Below are positions 1-64,000 of a stretch of 64,000 nucleotides of DNA, piece by piece. Under the pieces are notes generated by a model. It did no database searches. It was not told the DNA's origin and was given only the letters and a program-made list of their open reading frames with translations. Position 1 is the stretch's first letter. Every line of letters begins with the position of its first letter. A program made the position numbers and the translations under genes. This stretch comes from Akkermansiaceae bacterium (GTDB taxonomy: Bacteria; Verrucomicrobiota; Verrucomicrobiia; Verrucomicrobiales; Akkermansiaceae), in NCBI GenBank assembly GCA_026421245.1, contig JAPKDJ010000002.1, forward strand, positions 1-64,000, read 5' to 3'.

Positions 1-540
1 ACGCCTCAGAACTTCTTTTTTTTTCGCGGCGACAGTAAGGTCACCCCCCTGTTCTTCCTCGGAGATTCTCTCATCATTCTTCCCCATTTTAAAGAGAGCA
101 AAGATAATTCCGATCACACTCAACCATCCGACCAGAAACAGAATCAACCCCTTATTTCTCTCCTTCTTGGCCCGCTTCTTTCGTCGTCGGACTCTGCGAG
201 AGCCATCCGGCATCATTATTTCCAGGTCTCCCTCGGTCCCGATCGCCTCGTCGGCAACCTCTTGAATCGGCTTGACGTTGACAGCGGCAGATTCCACCGC
301 CCTAACCGCCAAAACGGGGAGTTCTTTTTTCCCGGTAAGATTTCGCATCACACTGCTCTTCCTGTTCCCTATTGCCCCCCTCGGCACCTGAACAGGTTTG
401 GCAGAAGCCGTAGCAGATTTTACGGAGGTTCCAAATTCATGCTGACACTTCCCGCAGACAATGCCCTCTTTCAAGGACTTCTCGCTGCGAACCACCGCCT
501 CACAAGAGGGGCAAATAAAGACTCCGGGTTTTCCACTCAT
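1..540 (-). CDS. Zinc-ribbon membrane protein, C-terminal end beyond the window
   Basis: The reading frame is open from an ATG at 540 leftward to the window edge, giving 180 codons with no stop. The N-terminus holds two CxxC knuckles (residues about 10-13, CPSC, and 29-32, CGKC), which is a zinc-ribbon pattern. A linker follows, then a very basic stretch (RRVRRRKKRAKKERNK, about residues 126-141) and a single hydrophobic segment (about 143-160), so the ribbon is probably cytoplasmic with one membrane pass. An acidic/Lys-rich tail begins before the edge. I do not recognise the family beyond zinc ribbon plus membrane anchor. It lies downstream of hscA on the same strand with a gap of about 40 bases, so co-transcription is possible. 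Confidence 0.7.
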   Translation of the reverse strand, partial: MSGKPGVFICPSCEAVVRSEKSLKEGIVCGKCQHEFGTSVKSATASAKPVQVPRGAIGNRKSSVMRNLTGKKELPVLAVRAVESAAVNVKPIQEVADEAIGTEGDLEIMMPDGSRRVRRRKKRAKKERNKGLILFLVGWLSVIGIIFALFKMGKNDERISEEEQGGDLTVAAKKKEVLRR

Positions 541-583
541 ACGCTTGCTTGATTAATACTATGCTAAATTTTTTCCCCCAGCG

Positions 584-2344
584 TCAATCTTGAGAACTTG
601 AAAAAAGAGCCTCCGTCGCTCGTTGCACCAACAGGGCCGCCAGCGTCTCGGTTGCTTTGTCGAGTTCCTCGACCGTGGTCTTCAAAACGCTAACTTCTTT
701 TTTTTCAAGCGCTTGCTCAACCCGCTTGCGTGCTTCCTTGATTTCCTGAACCTCAGAATCATCCAGTAATTCCCCAGCTTGCTCAAGGGCCACCTCAACC
801 GCGGGGATAAGCTCCTCGGCCTTCATGCGCGCTTCCTCAAAAACCCGAGCCTTCATATCTTCAATCGCAAACTCAACACTTTCACTGACCATTTGCTCCA
901 CCTTGGCTTCATGAACATCGACAGCCGCGCTTCCAACTTCGATCACAGTATCAATTCCGGTCGCAACATCGCGGGCCAACACCGACAAAATGCCATCGGC
1001 ATCAATTCGAAACTCCACTCCAACCCTAGCTTGCCCCCGTCGTGCCGATTCAAACGGCACTTCAAAAGAACCCAACTCCCAATTGTCAGAAGCCAATTCT
1101 CTCTCTCCTTGAAGAACCCGGACCCTCATTGAGATTTGCCCGTCGACTGCGTTGGTGAACATTTCTCCCGCTTTACAAGGAATGGTCGTATTCCTCGTAA
1201 TCAAGACATTCATCAACCCCCCCATCGTCTCAATGCCAAGACTCAAAGGGGTCACATCTAAAAGCAGAACCTCTCGCACCGTCCCCGCTAAAATCCCAGC
1301 TTGAATAGCCGCTCCCCGTGCGATCGCTTCGTCTGGATGTTGGCTGAGATCAGGCTCTCTCAAAAAAATCGTCGCCACCCGGTCTTTCACTGCCGGAATA
1401 CGACTACTTCCCCCAACCATCACCACCTCCGCCAAATCCGATGCCGATACATTTGAATCCAGCAGGGCCCGACGACAAGCAGATTCCATCCGATTCAAAA
1501 ATGGCGCCATGAGCCTGTTCAAGTCTTCTCTCGTAATCAAAATCTCTCCGGTGAAGGGGAGGCGAAACATCACCTCCTCCTCCTCAGACAGGACATGCTT
1601 CACCCTCCGTCCCTCACTGATCCATCGGACCAGTTCTATGGAGTCCATTGTCTCAAGCTCAACCTTTAATCGACTTGCCGCCAATCCCACGATCGCTTTA
1701 TCAAAATCATCTCCTCCCAGATCTGTATCACCCGACGTAGCCAGAACCTCAAAGACTCCCTCGCGCATCTCTAAAACCGAAACATCAAAAGTGCCTCCAC
1801 CCAAATCAAAGACTGCCACACGGGCACTTTCATCGAGACGATCAAGACCATATGATAATGCTGCCGCGGTGGGTTCGCTCAGAATCCGAACCACTTCCAA
1901 TCCGGCAAGTTCACCTGCTTTTTTGGTCGCGGCCCTTTGTCCATCATGAAAATAGGCTGGCACTGTGATGACAGCCTTGGAAATCTCGCTCTCAAGTCGA
2001 GACTTCGCGACTTCTTTCAGGTGACCTAAAATCTCAGCCGAAACCTCCTCAGGCGAACGGAGTCCTGCCAGCGTCTCCAATTTTCCATCCGAAGAAAGCT
2101 CCCCTTTCCCATCGGAAGCCCTACGTCCGATGAGGCTCTTCACACTTGTTACCACTCGGTCCACTTCAGCCCTCCGAAGGGCCTCGTGTCCCACTTCCAC
2201 TTCACCATCCCTCCCATACCAGACCGCACTGGGGGTCAAGGTTCTCCCCATTTCATCTGCCAAAAGAATCGGGAATCCGGAATCCACAACGGCGATTGCC
2301 GATTGGGTCGTTCCCAGATCAATACCCACGATCACCTCGCTCAT
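584..2344 (-). CDS. hscA: Hsp70-family chaperone HscA (iron-sulfur cluster type)
   Basis: ATP-dependent Hsp70 chaperone that, in the Isc pathway, helps release [Fe-S] clusters from the scaffold. The nucleotide-binding domain starts with GIDLGTTQSAIAVV, contains the DLGGGTFDVSVL phosphate loop (about residues 179-190) and the VVMVGGSSRIPAV adenosine motif (about 308-320). The substrate-binding domain follows with DVTPLSLGIET, and a short helical lid ends the 586 residues. That is shorter than DnaK (about 638) and near HscA (about 616). The call as HscA rather than DnaK rests on the neighbours: an HscB-like J protein 20 bases upstream and an IscA-type carrier before that. IscS and IscU are not in the window. 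Confidence 0.85.
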   Translation of the reverse strand: MSEVIVGIDLGTTQSAIAVVDSGFPILLADEMGRTLTPSAVWYGRDGEVEVGHEALRRAEVDRVVTSVKSLIGRRASDGKGELSSDGKLETLAGLRSPEEVSAEILGHLKEVAKSRLESEISKAVITVPAYFHDGQRAATKKAGELAGLEVVRILSEPTAAALSYGLDRLDESARVAVFDLGGGTFDVSVLEMREGVFEVLATSGDTDLGGDDFDKAIVGLAASRLKVELETMDSIELVRWISEGRRVKHVLSEEEEVMFRLPFTGEILITREDLNRLMAPFLNRMESACRRALLDSNVSASDLAEVVMVGGSSRIPAVKDRVATIFLREPDLSQHPDEAIARGAAIQAGILAGTVREVLLLDVTPLSLGIETMGGLMNVLITRNTTIPCKAGEMFTNAVDGQISMRVRVLQGERELASDNWELGSFEVPFESARRGQARVGVEFRIDADGILSVLARDVATGIDTVIEVGSAAVDVHEAKVEQMVSESVEFAIEDMKARVFEEARMKAEELIPAVEVALEQAGELLDDSEVQEIKEARKRVEQALEKKEVSVLKTTVEELDKATETLAALLVQRATEALFSSSQD

Positions 2345-2364
2345 GCGCAGCAGTAAAGAGGAAC

Positions 2365-2934
2365 TTACCCCGCGAGCAAGGCCTCAAAAATCTTTCCGGT
2401 CGCTTCCCGGAGTTGGGCCAACCATTTTCTGAGGAAACTCATCGCCCGATGGACCTCTCCCATCTCGTCGAGACACCTCTCCCACCCCTCCTCGTCAAAG
2501 CGCCCAAACCGCCCGAGATACGAATCTTCAAGAGCCACGATCTCCTCGAGCAACTCTTCCAGCGCGCGTTTCAAGCTGGGAACGCGGGCATCCAAAACCG
2601 CTTTCCCCAGTCCGCTCACGGCCTTGCCTCTCTCCGCCACAAAACAATCTACTTTTTGAAGAGTCCCAGCTACCGGAGCGAAAAAATCCATTACCTTTCC
2701 GGGCACGCTTCCCCGCTCGTTTATCTTCCTTCCGAGAATTTCGAGGGCCATTGCAAGGCGGCCCATCGGTGACTTAATCAGATCGGCAGCTTGCCGAAGT
2801 TGCTCAAACTCGCCCTCACCTCCTCCGGCGTCAGGATGAGCTCTCTTGAGTTCCTCCCGGATCGCTTCTTCAACCAAGCCAGAGTCCAGCTCCAACTGTC
2901 GGGGAAGCCCAAACCGTTCGAACGAATCCATCAT
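2365..2934 (-). CDS. hscB: HscB-like J-domain co-chaperone
   Basis: Co-chaperone that would stimulate the HscA ATPase and hand over the cluster scaffold. The N-terminus (FERFGLPRQLELD) matches the HscB opening and is followed by a short J-domain with the catalytic HPD tripeptide at about residues 34-36. The C-terminal two thirds are helical and acidic, as in the HscB scaffold-binding domain. At 189 residues it is close to the usual length of about 170-200. The region after HPD is Gly-rich (AGGGEGE) where canonical HscB has a basic DKF-type stretch, so the J-domain is divergent. Its ATG overlaps the stop of the iscA frame (ATGA), indicating translational coupling. Confidence 0.78.
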   Translation of the reverse strand: MMDSFERFGLPRQLELDSGLVEEAIREELKRAHPDAGGGEGEFEQLRQAADLIKSPMGRLAMALEILGRKINERGSVPGKVMDFFAPVAGTLQKVDCFVAERGKAVSGLGKAVLDARVPSLKRALEELLEEIVALEDSYLGRFGRFDEEGWERCLDEMGEVHRAMSFLRKWLAQLREATGKIFEALLAG

Positions 2935-3344
2935 GCTGCAAAGCTTTCACCACAAGAACATGTCACCACGGCATTGGGATTACTGACCTTGAATCCACCT
3001 TGCTGAAGATCGTCCGAGTAGTCCAACTCACTCCCACTCACAAAGAGCGCGCTTTTCGGATCAATCACCACATCCACGCCGTTACTGGTCACCATAATGT
3101 CCCGGTCCCGTGGCCCCTCGACCAAATCCATTTGATACTGCAGGCCACTGCACCCTCCTCCCACAACCGCGATTCGCAGAGCACCGGATTCTTTCCCCTG
3201 CTTCTTCCAAAGCCCCAGAAGATGAGCAGAGGCCCCGCTCATGACCTTGACCAACTTCTCGTTCCCTATTGTATATCCACCTTTCACGTCTCGTTGAAAA
3301 TTTAACAGAGCTAAACGGCACCGCAACTCCGGATCCCGCCCCAT
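2931..3344 (-). CDS. iscA: A-type iron-sulfur carrier protein (IscA/ErpA/HesB family)
   Basis: Scaffold or carrier that delivers [Fe-S] clusters to apoproteins. The three ligand cysteines are present: GGGCSGLQY (first Cys) and the C-terminal CSCGESF pair, with the usual spacing of about 64 residues. The longest frame begins at 3344 and gives 137 residues. The family is usually about 107, and the conserved fold begins around EKLVKVMSGASAHLL, so a GTG at 3287 (118 residues) is an equally likely start; neither has a clear Shine-Dalgarno site. It is the first gene of the iscA-hscB-hscA set and is divergent from the TIGR02597 gene, with about 145 bases between them. Confidence 0.85.
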   Translation of the reverse strand: MGRDPELRCRLALLNFQRDVKGGYTIGNEKLVKVMSGASAHLLGLWKKQGKESGALRIAVVGGGCSGLQYQMDLVEGPRDRDIMVTSNGVDVVIDPKSALFVSGSELDYSDDLQQGGFKVSNPNAVVTCSCGESFAA

Positions 3345-3488
3345 CGATTTTATTTCGATCTTTTGGACTTCCTAACCTACTGCTACGACTCGCTTTATTA
3401 AAAAGAAGGGGGGAATTCTCTTCTTCCTCTAGAAATCAACTTGCAAAAGGCTAGGGAAATCTCCATTACTTAACTGCACCTTACGAAA
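3345..3488. other. Divergent intergenic region, iscA / TIGR02597
   Basis: These 144 bases separate two divergent transcription units, so both promoters should lie here. I see no strong sigma70 pair. The sequence is rather AT-rich on the iscA side and includes a short purine tract (GAAGGGGGGAATT). No iron-regulator site such as an IscR box could be identified with confidence. Confidence 0.4.
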
Positions 3489-4487
3489 ATGAATATCTCC
3501 CCCTTCCTCTTAGCAGGTGGCATGGCTGTCTCTCTGCTCGCAGAAACAGTCTATACGATTCCACAAGGATACACAGAAGTCACAATCGCTGGCGCCTCAA
3601 GCGCTGGAGAAACAAAGCTGACCGCTATATCGGCAACTTTGTTACAGGATGTGGCTTACTCTGGAGCAGTAACCATTGGTGCTTACACCGATTCTCAGGC
3701 TGCCAGCGTTGCAGGTGCCTCTTGGACCGTAACCCAGTGGACCGACGAACCACATTTAGCGTACCTCTCTGTTGCGGGAAATGCTGCTGAAAAAGCGTTC
3801 CTTATTTTGGAAAACACGACTTCGGGAGGCCTGACTCTTGCCGCTGAATCTGATCTTTTGGTCAACTTTCCAGCTTCTTCGACGATCAAAATCAGAAAAG
3901 CCAACACTCTTTCCTCGATTTTCAGTAGCGGAGCTTCCGATATCGACGGAGCTGACCGGATTTACATTTGGGACAACGGCAAAGAAGGTGGCCCAGGCTG
4001 GTCCACCTTCCGCTACTCTTCTATTGGGGGTGGCAATTGGGTGAATGTCACTGCGAGTTCGCTGGCCAATGATATGGTCGTCTACCCGGATGAGGGCATA
4101 TTTGTCCAGCGCGCAGTCACAACAGACATCCAATTGAAGTTGTTCGGCGAAGTTCCATCCGTTCCCCAGGTTGCGTCCATTGAAGGAACCGGTTTCCTCT
4201 CATCACGAGTCCCTGTAAATACCGAACTGCAAAATCTTGGCATTCAGGGTTCAAACTGGGTAGCTGGCGACCGGGTTTACATTTGGAACGCTGATGGAGA
4301 TGTCTGGGAAGCCCATCGCTACACCGATCTTGGTGGCGGGTTATGGATTGACATCCTCAGGGGTGCTCTCAGCAGCAAACAAATCATCACTCCCAATTCC
4401 GCTGTCTTTGTCGTCCGCGAAAGTGAGACCGCAGCAGGTGACGGTGAAATCACAACCACTCTCCCATACGACTTGACGGCCGAGTAG
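3489..4487 (+). CDS. TIGR02597-family secreted protein
   Basis: This 332-residue protein starts with a Sec-type leader (residues 1-18, ending LLAE-T) and is otherwise beta-rich. Two copies of a module built around DRVYIW / DRIYIW are visible, each followed by a Trp-containing strand (GWSTFRY..GGGNWVNV at about residues 170-187, and VWEAHRY..GGGLWIDI at about 278-293). This pattern fits the TIGR02597 family, known mainly from Verrucomicrobiota and of unknown function. It is followed 39 bases later by a PEP-CTERM protein, and the two are probably co-expressed. The family assignment is from memory of its repeat signature. A role at the cell surface is inferred only from the leader and neighbour. 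Confidence 0.7.
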   Translation: MNISPFLLAGGMAVSLLAETVYTIPQGYTEVTIAGASSAGETKLTAISATLLQDVAYSGAVTIGAYTDSQAASVAGASWTVTQWTDEPHLAYLSVAGNAAEKAFLILENTTSGGLTLAAESDLLVNFPASSTIKIRKANTLSSIFSSGASDIDGADRIYIWDNGKEGGPGWSTFRYSSIGGGNWVNVTASSLANDMVVYPDEGIFVQRAVTTDIQLKLFGEVPSVPQVASIEGTGFLSSRVPVNTELQNLGIQGSNWVAGDRVYIWNADGDVWEAHRYTDLGGGLWIDILRGALSSKQIITPNSAVFVVRESETAAGDGEITTTLPYDLTAE

Positions 4488-4526
4488 GCTGCTCTCATTT
4501 TAATCAAAAGCTTAACAATAATAAGA

Positions 4527-5126
4527 ATGAAAATTACACAAACGCTCACCCTGACTGCCATCTTGATCGGCGGCATCAGCACCGCGACCGCTGCGACCGT
4601 AAGCGTCTCAGGCCTCGTACAAACGCTCACAGGATTTGACGGAGAGACCATCGCCGACGGGTCAGATGTCCAGATCGGGTATTTTCTTGGAATTGATTCC
4701 TCCAAAGAACCAGCTTCTTATAGCATCGATGACTGGAGCAGTTTCGAACGACTGGCAAACACCACAACAGGAGCTGTCTTTTTCGGACTTATTCCAGGAG
4801 GCGTTGACCTGTCAGGAACTCGGGTCGATTCCGATACCGATTTCCCAACTTCACCGCTTCCTGTTCGTATCGGCCTTCGCATTTTCGATAGCGAATCAGG
4901 ACGGTACAACACATTCACTACAGCAGGCTTGAAACCTATTCTTGAGTTAACTGATCCCTTCGTCCCTGGCACGGGTGACGCTGATCTCACCACAGAGGGC
5001 TCAACGACCGTTTGGGAAGACAGTGCCAATCCATTCAAAACGACTCTCGTCGCTGTTCCTGAGCCCAGCTCTGCTCTCTCACTTTTACTCGGGGCGGGAC
5101 TCCTTCTTGGAGCTCGACGTCGATAG
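4527..5126 (+). CDS. PEP-CTERM sorting-domain protein
   Basis: A 199-residue exported protein. The N-terminal signal peptide (residues about 1-22, ending TATA-A) and the C-terminal sorting signal are both clear: VPEPSS, then a hydrophobic helix (ALSLLLGAGLLLGA) and a terminal ARRR. Such tails are cut by exosortase-type enzymes and mark proteins for the cell envelope or extracellular matrix. The middle is a beta-rich domain that I do not recognise. A stem-loop terminator follows at 5153. No exosortase gene is in this window, so the processing enzyme must be encoded elsewhere. Confidence 0.85.
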   Translation: MKITQTLTLTAILIGGISTATAATVSVSGLVQTLTGFDGETIADGSDVQIGYFLGIDSSKEPASYSIDDWSSFERLANTTTGAVFFGLIPGGVDLSGTRVDSDTDFPTSPLPVRIGLRIFDSESGRYNTFTTAGLKPILELTDPFVPGTGDADLTTEGSTTVWEDSANPFKTTLVAVPEPSSALSLLLGAGLLLGARRR

Positions 5127-5152
5127 AAAGACTGGGGTTCAACTCTAATTTC

Positions 5153-5187
5153 AAAAAGTCTCCTTCCTTCGGGAACGGGGCTTTTTT
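5153..5187 (+). terminator. Bidirectional intrinsic terminator
   Basis: Stem-loop with AAAAAG/CTTTTT outer arms, a GC-rich inner stem and a C-TTCG-G tetraloop, followed by TTTTTT on the plus strand. It ends the PEP-CTERM transcript. The A-run on the 5' side gives a U-run in the opposite direction, so it can also end the helicase transcript, whose stop codon lies inside it. Confidence 0.8.
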
Positions 5188-7177
5188 ATTCCTCAAGCAT
5201 CGCGGACATCCCGCTGAAAAACCCCCTCAACTCTTCCTCCGAGGCCTCGGCACCCATAATGTCCTCGTAATCCTCTTCTTGGACCCAATCGGGATTCAAC
5301 TCGCAGATGAAACTGCTTCGCTCACAAGCCTCCTGCTTTCCCCACTTCACCCGTGTCGCGCAATAGGTCATTGTCATCCGTTCCTTGGCCCGCGTGATCC
5401 CGACATAAAGCAATCGCCTTTCTTCATCGCGCGTTCCTTCCTCAACGCTCCGTTTGTGAGGAAGAATTCCTTCCTCCAAACCCACCAAATAAACCACCGG
5501 ATACTCGAGCCCCTTCGCTGCGTGCAGCGTAATCAAGGTCACTCCGCTCTTCTTCTCCAAATCTTCCTCCTTCTCGGCGTCCAATGCCGCCTTATCCAAA
5601 AAGTCCCCGAGCTTCGTCCCTTTTTTCATGGCCTCCGTAATTGAAGCAACCGTCGTACTCACCCCCTCCCGACGCCCATCTTTTTCCTTATCCGTCTTAC
5701 ACTGACGCATTAACCAATCGTTAAAGTCCATCTCTCGCAGCCATTGATCAATCACTACCCCCGCGTTCGTCCCGTCCACGAACGACCGGCGGGCGTCCTC
5801 AGCCTGTTTGACAAAGATCTCGATCGAATTCCTCACCTTGGACGACAACTGATCGAGAAAATCGTCATCAATCAGTGTCTTCCAAATTCCCTGATCCTTC
5901 TCCCGGCTCCACTCAAGCGCCGCCATCGATGTCGTAGTTCCGATTCCGCGAGGCGGGGTGTTCAAAATCCGGAGCAACGGTATATCGAGCTCCGAATTAT
6001 TCAGCACCTGGGCATAGCTCAAAACATCCCGCACCTCCTTTCGATCGTAAAAGCTCTGCGCCCCCACCATCCGATATGGAATCTTCGCTTCTCGCAAAGA
6101 CTCTTCCATTTTACGAATCTGTCCGTTTGTCCGGAAGAGAACCGCAAAGTCTTCCAAAACCCTTCCTTCTTCCCGCTGGGTCACAATCTCAGAGACAATC
6201 CAATCCGCCTCCTCCTGATCGCCCGGCATCGAAACCAAACGCACCAAATCTCCACCCGGAATGGTATGTCTCAGCTTCTTCTCCCGGCGTCCCACGTTGT
6301 TTTTGATCAAACTATTCGCCACCTCCAGCACTGCTTGCGGGCTCCGATAATTTTCTTCCAGCTGGATGACCTTCGGGTTCGGAAAAAAGCGCTCAAACTG
6401 GAGAATGTTTGCCACTTCGGCCCCCCGCCACCCATAGATCGACTGATCATCGTCACCCACCACACAAATATTGTAGGGCTCCGTCACCAGCTGCTGCAGA
6501 AGTCTCATCTGCAAGCTGTTGGTATCCTGAAACTCGTCGACCGTGAGGTAGCGATACTTGTCCTGCCAGTAGTCACGCACCTCCTTGTGTTCCCGCAGGA
6601 CTCTTTCCCCTAGAAGAAGGAGATCATCAAAATCCACGGCATTTTGCGCCCGCAATTCATTCTGATACGCCACCGCAATCTCTGCGATGAGATCATCCTC
6701 GATGCTCGACAGTGGAGCCTCGGCATTCTTCGTTCTTGAAATCTCAGACATCACCTCTCCGGGCCTCAGATTAATTTTCCCTCCCCCTTTCCTTACGATC
6801 AATTGTCGGATGATTCCCGTCTGGTCGCCCCCAGCCATCACCGCGAATTTCTTTTTGTAGCCCACCGATTCGATGTCCCGCTTCAAGATCCGGAGACACA
6901 GCGAGTGAAATGTGCACACCGTCAAGGCCTTCCCTCTCTTCTGACCCACCATTCCAATCACCCGTTCCGCCATCTCAGCGGCCGACTTGTTGGTAAACGT
7001 CACCGCTAGAACGTTCTCTGCGGACACTCCGTTTTCAAGCAGGGCGGACATTCGACACGTCACCGTCCGTGTTTTCCCCGTCCCTGCCCCCGCCAAAATC
7101 AAAACAGGCCCGTTCAGCGTCAAAACCGCCTCGCGCTGTGCTTTGTTGAGTGACTCGATGGAAAAACCTGCCGACAT
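5186..7177 (-). CDS. rep: UvrD/Rep-family superfamily 1 DNA helicase
   Basis: ATP-driven 3'-5' DNA helicase of the UvrD/PcrA/Rep group. Helicase motifs in order: Walker A GAGTGKT (about residue 30), motif Ia TFTNKSA, motif II VDEFQDTN, motif III GDDDQSIYGWRGAE, motif IV LEENYRS, motif V LHAAKGLEYPVVYLVG, and motif VI VGITRAKERM. Total length (663) and the C-terminal end just after the NPDW segment are closer to E. coli Rep (673) than to UvrD/PcrA, which carry a longer tail. I chose the ATG at 7177 because the family motif (LNKAQREAV) starts shortly after it and an AGG lies about 9 bases upstream. An in-frame ATG at 7222 would add 15 residues. Role inferred: replication-fork restart or repair. 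Confidence 0.88.
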   Translation of the reverse strand: MSAGFSIESLNKAQREAVLTLNGPVLILAGAGTGKTRTVTCRMSALLENGVSAENVLAVTFTNKSAAEMAERVIGMVGQKRGKALTVCTFHSLCLRILKRDIESVGYKKKFAVMAGGDQTGIIRQLIVRKGGGKINLRPGEVMSEISRTKNAEAPLSSIEDDLIAEIAVAYQNELRAQNAVDFDDLLLLGERVLREHKEVRDYWQDKYRYLTVDEFQDTNSLQMRLLQQLVTEPYNICVVGDDDQSIYGWRGAEVANILQFERFFPNPKVIQLEENYRSPQAVLEVANSLIKNNVGRREKKLRHTIPGGDLVRLVSMPGDQEEADWIVSEIVTQREEGRVLEDFAVLFRTNGQIRKMEESLREAKIPYRMVGAQSFYDRKEVRDVLSYAQVLNNSELDIPLLRILNTPPRGIGTTTSMAALEWSREKDQGIWKTLIDDDFLDQLSSKVRNSIEIFVKQAEDARRSFVDGTNAGVVIDQWLREMDFNDWLMRQCKTDKEKDGRREGVSTTVASITEAMKKGTKLGDFLDKAALDAEKEEDLEKKSGVTLITLHAAKGLEYPVVYLVGLEEGILPHKRSVEEGTRDEERRLLYVGITRAKERMTMTYCATRVKWGKQEACERSSFICELNPDWVQEEDYEDIMGAEASEEELRGFFSGMSAMLEE

Positions 7178-7346
7178 GGAAAAAACCTGCGTGAGAAAAC
7201 TCCGCCTCATTCCAAAACGCAAGCGTGGGATCGAAAGATCTCTTCAATTAGCATTTGCCATACAGACCGGTGGCAGCTTACAACTTTCCCTGTGGCCAAA
7301 ACTTCCTTTGGCTTCCTTTTAAACGAAACCAAAAATTACCAACGAA

Positions 7347-7790
7347 ATGAGCCAAATCATTCCTCTCGTCACCTCCGGAATCGCAGGTCCTCTCGGCGTG
7401 CTTCACCTTCCCCGCCTCTGGCAGAAAGCTTCTCTCGACGCTGTCGGCAAGCTTCACAGCGACTATCCTGCAGCCGGCGCCGGCTTTGATCAGATGACCC
7501 TCGACGCTCTCGGTATCGAACGCGACGCCTTCCTTGCTTACATCAAGGAATCCAAGCCTTCCTACACCCAGTGCGAGCAGTGGATCCTCGACCAAAAAGG
7601 CGGTTCCCTTAACTCTTCGGCCATCGATACCCACAATGCAGCTGTCGTCGGCTACAACCACGACGACGCGACACGCGGAGGCATTCTTTCCGCTGTTAGC
7701 ATCGCTGATACCGGCGCCATCCTCGATGCCGTCAACCTCAACAACCTTGAGGACTGGCAGGATTTCTACAATCAGCAGATCGCCGGATAA
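7347..7790 (+). CDS. DUF5069-type protein
   Basis: A 147-residue soluble protein with no signal peptide or membrane segment. The opening (IPLVTSGIAGPLGVLHLPRLW), the central GFDQMTLDALG and the late VGYNHDDATR plus DAVNLNNLEDW segments look like the DUF5069 family, seen mainly in Verrucomicrobiota and Planctomycetes. Function is unknown. It is monocistronic, ended by a stem-loop at 7813. The family name is from recall of this sequence pattern and should be confirmed. Confidence 0.65.
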   Translation: MSQIIPLVTSGIAGPLGVLHLPRLWQKASLDAVGKLHSDYPAAGAGFDQMTLDALGIERDAFLAYIKESKPSYTQCEQWILDQKGGSLNSSAIDTHNAAVVGYNHDDATRGGILSAVSIADTGAILDAVNLNNLEDWQDFYNQQIAG

Positions 7791-7812
7791 ATCCAAACCG
7801 GATTACAATTTA

Positions 7813-7848
7813 GAACCCTGTGGGCGGCCTATCGCCCCGGGGTTTTTT
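7813..7848 (+). terminator. Intrinsic terminator after the DUF5069 gene
   Basis: GAACCC...GGGCG...CGCCC..GGGGTT stem followed by TTTTTT. It overlaps the last codons and stop of the opposing transglutaminase gene (stop at 7829). Confidence 0.7.
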
Positions 7849-10069
7849 GTTGCTCCTTCCACGAGCTCTTTGCGAGGCGGATCTCCTTCTCCAGAACGCC
7901 TGCTCCCGGCACCTCAGGACGGAATGTCGCAACCTCATAACTCTTCGCCAAAACTCTCCCACCTTCCGGCAGGTGCTTCCGTAACCAGGATCCCAATGGC
8001 ATTGAAGACGGTCTGGATCCCACCCGTCGGGACAACCAACGTTCAAAATCCCGCAGGAGTCCCTGCTTCCGGACGGATTCCTCCCAAGAACCAGGTAATC
8101 CATGCCCTTCCCGTCCCCTCGTTATTACCAACTTAAATACGAGATAACAAAGAAGGCTCCCCACCGATCCAAACAGGAAAAATTTGAACCCTCCGGCAAC
8201 CGTTGGCTTGGCAAACCACAGCACCAGGTCCGCCTTCGTTTTTTGGAACCAGTCCGATACACCCTGCATCCAGCTTCGCTTGGTGACTCCGGACGCCCAA
8301 TCCGGTGGAGTCAAATCCACCTCCACCCATTTCCCGCCCCGACACCTCCAAACCGGATCCTGATCTGGCATCGCAGCCTCGTTGACCCAAGTCCCCCCGA
8401 CGTATGCCTGAACCCAGGCATGAGCATGCTGACCACGCAGGAGCCATTCATTGCCTTTCCCTTTTTCACTCACTGCAAACCCCACCACATATCGACACGG
8501 AATCCCCATCCTTCGAAATAGCATTGCTGCCGATCCCGCAAAATACTCACAATGACCTTCCTTCTTCTCGTTTAGAAACTCCGAAAAAGGAGTCTGTAAA
8601 TCGGCGCCGGTTAGAAACAAGGTGTATTTGAAATCTTTAGAAAAACTCGTTCGAATCCTTTCCCGAACTTCTTTGAACAGCTCACCCGTGACCTTTGCCG
8701 GGGCCCCTTCAAACCCAACCTCTCTTCCTTCACTTCGAAAAACCTCTGGCACGGCTTCTCTCACAACCTTCGCGATCCCCTCCTTGAACATCCTCCGGGA
8801 TGTCAGCCCGACTCCGGCAAGGAACCGGTCTAAGCCCTTCTCTTCTCTCGATGGCACTTTCAGATCCATCATCGCGGGATCATGTTCGATCGATGCCAAG
8901 CGCTCGTCCGAATAGAATCGAACTTCCATCGCCCCCTGCCTCGGACCGTTGATCTGAACCGCACCCATCGAGTTCACCGAGAGAATCTCTGTCGGAACCT
9001 CTTCAAATCGCTTCGCATTCGGGGCATGAGGGATCAGGCTTTGCTCTGAAACCATCCCCACGATCATGCCCTCCCTTGCATAGTCGCGGAAACCACGGTC
9101 CTTTTCATGATAGATAAAGGCGTTTTCACCATCTTCCAGCATCTTCTCGAAATCACCTCCGACTTCCCGCTCAATAGGGATCCTCTCTTGGTGCGTTCTC
9201 CTCCTCATTCGTGCCCGCCACAGATTGCTCTCCGGCCAATTGTAGGAAGAGATTTTTAAGAGCTTCGGTCTCTCCCCTTCTTCATGATAGTAGCGCCACA
9301 TGATCTTCGGGCTCAGTTGCAATTTTTGCACCTGCCCGATCGAAGTCTGGGTTTCGAACGCTGCCCCCGCGTGGTCAGACGTCCGCGTGAGATTTTTGAC
9401 GAAAAGCTGATAGGCCTCGATCACCCCCCACGACATTCCCACCGCCATGAGAATCGAGGCCACGTATGCCATTCCCCAGGCCCAGCCCCGCTCTCTGCGC
9501 CCTCCAATCTGGAAAAGAGCCCACCCTACCAGCAGAGCCACGCCTACGGCATAGCGAACCTCATTCGCTCCGAGACTCACAATGATCCCCACACCCATTC
9601 CCGCCACAATGAGGATTAAAAGGAAATAGGGATAACCGAGTTGCACGAAACGCAGCGTTACCTGTCGTCCAGCCCTCCTATCGGCCTGCATCTTACGCCG
9701 TGCGATGAACGAGAATGTCGTCATCGGCACACCGGGATCGGAGGCATATTGTTGCGCAAGCGCCAGTGGCAGCATCATGAATGGTAACCACGTGAGAAGA
9801 TTCAAAAAATCCGATGCGGCCCGCTCCTCAATCTGAAAGAGCCCTACCGTCGACAAGATCAGGATTAAGACCGAAAGCTGCCAGGATCTTGCAAATCCCT
9901 TCTCACCAAAGGTCCATCTCAAGTTCGTCCAATGCCGCCCTTCCATCACAATCGCCGCAATCAAGGCAGGCAGCGGTTGGTCATGCATCGCACCCCAAAA
10001 AAGAAAGGCCACCCCCAAAAGCAACCGTCGCGGCGCGGAAAACATCACCGGTTCTTCCTCCTTCATCAT
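7829..10069 (-). CDS. TgpA-like membrane transglutaminase (DUF3488 plus transglutaminase core)
   Basis: Large membrane protein of the TgpA family. The N-terminal third has about five or six hydrophobic segments. The extracytoplasmic core carries the transglutaminase triad: Cys in KEGHCEYFAG, His in GQHAHAWVQAY and Asp in VEVDLTPPDW. One further membrane helix (about residues 620-640) precedes a cytoplasmic C-terminus. It overlaps the stop of the DUF58 gene as ATGA, so the two are coupled. A GTG 24 bases further in follows an AGGAGG site at about 8 bases and could be the true start. DUF58 and TgpA genes usually sit next to a MoxR AAA+ ATPase, but none is visible here. Substrate unknown. Confidence 0.8.
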   Translation of the reverse strand: MMKEEEPVMFSAPRRLLLGVAFLFWGAMHDQPLPALIAAIVMEGRHWTNLRWTFGEKGFARSWQLSVLILILSTVGLFQIEERAASDFLNLLTWLPFMMLPLALAQQYASDPGVPMTTFSFIARRKMQADRRAGRQVTLRFVQLGYPYFLLILIVAGMGVGIIVSLGANEVRYAVGVALLVGWALFQIGGRRERGWAWGMAYVASILMAVGMSWGVIEAYQLFVKNLTRTSDHAGAAFETQTSIGQVQKLQLSPKIMWRYYHEEGERPKLLKISSYNWPESNLWRARMRRRTHQERIPIEREVGGDFEKMLEDGENAFIYHEKDRGFRDYAREGMIVGMVSEQSLIPHAPNAKRFEEVPTEILSVNSMGAVQINGPRQGAMEVRFYSDERLASIEHDPAMMDLKVPSREEKGLDRFLAGVGLTSRRMFKEGIAKVVREAVPEVFRSEGREVGFEGAPAKVTGELFKEVRERIRTSFSKDFKYTLFLTGADLQTPFSEFLNEKKEGHCEYFAGSAAMLFRRMGIPCRYVVGFAVSEKGKGNEWLLRGQHAHAWVQAYVGGTWVNEAAMPDQDPVWRCRGGKWVEVDLTPPDWASGVTKRSWMQGVSDWFQKTKADLVLWFAKPTVAGGFKFFLFGSVGSLLCYLVFKLVITRGREGHGLPGSWEESVRKQGLLRDFERWLSRRVGSRPSSMPLGSWLRKHLPEGGRVLAKSYEVATFRPEVPGAGVLEKEIRLAKSSWKEQQKTPGR

Positions 10070-11448
10070 CCTTTCAGTAAATCCTCCCGAACGTGTTCCC
10101 AACGCAGCCAATGAACGTCAGCCAAAGCCTCCTCATCCGGTTCCTCACCTGCTCCGATCACAAAAACGCGAACTTCCAGCCCCGAGAATCTTAAACGATT
10201 CAGAAAATCCGCCCGTTCCTCGCTCCAGCCGGAAAAAACCAAAACACACGCCGTCATCTCAGCGGCATGTCGCAGTACTAATTCGCGCAGCGATTCATAA
10301 CTCCCCTCATCGCTCCCTTCGACCTGGGCCAAAACCTCCATTAGCCGATCCGCTCGCGCCACCCCGCGACCCGCCGTAAAAACCTCCGGCTCTTCCCGCA
10401 CAAACATCAAATCCAACAGACAGCTCTCCCTGTCCATCGTCGACACAAACGATGCCGCCACCGAGATTGCCTCCTCCAACAACTCGGGGCCGCTCTCCTT
10501 CAAACTGGTGTCTAAAACCAGCCCGTAGCGTGGAAACCGCATTTCCTCAAATTCCTTTACAATCGGATGCCCCGTTCGCGCCCACGCTTTCCAGTGGATC
10601 TTCCTCAACGAATCTCCTGCCCGATACTCGCGCAATCCCATGAACTCCCCTCCTTCGCCCCTCACTGTTGAAGCCGTCTCACCGCCCACCTTCATTTCCG
10701 AACGCCCACCCAGGTCGAGATTCGGGAGCCGATATCGTTTCGGAATGATCAAGACCTCGTCCTCTTCGTTCAACATCGCACGATGCCGCTGAAAAAGCCC
10801 CATCGGATCCGGTAACTCGGCCCGCAGGTCGTTCAAACGCAACACGCCCCTCCGGCGGGGCATGAGGGATAATGTCACCTTCTTCGTCTCACCCGGTTCC
10901 AACTCCAGCGCCCCGGACCGATCCATCGCTTTCCACATTCCCCCTCGTTCCGTCAGCCACTTCCAACGGTAAAAAGCGAACGTCCGGTCAAAAAGATTCC
11001 GCTCCTCCCCACCCGGCTCCCTGAGATTCGCAAACTCCCACACCGTCGGCCGAGGATCATCACCACTCTCTTTCAGATAGAATTCCCTGACCGGACGCTT
11101 TCCTTCGTTCTTCACCGTTACGACATAATCCAACTGCTCACCCACCGCACCCGTCTGCCGAAGTTCCCTAAACGCCGAAAGCCTTGCTTGACGCATGAAA
11201 GCCCAAAGAAAAGCAACACACAGAATCGAAAAAACCAACAAGGTCAAAACAACCACGATGCTCTTTCCCAGATTCGCCCCCATCAGCACGCTGGCCCCAC
11301 AGCCCCCCATCAAAAGCCCAGCTGCCGGCTGCACCCGACGCCGCACAAAAGCACTCGCCGAACTTCCCTGACGGTAATTCCGGTAGAGCCACCGATCAAA
11401 AGCACCGGTCTGACAAATCTCGCTCACTCTAAAAATAAGAAACCACAC
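10066..11448 (-). CDS. DUF58 domain protein
   Basis: Membrane-anchored protein with two N-terminal hydrophobic segments (about residues 40-75). A beta-rich region comes next, and then the DUF58 signature: MGLREYRAGDSLRKIHWKAW, followed by a von-Willebrand-like fold (LVLDTSLKESG, later VLVFSGW). DUF58 proteins are partners of MoxR ATPases and TgpA transglutaminases in envelope or protein maturation functions. The frame is open upstream to 11715, but that would overlap the divergent lipoprotein gene. I place the start at the GTG at 11448, and a GTG at 11427 is also possible. No good Shine-Dalgarno site decides it. Confidence 0.75.
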   Translation of the reverse strand: MWFLIFRVSEICQTGAFDRWLYRNYRQGSSASAFVRRRVQPAAGLLMGGCGASVLMGANLGKSIVVVLTLLVFSILCVAFLWAFMRQARLSAFRELRQTGAVGEQLDYVVTVKNEGKRPVREFYLKESGDDPRPTVWEFANLREPGGEERNLFDRTFAFYRWKWLTERGGMWKAMDRSGALELEPGETKKVTLSLMPRRRGVLRLNDLRAELPDPMGLFQRHRAMLNEEDEVLIIPKRYRLPNLDLGGRSEMKVGGETASTVRGEGGEFMGLREYRAGDSLRKIHWKAWARTGHPIVKEFEEMRFPRYGLVLDTSLKESGPELLEEAISVAASFVSTMDRESCLLDLMFVREEPEVFTAGRGVARADRLMEVLAQVEGSDEGSYESLRELVLRHAAEMTACVLVFSGWSEERADFLNRLRFSGLEVRVFVIGAGEEPDEEALADVHWLRWEHVREDLLKG

Positions 11449-11494
11449 CTCACCAAAGGTAGCAATGGTGGACAATCCATGCTTCCTTATGCCC

Positions 11495-12067
11495 ATGAAA
11501 TTTCTCCTCCCTCTCGCAGCCGTTCTTGTCATGACAGGCTGCAAGCCCGATGAACCAACTCGCGAAGAACCAAAACCAGAGACCAAGGCGCAGCTTAGGG
11601 AAGTGAAAATAGAACAGGCCAAGCTCCTCAACAAAAAATTCACCCTCGAAAAACAGCTTAACAAGCTGATCGCAAATAGCAAAGTCGACTCGGGTGGGGC
11701 ACTGAAAGTCGTCATGGAAGAAAGACAACAAGCTCTCTCCGACCTTCAGAATATCCGACGAACCCATCCCAGTCTCCAAAAATTGAACAAGGAACTCAGT
11801 TTTTGGCAAAGTAACCAGCAAGCCGCCAGCCGCTTTCACCGCGATAGCGAGGTCGAAGAAGCTTCAAAAAAAATCGTCGAGATCAGCGGAAAACTTCACA
11901 ATCTCAGCAAGGAACTCCCCGCAATCCGGGAAGCCGAGGATCGCATCGCCCGCTCCGGGAAACAGACCGCCTCGCTTCGCCGCGAACTCGCCGGTAAAAC
12001 CCCCGAAGGCCAGGCTCTCATAAAGCAACTGCAAGAGATTGAGGAGGAACTGGCCGCAAGCCGATAG
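11495..12067 (+). CDS. Coiled-coil lipoprotein
   Basis: A 190-residue protein starting with a lipoprotein signal (MKFLLPLAAVLVMTGC, lipobox LVMTGC, lipidated Cys at about 16). Residue +2 after the Cys is Lys. The rest is highly charged and predicted helical, with heptad-like Leu/Ile spacing and many Lys/Glu/Gln, so it is a coiled coil anchored in the envelope. No family recognised. The start at 11495 is chosen because the lipobox lies at the correct distance; upstream in-frame ATGs at 11465 and 11489 would spoil the signal. It is divergent from the DUF58 gene, with under 50 bases between starts. Confidence 0.7.
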   Translation: MKFLLPLAAVLVMTGCKPDEPTREEPKPETKAQLREVKIEQAKLLNKKFTLEKQLNKLIANSKVDSGGALKVVMEERQQALSDLQNIRRTHPSLQKLNKELSFWQSNQQAASRFHRDSEVEEASKKIVEISGKLHNLSKELPAIREAEDRIARSGKQTASLRRELAGKTPEGQALIKQLQEIEEELAASR

Positions 12068-12116
12068 TCCTTCCGTTTTACTTGCCCACAAGATTGCTCC
12101 CGCTACATTTCGACGC

Positions 12117-12314
12117 GTGAAGTTTTTCGCCCCGTTCCCGCTTGCCTTCGCACTTCTCTTTTGCATCTTTACCATCACTCCGCTGCACGCCTCCTTCATC
12201 ACCAAACCCGCCACCATGCCCGATGGCGAAACCATCCATGAAGAAGGGAACCCCGCCAGCGGAGGTCACACTCACAAGACTACCAACGGAGAAATCTCCC
12301 ACTCCCACCAATAA
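12117..12314 (+). CDS. Small exported His-rich peptide
   Basis: A GTG-initiated frame of 65 residues with a clear Sec leader (VKFFAPFPLAFALLFCIFTI, cleavage near PLHA-S), then about 40 residues rich in His, Gly and Thr (HEEGNPASGGHTHK..., ending SHSHQ). The His/Thr pattern suggests metal binding, but that is only an inference. Its stop overlaps the start of ribE by one base (TAATG), so it lies in the same transcript. An upstream in-frame ATG at 12039 would run through the lipoprotein stop region and lacks a leader. Confidence 0.55.
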   Translation: MKFFAPFPLAFALLFCIFTITPLHASFITKPATMPDGETIHEEGNPASGGHTHKTTNGEISHSHQ

Positions 12315-12898
12315 TGTTTACCGGACTCATCGAAGCAACCGGACGGGTGGTCTCGCTCATAGAAAAGGATGAGCAGGCCAGCCTTACTCTCGACATTCCC
12401 TTTTCCAAAGAACTCGCTCTTGGCGACTCCGTCGCAACCAATGGTTGCTGCCTCACCGTCGCGGCACTCGATGATTACGTCGCCTTCGACCTTCTCGCGC
12501 AGACTCTCAAAGTCACCTCTCTCGGGGAACTAAAGGAAGGAGGTCTCGTTAATCTGGAACGCGCTCTTACCGTTGGAGATCGCTTGGGCGGACATTTTGT
12601 CCAGGGCCACGTCGATGACACCGAAAAAATCCTCGACCTCTCACCAATGGGCCAGGACTACCGTCTCGAAGTCGCGCTGCCCCCATCTGTCCATGCCCTC
12701 TGTATCGACAAGGGCTCTCTTTGTATCGATGGCATCTCGCTCACGATTGCCGAACTCACCGCTCACTCAGCCGTCTTCTGGATCACTCCGCACACCCTGA
12801 AGGTCACTCACCTGGGCGAAGCCCAAGTGGGTCAAATCGTCAATCTCGAGGCCGACTTTCTCGCCAAGTATGTCAAAAAGCTACTCCCTTCGGAGTAG
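12314..12898 (+). CDS. ribE: Riboflavin synthase, alpha subunit type
   Basis: Catalyses the dismutation of two 6,7-dimethyl-8-ribityllumazines to riboflavin, the last step of vitamin B2 synthesis. The protein is a tandem of two lumazine-binding domains. The first opens MFTGLIEATGRV and contains NGCCLTV. The second begins around residue 98 (GGHFVQGHVDDT), with SLCIDGISLTI as the repeat of NGCCLTV. Length 194 is slightly under the usual 200-215. The gene is monocistronic or follows the small His-rich gene, and no FMN riboswitch is seen upstream. Confidence 0.93.
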   Translation: MFTGLIEATGRVVSLIEKDEQASLTLDIPFSKELALGDSVATNGCCLTVAALDDYVAFDLLAQTLKVTSLGELKEGGLVNLERALTVGDRLGGHFVQGHVDDTEKILDLSPMGQDYRLEVALPPSVHALCIDKGSLCIDGISLTIAELTAHSAVFWITPHTLKVTHLGEAQVGQIVNLEADFLAKYVKKLLPSE

Positions 12899-12899
12899 C
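12880..12899. terminator. Bidirectional terminator between ribE and trxB
   Basis: Perfect 8-bp stem (GCTACTCC/GGAGTAGC) with a 4-base loop. It overlaps the last codons of ribE and is flanked by an A5 run on the left and CTTTAAAAACTTT on the right. In the minus direction the stem is followed by TTTTT, the better terminator for trxB. Confidence 0.65.
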
Positions 12900-12926
12900 C
12901 TTTAAAAACTTTAAATTTCGCAGGAT

Positions 12927-13853
12927 TTACTCCGCATCAGAAAGATAGCGCTCGGTTTCAATCGCAGCTGCACACCCTTGTCCGGCTGCCGTGATCGCCT
13001 GACGGTAAACGTGATCAGCAACATCTCCCGCCGCGTAAAGACCCGGAGTTTTCGTTCCGGTCCCGCGAGGATTCTGCTCAATGTAGCCATTCTCATCGAG
13101 ATCGACGAGGTCACCGACAAACTGCGAGTTTGGCACGTGGCCAATCGCCACAAAGACACATTTCACTTCGAGTTCAGACTCTTCGTCGGTCTTGAGATTT
13201 ATCAAGGTGACAGCGCGAACCTCACCTTCATCATCGGTGAGATACTCGGTGATTCCCGAGTCCCAAACCGGCTCGATCTTCTCGTTCGCAAGAACGCGGT
13301 CCGCCATGATTTTGGAAGCGCGAAGCTCATCACGACGATGGATCAAATAAACTTTGGAAGCAAAACGAGTCAGGAAGTTGGCTTCTTCACACGCGGAATC
13401 ACCTCCGCCCACAACCACGACAGGGACATCGCGATAAAAGGCTCCGTCACAAGTCGCACAAGAGGTCACCCCGTGTCCCACCAACTCCATCTCCCTTTCC
13501 AGTCCGAGGTAGCGTGGAGCTGCTCCGGTTGCGACAATCACCGTCTTCGATTGAATGGTCCCATTATCGGTGATAAGCGAGAAGGTCCCGTCATCATTCC
13601 GGGAAATTTCATTCACCTTCTTATACTCCACCTTGGCTCCAAACTTCTCGGCTTGCTTCTGCATCTGTCCCATCAGTTCGGGTCCCATCACTCCTTCCGG
13701 AAATCCCGGAAAGTTTTCCACTTCAGTCGTGGTCGTGAGCTGTCCGCCCAGCTGGGTCCCGGAAAGTACAAGAGGATTTAAATTTGCACGACCCGTGTAG
13801 ATCGCAGCCGTCCACCCGGCGCAGCCGGTTCCAATAATGACAACGTTTTCCAT
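12927..13853 (-). CDS. trxB: Thioredoxin reductase
   Basis: Flavoprotein that reduces thioredoxin with NADPH. The FAD-binding GxGxxG is at residues 8-13 in the form GTGCAG, where the usual Pro is replaced by Cys. The redox pair is CATC in [12 protein letters not shown] (about residue 133). The NADPH motif is [13 protein letters not shown], and the C-terminal FAD motif is [17 protein letters not shown]. Length 308 is typical. It is transcribed alone, downstream of ftsH on the same strand with about 50 bases between them. Confidence 0.93.
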
Positions 13854-13904
13854 AAGTAATATTGAGAGAGTGTCACGGGAAATTCATTCCCGAAAATTCA
13901 TAAT

Positions 13905-16268
13905 TTAAGCAGGTGACCCCACGACTTCGGGAGGAAGAGTTCCTTCGTCATCACGCTTTTCCTCTTCGGCCGGTTCCGGAGCTTTCTCCATCTTCAAATC
14001 ATCCGGCACTTCCGGGGGCTCGGGTGGCTTGGGAGGGTCCTTCATTTCTCCATGCTCCATGAGATCCTTGATATGCTTGGCGTCAAGAGTTTCGAATTCC
14101 AAAAGAGCCTCCGAAATCTTGTCGAGCAGCTCACGATTCTCTTTCAAAATCCGATCGGCTTCCTTGTAGGCGTGGTCGATCAAATCCTTGATTTCGTTAT
14201 CAATCTTCTGCGCGGTATCCTCCGAGTAGTTTTTACTCTGGCTCATCATATCGCGGGCCAAGAAGCTTCCGCTTCCACCATCGCCATATTCCACCATTCC
14301 GAGGTCTTCGCTCATTCCCCATTCACAAACCATCTTGCGCGACAGATTGGTCGCCATGCGGATGTCACCCATCGCACCGTTCGTGACATCACCAAAGATG
14401 ATCTCTTCGGCCACCCGGCCTCCCATCAGCACAATCAACTGGGAAAGAAGCTCGTTCTTTCGGTGGTTAAATTTGTCCTCACTTGGCAGAAACATCGTAG
14501 AGCCTAGAGAAGGACCTCGTGGGATAATCGTGACCTTATGAAGAGGGTCCGTGTGATCCAAAATTTCGTTCAAGATGGCGTGACCGGCTTCGTGATAAGC
14601 CGTGTTCTTCTTCTCCTTGTCGGAAAGAGCCAAGCTCCGTCGCTCGCGACCCCAGCGCACTTTGTCGCGGGCCTCTTCCATCTCCGCCAAGGTCACCGCC
14701 TTGATTTCCTTGCGGGCAGCCAAAAGGGCAGCCTCGTTAATCAAGTTTGCCAACTCCGCCCCCGAGAATCCGGGAGTTCCACGAGCAATCAGACCAAGAT
14801 TCGTTCCAGCCGCCAGTTTGATCTTTTTGGCATGAACCCCGAGAATCTGCTCGCGTCCCTTCACATCCGGGAGAGACACCGTCACCTGACGGTCAAAACG
14901 CCCCGGACGGAGAAGTGCGGGATCGAGGACATCCGGACGGTTCGTCGCCGCGATAATGATCACCCCTTCCTGGGTATCAAATCCATCCATCTCAACTAGG
15001 AGGGCGTTCAAAGTCTGTTCGCGCTCGTCATGACCTCCGCCCATCCCGTGACCACGATGGCGGCCCACGGCATCGATCTCATCGATAAAGACAAGGCAGG
15101 GAGCTTCTTTCTTGCCCTGCTCAAACATATCGCGAACTCGGCTGGCCCCCACTCCTACGAACATTTCCACAAAGTCTGAACCACTGATCGAGAAGAAAGG
15201 AACGTCCGCCTCTCCGGCAATCGCCCGAGCCAAAAGGGTTTTACCGGTTCCCGGAGAGCCCACCATGAGCACCCCTTTTGGAATCGTTCCTCCCAGAGCC
15301 TGAAACTTCCGGGGATCACGAAGGAAATCAACAATTTCGTAGAGCTCCTCCTTTGCCTCTTGGATCCCGGCAACGTCTTTAAAGGTTACCGTCGCCTTGT
15401 CCGCCGTCAGCTTCTTAGCCTTCGACTTTCCAAAACTCATTGCCCCGCGTCCGGCCGACTTCATCTGGTGGCGAAAAAGGAAGAAGATCAGGACGATTAG
15501 AAGGAGCACCGGCAAGAGGCTCATCATCACCTTTCCGAACGTATTGTCCTCATTTCGCGTGGCGATGTTTGAGTCAATAAGAGCCTCCAACTTGTTCCTC
15601 GAGCCGGCATTCAGCTTCACCGCAAATGGCAGAAGCTTGTCCCCGGCCTTCATTTCTTTCAGCTCCGTGGCCGAGTAAGAAAGCGGATCTCCCTTTCTCG
15701 CATAGATGGTCGCTACGTTGGAGTTTAGTTCCCGGTAAATCTTAAACCGAACGTCTTCGCCCAGTTCCAACTTGTTGAGACCCAGGAGCGACTTCAGTTC
15801 CGCAAAAGAAACCTCTTTCGCATTAACCCCTTCGGATGGGATCTCGCTTACCCAATGAAGCTTCTCTCCAAAGGTCTCGTCCAAATCGTGACTGATACTG
15901 TCGATATCCACCTGAACTGAAGATCTCACCATCGACGTGTTCTCCCATTCCTTCACCAGCGTGGCGTCTTTGGAATAATAACCTAGGACTTCCGCCCGGG
16001 CTTCTCCGGCAAAGGTCACCAATTCCAGATTCCCTCCCTTAAAATCATCGGAGGACGTCTGCAAGATCCGTCCTTCGAGGAGAGCTTCGCGGAACTCCGG
16101 ATACTTAAGGGTCGTTCTCTCACCCGGCCCCACCGTGTTGTAGGCCACGAAAATAATCGAAAACGCGACGGTAAAAAGGATAATCACCTTCCAGTTAAAG
16201 CCCCCCTCTGTTGGGCTTTGAGGAGATTTTGGTGATTTGGGGGACTCTGGTGGCTCTTGCTCGGACAT
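13905..16268 (-). CDS. ftsH: ATP-dependent zinc metalloprotease FtsH
   Basis: Membrane AAA+ protease that removes misfolded and regulatory proteins. Order: cytoplasmic Pro/Ser-rich N-terminus, helix 1 (about residues 28-44), an extracytoplasmic segment, helix 2 (about 245-265), the AAA module (Walker A GSPGTGKT, Walker [16 protein letters not shown] near [19 protein letters not shown]), then the zinc site HEAGH and the peptidase domain. The segment between the two helices is near 200 residues, about twice that of E. coli FtsH. The C-terminus ends in a Pro/Glu-rich tail. Length 787 exceeds the usual 610-650. Confidence 0.95.
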
Positions 16269-16520
16269 AATACGAACCAGCAGCCCGGAGGCCTTCGTGC
16301 CGGCTCCGGATACTAACCCAAGAAAATGGAATGAAAATGCCTTTTTTTCGGGAATTTCGACTCAACAAACACCCCTCCCTGACTCTCCAATCATTGTTCC
16401 CTCCATCAGAGCACCCAAACCCCCATTTTTTGCCTCAACCCTCCATCGGCTAAAATATCACAGGGGCATCACATGAAATTCGGACTTACCTAGTCCTCCA
16501 AAACCTGACTGCCTCACTTT
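16269..16520. other. Intergenic region upstream of ftsH
   Basis: This 250-base stretch contains no supported gene, RNA or repeat. The ftsH promoter should lie at its left side. T-rich and C-rich tracts (TTTTTTT near 16340 and several CCCC runs) are the only notable composition. Confidence 0.4.
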
Positions 16521-16720
16521 TTGGAAAATCTCAAATTCCATTTTCATTTCCTTTTCCTTTTCCTCGCTATCGCCGGCCTCCTCCCGGCCCAAGAGACTCC
16601 TTACAACGTCTCCCCTCCGCGGCTTTCATCGTCCATCAACACGGCTGCCTCGTCGGAACCTGCAAATCTGGCCTCACCATGCTGCCCTCTCCAAAACCCC
16701 ACCAATCCGTCGGGAATTCA
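16521..16720 (+). pseudogene. Possible remnant of an exported protein
   Basis: A TTG-initiated frame gives a convincing leader (FHFHFLFLFLAIAGLLPAQE) followed by about 15 residues. The next frame then carries AAFIVHQHGCLVGTCKSG, which looks like coding sequence with a His/Cys pattern. It reads into the antisense of the next gene without a sensible end. The simplest reading is a frameshifted and truncated small exported protein, but the evidence is weak. Confidence 0.3.
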
Positions 16721-16721
16721 T

Positions 16722-17069
16722 TCAAAAACCTCCATCCAGCATCTTCATGGTCTCATCCAACTGCAGCATCAACCCTTGATACGCTGCATAAGACATCCAA
16801 CAAAACACCCCGATCACCAATGACAATCCAACCTTCCACCCGATATGAAGCTTCGGATGCAACCAGATCAAGGGAAGCGCCAAAGGCGGTAAAAACAGAA
16901 AGGTCACCACGATAAACGAGCTCCGCAGATAAAGCGGTAAGGGATCCCCCTCTGTGACGGGAAGAACGGGACGCTTCGATTCATCCAAGAATTCATGACA
17001 ATAGCGACACTTCACCGCCTCTTCCATGATCTCCTCCGCGCAATAGGGACACTTTTTCAAACCACTCAT
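16722..17069 (-). CDS. Small zinc-ribbon membrane protein
   Basis: A 115-residue protein with a double CxxC zinc ribbon at the N-terminus (KKCPYCAEEI and VKCRYCHEFL), the arrangement common in proteins that begin with a DUF2116/zinc-ribbon motif. Two hydrophobic segments follow (about residues 52-68 and 77-95), then a short helical tail ending DGGF. I place the start at the ATG at 17069, directly before the ribbon. The longer frame to 17117 reads through the VapC remnant. Function unknown. Confidence 0.65.
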   Translation of the reverse strand: MSGLKKCPYCAEEIMEEAVKCRYCHEFLDESKRPVLPVTEGDPLPLYLRSSFIVVTFLFLPPLALPLIWLHPKLHIGWKVGLSLVIGVFCWMSYAAYQGLMLQLDETMKMLDGGF

Positions 17070-17074
17070 TCGAT

Positions 17075-17301
17075 GCCCACCCTGTCCCCCTTCCCTCAAA
17101 TGTCGAGCACAGGCCATATCGTTGACGCCGAACCAGACGACGGCCCCTCGTCTTTAGTCCAGGCTCCTTTTTTAGAAGCTCCCCCAGAACACGGGCCTCC
17201 TTCCATACCTCTTCATCGATCTCAAGCAGGAGACAAAATTCGGCAATCTGAGCCACTACTCGGTCCTCACGCTTTCCCTTAAGCCCCGAATACAATTCGA
17301 C
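17075..17301 (-). pseudogene. Truncated, frameshifted VapC-type PIN toxin fragment
   Basis: One frame from 17301 reads VELYSGLKGKRED... then FCLLLEIDEEVWKEARVLGE, the middle of a PIN-domain toxin (the W/L-E-x-x-x-G strand and the helix before the third acidic site). A frameshift near 17150 moves to a frame reading FGVNDMACARHLREG, matching the V-x-D-x-x-I-A-A-x-A-R-H segment of VapC. The N-terminal acidic motif (DTS/DTN) and any vapB antitoxin are missing, and both frames run into stops. I read this as a decayed toxin gene. Confidence 0.5.
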
Positions 17302-17390
17302 TTAAATCACCGGACACACCCGTGCCTCCCCTTCAGTAAGTTGGACGGGTAGATCTCCGGGCCACGCGCTCGTTCCCCGCAAAAATGGGA

Positions 17391-17445
17391 TTCCATATGG
17401 AACTTGGATTCAAACCGGAAGTGCCCCGGTTGTTTTGAATCCAAG
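17391..17445. repeat. 12-bp palindrome followed by a long imperfect hairpin
   Basis: TTCCATATGGAA at 17391-17402 is a perfect palindrome. It is followed at once by an inverted repeat whose outer arms CTTGGATTCAAA (17403-17414) and TTTGAATCCAAG (17434-17445) are perfect. An inner CCGG/CCGG pair gives about 16 paired positions with a small bulge. There is no T-run, so it is not a simple terminator. It could be a REP/MITE-like element or part of an unannotated RNA. Confidence 0.6.
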
Positions 17446-17474
17446 GGCTCAATCATGCCGGTCGGGCCTGAGCA

Positions 17475-17506
17475 TAAAAAACACCAGGAGCGAACTCCTA
17501 GTGTTT
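17475..17506 (-). terminator. Intrinsic terminator of the UGA-containing gene
   Basis: Read on the minus strand: AACAC, A, AGGAG, 4-base loop, CTCCT, one mismatch, GTGTT followed by TTTTT. It lies about 25 bases after the stop of the thioredoxin-like gene at 17531. A proper terminator placed here supports the view that the transcript running through the internal TGA is a real unit. Confidence 0.75.
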
Positions 17507-17530
17507 CGAGAATCTGACGATTGAAAAAAA

Positions 17531-17926
17531 CTACTTCTTCGCCTCGAGCTTGGCGACGACAGCGTTGACTTCCTTTTTCCCGTAGGCGTGACCGTCGATC
17601 GTTTGGACGAGTTTTCCCTCCTTGTCGTTGGCGATGATGCCGTGGCCTTTGAGTTTGGCTTTCTTGATTTCCTCGGCGCTTTTTCCGGAGCCGACGAGGA
17701 CGTTCTTGAACACGATTTCTTTTCCTTTTGTCTTTTTAAGATCATTCACGATGACCGCTATTTTTGCACACAGCGGTCATCCGTCGAAATAGTAGTAGGT
17801 GAGCGTGGGCAGCTTGGCTTCGGCGGGCTTCTCGGCGACGGGAGTCTGGGGCTCCACCGCGGAAAGCGTCTTGATCATAAGGATGGGAGCGAGAGCCGCC
17901 GCCATCCAGAATATGGATTTTCTCAT
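17531..17926 (-). CDS. Candidate exported thioredoxin-fold selenoprotein (in-frame UGA, U-x-x-C)
   Basis: From the ATG at 17926 one frame encodes a leader (MRKSIFWMAAALAPILMIKT, cleavage near LSA-V), a Pro/Glu linker and the strand LTYYYFDG. It then meets TGA at 17779-17777 and continues without another stop: PLCAKIAVI, then VNDLKKTKGKEIVFKNVLVG, and a C-terminal beta-beta-alpha unit (HGIIANDKEGKLVQTIDGHA, then KKEVNAVVAKLEAK) to TAA at 17531. Reading TGA as Sec gives 131 residues with the redox pair U50-P-L-C53 exactly where thioredoxin folds have CxxC, at the end of strand 1. The part after TGA has no convincing start of its own (a GTG at 17749 without Shine-Dalgarno), and the part before it lacks the fold's body. 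Two RNA hairpins overlap the site. Alternative: a Cys codon (TGC/TGT) mutated to TGA, or a sequencing error. No selA/B/C/D gene is in the window. Confidence 0.6.
17740..17781 (-). promoter_or_regulatory. SECIS-like stem-loop(s) at the in-frame UGA
   Basis: Two exclusive structures are visible in the minus-strand RNA. (a) A 10-bp perfect inverted repeat, GATGACCGCT (17781-17772, containing the UGA) with AGCGGTCATC (17759-17750), and a 12-base loop. (b) A 6-bp stem GGUCAU/AUGAUC (17756-17740) with a 5-base loop CGUGA, the loop beginning 27 bases after the UGA. From memory, bacterial SECIS elements have an apical loop about 16-37 bases after UGA with a G in its first two positions. Structure (b) meets this and structure (a) does not. 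Either may form. Confidence 0.4.
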
Positions 17927-18127
17927 CGCGGGGAAGGTTAGCATCCGAAAACGGCATGACAATACCGGAAGGGGAAGTTTTTCAGTTTCCAACCTTGGGG
18001 GGGTGGAAGTTGCCATGGATTGCGCGCCCGACTTATTTGCCCCGCAAGTCCTTCATCCCCTCTCCGAGAAAAAACTCCGGCGCCTACAAGAAACCCCGGT
18101 GTTGATTGAATGCAGGATCGGTTAGAC
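17927..18127. other. Region upstream of the UGA-containing gene
   Basis: About 200 bases without a supported gene. A short plus-strand frame ending at 18125 (RRLQETPVLIECRIG) has no recognisable features. The promoter for the minus-strand gene should be here, but no clear -35/-10 pair stands out. Confidence 0.3.
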
Positions 18128-18335
18128 TTATTCGCTGAGAAGGGTCTTGATTCCTTCTCCCATCGCTTCGCCGATGAGGTATTGCGATTCGCCGTTTGGG
18201 GTTGAGTTCCAGTGGAAGCCTTGATCTCGCGGTGAAAGCGAGCGAAGGGTCGGAAACCTCACCGACTTCCACCTCCATCGCACGGGTGAGCGGAATAGGG
18301 GTGGTGAGGTAGTCTTTGAGGGAATCATCGTGCAT
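18128..18335 (-). pseudogene. Junction of two gene fragments: thioesterase N-terminus and esterase-like C-terminus
   Basis: From the ATG at 18335 the frame reads DSLKDYLTTPIPLTRAMEVE, like the opening of a YiiD_C-type thioesterase domain (I-P-L-x-R-A-M). It then loses sense. In a second frame, starting near 18225, the sequence GFHWNSTPNGESQYLIGEAM...TLLSE runs to a stop at 18128 and resembles the C-terminal end of sialate-O-acetylesterase-like (SASA) enzymes. The two pieces abut at a deletion-type junction. The thioesterase part is the clearer match; the esterase assignment is tentative. Confidence 0.4.
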
Positions 18336-18345
18336 GGCGGGATGA

Positions 18346-18450
18346 TGGAAAAAGGACGATGACGAAGTTCCTGCGACTCCCGGCTCGGAAATGACCCGCT
18401 ATCAGTTTAGTGCCACAGGCCTACCTCCAAAGGGATTCTTCCGTATCCGC
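18346..18450 (+). pseudogene. C-terminal remnant of a secreted protein
   Basis: A stop-bounded frame reads DDDEVPATPGSEMTRYQFSA then TGLPPKGFFRIR, the kind of end (short linker, then F/Y-F/Y-R-I/L-R) seen on many large secreted Verrucomicrobiota proteins. The frame then runs on into the antisense of queD without meaning. No start or body is present, so this is a leftover tail. Confidence 0.35.
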
Positions 18451-18509
18451 CAGCAAACGAAACATTGGGAAACAATGTTCAAGCGGGTGGAAACATCCCT
18501 TTTTTATGA

Positions 18510-18875
18510 TCAAAACTCGCCACGGAAGGAGCACCTAGCGGTGGGGGTCTCGAAGATCACAATCTCGCAGAGCCCGGGGAGATCTTTTTCGAGCTTCCGC
18601 CAGAACCAGCCAGCCATGATTTCAATGGTAGGACTTTCAAGGCCCTCGATGCCGTTGAGATAACTGTGATCCATCATTTCGAGGAGCGGTTTCATGGCCT
18701 CGGAGATGCACTTGTGATCGTAAACCCAGCCGATCTCAGGATTGACCTCACCTTCGATGTGAATTTCCACCTTAAAACTGTGGCCGTGCATTTGACGGCA
18801 TTTATGGTCGTCGGGCAGGCTTGGAAGGGTATGGGCCGCTTCGAAGCGGAAGTCTTTAATCACTCGGGCACGCAT
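18510..18875 (-). CDS. queD: 6-carboxytetrahydropterin synthase
   Basis: Converts 7,8-dihydroneopterin triphosphate to 6-carboxy-tetrahydropterin, the second step of queuosine/7-deazapurine synthesis. The 121 residues match QueD closely: FRFEAAHTLPSLPDDHKCRQMHGHSF supplies the catalytic Cys and two zinc His, with the first zinc His in FEAAH. GWVYDHKCISEAMKPLLEMM is followed by the catalytic DHSYLN and ESPTIE segments. The C-terminus ends RCSFRGEF. It sits alone and divergent from trpA; no other queuosine genes are in the window. Confidence 0.92.
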   Translation of the reverse strand: MRARVIKDFRFEAAHTLPSLPDDHKCRQMHGHSFKVEIHIEGEVNPEIGWVYDHKCISEAMKPLLEMMDHSYLNGIEGLESPTIEIMAGWFWRKLEKDLPGLCEIVIFETPTARCSFRGEF

Positions 18876-18953
18876 GGGATCGATGGGAGATCTGTTCTGG
18901 GGAGAGGATAGGCTTGTCTCCTCCCCCGTCCATCGTCAAGTTACGCCCAGTTC

Positions 18954-19757
18954 ATGGCAAACCGCATCGACACCACTTTCGCCCGCCTCCGCGAGCAAAA
19001 CCGTAAGGCCTTCGTCGCTTATGTCGCCGGAGGAGATCCCGACTTTGACCGTTCGCTGGAAATCCTACACACCCTGGCCGATGCTGGATCCGATATCATC
19101 GAACTGGGCATCCCCTTCTCGGACCCGATGGCCGATGGCATCGTGAACCAACTTGCCGCCGATCGGGCGCTCAAGGCGGGCATGAACGCACACCGCATCA
19201 TCGATCTCATCAAGGCCTTTCGTGAGACCCATGAAACCCCGCTGGTGCTCTTCACCTATCTCAATCCGGTATACGCCTATGGATTCGAAGCGTTCCACAA
19301 CGATGCCGCCACCGCCGGAGCGGATGGCATTCTCCTCCTCGACCTTCCACCCTCCGAGGCACTGGTCAACGAGGACTTTGCCCACGGGGAAGCCTTACAT
19401 CACATTCACCTCATTGCTCCAACGACGCCCGAGGGCCGACGCAAGACGCTCGCGCAGTCCTCGCAAGGCTTCATTTACGCCCTCTCCCGCACCGGCGTGA
19501 CGGGCGGACATTCTGCTCCCTCGGAGAGCATTGGTGCCCAGGTTACCGAAATCCGAAAATTCACTGACACCCCGATCTGCGTCGGTTTTGGAATCACCAC
19601 GCCCGAGCAAGCAGCGGAGGTTGCAGCGCACGGGGATGGCGTTATTGTTGGGTCAGCCATCGTCCGCACGGTACAGGAAAATGCCGACGCGCCCGATGTC
19701 GCGCAAAAACTCAAAGACTTTGTCATTCCGCTCATCGAAGCCACCCACTCAGTTTAA
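18954..19757 (+). CDS. trpA: Tryptophan synthase alpha subunit
   Basis: Cleaves indole-3-glycerol phosphate to indole and glyceraldehyde-3-phosphate, the indole being passed to TrpB. A TIM barrel of 267 residues: FVAYVAGGDPDFD, the catalytic Glu in IIELGIPFSDPMADG (about residue 47), catalytic Asp in DGILLLDLPPSEA, and the phosphate loops TGVTGGHSAPS and GDGVIVGSAIV. The rest of the trp genes are not here. dapF follows after 13 bases. No trp leader peptide or attenuator is seen upstream. Confidence 0.95.
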   Translation: MANRIDTTFARLREQNRKAFVAYVAGGDPDFDRSLEILHTLADAGSDIIELGIPFSDPMADGIVNQLAADRALKAGMNAHRIIDLIKAFRETHETPLVLFTYLNPVYAYGFEAFHNDAATAGADGILLLDLPPSEALVNEDFAHGEALHHIHLIAPTTPEGRRKTLAQSSQGFIYALSRTGVTGGHSAPSESIGAQVTEIRKFTDTPICVGFGITTPEQAAEVAAHGDGVIVGSAIVRTVQENADAPDVAQKLKDFVIPLIEATHSV

Positions 19758-19770
19758 AGTCTCAAAGAAA

Positions 19771-20574
19771 ATGACGCTGAACTTTACCAAAATGAACGGA
19801 GCCGGAAACGACTTCGTGGTGATCGACAACCGTGCGCTCGACAAGAACCTGTCGAGGGAGCAAATCGCGCGGCTTTGTGATCGTCATCGTGGCGTGGGCG
19901 CGGACGGACTTTTGGCCGTCGAACCCGCCGAGAGCGGCGCGGATGTGAAATTCCGTTACTACAATGCCGACGGCGGTGAGGCTGAAATGTGCGGAAACGG
20001 TGCTCGCTGCTTTGGTCGCTTCACTGCGCGGCTACTCGGGGGGGACATGACCTCGCTGACTTTCGAAACGATTGCCGGGACGCTCAAAGCGAAATTGATC
20101 GGCCACGAAGTGCGCATCGAGATGTCGGATCCCATTGATTTGGAGCTGCATTCGCCCGTCGAATCGGTCGCGCCCGTTCATAATCTCAACACCGGAGTAC
20201 CTCACGCGGTGGTCTTCGTGGGGGACCTCGAGAACTCCGACATCGTCAAAAACGGAGCCGCCATCCGGTATCACAAGCATTATTCGCCCAACGGGACGAA
20301 TGCCAACTTCGTGGGCATTTTGACCCCGAATCACCTCTCCGTGCGGACCTACGAACGCGGCGTTGAAGGCGAAACCTTGGCCTGTGGGACCGGCATCACA
20401 GCCTGTGCCCTCATTCACCACCTCCTGACCGGCGTGTCCTCCCCCATCAAAATCGATGTGAGGGGCGGCGAGACGCTCTCGATCGGCTTCGAACCCGGCC
20501 CGAATCAGACCTTTACCAGAGTCACCCTCAGCGGACCCGCGGACTTCGTTTTCGACGGAGAAATCGAGGTCTAA
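19771..20574 (+). CDS. dapF: Diaminopimelate epimerase
   Basis: Interconverts LL- and meso-diaminopimelate for peptidoglycan and lysine synthesis. The two catalytic cysteines are present: MCGNGARCFGRF (about residue 75) and ETLACGTGITACAL (about residue 208). N-terminal KMNGAGNDFVVIDN is the family signature. The start is the ATG at 19771, 13 bases after trpA, giving 267 residues; the frame is open further upstream inside trpA but that part is out of frame with trpA and meaningless. It probably shares a transcript with trpA. Confidence 0.94.
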   Translation: MTLNFTKMNGAGNDFVVIDNRALDKNLSREQIARLCDRHRGVGADGLLAVEPAESGADVKFRYYNADGGEAEMCGNGARCFGRFTARLLGGDMTSLTFETIAGTLKAKLIGHEVRIEMSDPIDLELHSPVESVAPVHNLNTGVPHAVVFVGDLENSDIVKNGAAIRYHKHYSPNGTNANFVGILTPNHLSVRTYERGVEGETLACGTGITACALIHHLLTGVSSPIKIDVRGGETLSIGFEPGPNQTFTRVTLSGPADFVFDGEIEV

Positions 20575-20626
20575 CAAATGCGGCTTTCCTCAGCGGAAGC
20601 GGTATGTTTCTCTCACTCAAGCATTC

Positions 20627-20905
20627 ATGGAACTCGATTTCACAGATACCCCGTTCGACACCAAGGCGATCAAGCCTCACGAGATTGAGGAAATCTTCGA
20701 GGACCCCTTCTCGATTCGGCTTCTGCCCGATAATGAGCGAGCTGATGGTGAAGCTCGTTTTTATCTCGTGGGCAAGACGATCGGGAGCCGGGGGATTTTC
20801 CTCGCCTTCTGGTCAAACGGCAAGAAGGCCCGCGTGGTCTCCGCCCGTGACCTCGTGGCTGAAGAGGAAGCCTACTACGAGCGCAAGCTTGCTGAATTGA
20901 AATAA
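20627..20905 (+). CDS. brnT: BrnT-family ribonuclease toxin
   Basis: Toxin of a type II toxin-antitoxin pair; BrnT has a RelE-like fold and cuts RNA. The 92 residues match the family: IEEIFEDPFSIRLLPDN, then GEARFYLVGKTIGSRGIFLAFW, then KKARVVSARDLVAEEEAYYE. It precedes the antitoxin gene, the usual BrnTA order, with 17 bases between. BrnTA loci are normally repressed by the antitoxin at their own promoter, and I see no obvious operator. Confidence 0.85.
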   Translation: MELDFTDTPFDTKAIKPHEIEEIFEDPFSIRLLPDNERADGEARFYLVGKTIGSRGIFLAFWSNGKKARVVSARDLVAEEEAYYERKLAELK

Positions 20906-20922
20906 TCCCTGCCCCCGACGAC

Positions 20923-21210
20923 ATGAACATCATCTCAGACTGGAACGAGGTTCCCGATTTCGAAAGTGACGAAGAAGAACACGAGTTCTGGGCCAAGCAC
21001 GCGCTCAATCCACGTCTCATCAATGCTTCAGTACACGCACCTGATTCCAAGGAATCAACCACGATCACGCTGCGTTTCGATCCGAGAATGCTCTCGCGTA
21101 TCAAACGCATCGCCCGCTCTCGCTTCCTTAACTATCAATCAATGATGAAGCAATGGCTTGCTGAACGGATGGAGGAGGAGATGCGGAGAAATGGGGATCA
21201 AGATTCTTAG
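20923..21210 (+). CDS. brnA: BrnA/CopG-type antitoxin
   Basis: Antitoxin partner of the BrnT-like toxin immediately upstream. The N-terminal half (DWNEVPDFESDEEEHEFWAK) is acidic and would neutralise the toxin. The C-terminal half (STTITLRFDPRMLSRIKRIA, then NYQSMMKQWLAERMEEE) has a ribbon-helix-helix pattern for DNA binding. Length is 95. The CopG-like form of this antitoxin is common next to BrnT. The assignment depends in part on position. Confidence 0.75.
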   Translation: MNIISDWNEVPDFESDEEEHEFWAKHALNPRLINASVHAPDSKESTTITLRFDPRMLSRIKRIARSRFLNYQSMMKQWLAERMEEEMRRNGDQDS

Positions 21211-21212
21211 AG

Positions 21213-21614
21213 ATGGCTTTCCCAACCCTCCGCCAAAGCCCTCGTTTTTGGGTGGGATGTTTTATTCTCTGGTTCGTTGTTTTGAATCTCCTCTCCCACG
21301 GGAATAGATTTCACCCTCCAGGCAGCTTCTTTTCTCTCGAGGTCCCGCATATCGACAAAATCGTGCACTTTGGCTACTTCTTCGGAGGCGGAGGCTTGCT
21401 CGCGGCAGCTCTCTACTTTGCCAAAAAGCCTAGCTGGGGGCGATTGACTCTGATCGTCACCCTCATCCTCTCTCTCATGGGAATTTTGGACGAGTATCAT
21501 CAGTCCTTCTTTGCGAATCGGACAGGCAACGATCCGGGCGATTGGCTGGCCGATACGCTGGGCGCGCTTTGCGGAGCCCTCGTCTTTCGAAAACTGCATC
21601 GGAGACTCCTGTAG
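21213..21614 (+). CDS. VanZ-like membrane protein
   Basis: A 133-residue membrane protein with four hydrophobic segments (about residues 12-28, 52-68, 75-92 and 110-125). Two motifs fit VanZ-like proteins: IDKIVHFGYFF on a membrane segment and LDEYHQSFFANRTGNDPGDWLADTLGALCG near the end. VanZ homologues are widespread; in enterococci one gives low-level teicoplanin resistance. Here no resistance genes are nearby. It starts 2 bases after the brnA stop. Confidence 0.75.
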   Translation: MAFPTLRQSPRFWVGCFILWFVVLNLLSHGNRFHPPGSFFSLEVPHIDKIVHFGYFFGGGGLLAAALYFAKKPSWGRLTLIVTLILSLMGILDEYHQSFFANRTGNDPGDWLADTLGALCGALVFRKLHRRLL

Positions 21615-21751
21615 AGTAATCATTCTGCTTGCCGCCCGTATGCCGGACACAGGCAAGAAGCATCCGCTTCATCCCAACAAAGAGTTTGTCAGATCGGAAT
21701 CATTTCTACTTGCGGTTCAGTGATTCAGCCCGATTGATGTGGTGCCAATTT

Positions 21752-22366
21752 ATGACTTCCTTTCTTTTTCATCCAATCACCACTTTTTTAGGGGGCGCGA
21801 TCTTGGCAATCATCGCGATTGGATTCATTTTGAATGCCCAATCCGGATCGAACCAAACCGCCCGGATGGTGGCCGACTATCGGGAAGCGATGACAAAAGC
21901 TGGTGTGGCCGGTCCGGAACCAGGAACCCGCGAAGAAGCCGAAGCGATCATGCGGTTCTCCGAGTTTCTCAAAAATGTTGGCGATAGGAGCTACATTGAG
22001 GGAAACACCTCTCAAGCCTACGCTGAAAATGCCTACCTCGACGACACCCTCGTGACTCATTACGGACCGGAAGAGATTAAGAATTACTTTATGGCAACCG
22101 CTGAGACAATGACGAGCTTCGACCTCAAGATTCTCGACACCGCCAGGTCCGGTCCCGATCACTACATTCGATGGGAAATGATCTTTGCGGCCCCCAAACT
22201 GAGCGGAGGTGAGCCCATCCACTCGGTCGGCGTCAGCCAGGTCCGTTTCGATGCTGACGGCAAAGTCGCTTTCCATCAGGACTTTTGGGATTCCGGGAAG
22301 CACATCTACGGACAAATCCCCGTGGTAGGGGGATTAATTGGTCTCATTCGCAATCGATTAAAATAA
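21752..22366 (+). CDS. NTF2/SnoaL-like protein with an N-terminal membrane anchor
   Basis: A 204-residue protein. A hydrophobic anchor (about residues 9-27, FLGGAILAIIAIGFIL) precedes a domain with the SnoaL/NTF2-like pattern: an acidic helix, then YGPEEIKNYFMATAETMTSFDLKILD and a run of strands ending GKVAFHQDFWD. This fold often serves as a small-molecule isomerase or binding domain. It begins the lipid-modification operon, 8 bases before the desaturase; related proteins occur in comparable clusters elsewhere (recall). The start at 21752 places the anchor at the N-terminus. Exact role unknown. Confidence 0.68.
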   Translation: MTSFLFHPITTFLGGAILAIIAIGFILNAQSGSNQTARMVADYREAMTKAGVAGPEPGTREEAEAIMRFSEFLKNVGDRSYIEGNTSQAYAENAYLDDTLVTHYGPEEIKNYFMATAETMTSFDLKILDTARSGPDHYIRWEMIFAAPKLSGGEPIHSVGVSQVRFDADGKVAFHQDFWDSGKHIYGQIPVVGGLIGLIRNRLK

Positions 22367-22374
22367 TTTTTTCC

Positions 22375-23343
22375 ATGCCCGAGACTAGCCACCATAAAAA
22401 AGGCCGCATTTCGACCCTCGGTCGAGTGGTCGGGCAGTGGCTAGATTCAGACTTCCGGCGGGAGGAGGCGCCCGATCCTCGTAAACTTCCCGACAAAGTG
22501 AACTGGGAGCGCACCCTGCCCTTTCTCTTTCTCCAACTCGGCTGTCTCGCGGTGTTCTGGGTGGGAATCAATTGGACCGTTGTCATTGCCGCAATCTTCC
22601 TCTATCTCGTCCGAATGTTTGCCATCACCGGCTTCTACCACCGCTATTTTTCGCACCGGACCTTCAAGACCTCCCGCTTGGGACAGCTTCTTTTTGCCAT
22701 AGTTGGTAACAGTTCGATGCAACGTGGCCCGCTTTGGTGGGCCGCCACCCATCGTCACCACCACCAGTATTCAGATGAAGAGGCCGACATTCACTCACCA
22801 GTCCAGCACGGCTTTGCCTGGTCACACATCGGGTGGCTGACCTCAATGAAGAATTTTCCAACAGACTATGATCGTATTCCCGATCTCAAAAAGTATCCCG
22901 AATTGGTTTTCCTGAACCGTTATGACCAGATCGTTCCCCTCGCCTACGGAACTCTCATGCTTGGGATCGGGGCCTCACTGGAGCACTTCGCGCCGGCTCT
23001 GGGAGTCACAATGTGGCAATTCTTCGTGTGGACCTTTTTTGTAAGTACGACAGTTCTCTTACACGGAACCTTATTCATCAACTCCCTCGCCCATGTGTGG
23101 GGAAAGCAGACCTATCCCACCAAGGACGACAGCCGGAATTCCTTCCTCCTTGCCGTCATCACCCTCGGAGAAGGCTGGCACAATAATCACCACCGCTACC
23201 CACACTCGGCCCGTCAGGGATTTCAGATGTGGGAGATCGACCCCACCTACTATGGTCTCAAACTGCTTTCGTGGCTGGGCATAATCTGGGATCTCAAACC
23301 GGTGCCTCAACGGATCAAAGAGGAAGGTCAAAAAGCCCCATGA
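22375..23343 (+). CDS. Membrane acyl-CoA/acyl-lipid desaturase (delta-9 type)
   Basis: Di-iron membrane desaturase that would place a cis double bond in a fatty acyl chain. The three His boxes are clear: HRYFSH (about residue 86), HRHHH (about 123) and HNNHH (about 264), with four or more hydrophobic segments between. The 322 residues fit the family. A double bond is the required substrate for a cyclopropane or methyl-branch enzyme, which agrees with the two CFA-like genes downstream. The start is the ATG at 22375, and the stop overlaps the next gene as ATGA. Confidence 0.88.
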   Translation: MPETSHHKKGRISTLGRVVGQWLDSDFRREEAPDPRKLPDKVNWERTLPFLFLQLGCLAVFWVGINWTVVIAAIFLYLVRMFAITGFYHRYFSHRTFKTSRLGQLLFAIVGNSSMQRGPLWWAATHRHHHQYSDEEADIHSPVQHGFAWSHIGWLTSMKNFPTDYDRIPDLKKYPELVFLNRYDQIVPLAYGTLMLGIGASLEHFAPALGVTMWQFFVWTFFVSTTVLLHGTLFINSLAHVWGKQTYPTKDDSRNSFLLAVITLGEGWHNNHHRYPHSARQGFQMWEIDPTYYGLKLLSWLGIIWDLKPVPQRIKEEGQKAP

Positions 23344-24584
23344 GTGAAACGCGAAAAAAGATCGCGATCGTAGGTTCCGGGATTTCAGGAATGGCTTGCG
23401 CCCATTTCCTGCATCCTCATCACGACCTTACTCTTTTTGAAAAGGACTCCCACATTGGCGGGCATTCCAACACTGTGATGGCCGGCAAGGACCCTCTCGA
23501 CACCGGCTTCATGGTCTATAACGAGGCGACCTACCCTCTCTTGACTCGTCTCTTCAAAGATCTCGACGTCGCGACCAAGCCAACCTCGATGTCCTTCAGC
23601 GTGCAGCACACTCATGATGGTCTGGAATTCAACGGGGGGAGCCTGAACCTCCTCTTCGGCCAGCGCAAAAATCTCTTTCGACCGCGGTTCTGGAAGATGC
23701 TTCTTCAGATCAATCGCTTTAACAAGGAGACCGTAGCCGAGCTTCAAAAGGGCGAGGAAACCAAGCTCACACTGGCAGAATATGTCGATCAACGCGGCTA
23801 CGGGCAGGACTTCCTCCGCTGGTATCTCGCGCCCATGGCGGCGGCAGTGTGGTCTAGTCCTCCCGAAAAAATTGAGCAATTCCCCGCCATCACGTTAATG
23901 CGTTTTTGGCACAATCACGGCTTCCTCGGACTCGACACCCAGCATCCGTGGCGCACTGTTGTGGGAGGCTCAAAGGAGTATGTTAAGAAACTCACCGCCC
24001 CCTTCGCAGATCGCATCCGAAAGGGTGATCCCGTCGTTTCTATCAGTCCCGATAATGAAGTCACACTGACCTCAGGCACCAAGCAATCCTTCGACCGAAT
24101 TGTCAGCGCTGCCCATGGTGATCAAGCACTTGCACTCCTTGCCGAACCGACCGCTCTGGAACAGGACTTCCTTTCAGCCTTTCCCTATCAACCCAACAAG
24201 GCGGTCCTCCATACCGACGAACAATTCATGCCCAAAAATCGACGGTGTTGGGCCTCGTGGAACTACCGCGTTGATCACGAGAAGCACTCCACGATCTACT
24301 GGATGAACAGCCTCCAAGGGGCAACTGCCAACAAGAACTTTTTCGTCTCCATCAATCCCTCCGCTCCCATCCCCAAGAAGCACGTCATCAAGGAACTCGA
24401 CTACGAGCATCCGCTTTTCGATCTCCAAAGCATTGCTGCGCAAAAGCGGATTCCCGATCTCCATGAGGCTGGAACCGGACGCTATTACTGCGGAGCCTGG
24501 CAACGCTACGGATTCCATGAGGATGGCCTCTGGTCGGCAGTACGCCTCTGCGAACACTTGCTTGGAAGGAGCCCCTGGTCATGA
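23340..24584 (+). CDS. FAD-dependent amine-oxidase-like protein (COG2907 type)
   Basis: Flavoprotein with an N-terminal dinucleotide-binding motif (IAIVGSGISGMACAHFL, then the acidic strand end LTLFEKDSHIGGHSNTV). A C-terminal region near TGRYYCGAWQRYGFHEDG probably closes the FAD site. At 414 residues it matches the predicted NAD/FAD-binding proteins that accompany DUF1365 and CFA-synthase-like genes in many bacteria. In plants the same oxidase-like domain is fused to cyclopropane synthases (recall). Its substrate is probably a lipid chain. ATGA overlaps on both sides tie it to the desaturase and DUF1365 genes. Confidence 0.82.
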   Translation: MSETRKKIAIVGSGISGMACAHFLHPHHDLTLFEKDSHIGGHSNTVMAGKDPLDTGFMVYNEATYPLLTRLFKDLDVATKPTSMSFSVQHTHDGLEFNGGSLNLLFGQRKNLFRPRFWKMLLQINRFNKETVAELQKGEETKLTLAEYVDQRGYGQDFLRWYLAPMAAAVWSSPPEKIEQFPAITLMRFWHNHGFLGLDTQHPWRTVVGGSKEYVKKLTAPFADRIRKGDPVVSISPDNEVTLTSGTKQSFDRIVSAAHGDQALALLAEPTALEQDFLSAFPYQPNKAVLHTDEQFMPKNRRCWASWNYRVDHEKHSTIYWMNSLQGATANKNFFVSINPSAPIPKKHVIKELDYEHPLFDLQSIAAQKRIPDLHEAGTGRYYCGAWQRYGFHEDGLWSAVRLCEHLLGRSPWS

Positions 24585-25363
24585 GCTCCTTCCTTTACGA
24601 ATGCGAGGTGATGCACCGCCGCCTCAGGCCGGAGCAAAAGCGCTTCGACTACCGCATCTTTATGCTCAGCGTTGAACTCGACGACCTTCCCAAGGTTCCC
24701 TTTCTTGGACTCAACCGCTTCAATCTTTTCTCCTTTAACGAGCGTGATCACGTCGACCTCGGGAGGCCCGGCGGCATCCGAGCCAACCTCATGGCGTGGA
24801 TGGAAGAGCAAGGGATCACATGCCCCTCCGATGCTCGCATCCGCCTCATCACCCTGCCCCGTGTTCTCGGCTACGCTTTCAATCCGGTCTCATTTTACTA
24901 CGTGAACTCCCGTGACGATAAACCGCTCTTCGCCATCGCGGAAGTTTGCAACACTTACCACGAAATGAAGCTCTTCCTGGTCGACGGTGAAAAGAGCAGA
25001 GGCTGGCAGAGGAAGGTTGCCAAGGACTTCTACGTTTCGCCTTTCTCAGACGTCCGAGACTCCTTCGACTTTCAACTCGGCCTCCCGGATGAAACCTGGG
25101 CCGTCAATATCGACAATGCTGACAAGGAAGGCACAACCCTCGTTTCTGCGATCCGGGGAAAAGCCCGCGCTCTCAGCGCAGGTCGCCTTCTCTGGTTTGG
25201 GCTTAAATACCCCTTGCTCTCACTCAAGGTCATCTTGATGATTCACTGGCAGGCCTTCAAACTTTGGCTCCGAAAGGTTCCTTACTTTCCAAAAGGTGCC
25301 AACCAACAATCCCAGCGCGATGTCCTGCGCCCTCATTCTTCACTAGATTCTTCCGATGAGTAA
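24581..25363 (+). CDS. DUF1365 protein
   Basis: A 260-residue protein of the DUF1365 family. Signatures include ECEVMHRRLRPEQKRFDYRI at the N-terminus, then RIRLITLPRVLGYAFNPVSFYY and FYVSPFSDVRDSFDF. Catalytic function is unproven, but it nearly always pairs with COG2907 flavoproteins and CFA-like methyltransferases, and in Rhodobacter a homologue is linked to furan fatty acid formation and the singlet-oxygen response (recall). It overlaps the upstream gene by ATGA and the next by 8 bases. Confidence 0.85.
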   Translation: MSSFLYECEVMHRRLRPEQKRFDYRIFMLSVELDDLPKVPFLGLNRFNLFSFNERDHVDLGRPGGIRANLMAWMEEQGITCPSDARIRLITLPRVLGYAFNPVSFYYVNSRDDKPLFAIAEVCNTYHEMKLFLVDGEKSRGWQRKVAKDFYVSPFSDVRDSFDFQLGLPDETWAVNIDNADKEGTTLVSAIRGKARALSAGRLLWFGLKYPLLSLKVILMIHWQAFKLWLRKVPYFPKGANQQSQRDVLRPHSSLDSSDE

Positions 25364-26600
25364 CTCCACCCTCCCGATCAAACACGGGCTCCCCGAACGC
25401 ATGGTCGTTAGCCTCCTCAACAAGATGCCCCAAGGCCGTCTTCAAATGGCCTATGCTGACGGTTCAGTGCGTGACTTTGGCGACTCCCAAAGCGAAGTCA
25501 CCGCCTCGGTCAAAATCAATGACGACACGGAGTTCTTCAAACGCTGTGCCTACTACGGAAACATCGGCATGGGCGAAGCTTACACCGATGGACTCTGGGA
25601 CACACCCGACATCCGGGCCGTGATCAGCTGGTTCATTTTGAACATGCAAGCTTTGCAGGGCGCTGACACCTCTTCGGACAAACTCCCGGGCGTGGGACTT
25701 TTGAAAGTCGTAAACTGGTTTCGCCATCTCAAACGAGCCAACACCGTTGAAAACAGCCGTCGCAACATCTCGGAACACTACGATCTCGGCAACGAATTCT
25801 ATTCGCTCTGGCTCGATGCCACCATGACCTATTCCTGTGCCAAATTCGAACAACCGGATCAGGAATTCGAAGAGGCACAGACTGCCAAGTACGAAGCCCT
25901 ATGCCAAAAGCTCCACCTCAAGTCTACCGACCATGTTCTCGAAATTGGCTGCGGTTGGGGAGGGTTTGGGACCTACGCAGCCAAGACACATGGCTGCAAG
26001 GTCACCGGCGTCACCATCTCCGAAGAACAGGCCAAGTATGCCCGCGAGCGCGTGAAGAAGGAGGGAGTCGAAGATAAATTTGAAATCCGCATTGAAGACT
26101 ACCGCCACATCACAGGACAGTTCGATAAGATTGTCTCCATCGAGATGATCGAGGCCGTCGGAGACAAATTCCATCAATCCTTCTTCTCAAAATGCCACGA
26201 AGTCCTCGCTCCCGATGGCATCCTTGCCCTGCAAATGATCACGGTGCCGGACAATCGTTACAAGAGCCTGACGAAAGGCGTCGATTGGATTCAGAAAACG
26301 ATCTTTCCAGGTTCCCTCCTCATGAGCGTGGGTCGCGTCAATGAGGTCCTTTTGAAGACGAGCGATCTTTTCCTCCACGATCTCGAGGACTTCGGGGCCT
26401 TTTACGTGCGGACTCTTAACAACTGGCATAGACGCTTCAATGCCTCCAGGGAATCCCTCCGAACACTCGGTTTCGATGAACCTTTCATGCGGACCTGGAA
26501 CTACTACCTCAAATACTGTGAAGCCGGCTTTGCCACTCGAAACATCTCGGTGGTGCAAGCGGTTTACACCCGGCCCAACAATCCAGCCCTGATGGCGTGA
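25356..26600 (+). CDS. Cyclopropane-fatty-acyl-phospholipid synthase-like methyltransferase
   Basis: SAM-dependent enzyme of the CFA-synthase family (COG2230), 414 residues. The SAM-binding motif is VLEIGCGWGGFG (about residue 199). YDLGNEFYSLWLDATMTYSCA is the acyl-site signature before it, and YYLKYCEAGFATRNISVVQ contains the conserved Cys near the C-terminus. Compared with E. coli Cfa, the bicarbonate-site region reads SIEMIEAVG where Cfa has VGMFEHVG: Glu239 is kept but Gly236 is Glu, and the later His266 segment reads LALQMIT, with Gln in place of His. The product may therefore not be a plain cyclopropane. Confidence 0.82.
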   Translation: MSNSTLPIKHGLPERMVVSLLNKMPQGRLQMAYADGSVRDFGDSQSEVTASVKINDDTEFFKRCAYYGNIGMGEAYTDGLWDTPDIRAVISWFILNMQALQGADTSSDKLPGVGLLKVVNWFRHLKRANTVENSRRNISEHYDLGNEFYSLWLDATMTYSCAKFEQPDQEFEEAQTAKYEALCQKLHLKSTDHVLEIGCGWGGFGTYAAKTHGCKVTGVTISEEQAKYARERVKKEGVEDKFEIRIEDYRHITGQFDKIVSIEMIEAVGDKFHQSFFSKCHEVLAPDGILALQMITVPDNRYKSLTKGVDWIQKTIFPGSLLMSVGRVNEVLLKTSDLFLHDLEDFGAFYVRTLNNWHRRFNASRESLRTLGFDEPFMRTWNYYLKYCEAGFATRNISVVQAVYTRPNNPALMA

Positions 26601-27103
26601 GTGAAGAAATCGACAAACAAGATCCCTGGTGGAAGCGGTGGTTCATCAATCCTGTTCTAAAACAACTCACCCGGGGAATCAGCGCCGACAAGCTGGCTTG
26701 GACCATCGCAATCGGTTGTGCCCTGGGCATCTTTCCCATCATGGGGACCACTTCCGTCGTTTGTTTCTTCGCCGCCAGCTATTGGCGACTCAACCAACCG
26801 GTCATTCAAGTGGTCTGTCACTCACTTTGGGCAGCACACCTTGCTCTCATCCTTCCCTTCATCAAGTTGGGACAATGGATCCACAGAGCCGATCCCATCA
26901 CCGGATCAATCCCGGCTCTCCTCAAGGAATTCTTTACCAGCCCGGCGCAGTTTGCACAGGACTACTGGCTGGCAGCCTGGCACGGAATGGTCGCCTGGTT
27001 TCTTGTCGCGATCCCGCTCGTCTTCATCGTCCGTGCCATCACCCTCCCACTGCTCAAAGCCGCGGCCGGGCGTATTGAAAAGCGAAAGGAGGTTGAGGCA
27101 TGA
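26597..27103 (+). CDS. DUF2062 membrane protein
   Basis: A 168-residue protein with GTG start overlapping the CFA-like stop. It shows the DUF2062 hallmark LAWTIAIGCALGIFPIMGTT in the first membrane segment, followed by two or three more (about residues 60-80, 120-150). DUF2062 proteins are of unknown function and often sit beside lipid or glycosyl transfer genes. Coupling on both sides suggests a role with the lipid-modifying enzymes, perhaps in the membrane. Confidence 0.8.
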   Translation: MSEEIDKQDPWWKRWFINPVLKQLTRGISADKLAWTIAIGCALGIFPIMGTTSVVCFFAASYWRLNQPVIQVVCHSLWAAHLALILPFIKLGQWIHRADPITGSIPALLKEFFTSPAQFAQDYWLAAWHGMVAWFLVAIPLVFIVRAITLPLLKAAAGRIEKRKEVEA

Positions 27104-27882
27104 ACGACCTTACCCTTTTGGGCATCGTCGCCGCCCTGATCGTTCTCGATTTTATCGGAGGCTGGTGGTTTGGTGGAAAGATCAACAACTACTCACTCGT
27201 CGATGCGATGTGGGCATGCTGGATTGGCCTGGCGGGTATGATTTACGCCGCCTTCGGAAGCGGGGGCATCCCCAAACGGGTCGCTGCCGGGGCCATCGCA
27301 GCCATCTGGGGAGGCCGACTCGCCTATCATCTTCAAAAGCGAATCCGCAGGCATCATCCTGAGGAGGATTCACGCTACCAAAAACTCCGTGAAGTCTGGA
27401 ACGGTCGGGTGAAGTCCGCTTTCTTTTGGTTTTTCCAGGCCCAGGGCCTCTCGGTCCTCCTTCTGTCCCTGCCCTACTTCCTCGTGTCCCGTGATTCCTC
27501 ACCTTGGGGAGTTTTTGAAACCATTGGGCTGGCCGTGGCACTGATCGGACTCGCCGGAGAAATCCTTGCCGACCATCAAATGTCGCGCTTCAAGGAAAGG
27601 GACAACCGCTCAAGCTCGGTCTGTCGAGAGGGACTGTGGAAGTATTCCCGTCACCCAAATTACTTTTTTGAGATGGTAATCTGGGTTGGTGTTTATCTTT
27701 TCGCCTGCGGATCAACCTGGGGATGGATGACCTTTTTTGCACCTGTGACCATCACGTTCCTTCTGCTCAAAGTCACCGGCATCCCGCCCACCGAAGCCTC
27801 CGCCGTGAAGCGTAAGGGTGATGCCTATCGAGAGTATCAGCGTACCACTAGCTCATTCATTCCTCTTCCTCCAAAATCATGA
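27100..27882 (+). CDS. DUF1295 membrane protein (steroid 5-alpha-reductase-like)
   Basis: A 260-residue integral membrane protein with about six hydrophobic segments. The C-terminal motif LWKYSRHPNYFFEMVIWVGVYL is typical of the DUF1295 / isoprenylcysteine-methyltransferase / steroid 5-alpha-reductase group. NADPH-dependent reduction of a double bond is a reasonable guess from the fold family but is not shown. It overlaps its neighbours as ATGA on both sides. In other bacteria this gene (COG3752) recurs with COG2907, DUF1365 and COG2230 genes. Confidence 0.82.
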   Translation: MNDLTLLGIVAALIVLDFIGGWWFGGKINNYSLVDAMWACWIGLAGMIYAAFGSGGIPKRVAAGAIAAIWGGRLAYHLQKRIRRHHPEEDSRYQKLREVWNGRVKSAFFWFFQAQGLSVLLLSLPYFLVSRDSSPWGVFETIGLAVALIGLAGEILADHQMSRFKERDNRSSSVCREGLWKYSRHPNYFFEMVIWVGVYLFACGSTWGWMTFFAPVTITFLLLKVTGIPPTEASAVKRKGDAYREYQRTTSSFIPLPPKS

Positions 27883-28919
27883 TCACTATCGACGACCTCC
27901 TCGCCAAGGACATTATCCCCGACGCCCTCATCCGGGTGGGCATTCGCGCGCGGCTCAAGGACACCCTCAAGCTCTTCGAGAAACTCAACTGCGAAGAGCG
28001 GCAGGAATTGGTGATGAAGCACGTACGAGAACTCAAAGAAAGCCCCCTCGCCATCGCGACCGATGAGGCCAACGAGCAGCACTATGAGCTCCCAACTGCA
28101 TTTTTCCAAAAGTGCCTAGGACCACACATGAAATATAGCTCGGGTTATTGGGATGCGGGCGTGGAGGACCTCGAGACTTCGGAAGCCCGCATGCTCAAGT
28201 TGAGTTGTGATCGAGCGGAGTTGGAGGACGGGCACCATATCCTCGAACTGGGATGCGGCTGGGGATCGCTCACACTTTGGATGGGGAAGCATTTCCCAAA
28301 TGCCAAGATCACCGCAGTTTCAAACTCGCGAACCCAGAAAGAATACATCGACGGACAAGCCAAGGAGCGCGGCCTCACCAACATCGAAGTCAAAACCGTC
28401 AATATGATCAATTACGAAGGCGAGGGCGAGGGCGTGTTTGATCGAGTGGTTTCAGTGGAGATGTTCGAGCACATGAAAAACTACGATCTCCTTCTCGGAC
28501 GAATTTCCAATTGGCTCAAACCGGACGGAAAACTCTTCGTCCACATCTTCACTCATCGGGAATACGCCTACCACTACGAGGCCAAGGACGAAAGCGACTG
28601 GATGGCGCGCTACTTTTTCACCGGCGGACAAATGCCATCGGACGATCTCCTCCTCTACTTTCAGGACAAACTCTCAATCGATGATCACTGGCAGGTGAGT
28701 GGAACCCATTACCAAAAAACCTCTGAAGCATGGCTCACCCGCATGGACGAAGCGAGCGACGAACTGAAACCTCTCATCGCGAAAACCTACGGCCAAGCCG
28801 ACGCTAAAAAATGGTGGGTTTGGTGGCGCTGCTTCTTCATGGCCTGCGCCGAGCTCTGGGGATACCAGGGCGGTGACGAATGGATCGTCTCGCACTATCG
28901 TTTTGTGAATTCAAAGTAA
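27879..28919 (+). CDS. Coclaurine N-methyltransferase-like SAM methyltransferase (CFA-synthase superfamily)
   Basis: A 346-residue methyltransferase. The SAM motif is LELGCGWGSLTLW. The stretches VEMFEHMKNYDLLLGRISNW, LFVHIFTHREYAYHYEAKDE and WMARYFFTGGQMPSDDLLLY match plant (S)-coclaurine N-methyltransferases and their bacterial relatives very well. Unlike the gene at 25356, it keeps the His (FVHIFTH) of the CFA bicarbonate site. A Cys is also kept near the C-terminus (FFMACAELWGY). Bacterial members have unknown acceptors. As the last gene of a coupled operon, a lipid acceptor is more likely than an alkaloid. Confidence 0.82.
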   Translation: MITIDDLLAKDIIPDALIRVGIRARLKDTLKLFEKLNCEERQELVMKHVRELKESPLAIATDEANEQHYELPTAFFQKCLGPHMKYSSGYWDAGVEDLETSEARMLKLSCDRAELEDGHHILELGCGWGSLTLWMGKHFPNAKITAVSNSRTQKEYIDGQAKERGLTNIEVKTVNMINYEGEGEGVFDRVVSVEMFEHMKNYDLLLGRISNWLKPDGKLFVHIFTHREYAYHYEAKDESDWMARYFFTGGQMPSDDLLLYFQDKLSIDDHWQVSGTHYQKTSEAWLTRMDEASDELKPLIAKTYGQADAKKWWVWWRCFFMACAELWGYQGGDEWIVSHYRFVNSK

Positions 28920-28934
28920 GCCGACCAAGCATCT

Positions 28935-31127
28935 TCATTTCCCCTTCCCCATCTTCTTGGCGAACTTATAGGCGGCAGGGCCTTTACTCTTGGGTTCATC
29001 CTTCTCAAGGCCCGCCCGTTTCTTAAGTTCCTTGATCTGATCCCGAAGGTGGGCTGCTTTTTCAAATTCAAGTTTTGCAGAGGCTTTCTGCATTTCCTCC
29101 TCCATCTCGCGGATCACTTCGACCGCGTTGTAAACCATCTCATCTTCAGCGACGAGCGAGGCGTTCATTTCCTGACCGATTTTACTGGTAACTCCGCGGT
29201 CATGAAGGCTCTTTTGCACCGCCCGTTTAACGCTGGTCGGAGTAATCCCGTGCTTCTCGTTGTGTTCTCGTTGTACCGTGCGGCGAAACTCAGTGACGTC
29301 GAGGAGGCGTTGGATGGAATCTGTGACCGTGTCACAAAAAAGAACGCACTCGCCATTGACGTGGCGGGCGGCCCGCCCTGCCGTCTGGATCAAACTGGTT
29401 TCATTTCGAAGAAATCCTTCCTTATCAGCATCGAGGATACAGACCAGTGAGACTTCGGGGAGATCGAGACCTTCTCGAAGGAGATTGATCCCGACAAGAA
29501 TATCGAACTCAGCGGCACGAAGACCACGGAGAATCTCCACCCTCTCGATGGCATCGACATCGGAATGGATGTAGCGGACTTTGAGATCCACTCCCTGAAG
29601 ATATTCGGTGAGATCTTCGGCGGTTTTTTTCGTCAAAGTGGTGATGAGAATTCGTTCATCTTTTTCGACCCGTTGCTGACAGAGCTCAATCGCTTCATCG
29701 ATCTGTGCTTTAAGCGGACGAAGAGTCAGCACGGGATCGAGAAGTCCCGTAGGACGGATAATTTGTTCCACAATCAGTTGACCGCCGTTGCGCGAAATAT
29801 CGAAGTCATCAGGGGCCTCCGCAGAGCCACTGGCCTTCACTGTGAGACGTTTAAAAAAAGTAGGATCAAAGTCGGCGTCCTTGCGTGACTTAATGGGGAT
29901 GAAGGTGGGGTTATCCGAACGGGAATTGACAATCTCAAACGGCCCCGGTGTTGCGCTCACATAGAGACGGCGCTTGGTCATCTTCATGTATTCGTCAAAG
30001 CGTAACGGCCGGTTATCCATGGCGCTTGGAAGGCGAAAACCGTGATCAACAAGCACTGATTTACGGCTCTTGTCGCCCTCAAACATGCCGCGCACCTGGG
30101 GAAGAGTGGCATGACTTTCATCGGCGAGGAGGAGGTAGTCGTCCGGGAAGAAGTCGAGAAGGGTATAGGGTCGATCGCCTGGCTTCCGTCCCGTAATGTG
30201 GCGCGAGTAGTTTTCAATCCCCTGGCAAAACCCCATCTCCTGCATCATCTCAAGGTCATACTCGGTGCGCATGCGAATACGCTGAGCCTCGATGAGTTTG
30301 CCATTCTTCTCAAACCAGGAAATACGGTCGTCTAGCTCTTGCCGGATCGCGACCATCGCCCCTTTGAGCTTTTCCTTGGAACTGACAAACTGCTTTGCGG
30401 GGTAAAAGACATAGCGCGTCATTTCGTCGATAACATGCCCGCTGCGGGTATCGATCGAAGTGATACGATCAATCTCATCACCAAAAAACTCAATGCGGAT
30501 CGCGGTCTCTTCAAGATAGGCAGGACGGACCTCCACAACATCTCCCCTCACCCGAAAATGACCTCGTTCAAAGGCAATGTCATTTCGTTCAAAAAGAAGG
30601 TTTACCAATTCGGTGAGGAAGTCATCTCGTCCGATCTCTTCCCCTTGGTGGATCCCGAACATCATATCCTTGTAGTCCTCGGGATTCCCCAAACCGTAGA
30701 TGCAGCTCACGCTGGCCACGACAATGACGTCATCTCGCGTGATCAGGGAACCCATCGTGCTGAGACGGAGTCGTTCGATCTCTTCGTTAATTGAGGAATC
30801 TTTTTCAATGTAGGTGTCGGACCGCGGAATGTAGGCCTCGGGTTGGTAGTAATCGAAGTAGGAGACGAAATACTCGACTGCATTGTCGGGAAAAAATGTT
30901 TTAAACTCGGAATACAACTGAGCAGCGAGCGTCTTGTTGTGACTCATGATCAAGGTGGGCTTCTGAATCTGCTCAATGATATTGGCCATCGTGAAGGTTT
31001 TTCCTGATCCCGTGACTCCCTGGAGAGTCTGATGCCGATTGCCCGCCTTGATCGACTTCACAAGCTTGGCGATCGCCTGCTCCTGATCACCCTTGGGGCC
31101 GAATTCACTGACAAGTCGAAAGTCCAC
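28935..31127 (-). CDS. uvrB: UvrABC excision nuclease subunit B
   Basis: Damage-verifying helicase-like subunit of nucleotide excision repair. 730 residues: Walker A GVTGSGKTFT (about 38-47), the beta-hairpin with YFVSYFDYYQPEAYIP (about 87-102), DEAD-like LLADESHATLPQ, the helicase motifs IHSDVDAIERVEIL and GINLLREGLDLPEV, and QTAGRAARH. A C-terminal UVR domain (KLEFEKAAHLRDQIKELKKR) binds UvrC. The tail is Lys-rich. It converges with the lipid operon, 15 bases between stops. uvrA and uvrC are elsewhere. Confidence 0.97.
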   Translation of the reverse strand: MDFRLVSEFGPKGDQEQAIAKLVKSIKAGNRHQTLQGVTGSGKTFTMANIIEQIQKPTLIMSHNKTLAAQLYSEFKTFFPDNAVEYFVSYFDYYQPEAYIPRSDTYIEKDSSINEEIERLRLSTMGSLITRDDVIVVASVSCIYGLGNPEDYKDMMFGIHQGEEIGRDDFLTELVNLLFERNDIAFERGHFRVRGDVVEVRPAYLEETAIRIEFFGDEIDRITSIDTRSGHVIDEMTRYVFYPAKQFVSSKEKLKGAMVAIRQELDDRISWFEKNGKLIEAQRIRMRTEYDLEMMQEMGFCQGIENYSRHITGRKPGDRPYTLLDFFPDDYLLLADESHATLPQVRGMFEGDKSRKSVLVDHGFRLPSAMDNRPLRFDEYMKMTKRRLYVSATPGPFEIVNSRSDNPTFIPIKSRKDADFDPTFFKRLTVKASGSAEAPDDFDISRNGGQLIVEQIIRPTGLLDPVLTLRPLKAQIDEAIELCQQRVEKDERILITTLTKKTAEDLTEYLQGVDLKVRYIHSDVDAIERVEILRGLRAAEFDILVGINLLREGLDLPEVSLVCILDADKEGFLRNETSLIQTAGRAARHVNGECVLFCDTVTDSIQRLLDVTEFRRTVQREHNEKHGITPTSVKRAVQKSLHDRGVTSKIGQEMNASLVAEDEMVYNAVEVIREMEEEMQKASAKLEFEKAAHLRDQIKELKKRAGLEKDEPKSKGPAAYKFAKKMGKGK

Positions 31128-31204
31128 CCAGAGATGCTAGGGAAAGTTTACTTCTTGTCCAATCCCACTGCCTATGGGATTTTTCTAAATCACAAAACCC
31201 TGTC

Positions 31205-34200
31205 GTGAGAATTCCTTCTTATTTACTCATTCTCAGTACCACACCCGTGTGGGCTGGTTTCTCCCCTCTCTTCAAGATCGGCTCTGACGACAACTCATCC
31301 GGAGAGTTCACAACGGAGAATGTCACGTCGGACCCGGCACCTGGAAATCCTGCCGAACTGGATGATCACTACTATCTAAAAGGAACCTATCCTAGGCCGA
31401 TTGGAGTTCTCGCTGATGATGAACTGATTGCCAATTTCGAGCATGCTCTCACCTCCCGTGATCCTTCCAACGTCATTCATTTCAATCTTGATACTGGACA
31501 GGCGACCAACACCGGCCTCTTTCGTGTCTCAGCGGACTTTCTCTGGAGTGGCACAAGCGGAGGAGCGCGGTTCGAGAATGTGATCGAAATCAGCGTGAAT
31601 GGAAAACCGGCATCATTCACCAGCGCACCTTTTCAAAACCACACGGTTATCCATACCGAGTTTTCCACAAACGGGCTCGACCTTATCGACGGTGCCAACA
31701 CCCTCGAAATTAGGCGCACTGGCACCACCTCAAGCACTTGGCTTGGAATCGATCAGATCAAAGCCTCCCTTGATCCGACAGCCTTTGTCGATGCCGATTC
31801 CGATTCGCTTCCCCTCTACTGGGAAGAACTCTATCACTTTTCGGATACCAACAACAGCGACGCAGCGGGTGACCTTGATGGCGATTCCTTGAGTAATCGC
31901 ACGGAGTTTCAAAACGGCACGAATCCCCGACTTGCTGACACGGACGGTGATGGCTTAACCGACCAGAACGAAACCGTGAGTGATCCTCTTGATCCTGACT
32001 CTGACGACGATGGCTTGCTTGACGGAGAAGAAACCAATTCCAGCCCTATTCTGGTCGATACCGATTCGGATGGAGCCTCCGACGCCTGGGAAATTCAGAC
32101 AGGTTACGATCCTGATGATGACCAAAGTACTCCACCTTTGTGGGCAGGTGCCATTGGCGTGAACTTCCGATCTGAAAAGTATCCCAAACTCGGAACCTGG
32201 CCTGTCGGTTTTCCAAACGGATTTGTTCCTCAAATTAACTGGAACCAAACCGACCTCCTTGAAGATAAAGGAGTCTCTTCGGGATCGCCCCTCCGCCCCG
32301 GCGACACCTCTGACATCCTCTCACCGCTCGCAGGAACCTTGGTTGATTCATCGGGGGCACCCACCGCAGTAAGCATCGCATTCACTGCCGACGGTGTTCG
32401 AAGCACCCGGGTCTACGAGACCGCTGCAGCGAATCTGCTGAATGGCTATATTTCGGCTGATTCAGGAACTCCGGCAACCCTTCAGATTGCCAATATCCCG
32501 ACCTCCTTCGCGACCTATGATGTTTATGTTTACATGGCGACGACCTATCGAGGACGGCTTGCGACCCTGAGAAGGGACCGGCAGTTTTTGGACCAGGCTC
32601 TTCTGCGTCCGATTTCCTCGGGAGGCGACCTTGAATTCAAACTCTTCCGCCCCTCAACCGGGCCCGCCGCCCCGCTCGCCAACGTGGTCCGATATACCGG
32701 TCTCATTGCCCGGTCGTTTTCATTGGAGAGCTTCCGTACCAGTAACAGCTCATCAGGCATTGCCGGGATTCAGATTATCAATACCAGTGGCGATAACGAT
32801 CTCGATACAATCCCAGACTGGTGGGAAATCAAGCATCGCTCGGATGTCACCGCGAACGCCGACCCGGATGGAGATGGACTGGATTGGCTCGCCGAATTTA
32901 ACGCCGGAAGTGATCCCAGGCTTGCGGACACCGACGATGACGGGCTTGACGACGCCGCAGAAGTCGCCGCTGGTACAGACGTCACTTTTGCGGACAGCGA
33001 TGGCGACGGGCTCTCGGACTACGAAGAGCTTAACCACTCTCTCGCCAGTGATCCGACCCTCGCAGACACCGATCGCGATGGCGTCGATGACGCCATCGAA
33101 AAAGCGAACTTTTCAGATCCAAACGACGCCAACTTCACTCGTCTTCCTGTTCCCTCCTATCCTTCCGCAACCCAAGTTCTGTGGGAAGCCACCGATCTTC
33201 AATTCGTCAACAACCATGGCGATGGCATCCGAAGTGATGGCGGAATCGACCGGGACTTCATCGACTGGCGGGTCGATAACCTCACCGCCGGAGTGAGCAA
33301 TGCCCTTCGAATTCGTCTTCCCCGAAGGTCCGGCAAGATTGTCTTCAACGTCATTACCAGCGAACAGGGAAGCTTTCGTAAGAATGGCCGCCGGCTCAAC
33401 TACAGTAACTACAACACGGACCTCACCTCTGCGCTGGGATTCGCAGGGTTTGGCTCTTGTGATACCTCCGACCCGCTGACTTTCCGGATTGAGGCCAATG
33501 ATGATGGAAGCTCGGAAATGAATTGGACTGTCGTCTTTTCGATCATCAACCAGAAGACAGGCCTCACCGTGGCTACCCGCACCTTCACCAAATGCGATGC
33601 CATTTCAAACGTGGCTGATCAATCTGCAGTTTGGGGAGACGACAGCGTCCCGGGTGAATCCCAGATGTTGCTGGGGCAGGGAATATCGCTCTATCGGACG
33701 ACAACTCCCGTGCATCAGCTTACGGGTTTGAATCACTGCGCCGACGCCGACAACGACGGCATGAGTGACACCTTTGAAACAACATACGGCCTAAATCCCA
33801 ACGATACTTCTGATGCCGCATTGGACGGTGATAGCGACGGCCTCACCAACGTGATCGAAGCAATCCTTGGAACGGATCCCACCGACGCTGATACCGACAA
33901 TGACGGTGTCAGTGACAGCATTGAAGCCGATCAATTCACCGACCCTAACTCAGACCTCTCAACGCCTCCCCTCTTCAACCTGACTAGCGTGGGAGATTCC
34001 GACCTCAATGGAAACGGCATGTCCGATCTTTGGGAATCCCACTTTAGCGCTCAGGCACTACTTCCAGGGGGAGACCAGGATAGCGACGGACTGACAAATT
34101 TGGAGGAAGCGGGATTGGGAACCGACCCTTTTGATGCGGCGTCAAATTTCAGAATTCGCACCGCGCCTTCGGCAACACCCGACGCATTTGACTTCTTCTA

Positions 34201-36151
34201 CGCCCGCCTCGTTCTTAAGAACCAGACGATACAATCATCGACCGATCTGGGAACCTTCAATCATTCTTCATTGATTTCCTCTCTGATTGGCGCCGAATAC
34301 AAAGTCACCGCTCCCTTTGATTTAAGTCGCGAGTTCTTTCGTGTGGCTGTCGAAGATCGTGACCTCGATTCGGATGGCTTGAGCGATTGGGATGAAAGCA
34401 TTTTGGGGTCCTCCTCTAGCCTTGCAAATTCGCTGGCAAGATCTGTTGCTTTCGACAACACCGGCGATGGCGTTCCTGATGGTGCGATTTCGGGCGACCA
34501 AGCGGTCTTCCTTGAGCGCTTCGCCAACCGATCAACCCTCGCGGCAGGAACAGGAAGCGCCACTCCAACGCGCACCGAAGCAGCCAGATTGCTCATGCAA
34601 GGCACCTTTGGTCCAACAATGGAAGAAGTGCAAAAAGTGCGGGCGACGGGAATTGAAGCCTGGCTTGATGACCAAATTCAAAACCAACCTCAAACCCATC
34701 ACGAAGACTACATTCGTGAGATCCAAGCCGACCTGAATGGTCCTCGGGTTGACCTCAGCTATCTTTACAACAATGACGAAGACAATGTCAAAGAGCATAA
34801 TCTTCAGTCAGCCTTCGCCCGCGCCGCCATTTCCGGACCGGACCAACTCAGGCAACGGGTGGCCTTCGCTCTTTCTCAAATCCTCGTGATTTCACGTCAG
34901 GACGGAAGCATTGACCAAAATGTCCGTAGCCTTGCCCGCTACTACGACCGACTCGTGGATCATGCCTTTGGGAACTACTATGATCTCCTCATGGGCGTCA
35001 CCCTCGATCCCAATATGGGGCGTTACCTGTCTCATGTTGGAAACCTCCCTCCCGCTCCTGAGATCAATCGCTTCCCCGACGAAAACTACGCCCGGGAAGT
35101 GATGCAGCTCTTTTCCATCGGACTGTGGGAGCTCAATCAGGATGGCACTCGAAAACTCGATCACTTGGGGAAACCAATCCCCACCTATGACAATGATACC
35201 ATCACGGAACTGGCCAGGGTGATGACCGGACTGTGGTTTTCAAATAATGGCTGGGGTGCACAAACCCGCCAGGATGAGGAACACCTGGTTCCTCTCGAAA
35301 TGTTCCCCGACTACCACGATTTCGGTAAAAAGACTTTGCTCAACGGATTCATCATCCCGGCACGCCAACCCAGCGCCGAGAGCGGGATTGATGATATTCG
35401 CGATGCCATCCGCCACCTTTTCCAACACCCGAACTGCGCCCCCTTTGTTTGCAAATCGCTCATTCAACTTCTGGTCACGAGCAACCCAAACCCCGACTAT
35501 GTCGAGCGCATTGCGAACGTCTTTGACGACAACGGTCTAGGTGAGCGTGGTGATTTAAGTGCCGTGGTAAAAGCCATCATGATGGACCCCGAGGCCCGAG
35601 ATCCGGCTGTGGCCACCTCACCCGTCTTTGGTCTCTTCCGTGAACCGGTCATCCGAACCATGCACCTTGCCCGGCTTACTAAAATCAATCGCAGTGGAAA
35701 AGCCGTCTGGTGGGACTACGGAAACTACTACGATGACACTCTGCAGATGCCTCTCTACTCACCTACCGTGTTTAACTTTTATCGCCCGGACTACACTCCG
35801 CCCGGAATTCTTGATCAGGAGAATCTGGCCGGCCCGGCCTTTGAAATCACCAACTCATACACCGCAGTCTCCCTCCCCAACCGAATTTGGACGATCGCGG
35901 ATCGCGGCTTCTACATGCGTGGCCGATACCACTTCACGCCTGACTACAATGACTTCATGCCTTATCTGAGCGATTCTGACACCCTCCTGGACTACATCAA
36001 TATCGTCGTCTGTGCCGGAGGCATGCGCGCAGAAACCCGGGCCATTATTAAAACGAATCTCACTAACACCGCGCTTTCCGATCCGGTCGAAAAAGTTCGA
36101 CTCGCCGTCTACCTCGCCCTCATGTCTCCTGAAGGAGCGGTCCAACGCTAA
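31205..36151 (+). CDS. Large secreted protein: TSP3-type calcium repeats plus DUF1800
   Basis: A 1648-residue protein with GTG start and a short leader (MRIPSYLLILSTTPVWAG). An N-terminal beta-rich region (about 20-195) is followed by blocks of Asp-rich thrombospondin-type-3 repeats (DSDDDGLLDGEE, DTDGDGLTDQNE, DNDGVSDSIEAD and similar; about 195-310, 545-640, 855-990 and 1075-1110), which bind calcium. Three further unrecognised beta domains separate them. From about residue 1140 the DUF1800 domain runs to the end: LMQGTFGPTMEEV, LRQRVAFALSQILVIS, NFPDENYAREVMQLFSIGLW-type signature (here RFPDENYAREVMQLFSIGLW). Unlike many DUF1800 proteins there is no PEP-CTERM tail. The DUF1501 partner follows after 18 bases. 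Confidence 0.85.
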   Translation: MRIPSYLLILSTTPVWAGFSPLFKIGSDDNSSGEFTTENVTSDPAPGNPAELDDHYYLKGTYPRPIGVLADDELIANFEHALTSRDPSNVIHFNLDTGQATNTGLFRVSADFLWSGTSGGARFENVIEISVNGKPASFTSAPFQNHTVIHTEFSTNGLDLIDGANTLEIRRTGTTSSTWLGIDQIKASLDPTAFVDADSDSLPLYWEELYHFSDTNNSDAAGDLDGDSLSNRTEFQNGTNPRLADTDGDGLTDQNETVSDPLDPDSDDDGLLDGEETNSSPILVDTDSDGASDAWEIQTGYDPDDDQSTPPLWAGAIGVNFRSEKYPKLGTWPVGFPNGFVPQINWNQTDLLEDKGVSSGSPLRPGDTSDILSPLAGTLVDSSGAPTAVSIAFTADGVRSTRVYETAAANLLNGYISADSGTPATLQIANIPTSFATYDVYVYMATTYRGRLATLRRDRQFLDQALLRPISSGGDLEFKLFRPSTGPAAPLANVVRYTGLIARSFSLESFRTSNSSSGIAGIQIINTSGDNDLDTIPDWWEIKHRSDVTANADPDGDGLDWLAEFNAGSDPRLADTDDDGLDDAAEVAAGTDVTFADSDGDGLSDYEELNHSLASDPTLADTDRDGVDDAIEKANFSDPNDANFTRLPVPSYPSATQVLWEATDLQFVNNHGDGIRSDGGIDRDFIDWRVDNLTAGVSNALRIRLPRRSGKIVFNVITSEQGSFRKNGRRLNYSNYNTDLTSALGFAGFGSCDTSDPLTFRIEANDDGSSEMNWTVVFSIINQKTGLTVATRTFTKCDAISNVADQSAVWGDDSVPGESQMLLGQGISLYRTTTPVHQLTGLNHCADADNDGMSDTFETTYGLNPNDTSDAALDGDSDGLTNVIEAILGTDPTDADTDNDGVSDSIEADQFTDPNSDLSTPPLFNLTSVGDSDLNGNGMSDLWESHFSAQALLPGGDQDSDGLTNLEEAGLGTDPFDAASNFRIRTAPSATPDAFDFFYARLVLKNQTIQSSTDLGTFNHSSLISSLIGAEYKVTAPFDLSREFFRVAVEDRDLDSDGLSDWDESILGSSSSLANSLARSVAFDNTGDGVPDGAISGDQAVFLERFANRSTLAAGTGSATPTRTEAARLLMQGTFGPTMEEVQKVRATGIEAWLDDQIQNQPQTHHEDYIREIQADLNGPRVDLSYLYNNDEDNVKEHNLQSAFARAAISGPDQLRQRVAFALSQILVISRQDGSIDQNVRSLARYYDRLVDHAFGNYYDLLMGVTLDPNMGRYLSHVGNLPPAPEINRFPDENYAREVMQLFSIGLWELNQDGTRKLDHLGKPIPTYDNDTITELARVMTGLWFSNNGWGAQTRQDEEHLVPLEMFPDYHDFGKKTLLNGFIIPARQPSAESGIDDIRDAIRHLFQHPNCAPFVCKSLIQLLVTSNPNPDYVERIANVFDDNGLGERGDLSAVVKAIMMDPEARDPAVATSPVFGLFREPVIRTMHLARLTKINRSGKAVWWDYGNYYDDTLQMPLYSPTVFNFYRPDYTPPGILDQENLAGPAFEITNSYTAVSLPNRIWTIADRGFYMRGRYHFTPDYNDFMPYLSDSDTLLDYINIVVCAGGMRAETRAIIKTNLTNTALSDPVEKVRLAVYLALMSPEGAVQR

Positions 36152-36169
36152 TCTCATTTTTCAGTTTCC

Positions 36170-37642
36170 ATGGCCTCATTCCACAACCTTTCCCGCCGCC
36201 GTTTTCTCGGCGAAAGCGCCTGTGCCGCTCTTGGGTCGGCTTCCATCATGTCGACGCTCTTGAACCTCAAGATGGCGAACAATGCGGTGGCTGCCGGCCT
36301 CCCCCCGGATTCAGAAGACCGAAAAACTTTGGTCTGCATGTATCTCCATGGAGGGATTGACTCCTACAACGTTCTCGTTCCCCGGGACAACACCCGATAC
36401 CGTGATTACTCCACAACTAGAACGAATTTGGCGTTACCGCAAGGAGACCTCCTTCCCCTCACCCAGACAAGCAATGGAGATCGTCAGGACTACGGAATCC
36501 ATCCGGCAATGGGCGGACTCCAGACTCTCTTCAACGGGATTGGCGGGGATGCCAACGAGAGGCGCCTCTCGTTCATCGCCAACATCGGAACCCTGATGGA
36601 GCCGATGAATCGCAACGACTACAAACAGAAGCTTAAGCCGAGACCCCAGGGACTCTTTTCCCACAGCGATCAAACAGAGCAGTGGCAAACCTCGCTTCCC
36701 CAGGGAGACGCCAACCTGACCGGTTGGGCGGGACGGGTGGCGGACATTCTTCACGCCACCTCCAACCTCGGCAGCCAAACCTCCATGAGTATTTCCCTCG
36801 CTGGAAATAACATCTTCCAGGTCGGAAGAACGACCCAACAGTTCGTCATAACAAAAAAAGGCGCCCTTACTTTCTCCAAGGAAAGCGGAACCAACCATCC
36901 AACCGTTCTCAAGAATCTCGCGCTCCGATCGCTCATGGAACAGGAGTATGCCAACATGATGGAAAAGGCCTTCGCGGAACTTACGGATCGAAGTCTCGAC
37001 CAACAGGGATTTATCCAAACCGAGTTCGATGCCCTGACCGATGACTTTGCCGGTGTCACATTCCCAGACACTCGTATTGGACAAAACCTTCTCGCGGCCA
37101 TGAAGACAATCGCACTTCGAGCCAAACTCGGCCTGCGACGTCAAACCATCTTCGTTTCCGAAAGGGGCTGGGATCATCACCGCGCATTGATCACTCCGCA
37201 AAACGATATGCTGGAAGACCTTACTCCGGCCCTCGCGGCCTTTCAGACCGCGATTGAGAACTGCGGCATGGCTGATTCGGTCCTCACCTTTTCAGCCTCC
37301 GACTTTGCCCGCACCTTACGCTCCAACGGCTCAGGCTCCGATCACGCCTGGGGCGGCAACCAAATGGTGATGGGCGGTCCCGTGGCGGGCGGTCAAGTTC
37401 TGGGGCAGTATCCGAGTCTCGCTCTCGATTCACCGAACGACGTTGGGCGTGGCGGACGAATTCTGCCAACCACCTCCGTCGACGCTTTGGTCGCCGAACT
37501 CCTCCTTTGGTTTGGTCTCGATGGCGCAGCGAACTTCGAACAGGTTCTTCCGAACCTCTCGAACTTTTACAACATCGGAGACGCCGACGCCTCGGACCCA
37601 ACCACTCTCCCAATTGGGTTCTTAAAACCCGGCGCCTTCTAG
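36170..37642 (+). CDS. DUF1501 protein with Tat signal
   Basis: A 490-residue exported protein. The N-terminus has the twin-arginine pattern SRRRFLGESACAALGSASIM, so it is folded before export. DUF1501 features: KTLVCMYLHGGIDSYNVLVP, ERGWDHH and SDFARTLRSNGSGSDHAWGG, which ends in the conserved D-H-A/G-W-G-G segment. The family resembles alkaline-phosphatase/sulfatase folds and always travels with DUF1800 proteins in Planctomycetes and Verrucomicrobiota. Activity is unproven. It probably shares a transcript with the DUF1800 gene upstream. Confidence 0.88.
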   Translation: MASFHNLSRRRFLGESACAALGSASIMSTLLNLKMANNAVAAGLPPDSEDRKTLVCMYLHGGIDSYNVLVPRDNTRYRDYSTTRTNLALPQGDLLPLTQTSNGDRQDYGIHPAMGGLQTLFNGIGGDANERRLSFIANIGTLMEPMNRNDYKQKLKPRPQGLFSHSDQTEQWQTSLPQGDANLTGWAGRVADILHATSNLGSQTSMSISLAGNNIFQVGRTTQQFVITKKGALTFSKESGTNHPTVLKNLALRSLMEQEYANMMEKAFAELTDRSLDQQGFIQTEFDALTDDFAGVTFPDTRIGQNLLAAMKTIALRAKLGLRRQTIFVSERGWDHHRALITPQNDMLEDLTPALAAFQTAIENCGMADSVLTFSASDFARTLRSNGSGSDHAWGGNQMVMGGPVAGGQVLGQYPSLALDSPNDVGRGGRILPTTSVDALVAELLLWFGLDGAANFEQVLPNLSNFYNIGDADASDPTTLPIGFLKPGAF

Positions 37643-38149
37643 ATGAGAGGAGCCATAGCAGGGATCGTGATAATCATCCTCTTTGGGCTTTGGTTTTTTC
37701 TAGCTCAACGAGCTGAAGACGACCCCGCTCCACCAACCCCGGAGAAACAAGTGGAGTCCATTGTCAAGACTCCGGCAGAGCCAAGAAGACCGGTTCTAGC
37801 CGACACCATGCTTGCCAACTACGGCACGGACGAATCATCAGGGAAAGAGGATTTCAGAAAGCTGACCACCTTTCTGGATAGCGTCTTCCTTTTGGTCAAA
37901 AAACGGGACACGGCCGACTACGCAACAAATGAAGATTTGGCCCTCTTTCTTAAGGGATCAAACCCCCATCAGACGGCTTTTCTCAGCGCTGACTCTCCCG
38001 CTCTTAACAAGGAAGGGCAGCTCATTGATCGCTGGGGCTCTCCCATCATCGTTCATCCCATCTCTCGAAAACTCCTAGAGATCCGCTCGGCCGGTCCGGA
38101 TCAAAAGCCATACACCGAGGATGACTTTCTATGGCCGAACTCAACGTAA
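37643..38149 (+). CDS. Membrane-anchored pseudopilin-like small protein
   Basis: A 168-residue protein that starts directly after the DUF1501 stop. One N-terminal helix (residues about 5-20) is followed by an extracytoplasmic part whose C-terminus reads LIDRWGSPIIVHPISRKLLE then IRSAGPDQKPYTEDD. The D-x-W-G-x-P...S-x-G-P-D/N-D pattern is the end of GspG-type pseudopilins, but the classical prepilin signal (G-F-T-L-x-E) is missing. It could be a processing partner for the secreted pair; this is inference from position. Confidence 0.6.
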   Translation: MRGAIAGIVIIILFGLWFFLAQRAEDDPAPPTPEKQVESIVKTPAEPRRPVLADTMLANYGTDESSGKEDFRKLTTFLDSVFLLVKKRDTADYATNEDLALFLKGSNPHQTAFLSADSPALNKEGQLIDRWGSPIIVHPISRKLLEIRSAGPDQKPYTEDDFLWPNST

Positions 38150-38192
38150 CCCGCACTGAGAACTGACGACCTGATTCAAAGGGGACATCACT

Positions 38193-39569
38193 TTACATCT
38201 CCAACATCATCCGGGTCGGATTCTCAAGGCAATCCTTGATCCGAATGAGGAAGGTGACGGCTTCCTTACCATCGACGATACGGTGATCGTAGCTCATGGC
38301 GAGATACATCATGGGACGAATCTTGACCTCCCCATTTACGGCCATCGGGCGTTGTTGAATGGTGTGCATTCCAAGAATTCCGCTTTGAGGAGGATTGAGA
38401 ATCGGAGTGCTCAAGAGAGACCCATAAACTCCACCGTTCGAAATCGTAAAGACCCCGCCGGACAGATCAGAAAGCTCGATCTTTCCTTCATTGGAACGCG
38501 TCGCGTATGAAATAATGTCTTTTTCGATCTGAGCAAAAGACTTCTGATCACAATCCCGGACAACCGGGACGATCAGGCCCTTTTCGGTTCCGATGGCGAT
38601 TCCAACGTCATAGAAATGATTTTCGATAACTTCATTTCCTTCGATACGGGCATTGATGGAAGGAACATCCTTGAGTGCCTGTACCACGGCCTTGGTGAAT
38701 AACGACATAAAGCCGAGCTTCACTCCATGTTTGGCCACGAAGTCCTCTTGTACCGATTTGCGAAGCTTCATGATTTCGGTCATGTCAACTTCATTGAATG
38801 TGGTGAGGATTGCCGCAGTCTGCTGGGCGTTGACAAGATGCTGGGCAATCTTTCGACGCAACGGCGTCATCTTCTTGCGTGTCACGCGCGTCTCGCCATC
38901 AACAACGGGAGATTTTTGGGCAGGTGCAGAAGTCGATGGTTCAACGATCTTGGGTGTAGCCTCGATCTCCGTCGCTGGTTCATCTGGGACCGAAACAGGA
39001 GAAGCCTTCTGAACAGGAGCATCGGACTCCGCAATGCTACCCAGTTTTTTGCCAATCCCCACCTCTGTGCCTTCTGCGACTTTGATCGTTACGATCCCAG
39101 AAGCCTCGGCTTCGAGCTCACTGGAAACCTTGTCGGTATCAAGAGTAACCAAAGTTTGCCCTTTCTTCACGAAATCACCATTGGAAACAGACCACGCAGC
39201 GACGGTGGCCCAGGTAATGGACTCCCCTGCGGCGGGAACGATGATATCAATCACCTGCCCGGTCGATTTCGGCTCAGCTGCAGAGACCGAAGTTGCTTCC
39301 GGTGAGCTGGCAACCGGAGCGGCATTTGCAACTTCTCCTTCTGCAATCAAACCGATGACTGTCCCAATTGCCACTTCTTCGCCCACCTGCACACTGATCG
39401 AGATCGTGCCCGATACTTCAGCTTCCAACTCGGTGGAAATCTTATCGGTTTCAAGAGTGACGAGGACTTGTCCTTTTTGGACAGCTGAGCCATCGGCATG
39501 ATGCCATCTGGCCACGAGAGCCGAAGTGATGGATTCGCCAACGGGCGGAATTTTGATTTGGTGGGACAT
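38193..39569 (-). CDS. sucB: 2-oxoglutarate dehydrogenase E2 (dihydrolipoyl succinyltransferase), two lipoyl domains
   Basis: Transfers the succinyl group from E1 to CoA in the TCA cycle. Two lipoyl domains are visible: residues about 3-76 (lipoyl Lys in ETDKIS) and about 107-180 (DTDKVS). A Pro/Ala/Glu-rich linker follows, then the catalytic domain (about 228-458) with the active site [15 protein letters not shown] (HxxxDG). The peripheral subunit-binding domain that normally lies between the linker and the catalytic domain is not recognisable: the linker runs straight into [15 protein letters not shown]. coli SucB has one lipoyl and one binding domain in about 405 residues. It lies 6 bases downstream of sucA. 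Confidence 0.9.
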
Positions 39570-39575
39570 GGTCTC

Positions 39576-42362
39576 TTAAACTGAAAAGGCTTTTTCGCAG
39601 AGCATCTTTTGCTCGCGTTTATGAACGGCTTTCGAGCCGGTGGAAGGGCTGGAGGCGCGATCTCGACCTGCGTAGCGGACGCGGGTTTCGGTGATCTTAC
39701 CAAGTCTGGGTTGCATAAAGAACCAAGCTCCCATGTTCAGGGGTTCCTCTTGGCACCACACAATTTTTTTAGCCGAGCGATACGGACTCATGACTTGTTT
39801 GACTTCCTCGGTGTGGAGAGGATAAAGCTGTTCGATACGGATGATCGCCGCATTCTTAACGTTGTTTTCCTCCCGGTAGTTGAGGAGATCGTAGTAAACC
39901 TTGCCGGAGCAGAAAATGACCCGACTCACGTTCTCCGGTTTTTCGAACTCGTAATGATCAGGAAGAATTTCCCGGAAACTGGATTCATCCAAAAAGTCCT
40001 CAACATGCGAGATTGCACGGGGATGGGTCAAAAGGCTCTTCGGCGTCATCACAATGAGCGGCTTCCGTGTCGGCGAGTGCTTTTGACGACGCAGCGCATG
40101 GAAATACTGGGCCGGGGTCGTGAAATTCCCAACGATCATATTCTTCTCAGCGCAGAGCTGGAGGAATCGCTCAAGACGTGCACTGGAGTGCTCCGGCCCC
40201 ATCCCTTCATAGCCATGAGGCAAAAGCAGAACGAGCGAGCTTGGCGTTTGCCACTTGGATTCAGCGGAGGAGATAAACTGGTCAATAATCACCTGGGCAC
40301 CATTGGCAAAGTCACCAAATTGCGCTTCCCAGAGGATCAACATATTCGGGCAGCCCAAGGAATATCCGTAGTCAAAGCCAAGAACAGCAGTTTCCGAGAG
40401 AAGACTGTTGTAGACACGGAACCGTTCCTGCTTTTCGCTCAGTTCACAAAGAGGAACGTATCGTTCACGGGTTTCGTAATCATAGAAAACAGCGTGGCGA
40501 TGACTGAAGGTGCCTCTTTTGCAATCCTGGCCGGACAAACGCACGGGAAACCCCTCGATGAGAAGTGAACCAAAGGCCAGAGCCTCGGCAAAGGCCCAGT
40601 CAAAAGGCCCTCCGTATTGAAGGGCCTCGACACGGCGAGGGACGAAGCGTTTTGCCAGTGTCGGGTGCAATTGAAATCCTGCCGGAATAGTCGTCAGGAC
40701 CTTTCCAATATGCTGGAGAGTATCCAAATCGATTCCCGTCGTGACAGCGTCATGAGAGTACATCGGCTGTGGCTCGGCGGTTGAACCGGTGTAAACGTCG
40801 AAATCCCGGTCCTGCTCATGCTTGCGCATGTCTTCAAGACCCGCATCGAGACCACCCCATATTTCGTCATAAAGAGCCTGGCCTTCACTGGCCGAGATCA
40901 CTCCGGCATCGACAAGTTCGTCATGGAACAACTGTCCGGCAGTCTTTCGGCCGGAAATCTGCCGGTAAATTTGGGGTTGGGTGAAGGCCGCCTGATCTGT
41001 CTCGTTGTGCCCCTGACGACGGTAGCAATACATGTCGATCACCACATCACGGCCCCAGACCTGACGAAATTCCAGAGCAAACTCGGCCGCCCAAAGCAAT
41101 TCCTCGGGGCGTTCACCGTTCACATGCAGAATGGGTGCCTCAATCATCTTGACCACATCCGTCGCGTAGGCCGAGGAACGAGCATCCGACGGCATCGTGG
41201 TGAATCCAATCTGGTTGTTAACGATAAGGTGAATCGTTCCTCCGGTACGATACCCACCAAGTTGAGACAAATTCAGCACCTCTGCCACCGGTCCCTGTCC
41301 TGCGAACGCGGCATCTCCATGAATGAGCAAGGGTAGAACAACCTTTCGACTCGTTTTGATCTCGTCATCTCCAAGGAGTCGTTGACGGGCCCGCGCCTTA
41401 CCTTCGACGATAGGGTTAACGGCTTCCAAATGGCTGGGGTTCGCAGCCAAACTGACGCGAACTTCGCCATCCTGCAGTTGACGAACCTTTTCATAGCCGA
41501 GGTGATACTTCACATCACCGTCACCGGCGACAAGGTCGGGAACGTAGTTCGGCGTAAATTCATAAAGGAGAGTCGAGATCGACTTTTTCACAAACTGGGC
41601 GAGGACGTTTAGCCGACCACGGTGGGCCATCCCCATCTCGATCTCTTTGACTCCCGTGGAGGGACAACCTTCAAGAATCCGATTTAAAAGAATCATCAAG
41701 CCCTCTCCTCCCTCGAGTGAAAACCTCTTTTCTCCGAGGAACTTCTTACCAAGAAAACTCTCGAAAATCTCTGACTCCATGAGCCAGCGGAGGGTTTTTT
41801 TCTGGTCTTCCGTAGTGATCGGAGGTTGGCCGGCGCGATCCTCGATACGACGGCGAATCCAGTTTCGAACCTCGGTATTGTGGATGTGCATGTATTCAAA
41901 TCCGGTTTTCCCCGAATAGGTCTCCTTAAGATCCTCAACCAAATCGCGCAACTTAGTTGGTTCACCTTTCCGGAAAAACTGGGTCGAGGCCTCCCGATCC
42001 AGATCGGACTCAGTCAGACCAAAACTCTCGAGTTCAAGGCGGGGATTAACCGGACCTGAATCCTCCAAGGGGTTGATGTGGGCCTGAGTGTGTCCAAGCG
42101 TCCTGTAGTTGTAGATTAAACTCACGACCTTACCTCGAAAAGAAAGCTGCTCTTCAGAAAGAGGCTGATCAATGCGATCATTTGCGGCTGCTCCAGCCGG
42201 TGTTCCGTTTGGTCCGCCTTTCTTCGGAACTTCTGACCCCAATTCGAACCCCTCAAAAAAAGCAGCCCAGTTACCCTCAACAGACTGAGGATCAGAGATC
42301 CATTGAGCGTATTTCTCGTCCAGAAGGGCGGAATTCAGACGGGGTGAAATTTGGGAGGACAT
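39576..42362 (-). CDS. sucA: 2-oxoglutarate dehydrogenase E1
   Basis: Thiamine-diphosphate decarboxylase that starts the 2-oxoglutarate dehydrogenase complex. 928 residues from the ATG at 42362, which begins the conserved SSQISPRLNSALLDEKYAQW N-terminal E2-binding region. Other signatures: GMAHRGRLNVLAQF, HGDAAFAGQGPVAEVLNL, and the thiamine-diphosphate motif around GRDVVIDMYCYRRQGHNETD. The longer frame to 42446 would overlap the divergent ABC gene region and lacks family sequence. sucB follows. The E3 gene (lpd) is not here. Confidence 0.95.
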   Translation of the reverse strand: MSSQISPRLNSALLDEKYAQWISDPQSVEGNWAAFFEGFELGSEVPKKGGPNGTPAGAAANDRIDQPLSEEQLSFRGKVVSLIYNYRTLGHTQAHINPLEDSGPVNPRLELESFGLTESDLDREASTQFFRKGEPTKLRDLVEDLKETYSGKTGFEYMHIHNTEVRNWIRRRIEDRAGQPPITTEDQKKTLRWLMESEIFESFLGKKFLGEKRFSLEGGEGLMILLNRILEGCPSTGVKEIEMGMAHRGRLNVLAQFVKKSISTLLYEFTPNYVPDLVAGDGDVKYHLGYEKVRQLQDGEVRVSLAANPSHLEAVNPIVEGKARARQRLLGDDEIKTSRKVVLPLLIHGDAAFAGQGPVAEVLNLSQLGGYRTGGTIHLIVNNQIGFTTMPSDARSSAYATDVVKMIEAPILHVNGERPEELLWAAEFALEFRQVWGRDVVIDMYCYRRQGHNETDQAAFTQPQIYRQISGRKTAGQLFHDELVDAGVISASEGQALYDEIWGGLDAGLEDMRKHEQDRDFDVYTGSTAEPQPMYSHDAVTTGIDLDTLQHIGKVLTTIPAGFQLHPTLAKRFVPRRVEALQYGGPFDWAFAEALAFGSLLIEGFPVRLSGQDCKRGTFSHRHAVFYDYETRERYVPLCELSEKQERFRVYNSLLSETAVLGFDYGYSLGCPNMLILWEAQFGDFANGAQVIIDQFISSAESKWQTPSSLVLLLPHGYEGMGPEHSSARLERFLQLCAEKNMIVGNFTTPAQYFHALRRQKHSPTRKPLIVMTPKSLLTHPRAISHVEDFLDESSFREILPDHYEFEKPENVSRVIFCSGKVYYDLLNYREENNVKNAAIIRIEQLYPLHTEEVKQVMSPYRSAKKIVWCQEEPLNMGAWFFMQPRLGKITETRVRYAGRDRASSPSTGSKAVHKREQKMLCEKAFSV

Positions 42363-42492
42363 GTTAACAGAACAGAACGTTATTCGCAGCAAGGCAAGAT
42401 TCGAGCTTGGAAGTGCCCGAGCAATGCAGTTAGTTAATTCCCACACCCCCGCGAGTCAATCGCACAGCACCGATTCCACTTTAAAAAATCGC

Positions 42493-43425
42493 ATGATCGA
42501 GATTTCTAGTCTCAGCAAGAGCTATGGCCGCCATAAAGCGGTAGATAAAATATCTTTCGAAGTCGCACGCGGCGAGATTGTCGGGTTTCTCGGCCCAAAT
42601 GGAGCAGGAAAGACAACAACCCTGCGAATGTTAACCGGATTTCTCCCGCCCACCTCTGGCGCAGCCAGAATCGCCGGGAAGGATATTTTCCGTGAATCAC
42701 TCGAAGTTCGGAAACGCATCGGTTACATGCCCGAAAACGTTCCACTCTACACTGAAATGCGCGTCAAAGAATACCTGCGCTTCAGGGGCACCCTCCGCGG
42801 ACTCTCAGGAGGGAGGCTTCGGAAACGCATGGGAGAGGTCATGGATATCTGCGGACTCACCGACGTTCGTCGCAAAATGATCAAGACCCTATCGAAGGGC
42901 TACCGGCAACGGGTTGGCTTGGCCGATGCTCTCATTCACGAGCCCGATCTCCTCATTTTAGACGAGCCGACTAACGGTCTCGACCCCAATCAAATCCGCG
43001 CCATTCGAAAACTCATTCAAAATCTCGGAGAAAAACACACCATTCTCCTCTCGACCCACATCCTCAGCGAAGTCGAAATGACCTGTAACAAAGTCGTCAT
43101 CATAGATGGAGGAAAGATCAAGGCCGCGGACACGCCCGGAAATCTCGTAAACTCTATGCGCAGGGCCGGACGAGTCACCGTCGAACTGCAGGTTCCGAAG
43201 GGCGAGGTTGAAGCAGAGATTTCCCAGTTTGACGAGGTCACTCGGATTGTCAGCGAATCACTGCAAGATGACTGGAATCGCTTCACAGTTTTCGTGGCAC
43301 CAAAAACCGATACCCGTCTAAAGCTTGGCAACCTGGCGGCTCAAAAGCGCTGGCCTCTCCGTTCGCTCAGCCGGCGCGTCGGCACTCTCGAGGAAGTTTT
43401 CGTAGAACTCACCCGCAAGGACTAA
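42493..43425 (+). CDS. ABC transporter ATPase, GldA-like
   Basis: ATPase subunit of an ABC-2 type exporter, 310 residues. Walker A GPNGAGKTTTLRML, signature LSKGYRQRVGLADAL (LSxGY form typical of GldA/NatA-type), Walker B LLILDEPTNGLDP, switch His in LLSTHILSEVEM. The frame is open to 42361, but the ATG at 42493 begins the conserved IEISSLSKSYG. It leads a four-gene operon with a permease, a GldG-like and a DUF4340 protein, the set known as GldA-F-G plus an accessory. Gliding itself is not implied. Confidence 0.88.
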   Translation: MIEISSLSKSYGRHKAVDKISFEVARGEIVGFLGPNGAGKTTTLRMLTGFLPPTSGAARIAGKDIFRESLEVRKRIGYMPENVPLYTEMRVKEYLRFRGTLRGLSGGRLRKRMGEVMDICGLTDVRRKMIKTLSKGYRQRVGLADALIHEPDLLILDEPTNGLDPNQIRAIRKLIQNLGEKHTILLSTHILSEVEMTCNKVVIIDGGKIKAADTPGNLVNSMRRAGRVTVELQVPKGEVEAEISQFDEVTRIVSESLQDDWNRFTVFVAPKTDTRLKLGNLAAQKRWPLRSLSRRVGTLEEVFVELTRKD

Positions 43426-43437
43426 TCACAAATCGTC

Positions 43438-44190
43438 ATGCGCATCTTCCGTATTCTCTACTTTAAGGAGCTAAAGACCTACTTTCTCACCCCTTTCGGG
43501 TGGTTGATTCTGGCCTTCGCCGCCCTCATGCAGGGGCTCATTCTTTCGACGGCCCTCAAGGGATTTTCCGACGAGGCCCAATCCGAGAGTCTCGTTTTTC
43601 TCAATTTTAATTCCCCGCTATTCTGGTTCTACTTCCTCTTTCTTTTTCCGGTGCTGACGATGCGCCTGTTTTCGGAAGAAACCCGATCGGGAACTCTTGA
43701 AGGCCTCCTCACCGCGCCTGTCCGGACCTGGCAGGTCGTGCTCTCCAAGTTCGCTGCCGCCTACACTGCGTTTTCCTTCCTTTGGATTCCTGCCTTCGTC
43801 CATTTTAAACTCTTCACCGTCTTAACTGACGTCCCTCCTCCATTCTCCAACGGAGAACTTTACGGAGCGATGATGGCAATCATGCTCATGGGGGCTCTTT
43901 TCACCGCCTTCGGCTGCCTGGCCTCCGCATTAACATCCAGTCAGATCATAGCTGGAGTCATTTGCGTCGGAATCCTCTTTATCCACTTTCTTCTAGGAAC
44001 AGTAACCACCATTTTTGGCAGCCAGATTCCCGCCGCCCCGTTCTTTGATTTCGTCTCTTCGCAAATGCACCTTCGGGACTTCACGCGCGGACTCGTCGAC
44101 TCCCGACCTCTCATTTATTACCTGTCGACTACTGCCTTCGTGATTTTCCTAACCTATCATCTTCTCGACTACCGGCGCTGGAAGCCTTGA
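43438..44190 (+). CDS. ABC-2 type permease, GldF-like
   Basis: A 250-residue permease with about six hydrophobic segments. It opens IFRILYFKELKTYFLTPFGW and contains MRLFSEETRSGTLEGLLTAPV, the conserved ABC-2 loop that meets the ATPase. It starts 12 bases after the ATPase gene and precedes the GldG-like gene by 12. Its substrate is unknown. Confidence 0.87.
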   Translation: MRIFRILYFKELKTYFLTPFGWLILAFAALMQGLILSTALKGFSDEAQSESLVFLNFNSPLFWFYFLFLFPVLTMRLFSEETRSGTLEGLLTAPVRTWQVVLSKFAAAYTAFSFLWIPAFVHFKLFTVLTDVPPPFSNGELYGAMMAIMLMGALFTAFGCLASALTSSQIIAGVICVGILFIHFLLGTVTTIFGSQIPAAPFFDFVSSQMHLRDFTRGLVDSRPLIYYLSTTAFVIFLTYHLLDYRRWKP

Positions 44191-44202
44191 TCCAAAAGAC
44201 CT

Positions 44203-45759
44203 ATGGCTGATTCTGACTCCAACTTCAACATGGCGCCGCCTCCCCGCCCGATCAAACGGCTGGGACTGGGGCTCCGCTCGGTTCTGCAACTCCTCTTTGC
44301 ACTCCTGTCACTCGCCTTCATTTTCTACCTGGCGATGACCTACTTCAGTCGTAAAGACCTGACCGAGAACAGTATCTTCACCCTCTCCGAGGCCACCGAA
44401 AAACTACTCACTTCATCAGGCGTGCAAGATCGGGAAGAACCGGTGAAAATCATCGCCGCCATTCGGAAGTCCTCCCCCCACTATGCCCGACTACGCCCCG
44501 TTATAGAGGAGTATGAAAGACTATCGAAAGGCAAGGTCACGATCGATTACCTCGATCCAATCCGCGATGGAGACCGGGCCCTTGAAGTGAAAAACAACTA
44601 CGGTGGTGACCTCCTCGCAGATGAACTTTTCGAGGATGACCTCTTCATCATCGACGCCCGCCAGGGAGTCCCTGCAAACCAAGACGAGAAAATCAAGGCA
44701 ATCAACAGCCATCTCCGCTATCTCAGGGTGAGCGATATGGTCGTCAAGCGCACCGATGCTAACAAGCAACGTCGCATCGTCGGCTATCAAGATGAAGAAC
44801 TCATCAGTTCCATGATTCAATCTGCCATCGAAGGCCAACCCCGCATCATGTATCTGATCGAGGACAAAAGTGATGTTGAAGTCGGAGCTGCCGATTCACC
44901 TTGGCTCGTCCTCACCGAGGCTCTCCTGAAACAAAACATCGTTCTTCTCCCGATCAAGATTTCACAAATCGAAAAGATTCCTGACAACGCCGAGGGGGTG
45001 GTGATTGTCGCTCCGGAATATGACTTCGAAACCAAGGAGATCGATATTTTGACCGCCTACTGGAACCGCCCCGCGTCTTCCATCATCGCCTATCTCGATC
45101 CAAATCCACGTCCCATCAATCTCCGCGCCTTCCTCCGAAAAAATGGAGTCACGCCGCGCAATGACCGCATCATACGAACTCGAAACGGACGCACCGAGAG
45201 CCAAGTTCTGGCAACCTTCACCGCTGGTCTTGGCATCAATGGGAGCCTTGAATCAAAGTCCGTCCCCTTTGAAGGCCGCGTCAGCAGTCTTGAGGTACGG
45301 GAAGGAGCGGAAGATCTCGTCAGTAATGGAATTAAGGCCTACTCCATCATCGAGGCCGCCCCTGGTTTCTGGGGTGAGACCGAATATAAGAAACCGAATC
45401 CTCAATACGATGATGACGCAGACGAACGCGGTCCGCTCTCGATCGGAGCCGCCGTGATCCGGGGCAACGCTAACGCCGATAAAACGGCACCTAATATCTC
45501 AAAGATGATCGTCCTCTCGACAAGCGATTTTCTCGACCCAAAGCGTCTCGGAAACGAACAACTGGACTTCGTGAAAAACTCCACCCACTGGCTACTCGGT
45601 CGTGAAGACCTCATGGGGATCGGCCCTCGGGGAGTGGAGCGTCGGAAGTTGAACCTCATCAAAGAGGAGGTGAAGTTTCTCCACAACATCGTCGTCTTCT
45701 TCATTCCCGCCGGATTCTTCCTCATCACCATGATCGTTTGGAACGCCCGCCGAGCGTAA
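44203..45759 (+). CDS. GldG-like ABC transporter accessory protein
   Basis: A 518-residue protein with one N-terminal helix (about residues 28-46), a long extracytoplasmic part and one C-terminal helix (about 495-513), the topology of GldG-type accessory subunits (IFT52/GldG-like domain). FSRKDLTENSIFTLSEATEKLL at the N-terminus and VDYLDP-type strands (here TIDYLDPIRDGD) agree with that family. It follows the GldF-like permease by 12 bases. Function in transport is unclear. Confidence 0.82.
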   Translation: MADSDSNFNMAPPPRPIKRLGLGLRSVLQLLFALLSLAFIFYLAMTYFSRKDLTENSIFTLSEATEKLLTSSGVQDREEPVKIIAAIRKSSPHYARLRPVIEEYERLSKGKVTIDYLDPIRDGDRALEVKNNYGGDLLADELFEDDLFIIDARQGVPANQDEKIKAINSHLRYLRVSDMVVKRTDANKQRRIVGYQDEELISSMIQSAIEGQPRIMYLIEDKSDVEVGAADSPWLVLTEALLKQNIVLLPIKISQIEKIPDNAEGVVIVAPEYDFETKEIDILTAYWNRPASSIIAYLDPNPRPINLRAFLRKNGVTPRNDRIIRTRNGRTESQVLATFTAGLGINGSLESKSVPFEGRVSSLEVREGAEDLVSNGIKAYSIIEAAPGFWGETEYKKPNPQYDDDADERGPLSIGAAVIRGNANADKTAPNISKMIVLSTSDFLDPKRLGNEQLDFVKNSTHWLLGREDLMGIGPRGVERRKLNLIKEEVKFLHNIVVFFIPAGFFLITMIVWNARRA

Positions 45760-45777
45760 ACTTCCTTTCACCGAAAG

Positions 45778-48018
45778 ATGCGTTTTCTTCCCACTCTCTT
45801 CTTTTCCCTCTTCGCCATCGGCTTAGGAAGCTTGGCGGTAATTCAGCAGATTCGTGGGAATCTCGATTTCATCTTCGGAGCCCCTCCCCTCGAGGTTGGA
45901 GATACCGTTTACAAATTCGACCCCGACTCGGTCGGCCGAATGCACGTTCTTAATGATGACGGAACCCGCGCGGTCGTGATCAAGAAAGGAGGAGCCTGGA
46001 TCCTGGAAGAACCCTGGCAGGACTACGCCGATGCCCGCATTGTCCGCTCCATCATCGATTTCGCATCCCGTCTCCAAATTGAAGACGTCATTGCCCGAGA
46101 TGATGTCGAAGACCTCGCTGAGTTCGGACTGAGAAAGAACCGCATCGAGATCGAGCTATTCGATAAATCAGGGAGTCCGCTCTGCCACTTTAAGATCGGG
46201 CGCTACACCACCTGGAGAGGCTTCGATCCAACTCTAAAACTAGAGGACCCCACCCAGCGCCCTCCTAGTTTCCCCACGTTGATCATCCGCCCGGCTGAAG
46301 ATGAGATGGAGGACTACCTCTACGTCTGTTCCGATTTTGCTGACCCCAGCCTTAGAGAAGTCCGCATTCGAGATCTTTTCAGCCAAAGCCTCCGACTCTT
46401 CCGAAACCATCTCGTTTTCTACAATGCTCCCGGGTTTGCCGGCGAAATCACCCTCAAAGAGAAGAATTCCGAAATCACGATCAAGCGTGATTCGATGAAC
46501 AAGGAAGACGAATGGAAAATCACCAAACCCTTCGAACTCGCCGTCAGCCCGGCCAGTCTCAATCGGCTTATTCTCGGTCTCACAAAACTTCAGGCAAACA
46601 TTGTCCTCGATGAGTCAGTCATCGCCCTCCCGGAGCCTCTGCTTGAAAATATCGAGCACACCATCAGCATCCGCTACTTCCTTCCTGACGGGTCGTTGAG
46701 CCCCCCCGTAACCGCCATTTTCTACCCCTCTGAAAACGAACAATCAACCGACGTGCCTGTCATCATTTCCGAGGGACCAGGAAAAAAGCGCTCCGCCATC
46801 CTGAAAGTTCCCAGCAGCCCGACTTCGATTCTTTCCAGCATCCCCCGCTCAGTAAACACTCTTCGCAGCCGTACAATGACCTCATTGCAGGTCAAACAAA
46901 TCGAATCAGTCAAGGTGTCCGACTTTACCGGCCGGGCCGTTTCACTCGAGCTCGAACTTGATCCCCACGAACGAGCTCGGCGATGGTATGCTCGGGTCGA
47001 GGAAGACGGTGGTCAGACCGGCAATATTGAGACCTACAACGGTCCCGCCAACATTTTCCAGGTCAAGGAGCTCTTTGAGGTACTTTTCAAAGACGAGGTC
47101 GAAAGTTTTACCAACGATGCTTCAACAGACCCAAAGATCTATGGTCTCGACCAACCCATTCGGCGGATCAAACTCGGGCTCAGTGGTGGGAACACCATCA
47201 ATTGCGTGATGGGAGAGAAGCTCCGCCCTCAATACTTTGCAAGACGCGCCGATGGTGGACGACCTCTCGAAATATCCGAGGAAGCCTACTCAGCTGGAAT
47301 CAAAGGCGAATCCCACCGTGAACTTGAAATCGTCAGCCGTCCTCCCGAACCCAATGCGAGACCACCAAGCGGACTTGACCTCCTGGGTCTGGACAAACCA
47401 AAGGTCGCGACAATCAAGGGTATTTTGATTCATCTTGGCCAGGCAAACTCACGGCATTTCTTTGTCAACCGACTCGATAAAAAGGGCAACAACACCCCTC
47501 ACGTCGTAGAGATCCAGCCGGAAGCATTAAATAAGATGCCTTTGGAGCCCTACCATTGGCGAAGCGTCCGCCTTTGGAATATCAATCGTTTTGAAATAAA
47601 CGGACTAATCATCAAGAGAGCTGGAGAAGCAGCCCTTGAACTCAGCTATAACTTCTACAGCCAGGAATGGTCTGCGACAAAAGAAGGAAAGGACGTCACC
47701 TCCCTCCTTAATCCACACAAGGCCGAAAAGCTTCTCAAAAAACTGACCGACATCAGCGTCCAGCACTGGATTGGCCCGATCGCCGACAATGCCAGCTTTC
47801 GTCTGAGTGATCCAGCTCTTCAGATTTCCGTCCTCATTGAAGACATTGACGAAGAAGGGATCGAGCAAGGAAAAGTGCGACGCGAACTCCGGCTTTCCGA
47901 AGTGGTGGAGGGGCAATCCAATCGCTTGTATTACGGAAAAACGAACTCTGATCCAAACTACTTTCTTCTCGATGCGCCAACCTTCCAGAGGCTCTCGGTC
48001 GAACTTCTAGAAAAGTAA
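45778..48018 (+). CDS. DUF4340 envelope protein
   Basis: A 746-residue protein with an N-terminal membrane anchor or signal (FLPTLFFSLFAIGLGSLAVI) and several copies of a beta-rich DUF4340 module. Each has strands like GGAWILEEPWQDYADARIV, EDEWKITKPFELAVS or QEWSATKEGKDVTS. DUF4340 proteins usually close GldA-F-G operons, as here. Function unknown; it is probably the extracytoplasmic part of the transporter. Confidence 0.82.
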   Translation: MRFLPTLFFSLFAIGLGSLAVIQQIRGNLDFIFGAPPLEVGDTVYKFDPDSVGRMHVLNDDGTRAVVIKKGGAWILEEPWQDYADARIVRSIIDFASRLQIEDVIARDDVEDLAEFGLRKNRIEIELFDKSGSPLCHFKIGRYTTWRGFDPTLKLEDPTQRPPSFPTLIIRPAEDEMEDYLYVCSDFADPSLREVRIRDLFSQSLRLFRNHLVFYNAPGFAGEITLKEKNSEITIKRDSMNKEDEWKITKPFELAVSPASLNRLILGLTKLQANIVLDESVIALPEPLLENIEHTISIRYFLPDGSLSPPVTAIFYPSENEQSTDVPVIISEGPGKKRSAILKVPSSPTSILSSIPRSVNTLRSRTMTSLQVKQIESVKVSDFTGRAVSLELELDPHERARRWYARVEEDGGQTGNIETYNGPANIFQVKELFEVLFKDEVESFTNDASTDPKIYGLDQPIRRIKLGLSGGNTINCVMGEKLRPQYFARRADGGRPLEISEEAYSAGIKGESHRELEIVSRPPEPNARPPSGLDLLGLDKPKVATIKGILIHLGQANSRHFFVNRLDKKGNNTPHVVEIQPEALNKMPLEPYHWRSVRLWNINRFEINGLIIKRAGEAALELSYNFYSQEWSATKEGKDVTSLLNPHKAEKLLKKLTDISVQHWIGPIADNASFRLSDPALQISVLIEDIDEEGIEQGKVRRELRLSEVVEGQSNRLYYGKTNSDPNYFLLDAPTFQRLSVELLEK

Positions 48019-48027
48019 TTCCGCACC

Positions 48028-48197
48028 GTGAAAATCAGCGCTCTTATCGTTGCCTTCGCTTTCATCGCCGGAAGCCTTTCAACTTCGCTCGCAAAATCAG
48101 CAGCAAAGGAGTGACCATTAACATGACGATCGTAACCGGAGAAACTCCTTCGATTAACGTCATTATGAAGAAGGAAAAAGCGGCCCAAAAAAAGTAA
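48028..48197 (+). pseudogene. Small exported protein interrupted by a one-base frameshift
   Basis: From a GTG at 48028 the frame gives a clean leader (VKISALIVAFAFIAGSLSTS) and stops soon after. Skipping to the next frame at the AAAA run near 48091-48094 gives ISSKGVTINMTIVTGETPSI then NVIMKKEKAAQKK and a TAA at 48197. One extra A in the run would join the two as a protein of about 56 residues. It is either a recent deletion, a sequencing error in a homopolymer, or slippage. The gene lies directly after the DUF4340 gene and converges on argA. Unknown family. Confidence 0.5.
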
Positions 48198-48198
48198 G

Positions 48199-49236
48199 TC
48201 AGGAAGTAATCTTCTTCCGAATCACCAGAGATTCTCTTCCACTCGCTCTCAATCGTTCCTGCTGGGTGGGCGGGATTTCCTCAACCGGGCAGGATTCGTA
48301 TCCGAGCGTCTCGGTAAAATAATCCACCGCTCTCGTGCTAAACGCAAATACCCAGGGAATCCCGAGTTCTTTGGCTCGCTTCTCGGCAGCCTCAACAAGA
48401 AGATGCCCGTATCCCTGCCCGCCGTGACTCTGCTTCACGTAAAGGCATGCCACTTCAGCGCATCTTGGCTCTTCTGAAGGATGAAGCGCAATACATCCCA
48501 CCACGTTACCATCAATCGTGAGCACAAGAAAATCCTGCAGCGAGGTTTCAATTTCTTCATAGGACCTCGGCACCAAGTGGGCATCACGCATCGATCGCCC
48601 CACCATTGCCAGCAGTTCCGAAATATCATCGGGGGCGATCGGACGGACCGAGAGGTAATCGTCCGCGTAAACCATCACCCCGACACCCTCGTTGGAAAAA
48701 AGCTCATCCATCAACACCCCTTGGTAAGTTTCATCTAGCAAATGAACCCGCGGAATGCCGCTCTCACAAACTTCCGCCGCGCGGTGCAAAAGATCAGCTC
48801 CCTCGCCCTCCCAATTCAGAGCCTTTTCGCTGGAGATGGCATTGCCTCCGGCCACTTGCTCCGGCAGCAGAATAATAAGCTTAAAAGCCCCAAGCCCAGC
48901 CGCAAAATCAACCACCTCCTGGCCAAACATCGTGAGACCAGGACTTTCGATCAAAGCCAACTGTCCCCTATTCAAAATGGCAGACACTTTCTCCTCATCG
49001 AGATCAACCGACTGCCACTTTAACTCACCATCAATCAAGAGGTGATCAATCCGCGCTTCGCCGCTCCCCATCGAAACCAGCACCAATCGCACCCCGATTT
49101 GTTGCAGCGCAATCAGATCCAACATCGCCTCGGCCAGCGCAAGCTCCGGCATGCGAACCGCGTTCAGAACCAGGACAAAAATCTTCCCCCGGAAAAACGG
49201 CACGTATTGGAGGACTGCTCGAACATCACTCTGCAT
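48199..49236 (-). CDS. argA: N-acetylglutamate synthase (amino-acid-kinase plus GNAT)
   Basis: Acetylates glutamate to start arginine synthesis. The N-terminal part (VRAVLQYVPFFRGKIFVLVLN onward) is an amino-acid-kinase fold. The C-terminal GNAT domain starts near VYADDYLSVRPIAPDDISEL and contains the acetyl-CoA motif CLYVKQSHGGQGYGHLLVEA. The ending TERLRASGRESLVIRKK-like segment (here QERLRASGRESLVIRKK) matches ArgA. The start at 49236 follows the family N-terminus; the frame is open nine residues further to 49263. Length is 345, less than the E. coli 443, with a shortened kinase domain. Confidence 0.85.
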   Translation of the reverse strand: MQSDVRAVLQYVPFFRGKIFVLVLNAVRMPELALAEAMLDLIALQQIGVRLVLVSMGSGEARIDHLLIDGELKWQSVDLDEEKVSAILNRGQLALIESPGLTMFGQEVVDFAAGLGAFKLIILLPEQVAGGNAISSEKALNWEGEGADLLHRAAEVCESGIPRVHLLDETYQGVLMDELFSNEGVGVMVYADDYLSVRPIAPDDISELLAMVGRSMRDAHLVPRSYEEIETSLQDFLVLTIDGNVVGCIALHPSEEPRCAEVACLYVKQSHGGQGYGHLLVEAAEKRAKELGIPWVFAFSTRAVDYFTETLGYESCPVEEIPPTQQERLRASGRESLVIRKKITS

Positions 49237-49275
49237 GACTGAAAGATAGAAACCCGTGCCCATTTAAGCAAGAAG

Positions 49276-51018
49276 CTACCGGTGAAAGGCCCTCTTCCTC
49301 ATCAAACAAAATGCCATCCAAAGCCCCCCCGCTGCTAATCCGGTTGCAGCAAACCAATCTCCGAACGCCGCATAAAGCGTCACCTTTCCTTCAGCGGGAA
49401 CATAGACCGAGGCCCGAAGAACTCCCCGGTGAAAATGACTCCCATGTTCGTCGACCAAATGTCGTTTCTCCTTCGTATACGGATCGGTCAGAGATCCGGC
49501 AGCTGAAATCACTCCGGTCACTCCGCGATTTGCGCAGCGAACCATAGGGCGCCGCAGCTCAATCGTTCGAAAGACGGCATTGCGGAAATGTTGTGCCGCT
49601 CCCTCAGTTTCACCGAACCAACCATCGTTGGTAATGTTAACCAAAAACTGTGATTCGTTCCGAACAAACTTTCGGGTCACTCTCGGAACCGTATCTTCGA
49701 AGCAAATGGAAGGAATCATGCCCACCTCCTGATCCCCAAGTTTCACCCTGAGAGGCTCAAAACTGTTTCCCTGAGTGATTCCATTTCCAAACTCCACACC
49801 GGCAGTATCGAAGTAGAGCTTCCTCAAAAACGGGAGGTCCGGAATAAACTCACCAAGGATGACCAGATGGTGTTTTTGGTAACTTTGCCGCATGCCCGCT
49901 CCGTTGTCTGAAATGAAGGAATTAAAAACATCCGATTCGGGATCCATGGGATCGTCTCCTGTGTATTCGTTAAGCCCGGTAACAAAAGTAAAGTCGCCCA
50001 TGCTGTCGACATACTCGAAGATACTTTCAATCCCTGGTCTCCCTACCGATGCTCCATCTTTCTTCAGTTCGAGAAAATCCGGAAGACACGCTTCCGGCCA
50101 CACCACGAGATCGGGGAGTTTCAAGTCCACAATCACCTCTTCACTTCCCGCTTCCTGTAAGGCGCTGGCAGCCTCACCCTCAACTTCTGAGAGCCCGTTT
50201 TCAGTAAGCTCGATGAATCCATCGACCATCTCTTGAGGCTCCCAAAGCACCCGCCCTGCAATCTGGGGAATATTTTGCTGAACCAAGAGGACACGACCCT
50301 CGATCTTCGGAGCATTCGTCACCGAACTGAGACGCATCGTCCCCACCGTAAATGCAATCATGATCACCAGGAGAGCCGAAGCAAAATCCCAGTGGAGCAT
50401 CCTCACCTCGTTTGCACGAAACTGTGAGTAAAAGCGTCGTGCTGTTTGAACGGCCACCGCACTCATAAAGACGGGCAGAAAAGACAATCCGATAACTCCG
50501 ACATATTCCGCATTTTGCGCAAGGATGAGATTTTGAGCAAAAGTAACCCCGAGCCCATTCCACCCAAATCCCGTCATCAACCAACCCCTGATCCATTCCA
50601 ACCCGCACCAAAGCCCGCCAAGCAAAGCCGCATAGCCGAGACTGATCCACATTTGACGGAATCTTGCAGGGATTCCCTTAGCGCTGAGAAATTCCTTCTT
50701 CCAGGGATTCCCCAGGGTCGCGGCATACGCACCAAAGAGCCCAAAATACACTGACAGATATGCCGAAAGGGCCACCGTGCCAGGCCAAGTGACCGAGCCC
50801 AGCCACTTGAGATTAATCACCCAGAAGCCCATCCCCGCAATCCAAGCCAAGCCAAAACCACGAAGACCACGCCGCTTCTCCCTCACTGTCCAAAGCAACG
50901 GAAGAAGCAGCCACATCCAGCCCCAAACCAACCATGCCTGGTCAAAAGGCGTAAAACACAGCGCCAAGGCTGTTCCACTCACTGCAGCGAGCAGGATTCT
51001 GACTGGCCCAATCATCAC
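49276..51018 (-). CDS. lnt: Apolipoprotein N-acyltransferase
   Basis: Adds the third acyl chain to lipoproteins in the inner membrane. 580 residues: six or so N-terminal hydrophobic segments, then a periplasmic nitrilase-type domain with catalytic Glu in LGEFIPDLPF, Lys in the stretch YQKHHLVILGE, and Cys in IPSICFEDTVPR. A C-terminal helix ends the protein. The ATG overlaps the stop of the phosphoglucomutase gene. This agrees with the several lipoproteins and exported proteins in the window. Confidence 0.93.
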   Translation of the reverse strand: MMIGPVRILLAAVSGTALALCFTPFDQAWLVWGWMWLLLPLLWTVREKRRGLRGFGLAWIAGMGFWVINLKWLGSVTWPGTVALSAYLSVYFGLFGAYAATLGNPWKKEFLSAKGIPARFRQMWISLGYAALLGGLWCGLEWIRGWLMTGFGWNGLGVTFAQNLILAQNAEYVGVIGLSFLPVFMSAVAVQTARRFYSQFRANEVRMLHWDFASALLVIMIAFTVGTMRLSSVTNAPKIEGRVLLVQQNIPQIAGRVLWEPQEMVDGFIELTENGLSEVEGEAASALQEAGSEEVIVDLKLPDLVVWPEACLPDFLELKKDGASVGRPGIESIFEYVDSMGDFTFVTGLNEYTGDDPMDPESDVFNSFISDNGAGMRQSYQKHHLVILGEFIPDLPFLRKLYFDTAGVEFGNGITQGNSFEPLRVKLGDQEVGMIPSICFEDTVPRVTRKFVRNESQFLVNITNDGWFGETEGAAQHFRNAVFRTIELRRPMVRCANRGVTGVISAAGSLTDPYTKEKRHLVDEHGSHFHRGVLRASVYVPAEGKVTLYAAFGDWFAATGLAAGGLWMAFCLMRKRAFHR

Positions 51019-52922
51019 CCCATCCGCTCGTAGGCGTCTTTTTCGAGATCCGTCCAGAGGGCATCCAGCGAAGCCTCCACCTCGTTTCGGTCATCTCCTT
51101 TTCCAAACAGATAATATTTGATTTTGGGCTCGGTGCCGGACGGACGAACCGCAAAACGGCGACCATCGGCTAGATCAACAAAAAGCATGGAAGCCTCGGG
51201 AATTTCATCTCCTTCCTGATCGTAAAAGCCTCCCTTCGCATAGTCTCGCACTGCCACGGCAGAGGAACCGTCGATCTCTTCCGGGGGATTCGTGCTGTAG
51301 GATTCAACGAGAGCGGTAATCTTGCGGGCTCCTTCGCCACCTTCCATCACAAGTGATTTTCCTTGCTCCAGATAGACACCGTATTCCTCCCAAATCTGAT
51401 CCCGTAGTCCTGCAATTGTCGTCCCTTCGCTCATGGCATAAGCGGCCAATTCGGCAAACATCACGGCCGAGGCATTGCCATCCTTGTCGCGGACGAAGTC
51501 CGACCCGAGATAGCCGTAACTTTCCTCTCCACCAAAGACGAAGAACTTGGAATACTCCAATCGAAGCTTCCGGCTCTGTTCTTCGGTAAGACTACGATAA
51601 TCGCCCTTCTTATTCACAGGAATGGCGTCTTCATACTTCTTCAACTTCTGTCCGATGAACTTAAATCCGGTCAAAGTATCCACTACGCTTATTCCGTATT
51701 TTTCAGCGACAACCCTTTGTAAATCAGTTGTTACAAGAGTTTTTATTAACACTGCGCGACTCCGGTTACTCTCAGTGAGCCAACCCAGCTCAAACATACT
51801 CTTGATTCGATACCAACCGAGCAAGGAACCGATCTGATTTCCTGTTAATAACTCCATTTCACCCTCTCCATTCCGAACGGCAACGCCCATGCGATCGCAA
51901 TCCGGATCAGTCGCAATCACGGCATCAGCACCCACCTCTTCGGCTAGCTCAATCCCCTTGGCGAGAGCTCCGGCATTCTCCGGATTAGGAGATTCAACGG
52001 TCGGAAAACGGCCATCCCCCCCATCCTGCTCGGGGACAGTGATCACCTCAAAACCAAGTTCACGGAGCATGGGCACAATGATAATCCCCCCTGTTCCATG
52101 GAGATTGGTATAGACGACCTTAGCTTTCCGGCCTTCAAGGAGATCCGGACGAAGGAGCACTGTTTTCAGCTTGTCCATGTAGGTTCGATCCATCTCGGCT
52201 CCCAGAATGATCAACTTGCCCTGCTCTGATTTAGAAAGCGGCTCGTAGTTTTCACTCTCCAGCGCATTGACCTCGGAAATCACTCCGTCAGCATGAGGTT
52301 CGACCAACTGCCCACCATCATCGATGTAGGCCTTGAATCCATTATCGTGGGATGGATTATGGCTGGCAGTCAGACACACCCCGGAATCGGCACGGAGATG
52401 ACGAATCGCGAATGAAATCTCCGGCGTAGCCCGCTCTGCTTCGAAAAGGTAGGCATCGCAGCCTAAATCAGTCGCGACCTTGGCACACGTTTCGGCAAAA
52501 TCGCGTGAAAAGTGGCGGGTGTCGTGACCGATCACCAGGGACGGACGCCCCTCGCCCGTGAAGCTTTTTTTCACGTAAGCCACCAGCCCGATCATCGCGC
52601 GCTTGAGATTATAGAAATTCATCGACGCTGTCCCCACACAGGGATGCTCGGGTCGAGCGAGAGGACCTCCTTTACCTTGCTCCGCCTTTGTCACAATTTT
52701 ACCAACGGTGCGTCCACGTAATCCACCGGTTCCAAAAGCCATGGTCTTAAAAAAGCGATCGTCAATTTCCTGCCACTCGCCGGACTCCAGAAGCTCAATG
52801 ATGGCGGCTCCCCCAACGGGAGAATTGGTCCCCTGAAGGTAAAGCTCAATATTCCTTCCGGCTTCGACGGAGACATCGCCGCGCTGCACGGCTTCATCGA
52901 GAAGGGATTTCCATTCGCTCAT
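51015..52922 (-). CDS. Phosphoglucomutase/phosphomannomutase
   Basis: Alpha-D-phosphohexomutase moving phosphate between C1 and C6 of hexose phosphates. 635 residues: AFGTGGLRGRTVG near the N-terminus, the phosphoserine loop TASHNPSHDNGFKAYIDDGG, the metal loop DPDCDRMGVAV, the sugar loop GGEESYGYLG and the phosphate site RPSGTEPKIKYYLFG. The size and the motif set fit the large PgcA/PGM2-like branch. I place the start at the ATG at 52922, just before EWKSLLDEAVQRG; the longer frame to 53036 has no family sequence. It is coupled to lnt. Confidence 0.88.
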   Translation of the reverse strand: MSEWKSLLDEAVQRGDVSVEAGRNIELYLQGTNSPVGGAAIIELLESGEWQEIDDRFFKTMAFGTGGLRGRTVGKIVTKAEQGKGGPLARPEHPCVGTASMNFYNLKRAMIGLVAYVKKSFTGEGRPSLVIGHDTRHFSRDFAETCAKVATDLGCDAYLFEAERATPEISFAIRHLRADSGVCLTASHNPSHDNGFKAYIDDGGQLVEPHADGVISEVNALESENYEPLSKSEQGKLIILGAEMDRTYMDKLKTVLLRPDLLEGRKAKVVYTNLHGTGGIIIVPMLRELGFEVITVPEQDGGDGRFPTVESPNPENAGALAKGIELAEEVGADAVIATDPDCDRMGVAVRNGEGEMELLTGNQIGSLLGWYRIKSMFELGWLTESNRSRAVLIKTLVTTDLQRVVAEKYGISVVDTLTGFKFIGQKLKKYEDAIPVNKKGDYRSLTEEQSRKLRLEYSKFFVFGGEESYGYLGSDFVRDKDGNASAVMFAELAAYAMSEGTTIAGLRDQIWEEYGVYLEQGKSLVMEGGEGARKITALVESYSTNPPEEIDGSSAVAVRDYAKGGFYDQEGDEIPEASMLFVDLADGRRFAVRPSGTEPKIKYYLFGKGDDRNEVEASLDALWTDLEKDAYERMG

Positions 52923-52953
52923 TACAAAGAGGATGCTAGAACGACCCCGCACA

Positions 52954-53850
52954 ATGTCCATCCCTCGCCTTGAAGAAATCATTTCTCGCTCGCTCAGTAA
53001 ACGGAAGGCTTTCCAAACACATGAAACCAACCTCATCCGCCTGATCGATGGCGCCGGCGACGATCTGCAAGGGCATATTCTCGAAAGCTACGGCAACGGT
53101 TGGATGATCTCCACCTCGGGCCCGGGGCTGAATCCGGAAATTCGAGATCAACTCAGCAGCCACGGAAATCCTCTCTACTGGAAGCGTCTTGACCAGCACC
53201 AGAAAGCGTCACCCGTTCATGTGAGTGGATCTGAAATGCCGGAGGTTTTCACCGGACAGGAAAACGGCCTGACCTGCCGTCTCTCGTTTCAATCAGGATA
53301 CTCTCAGGGCGTCTTCATCGACCAACGGGAGAATCGGGCGACGCTTCGATCCATGGTGAAACCCGGCCAAACCGTCCTGAACACTTTCGCCTATACCGGA
53401 TTTTTCTCCATCGCAGCCGCGGCGGCAGGTGCCGTCACTTCGACACTCGACCTCTCCCAAGTCTATCTGGACTGGGCCCGCGAAAACTTCCGATTGAATC
53501 ACATGTCGCCCGATGATCACCACTTCTGTAAAGGCGATACCTTTCACTGGCTTCGTCGCTTCGCCAAGCAAGGGAGGACGTTCGACTACATCATTTTAGA
53601 CCCTCCTACTTTCTCTCGGGACGACAAAGGCAAGGTCTTCAGAGTTGAGAAAGACTATAGCAGGCTTTTTGAGTTAGCTGCTACTTGCATCGCCCCTGGA
53701 GGAACAATCCTTGCCTGCACCAACTATCGAGGCATGAGCACGGCGGACTTTATGACCCAGCTCAATGGGGCAAAACTCAAATCAGCTAACATGCCTAACG
53801 ATTTCACGGACAGGCCATACTTGAAATCTGTCTGGGCAACTTTCGCCTAG
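52954..53850 (+). CDS. RlmI-like class I SAM-dependent methyltransferase
   Basis: A 298-residue methyltransferase with the fold of the RlmI/RlmL family of rRNA m5C/m2G methyltransferases. The SAM motif is VLNTFAYTGFFSIAAAAAGA, preceded by GVFIDQRENR. The catalytic motif is FDYIILDPPTFSR, with acceptor-pocket DPP. It lacks the N-terminal PUA domain of E. coli RlmI. Specific target base unknown. The start is the ATG at 52954. It is divergent from the phosphoglucomutase gene. Confidence 0.78.
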   Translation: MSIPRLEEIISRSLSKRKAFQTHETNLIRLIDGAGDDLQGHILESYGNGWMISTSGPGLNPEIRDQLSSHGNPLYWKRLDQHQKASPVHVSGSEMPEVFTGQENGLTCRLSFQSGYSQGVFIDQRENRATLRSMVKPGQTVLNTFAYTGFFSIAAAAAGAVTSTLDLSQVYLDWARENFRLNHMSPDDHHFCKGDTFHWLRRFAKQGRTFDYIILDPPTFSRDDKGKVFRVEKDYSRLFELAATCIAPGGTILACTNYRGMSTADFMTQLNGAKLKSANMPNDFTDRPYLKSVWATFA

Positions 53851-53857
53851 GCAAAAT

Positions 53858-53883
53858 AATACCGCTTCATTCGAAGCGGTATT
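53858..53883. terminator. Bidirectional terminator between methyltransferase and bactofilin genes
   Basis: Stem ATACCGCTTC/GAAGCGGTAT with a 4-base loop (ATTC), flanked by A-rich sequence on the left and TTTAAAATATTT on the right. It serves the plus-strand gene ending at 53850 and the minus-strand gene ending at 53908. Confidence 0.75.
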
Positions 53884-53907
53884 TAAAATATTTAAGAGCA
53901 GCGGGGG

Positions 53908-54228
53908 TTAGCCTCCAATCTGGGTGCTACCCTGAAGTGTGGCCCCTTCCTCCATGCTGAGAGTCTTGGTCTTAATGTCACCCTTGAGGAAAGATTTCTC
54001 TTTCAGCTCACAACGATTGGAAACAATCGCGCCTTCGACTCTTCCATAGAGCTTCACTTCACCGGCCTTGACGTCGCCTTTGATATTGGCGTTCTCGGCA
54101 ATAGTCACCTTACCTTTTTCAGAAATGATCTCACCATCGACCTTTCCATCGATGATCATGTCGTTGGAAAACTTGATCGATCCGTTAATCTCGATTCCTT
54201 GGGTCAGGACGTTGGTTGCATTTGCCAT
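53908..54228 (-). CDS. Bactofilin
   Basis: Small polymer-forming cytoskeletal protein of 106 residues. The central region is a repeating beta-helix pattern (hydrophobic at every second position, short Gly turns): NGSIKFSNDMIIDGKVDGEI, then GKVTIAENANIKGDVKAGEV, then KLYGRVEGAIV, with a Gly-rich end (GSTQIGG). Bactofilins form filaments at the membrane and take part in shape or stalk formation. The gene stands alone between two terminators or promoters. Confidence 0.88.
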   Translation of the reverse strand: MANATNVLTQGIEINGSIKFSNDMIIDGKVDGEIISEKGKVTIAENANIKGDVKAGEVKLYGRVEGAIVSNRCELKEKSFLKGDIKTKTLSMEEGATLQGSTQIGG

Positions 54229-54326
54229 AATCTCGCATTCACTTCACCAGCTTTCCTCGACCGTGGCAATGCCATTTTTGGGAAAGCTTTTGACAAATAG
54301 GCCTTCACAGTGGACCTCTCTCCTCA

Positions 54327-55463
54327 ATGAGTTTTGCCAGCCAGTTCGAAACCCTCGTGAAGGAGCCTTCTCCTCTCATGCGTCGTTTCCAAAAACTGCT
54401 CGATCCATGCTCGGACGGGCAACTGGAGTCGAGAGCCCGTCAAAGCCAAGCCCTCACCCGCCGTCACTTTGGAAAAACGATGCGGCTCTTTGCTCCACTC
54501 TATCTCTCAAACGAATGTGTCAACAACTGCCAATACTGCGGTTTTTCGAGAGATAACCCAATTCTTCGCACGACCTTGACCGTCCCACAGGTGGTCGCAG
54601 AAGCGAAACATCTCTACGATCGGGGCTTTCGAAACATCCTCCTCGTTGCCGGCGAGCATCCCAAGTTTGTGTCCGGGGGCTACCTTCAGGAATGCATTGA
54701 TGCCTTGAAGAGCCTTATTCCCACCCTTGGTATCGAAGTGGGCCCGATGGAAGACGATCAATATGGAGAACTCGTGGAACACGGCGCTGAAGGCCTTATT
54801 GTCTATCAGGAAACCTATCATCAGAAGACCTACGAAATTCTCCACACCGCCGGACCCAAAAAGAAATTTCACTGGCGCCTCGATTGCCCCGAACGGGCAT
54901 ACGCAGGCGGCTTTCGGCGTATCGGCATCGGAGCGCTCTTCGGCCTCGCAGGCTGGCGACATGAAGCCATTTCGCTAGCGACCCATCTCGACTACCTCAT
55001 GCGTCACTGTTGGAAAGCGAGCTTCACAATCGCCTTCCCCCGCATGCGTCCCCATGCTGGAAATTACCAGTACACTCCAGACCCCGCACTATCTCTCAAC
55101 GACCGAAATTTGGTGCATTTGATCACCGCGTTCCGAATGTGTTTCCCCCAGGTGGGCATCGTCTTATCGACAAGAGAACCAGCCGGTCTGCGCAACTCTC
55201 TATTCCCGTTGGGAATCACCCACATCTCAGCCGGTTCGCAGACGGATCCCGGAGGCTACACCGGAGCAGGCACCGAAGATCTCCACCTCACCGTGAAAGG
55301 GCGACGAGTCGAATTGGAGGAACAAGCTTCCTGCAATCGAGCCACCGGACAGTTTGAAATCGACGACAAGCGCCCCGTCGAAGAAATCGCCCAGCTCATG
55401 AAATCCCAAGGATTCGATCCAATCTGGAAAGACTGGGACCCAGCCATCCTCGCCACCACATGA
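54327..55463 (+). CDS. thiH: 2-iminoacetate synthase (radical SAM)
   Basis: Cleaves tyrosine to make dehydroglycine for the thiazole ring of thiamine. 378 residues: the radical SAM cluster motif CVNNCQYCGF (about residue 71), and the ThiH-type stretches VAGEHPKFVSGGYLQ and VGPMEDDQYGELVEHGAEGL. The C-terminus is typical (RPVEEIAQLMKSQGFDPIWKDWD). The stop overlaps the thiS start as ATGA. thiG and thiF, usually neighbours, are not seen here, and no TPP riboswitch is seen upstream. Confidence 0.92.
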   Translation: MSFASQFETLVKEPSPLMRRFQKLLDPCSDGQLESRARQSQALTRRHFGKTMRLFAPLYLSNECVNNCQYCGFSRDNPILRTTLTVPQVVAEAKHLYDRGFRNILLVAGEHPKFVSGGYLQECIDALKSLIPTLGIEVGPMEDDQYGELVEHGAEGLIVYQETYHQKTYEILHTAGPKKKFHWRLDCPERAYAGGFRRIGIGALFGLAGWRHEAISLATHLDYLMRHCWKASFTIAFPRMRPHAGNYQYTPDPALSLNDRNLVHLITAFRMCFPQVGIVLSTREPAGLRNSLFPLGITHISAGSQTDPGGYTGAGTEDLHLTVKGRRVELEEQASCNRATGQFEIDDKRPVEEIAQLMKSQGFDPIWKDWDPAILATT

Positions 55464-55660
55464 AACTGAAAATCAACGGAGAAGACCACCACTTTGAAAA
55501 ACGCCTAACTTTGAAAGCACTCCTCAGAGAGCTTGGGTTGGACGAAAAGCCCGTTGTTGTGGAACTCAACCGCGAAGCGCTGGCTCCATCGGAATTCGAA
55601 ACGCGGGAACTTTGCGATGGTGATCAGCTTGAAGTCATCACGATCGCTGCCGGAGGCTAA
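55460..55660 (+). CDS. thiS: Sulfur carrier protein ThiS
   Basis: Ubiquitin-like carrier that donates sulfur as a C-terminal thiocarboxylate in thiazole synthesis. 66 residues with the required terminal Gly-Gly (ITIAAGG), an inner VVVELN strand and the family opening MKLKINGEDH. It overlaps thiH by 4 bases and converges on the gene ending at 55657, sharing bases in the two stop codons. Confidence 0.92.
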   Translation: MKLKINGEDHHFEKRLTLKALLRELGLDEKPVVVELNREALAPSEFETRELCDGDQLEVITIAAGG

Positions 55661-57162
55661 TCCCGCTCGTTGGGTGATGGGTCGCTCCCACTCGCCGCCG
55701 CCGGCGTCTCAATAACAATTTCGCGAACGGGAGCGGGCACCTCTTTATCCGCTTTGCTGACCATTAACGTGAAAATCAACGCTCCGATCACGATCATCAA
55801 ACAGATCAGAAAGATAGACTGCATGATTCCCATGTTCCGCTGAAGACGAACCATGGTATCACTCACTTTCTCTTCAGTGTTTTGAACATTTTGAAAGAGA
55901 TTCTCCATTCTGATGTCCGAATCACGCATCCTTTCCTGAACACGATCAAACGTCTGTATGGTTGCCTTGCTGGTGTCATCCATCCCCTTGAGGGTGTCGT
56001 TAAACCCATTCATTGATTCAGCGAGCTTCTCATCCTTTGAGTTATACTGCTTAATTTGTCCGTGGATATCCCGCAAAGCTTCCCCGACGATGTGCTGGGA
56101 TTCACTAAAACTATCAAATCCCTTCATGGCTTCGGGGAGATGTGCCAATGAATCCCGGAGAATTATATTGTTTTCGTTCTGGGATTCCAATTGCCCTCGA
56201 ACAGCTCGGACCAAATCTACCATCTCCAAATAACCTTCCGAAATCCTCGTAAGCTGCCGATCCCTTTTGGAAGGCCGTCTCCAAAACGCCCACTTACTCA
56301 CTTCCTTTTCAGAGGCCCCAGGCTGAGACAGGGATGTGGCGTCTTTGTTTTCAAGGTTCATGACTTCCATTTCCTCTACCTTGGAACTCTTTAAAGCAGT
56401 AGTTTCCTTCTCAAGATCCTCCCGGGGAACAGGATCCTGATCGATTTGAGAAAAATTATCCTTAACCAGATCAGGCTTCGGCTTCTCTTCCTCTACAACA
56501 TAGATCTCTTCGCGCTTCAAAAGGACAGGACTCACCTTAGGGGCTCGAAAATCCACTTTTATGAGTTCTGGCTCTTCCGCTTTAATAACTTCCTTCTCGG
56601 GTTCACCTTCATTCTCGACGAACGAAGGCTCAGTCACCTCAGCAAAAGGAATCGCCTCTTCTTCAGCCTCGCCCATTTTCCCAATGGCCTCGTCACCAAC
56701 CTCCGATTCGCCATCAATTCCGTCAACCGGCACCCCAAGCTCATCCTCCGTCGACAAATAGATCTTACTTGGATCCAAGCGCACAACCTCAACTTTTGGG
56801 CGGGTGGACTCAAAGGCCACCACCGCTGGAGCGCCACCATAGACCTTGGCAAAATCAAGCTTCACCACATCCACTTTGGGGCGGGTGGGATTGAAGGCCT
56901 CCGGTTCCGAGACGTAACCAAAGTCGGATTCGTCAAAATCATCCAATCCGCCTAACGCTTCGGCTGGATCGTTCTCTTCTAACGGAGGAGATATTTCATG
57001 CGATTGGTAGGAATTTGACGAATCAAGCTCCCGAAGCCTTGACGACCTCTTCTTAAACTGCTCTTCCAGCGACAAGCCCTCCATTGTTAAAAAATCATTG
57101 TTTCCGATACCGGAGACACCTCCGGAATTCTCCTTCTTTAGATCATATTCTTGGTCACTCAT
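55657..57162 (-). CDS. Coiled-coil tail-anchored protein with short repeats
   Basis: A 501-residue protein without signal peptide. The first 300 residues are acidic and of low complexity. Within them lie three related segments: FNPTRPKVDVVKLDFAKVY (about 90-108), FESTRPKVEVVRLDPSKIY (about 117-135) and FRAPKVSPVLLKREEIY (about 205-221). Next is a basic Trp-containing stretch (SKWAFWRRPSKRDRQ), a long coiled coil (about 320-450) and one membrane helix (about 452-474) with a short tail. The design resembles a cytoplasmic tether with binding motifs. I know no family. Confidence 0.65.
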   Translation of the reverse strand: MSDQEYDLKKENSGGVSGIGNNDFLTMEGLSLEEQFKKRSSRLRELDSSNSYQSHEISPPLEENDPAEALGGLDDFDESDFGYVSEPEAFNPTRPKVDVVKLDFAKVYGGAPAVVAFESTRPKVEVVRLDPSKIYLSTEDELGVPVDGIDGESEVGDEAIGKMGEAEEEAIPFAEVTEPSFVENEGEPEKEVIKAEEPELIKVDFRAPKVSPVLLKREEIYVVEEEKPKPDLVKDNFSQIDQDPVPREDLEKETTALKSSKVEEMEVMNLENKDATSLSQPGASEKEVSKWAFWRRPSKRDRQLTRISEGYLEMVDLVRAVRGQLESQNENNIILRDSLAHLPEAMKGFDSFSESQHIVGEALRDIHGQIKQYNSKDEKLAESMNGFNDTLKGMDDTSKATIQTFDRVQERMRDSDIRMENLFQNVQNTEEKVSDTMVRLQRNMGIMQSIFLICLMIVIGALIFTLMVSKADKEVPAPVREIVIETPAAASGSDPSPNERD

Positions 57163-57432
57163 CGCAAATTACTCTCCCTTTCTTTGACTAAAGCGGAATC
57201 AAAAAAAAACTGCAATGAAACGTCTTAAAAAGTAGCAATAAAATGATTTCCCTTTGCTGATCAAAGTATTTAACGAAACTGTCACATTCGTGTTGATTTA
57301 AGTAGCGGCTCTCCCCCCCTCGTCTTCGCCCGTCCTTCAAACGGGCTCTCTAAGACCGTATTAATGACGTCATGGCTTCCAACACACGGACTTCCCCGGA
57401 CATCATCGACTTTGAAAAACTACCCCGACTAG
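57163..57432. other. Intergenic region upstream of the coiled-coil gene
   Basis: AT-rich 270 bases. It contains a small hairpin (GCCCGT/ACGGGC at 57328-57346) without a T-run and several A/T tracts near 57190-57300. The promoter of the minus-strand gene should lie at its left side. No gene or known element recognised. Confidence 0.4.
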
Positions 57433-57607
57433 ATTGAGCGCTACAACGCTGGAAATGATCTTGATCTGAAAATACCGAAGTCCCGGGATCTTCAAAACTG
57501 GACTTCCTCCGGTGCGCATCAGGGAAACGTCGCAAGAATTTGAAGGAAGTTTACTCAGGACCGAAGCCAAGGAATTCTATCGCCTCCTCGTCCACAAAAA
57601 GCCATAG
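57433..57607 (+). pseudogene. C-terminal remnant of a secreted protein, frameshifted
   Basis: One frame reads GNDLDLKIPKSRDLQNWTSS. After a shift near 57505 the next reads PPVRIRETSQEFEGSLLRTE then AKEFYRLLVHKKP to TAG at 57607. The pattern SxDLQNW...E/A-x-x-F-Y-R-L is the usual end of large secreted Verrucomicrobiota proteins. The rest of the gene is absent. Confidence 0.4.
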
Positions 57608-57618
57608 CTTCTTCCGCG

Positions 57619-59571
<1,953 letters not shown>

Positions 59572-59583
59572 AACAATCATCTC

Positions 59584-60603
59584 ATGAAAAAATTCCTCCT
59601 TCTCCTCTCCATTCTTCCCTCCTTCGGAGAAGAACCCGTCACCCGCCTCGCCTGCGGATCCTGCTACAAACCCGAGCGTGACAACGGCATCTTCAAAGTC
59701 ATTTCCGCAGACAAACCGCAAGCCTTCCTCTTCATGGGCGACAACATCTACGCCGACACCTCAGACCCAAAGGTCATGAAGGAGAAATACCGTCTTCTCA
59801 ACATTCAGCCTGATTACGCCGCCTTCTCCAAATCAGTCCTCATCCTCCCCATCTGGGATGATCACGACTACGGCCTCAATGATGCGGGGCGGGAATTCGA
59901 AATGAAGGAGACCTCGGCCAAACTTTTCTTTGAAGCCTTCAATTTCCCCGCCGAGCACGAAGTTCGCAAAACACCCGGCGTCTATCATTCCCGCATCATG
60001 GGCCCCGAAGGCAAGCGTCTTCAGATCATCATGCTCGATACCCGCTACTTCCGCAGCCCATTAGTCAAAGTGAAGGAAGGAAAACGAAAAGTCTACGTAC
60101 CCCAAACCGGTCCCGAAGCCACTATCCTTGGTGAGGTCCAATGGAAGTGGCTCACCTCCGAACTTAAGAAACCCGCCGAACTCAGGATCATCGTTAGCTC
60201 CATCCAAATTATAAATAACAAACACCGTTTCGAAAAATGGGCCAACATGCCCGACGAGCGAAAGAAATTTCTAGAACTCCTCCGCACCAGTAAATCCGGC
60301 CCTACCATCCTCCTCAGCGGGGACCGCCACCTCGGCGAAGTATGTCAGATCTCCCATCACTTCAGCCACCTCCCCTTCGAGCTTTATGAAATGACTACCA
60401 GCGGCATGACCCACGCTGGAGCCCCCGACGATCCATCCCTTCACAGGGTCCCTGGCACCTACACCCGAGCCATCAACTACGGTCTCATCGACATCGACTG
60501 GACCAACAAAAAGCCCAGCGCCACCCTCTCTGTCAAAAACCTCCAAGGTAAAGCTGAAAGCCTCACATTCGCCGACTTTAACCAGCAGCTCACCGTCAAA
60601 TGA
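59584..60603 (+). CDS. PhoD-like alkaline phosphatase
   Basis: A 339-residue exported metallophosphoesterase of the PhoD-like family. The leader is short (MKKFLLLLSILPSFGEE). Motifs include LACGSCYKPERDNGIF, metal-binding FLFMGDNIYADT (Asp) and LPIWDDHDYGLNDAG (Asp, His), and the late metal loop LLSGDRHLGEV. It probably releases phosphate from phosphodiesters outside the cytoplasm. It follows recQ by 12 bases, but there is no functional link that I can see. Confidence 0.85.
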   Translation: MKKFLLLLSILPSFGEEPVTRLACGSCYKPERDNGIFKVISADKPQAFLFMGDNIYADTSDPKVMKEKYRLLNIQPDYAAFSKSVLILPIWDDHDYGLNDAGREFEMKETSAKLFFEAFNFPAEHEVRKTPGVYHSRIMGPEGKRLQIIMLDTRYFRSPLVKVKEGKRKVYVPQTGPEATILGEVQWKWLTSELKKPAELRIIVSSIQIINNKHRFEKWANMPDERKKFLELLRTSKSGPTILLSGDRHLGEVCQISHHFSHLPFELYEMTTSGMTHAGAPDDPSLHRVPGTYTRAINYGLIDIDWTNKKPSATLSVKNLQGKAESLTFADFNQQLTVK

Positions 60604-60677
60604 CCAAGGAAAGACACTCTCCAGCGCGTCCAACCGACTAGGCATCTCTCAACCCAACAAGCTTCACGCCAATCCAA

Positions 60678-60733
60678 GTGGCGAGGGCGCCACCGTTCCT
60701 TTCCAAAACTCTGCGCCCGGAAGCACCGCTTCC
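60678..60733. repeat. Two adjacent GC-rich inverted repeats
   Basis: GTGGCG/CGCCAC (60678-60693, loop AGGG) and GGAAGC/GCTTCC (60719-60733, loop ACC). The second touches the dinB stop. Another IR with the same GTGGCG core is found at 63445. These may be short dispersed REP-like palindromes or simple terminators without T-runs. Confidence 0.45.
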
Positions 60734-61764
60734 TACAAGAGATCCATCTGGTCCTCATCCGTCGCGAATTTCACTCCAACCCCCAACAAGCGTACCGACT
60801 TTCCTTCCCCCCGACTCCACGCCAGCCGTAGTAGCTCTTCGTAGATCTCCTCGTCCATCGCACCTCCCGCCTTCTCCGCCGTCGTCTGCGTGAAATCCTC
60901 AAACTTCAGCTTCACCACGCGCGACTTGATCTCCTGTTCCGATTTTCTTTCCACAGCCTCAGCCACCTCTGCTCGTAACTTTCGTAGCACATTCAGCAAC
61001 CAATCCACGGCATCGATATTCTCCCGGAACGTCCGCTCTTTTGACAAAGATTTCCTCGTCCGAGCCACCGAAACCTCCCGGTCATCCCGCCCCCGACAAC
61101 GCTCGTAAAGCTCCAGCCCCCATCGTCCCAGTTGATCTGCGAGTTCAAACTTGGAAAACACTTGTAGATCCCCGCAGGTTTCGATTCCCATTTTCAAAAG
61201 CGTCTCCTGCCCCCGCTTCCCTACTCCCTGTAGCTTGGCGACCCGCAGCCCGCGCATGAAGCCATCGACCTCTTCAGACTTCACCTCCAACTGCCCATCC
61301 GGTTTGTTCCAGTCACTCGCCACCTTTGCAATCATCTTGTTGGGAGCAATCCCTGCCGAGGCCGTCAACCCGGTCTCTTGAAAGATGGCCTGACGAATCT
61401 CTTGAGCCAAAGCCGCTCCGGATTCAGCCCGATGACTCACATCGAGATAGGCCTCATCAAGGGACAAAGGCTGGATAAGATCCGCATAACGACCAAAAAT
61501 GGCACGGATCATTTGCGACGCTTCCCGGTAAACATCAAATCTCACCGGTGTCAGGATGATGTCTGGACAGAGTTGGCGTGCCATAAAAACTGGCATCGCC
61601 GAGCGGCAGCCGTACTTCCGCGCCTCATAGTTCGCCGTCGTCAATACCCCGCGTCCCGAACTCCCGCCCACCCCAACAGGCTTGCCCTTCAGAGACGGAT
61701 CATCGCGCACCTCAATGGCTGCATAAAAGCAGTCCATGTCGATGTGAATGATCTTGCGGGCCAT
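60733..61764 (-). CDS. dinB: DNA polymerase IV
   Basis: Y-family translesion polymerase of 343 residues. Catalytic acidic residues are in HIDMDCFYAAIEVRDDP and PLSLDEAYLDVS. The steric-gate and finger region includes GVLTTANYEARKYGCRSAMP. Helix-hairpin-helix motifs follow (LQGVGKRGQETLLKMGI). The C-terminus ends DQMDLL, a clamp-binding motif (QxxLL). No umuD or LexA box is seen nearby. Confidence 0.94.
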   Translation of the reverse strand: MARKIIHIDMDCFYAAIEVRDDPSLKGKPVGVGGSSGRGVLTTANYEARKYGCRSAMPVFMARQLCPDIILTPVRFDVYREASQMIRAIFGRYADLIQPLSLDEAYLDVSHRAESGAALAQEIRQAIFQETGLTASAGIAPNKMIAKVASDWNKPDGQLEVKSEEVDGFMRGLRVAKLQGVGKRGQETLLKMGIETCGDLQVFSKFELADQLGRWGLELYERCRGRDDREVSVARTRKSLSKERTFRENIDAVDWLLNVLRKLRAEVAEAVERKSEQEIKSRVVKLKFEDFTQTTAEKAGGAMDEEIYEELLRLAWSRGEGKSVRLLGVGVKFATDEDQMDLL

Positions 61765-61807
61765 GGCAGAACCTTAGCCGCCATTGTTCAAAAGAACAAA
61801 CCTCGAA

Positions 61808-63397
61808 TTAGACATCAAAGAAATCGTCGCCAAACGCTCCCGACTTCTGAAGGTAGTAGTCGTATCCCCCAGAGTACTTCTTCACCTCGCCATTGTCGAT
61901 GTGCCAGGTGTGCTCAGCTAGAGAGCGGATGAAGTGCACATCGTGCGAAATAAAGACCAAGGTTCCCTCATACTGCTTCAGTGCTGAAACCAGAGCCTCA
62001 ATCGAAGTCAAGTCGAGGTGGGTTGTCGGCTCATCCATCAAAAGTAAGTTCGGAGGATCGACCAAAAACTTCACCAGCGAGAGACGCGATTTCTCACCAC
62101 CCGAAAGAATCTTCACCCGCTTGGAAACGTCATCTTTCTTGAACAGGAAAGATCCCAAAATCGACCGCGCCTCATTTTCCCGCATCCCGCCACCCGCTTC
62201 CACAACCTCCTCGAGAACCGAATTATTCTCGTTGAGAGTGACCGCGCGGTGCTGGGAAAAGTAACCAATCTTCGTAGTGGTTCCGACGTTCCGTTTTCCA
62301 GTGTCTCCTTTTTCGATGCCCGCAAGCATTTTCATGAGAGTCGATTTACCAGCGCCGTTCGGACCCACCAGCACGATGCGATCTCCACGTTCAATATGAA
62401 CATCAAGGTTCTTGTAGAGAACGTTGTCGCCATAGGATTTGTCGACATTCTCAAGTGAAATGACCCGCTGGGTCGAGCGCGGCGGCTGGGGAAAATGGAA
62501 GTGGAAGAGCTTGCGCGGCTTGCGCGGCTTGGGAAGCTTGTCCATCTTCTCGATCATCTTAAGACGGCTCTGCACCTGCGAGGCCTTCGAACCAACCGAG
62601 CGGAACTTATCGATAAACTCTTGAATCCGGGCGATCTCCTTCTTCTGGTTTTGGAACCCCTTCATCTGCTGATCGTAGCGCTCGTCCTTCAGTTGGAGAA
62701 ACTTGGTGTAGTTCCCCTCGTATGCGATGAACTTTTGCTCATCGATCTCGTAAACTTTTTCGACAACCCCATCCATGAAGGAACGGTCGTGGGAAATGAT
62801 CAGGAGCGCGCCGGGATATTGATTGAGGTAGCGCTGGAACCACATCAGCGAGTTTAGATCGAGGTGGTTCGTCGGTTCATCGAGCATGAGGAGATCGGGC
62901 TCCTCCACCAAAAGACGAGCCAAATGGGCCCGCATGACCCAGCCACCGGAAAACACATTCGCAGGCCGTGCAAAGTCTTCCTGGGAGTAGCCGAGACCAG
63001 CGAGGATCTTCTTGGCCTTGGGTTCCAGTTGATAGCCGTTGAGTTCCTCGAAACGATCTTGGGCGACTCCAAATTCTTCCGCATCCTTGGCAGCGGTCCG
63101 CATCGTCTCCATCACCTTGATCAGCTCTTCGCTGATCCCCATTGAAATCTCGAGAATAGAAGCTTCTCCGGGGTTGCCCGCTTCTTGCGCGAGGTAGCCT
63201 ACGAGACCGTATTCTTCGCGATCCACTGTTCCTGCATCGGATTCCTCTTCGCCGAGGATGATCTTAAAGAGAGTCGATTTCCCAGCGCCATTGGGGCCGA
63301 CAAGGGCAACGCGTTCCCCCCAGTTGATCGTCAATGCGGCGTTTTCAAAGAGAACACGACCACCGAGGGCCTTGGTCATTTTTTTGATCGTCAACAT
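61808..63397 (-). CDS. ABC-F family ATPase
   Basis: A 529-residue protein with two ABC ATPase halves and no membrane segment, a family that acts on ribosomes. First half: Walker A GPNGAGKSTLFKII, signature VFSGGWVMRAHLA, Walker B LLMLDEPTNHLDL. The linker (about residues 235-290) is the charged ABC-F interdomain helix pair. Second half: Walker A GPNGAGKSTLMKML, signature ILSGGEKSRLSLV, Walker B LLLMDEPTTHLDL. It is near the YbiT/Uup branch by length and layout. It lies just downstream of rpsA, the two separated by a terminator. Confidence 0.88.
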   Translation of the reverse strand: MLTIKKMTKALGGRVLFENAALTINWGERVALVGPNGAGKSTLFKIILGEEESDAGTVDREEYGLVGYLAQEAGNPGEASILEISMGISEELIKVMETMRTAAKDAEEFGVAQDRFEELNGYQLEPKAKKILAGLGYSQEDFARPANVFSGGWVMRAHLARLLVEEPDLLMLDEPTNHLDLNSLMWFQRYLNQYPGALLIISHDRSFMDGVVEKVYEIDEQKFIAYEGNYTKFLQLKDERYDQQMKGFQNQKKEIARIQEFIDKFRSVGSKASQVQSRLKMIEKMDKLPKPRKPRKLFHFHFPQPPRSTQRVISLENVDKSYGDNVLYKNLDVHIERGDRIVLVGPNGAGKSTLMKMLAGIEKGDTGKRNVGTTTKIGYFSQHRAVTLNENNSVLEEVVEAGGGMRENEARSILGSFLFKKDDVSKRVKILSGGEKSRLSLVKFLVDPPNLLLMDEPTTHLDLTSIEALVSALKQYEGTLVFISHDVHFIRSLAEHTWHIDNGEVKKYSGGYDYYLQKSGAFGDDFFDV

Positions 63398-63444
63398 GGC
63401 GAGAGGGATGTCGGACGAGATCGCCTGAGAGTCAAGAAGTTTGC

Positions 63445-63474
63445 GGAGTGGCGGGGCTTGAATAGCGCCACTCC
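63445..63474. repeat. Inverted repeat upstream of the ABC-F gene
   Basis: GGAGTGGCG (63445-63453) and CGCCACTCC (63466-63474) form a 9-bp perfect stem with a 12-base loop. The core resembles the IR at 60678. It lies between the rpsA terminator and the ABC-F start. Confidence 0.5.
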
Positions 63475-63476
63475 CA

Positions 63477-63510
63477 CAAAAAAGCCGCCTCGGTTTCCCG
63501 AAGCGGCTTT
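63477..63510 (-). terminator. Intrinsic terminator of rpsA
   Basis: On the minus strand: AAAGCCGC, one bulge, TCGG-type stem (CCGA/TCGG) and a short loop, then GCGGCTTTTTT with six T. It lies about 20 bases after the rpsA stop at 63533. Confidence 0.82.
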
Positions 63511-63532
63511 GAAGGTTTTTATCCGGTGAGAA

Positions 63533-64000
63533 TTACTCCTCGGAAGGACTCCACTCCTCGGAATCGTTGTTGCTGGTTGCAAGGTTGAATGCTTGCTCCA
63601 GACCAACAAGATCGCTGGATGGGCGGAGGGTCTCGAAGGACTGGCTCTCTTTCTGCAGCTGGTCTTCCGAGTAGGAAACTGCCTTGATGGAGAGACCGAT
63701 GCGGCGCTCGATCTTGTCGACCTTGATGACGCGGGCCTCGACTTCGTCGCTGACCTTGAGGACATCCTTGACGCGCTCCACGTGCTCTTCGCTAAGCTGC
63801 GAGATGTGGATGAGGCCGTCGATGTCGCCATCGAGGCTGACGAATGCCCCAAAGGATGCGATCTTGGCAACCGTTCCGGTGACTTTGTCGCCCACCTTGA
63901 ACTTGCCGTCGATGTCGGACCAAGGGTCGTTATCAAGCTGCTTGATACCAAGGGAAACACGCTGGTTCTCCTTGTCGATGCTGAGAACAACTGCCTCGAC
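63533..64000 (-). CDS. rpsA: 30S ribosomal protein S1, C-terminal part (cut by window edge)
   Basis: The frame is open to the right edge, giving 156 codons. It contains the end of one S1 domain (VVLSIDKENQRVSLGIKQLD) and a complete one (GDKVTGTVAKIASFGAFVSL, then DGLIHISQLSEEHVERVKDV, then RRIGLSIKAV). An acidic tail follows, ending NNDSEEWSPSEE. The duplicated S1 domains in this arrangement identify the ribosomal protein that binds mRNA during initiation. It ends at a strong terminator. Confidence 0.92.
   Translation of the reverse strand, partial: VEAVVLSIDKENQRVSLGIKQLDNDPWSDIDGKFKVGDKVTGTVAKIASFGAFVSLDGDIDGLIHISQLSEEHVERVKDVLKVSDEVEARVIKVDKIERRIGLSIKAVSYSEDQLQKESQSFETLRPSSDLVGLEQAFNLATSNNDSEEWSPSEE

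Follow-up and report, generated by a model that had tools for sequence, protein, structure and literature searches.

A probable new family of thioredoxin-fold selenoproteins, putatively exported, in the order Verrucomicrobiales

Introduction

Does a TGA codon in the middle of a short minus-strand reading frame of an Akkermansiaceae bacterium encode selenocysteine (Sec), or does it mark a gene in decay? The question arises at positions 17531-17926 of a stretch of 64,000 nucleotides (GenBank assembly GCA_026421245.1, contig JAPKDJ010000002.1, positions 1 to 64,000 of the forward strand), which we call the window and to which coordinates refer unless a locus is named. A reading of this stretch from the sequence alone had inferred a selenoprotein, and that inference is now supported by the Sec machinery of the genome, the conservation of the TGA, paralogues with Cys at the same site, a conserved hairpin and the predicted fold. 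Our main reading is that the gene product is a small exported thioredoxin-fold selenoprotein, to which we assign a probability of roughly 0.85. Taken by itself, the claim that the product is a real selenoprotein appears almost certain from sequence evidence, and a putative role as an exported thiol/selenol oxidoreductase seems probable. The gene would add to the known set a selenoprotein family seen in one order only.

Gene structure

As the sequence-only reading had proposed, a single minus-strand frame runs through the in-frame TGA, with 49 residues before it and 81 residues and a stop after it, so that the TGA (17779-17777) is residue 50 of a total of 131. The final stop had been given as TAA and is in fact TAG (17533-17531). 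The gene has the following features:

17531..17926, minus strand: predicted selenoprotein coding sequence with Sec at residue 50 and stop TAG, based on end-to-end homologues and selection on both sides of the TGA
17858..17926, minus strand: putative signal peptide, residues 1-23, by eye from the sequence and alignments
17777..17779, minus strand: TGA read as selenocysteine, residue 50 in U-P-L-C, based on the conserved TGA in homologues and Cys in four Cys-type paralogues
17768..17770, minus strand: codon of Cys53, the second Cys-type position of UxxC, invariant in both alignments
17478..17507, minus strand: terminator-like hairpin of 13 bp with a UUCG loop, directly 3' of the gene, from folding

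The product would start with a signal-peptide-like stretch, MRKSIFWMAAALAPILMIKTLSA, recognised by eye, and continue through a linker into LTYYYFDG-U-PLCAKIAVIVNDLKK. Upstream of the TGA the frame is already open from an ATG at 18016 (79 residues); the alignments of the 12 named homologues described below start at the Met of 17926, which supports the 131-residue reading. ORF calling splits the gene, as had been predicted for automatic annotation, into a frame terminated by the TGA and a 72-residue frame starting at GTG. The gene is present as a single copy in its own genome, and it had no match among plasmid records. A terminator had also been claimed after the stop: the 13-bp hairpin found there folds at -19.4 kcal/mol in a 60-nt fold, a stability equalled by none of 200 shuffles, and is missing from the list produced by a simple terminator scan.

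Conservation and distribution of the TGA

A scan of GTDB species genomes, with a query carrying Cys at residue 50, yielded 345 pattern matches, from which 12 relatives were confirmed (61-79% identity over at least 127 of the 131 residues), all with record titles naming Verrucomicrobiota, Verrucomicrobiales or Akkermansiaceae. Despite the Cys in the query, every one of the 12 has a TGA at the same codon. A profile search found the family in 45 of the 386 genomes sampled from the order (own genome included), and 43 of these 45 carriers have exactly one TGA, each at the active site. One of the two exceptions (L064) is truncated by a contig end, so that its site is missing; the other (L063) is a distant Cys homologue. 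The family is hence nearly always of the Sec form, in 43 of the 44 members with a readable site.

Cys forms make up a separate group. A second taxonomic family had 23 matches in 22 of 74 genomes, 19 of them with the TGA (in genomes already included in the count for the order) and four without. These four belong to a paralogous group restricted to one genus, carry C-F-L-C instead of U-x-x-C and are lipoprotein-like by eye; one genome carries both Sec and Cys forms. In a tree of 34 rows with midpoint root, the four Cys rows stand apart from the 26 Sec rows with moderate support (88/83 and 90/82). Position 50, which the sequence-only reading had left to homologues to settle as U or C, is U (TGA) in all the named relatives and in nearly all carriers, with Cys in the paralogous group. 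The locus therefore shows one of the traits used to recognise bacterial selenoproteins, an in-frame UGA at a conserved redox position together with Cys in homologues.

In a sample of the phylum the family was found in one of 387 genomes, the own genome alone. A mixed profile matched 6 of 384 genomes in a sample of the class: two, both belonging to the own genus, with Sec members, and four with weak matches, which we rejected as members and whose sequences (C-[IV]-P-C, I-P-T) look like those of ordinary exported thioredoxins. Neither sample thus held the family outside the order. Some genes occur twice in our locus sets, as a named locus and under a genome handle (the window, for example, is L033), and the hairpin and codon counts given here use distinct sequences. 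Codon 49 (17780-17782), just before the TGA, shows a synonymous freeze, being GGA in 44 of 48 rows, GGG in two, GGC in one and CAA in one.

Selection on both sides of the TGA

Among the seven near rows, pN/pS was 0.227 for the 12 codons before the TGA, 0.224 after it and 0.546 for the leader and linker; the corresponding values for all 26 rows were 0.239, 0.387 and 0.692. Substitutions at minus-strand codon positions 1, 2 and 3 numbered 992, 663 and 2037 before the TGA and 8451, 5539 and 15298 after it. Given these pN/pS values, and since third codon positions change most on either side, both halves are under selection at the protein level, and the TGA is, judged from the alignments, a conserved sense position under selection.

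Two kinds of alternative bear directly on these data. The sequence-only reading had worried that a Cys codon had mutated to TGA in a decayed gene, and it had noted decayed fragments nearby. We reject this pseudogene reading, whose probability is negligible, because the TGA is kept in the named homologues and in nearly all carriers and because purifying selection, measured as pN/pS in near relatives, is similar on its two sides. The other alternative holds that the true gene is antisense, namely a plus-strand ORF of 117 residues (17588-17941), or that the locus encodes two short separate proteins. In 28 of 56 contexts, among them the window (the same place as L033), an overlapping antisense ORF was the one retained as longest; nevertheless, before and after the conserved TGA alike the substitution pattern is that of minus-strand codons, and the predicted fold requires both halves. 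We consider both versions ruled out for practical purposes, their probability being extremely low.

Selenocysteine machinery in the genome and the order

The own genome (4.3 Mb in 192 contigs, 93.5% complete) contains all the components that the sequence-only reading had proposed to look for and that accompany bacterial selenoproteins: a tRNA-Sec with anticodon UCA (55 bits, Rfam cut-off 47), SelA (479 bits, cut-off 267.9), SelB (299.5 bits, cut-off 242) and SelD (387.8 bits, cut-off 125). In 14 known control genomes, scores above cut-off were obtained for tRNA-Sec in five, SelB in two, SelA in one and SelD in two. Across the 386 genomes of the order, SelA (E < 1e-20) was found in 42 of 45 carriers of the family vs 77 of 341 non-carriers (Fisher p 6e-21) and, in the subset with completeness of 90% or more and contamination of 5% or less, in 25 of 25 carriers vs 46 of 243 non-carriers (p 1e-16), both p-values being inflated by shared ancestry. 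Genomes G380, G230 and G217, the three carriers that lack a good SelA, are 72, 54 and 59% complete, respectively.

The SelD gene of the own genome (L018, G000:C68) has one in-frame TGA itself, at G-G-U-A-S-K; the Sec motif of SelD is listed as U-x-x-K in Table 1 of a 2026 review (PMC13188914). This TGA is followed 32 nt later by a 7-bp hairpin with loop AGUCU, an 8-bp form with loop GUC being slightly better by energy.

Two other explanations involving TGA codons in the window were discarded. Global recoding of TGA is ruled out by the 12 of 34 window ORFs of at least 250 residues that terminate in this codon. A second TGA candidate, at 44188-44190 between two same-frame genes, proved to separate ordinary neighbours, an ABC-2 membrane protein and a DUF7088 protein.

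A conserved SECIS-like hairpin

Two hairpins that share part of their sequence can be drawn at and downstream of the UGA:

17740..17756, minus strand: SECIS-like hairpin GGUCAU-CGUGA-AUGAUC, with its apical loop 26 nt after the UGA, from folding and conservation
17752..17779, minus strand: competing hairpin of 10 bp, in which the UGA and part of the SECIS-like stem are paired, -16.4 kcal/mol in the window copy

In 40 distinct 51-nt rows, the first of them consists of a 6-bp stem (mostly GGUCAU / AUGA[CU]C) and a 5-nt loop starting 26 nt past the UGA. The loop reads CGUGA in 41 of 47 rows, AGUUG in five and AGUUA in one. The bacterial SECIS model, as given in the available part of PMC13188914, has a G as first or second loop nucleotide, followed in most cases by G or U, and places the hairpin 16-37 nt after the UGA with a stem of 4-16 bp, a loop of 3-9 nt and an energy at or below -7.5 kcal/mol. 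When this published rule was applied by script, the hairpin fell within its limits for loop, distance and stem (6 bp, 5-nt loop, 26 nt), and the GU at loop positions 2 and 3 agrees with the model as described there. The SECIS scoring proposed by the sequence-only reading thus came out well for loop, distance and conservation but not for energy: in isolation, the hairpin of the window copy folds at -4.4 kcal/mol, with 23 of 200 shuffles equally stable, and in a 23-nt fold only four of 47 rows are at or below -7.5, the other 43 being weaker. We treat this value as a soft criterion, since the text of the source that was available does not specify the folded stretch. Since 537 of 3000 random 60-mers of the window also comply with the loose rule, 159 of those at -4.4 or below, it is the conservation of the hairpin that has to carry all the weight.

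This conservation is marked. Pairing in the stem is maintained in 96.7% of 240 cells, vs 14 to 47% for slid versions, and four stem cells have changed on both sides, a count reached by none of 500 shuffles; the number of pairs with two-sided change was matched in 27 of 500 shuffles and that of pair types in 122. Three of the double changes are U-A to C-G in one clade, accompanied there by the replacements V58A and D62G, and the fourth is G-C to A-U in another row, so that they probably reflect two evolutionary events. Synonymous-site identity is 0.877 in codons 58-61 vs 0.535 elsewhere. We resampled synonymous codons 300 times in 47 of the 48 rows (the one excluded contains an N) and obtained a mean pairing of 0.76 at the hairpin site and, anywhere in the 99-nt stretch, no hairpin above 0.823, vs an observed value of 0.972; codon shuffling within columns gave a mean of 0.958, and none of its 300 trials attained the observed value. 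The hairpin is conserved beyond what the protein requires, though it is weak in energy.

That weakness speaks for one further alternative, in which the UGA is read through with another amino acid by near-cognate decoding and the product is not a selenoprotein. The co-occurrence of the family with SelA, the position of the TGA where paralogues have Cys, and the presence of a conserved hairpin that fits the bacterial loop and distance rules, as far as the review sets them out, all speak against it, and we regard it as very improbable. Insertion of Sec remains by far the preferred reading.

In the window copy, folding favours the competing hairpin over the SECIS-like one; relatives share the competing pairing in part, by eye. 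A ribosome reaching the UGA would be expected to melt the competing hairpin, which could also be viewed as a possible switch. In some single folds, a lower stem lengthens the SECIS-like hairpin, in registers that differ between the two taxonomic families (by eye); we leave it out of our counts and claims. Rfam returned two matches, both far below gathering scores and neither to a SECIS family. A model of the hairpin region searched against the own genome recovered the gene itself at E 2e-15, a circular result because the window row is part of the model, and seven other sites at E 0.37 or worse; the hairpins of SelD and of DsbD (see below) were not among these matches. The same search in the window gave a like picture.

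Predicted fold and active site

A structure was predicted with AlphaFold2 from 13 sequences, with Cys in place of Sec. The model has an overall pLDDT of 72.7 and a pTM of 0.61, with low values in the leader and linker and, by block, 82-92 over residues 41 to 130 of the domain except for block 81-90 (60). The predicted order of strands (E) and helices (H) is E41-46, H51-67, E72-77, H84-89, E96-100, E106-111 and H117-129, which puts residue 50 directly before the first helix. The best Foldseek match was 3hyp (E 8.5e-6), and the best 50 of the 280 PDB matches at E 0.001 were led by thioredoxins. The sequence-only reading had placed the TGA at the first active-site Cys of a thioredoxin fold; in the predicted structure it indeed lies in a UxxC motif (U-P-L-C) at the start of helix 1 of such a fold, in the column where the paralogues have Cys.

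Besides positions 50 and 53, the residues His95, Gly96, Gly104 and His113 are invariant in both alignments, the two His in all 26 Sec rows and the four Cys paralogues:

17642..17644, minus strand: codon of the invariant His95, at about the thioredoxin cis-proline position (profile alignment, plus or minus one residue)
17588..17590, minus strand: codon of the invariant His113, just past the last predicted strand (106-111), from alignments and the predicted strand

Compared with exported thioredoxins, the cis-proline place corresponds to His95 in a global profile alignment and to the preceding residue in a local one with the mixed profile. No Pro occurs at residues 93-97 in the 26 rows of the Sec alignment or in the 12 rows of the alignment that includes the Cys paralogues, and the cis-proline that PF00085 has before the third strand is replaced by His95 or its neighbour. 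An invariant His in place of the cis-proline, beside a selenolate, would be a testable departure from the thioredoxin rule.

The same residues allow a different function to be imagined. In Sco proteins, His serves as a copper ligand. In a rival reading, the selenoprotein is a metallochaperone or scavenger whose main task would be to hold a metal ion through Sec50, Cys53 and the two invariant His, and not to exchange disulfides. The invariance of both His in Sec and Cys forms alike, without Pro at 93-97, favours this idea, as does the copper binding known for Sco proteins of the thioredoxin fold, according to the part of PMC2757866 available; on the other hand, the His are equally plausible as pKa tuners, and the Sco motif described in that source is CxxxC, not UxxC. 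We consider a mainly metal-binding role unlikely. Slightly less likely still is a more specific scheme, in which loss of the cis-proline would have opened the UxxC motif to metal and created a four-ligand selenolate site made of Sec50, Cys53, His95 (in place of the cis-proline) and the nearby His113, the protein being an exported Sec metallochaperone or a metal-dependent reductase fed by a Sec-containing DsbD. We favour the exported thiol/selenol oxidoreductase.

Genome context and a possible reducing pathway

The gene neighbourhood contains no partner common to all lineages, a hint that the gene functions independently. Two same-strand genes lie upstream, ~70-90 bases away, in 8 of the 12 named loci; in L022 (1-2927), the locus searched against Pfam, they encode DUF1553 and DUF1501 proteins, and in L100 (1881-3377) one Cys paralogue begins at the extreme end of a DUF1501 gene. 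This adjacency may be due to chance, as DUF1501 genes may be common in these genomes. In the window, a same-strand thioredoxin-reductase-like gene (12927-13853, minus strand; Pyr_redox_2, E 2.8e-48) is found further downstream, with an ftsH-like gene (named by eye) ahead of it; since neighbours are not conserved, it is probably unrelated. Another window gene (31205-36148, plus strand) encodes 1648 residues, with TSP3 repeats and, at the C terminus, a DUF1800 domain.

DsbD, a membrane protein, supplies exported proteins of the thioredoxin fold with reducing power. A single DsbD_TM match (73.7 bits) is present in the own genome, and the corresponding gene (L107, G000:C13, minus strand) contains an in-frame TGA (1203-1201 in that locus). 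In the C-terminal thioredoxin domain this TGA takes the place of the first active-site Cys, in the context A-D-W-U-A-T-C-K. Read through it, the gene encodes DsbD_N, DsbD_TM and Thioredoxin_7 in this order, each above cut-off, and a 7-bp hairpin with loop CGUGU lies 24 nt downstream. The hairpins after the TGA of DsbD (CGUGU) and SelD (AGUCU) thus both have N-G-U-N-N loops. From the sequence of this single genome, DsbD is probably a selenoprotein as well.

A possible pathway can be outlined from these elements. SelB, bound to Sec-tRNA and to the hairpin, would decode the UGA, and export across the inner membrane would be directed by the signal peptide. On the far side, Sec50 might attack, as a selenolate, a disulfide or a similar oxidised substrate, Cys53 would resolve the mixed bond, and the resulting selenenylsulfide might be re-reduced by DsbD, itself with a TGA at W-U-A-T-C. 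The invariant His at approximately the cis-proline place may tune the selenolate, as does Arg there in peroxiredoxins. We propose DsbD as the reductant, by analogy with its general role towards exported thioredoxin-fold proteins, at somewhat less than even odds. The coexistence of a protein with His for cis-proline and a TGA-interrupted DsbD would point to a reducing pathway that runs on selenium outside the inner membrane.

Comparison with known families

Prokaryotic selenoproteins fall into 119 families and subfamilies by the count of a 2026 review, several of them thioredoxin-like with UxxC (Table 1, PMC13188914). No matching family appears in this catalogue as far as its available entries can be compared, and the family was not seen among the papers listed in a search of mostly open literature. 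The window protein matched none of the NCBIfam selenoprotein models at E 1.

The closest likeness is to thioredoxin (PF00085 / TIGR01068 / NF047697), by the predicted fold, the UxxC at the start of helix 1 and weak sequence matches. NF047697 (TrxA) was the commonest NCBIfam match among the 25 of 34 families listed, found in 24 of 26 members with a best E of 3.2e-6; the window protein scores 15.3 bits against its cut-off of 140. PF00085 weakly matched 16 of the 26 members (best E 0.0015) and left the window protein unmatched at E 1, short of the gathering score. A designed thioredoxin in PDB matched in sequence at E 0.0014, and exported thioredoxins of the same class matched the family by profile. 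The Sec form of thioredoxin is also given as UxxC in Table 1 of PMC13188914. Unlike thioredoxin, the window protein is putatively exported and has an invariant His at or beside the cis-proline place, without Pro.

With DsbD the window protein shares an exported thioredoxin-fold domain with UxxC, and a TGA-interrupted DsbD exists in the same genome; yet DsbD is a large membrane protein, whereas the window protein consists of a single domain and a leader. The 'thiol:disulfide interchange protein' (PF13098, UxxC) in Table 1 of PMC13188914 may or may not equal DsbD. SaoT (NF040730), TsoX (NF045809) and DF (NF049942) are selenoprotein families that weakly matched 5, 4 and 4 of the 26 members (best E 0.0029, 0.0083 and 0.016, respectively) and did not match the window protein at E 1, which leaves it short of the curated NCBIfam cut-offs.

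Sco proteins share the thioredoxin fold with two Cys-type positions, but they are described in the available part of PMC2757866 as copper-binding with a CxxxC motif, vs UxxC here, and no Sco model was among the Pfam matches listed for the window protein and the 26 members. GOS_C (NF045500), a UxxC selenoprotein with thioredoxin-like fold from ocean metagenomes (PMC2398784), is similar in fold and motif according to the description available; it left the window protein unmatched at E 1 and was absent among the 25 of 34 NCBIfam families listed for the 26 members. Because His replaces the cis-proline, we class the protein as a variant within the thioredoxin fold, probably representing a new selenoprotein family of this fold that is distinct from thioredoxin proper.
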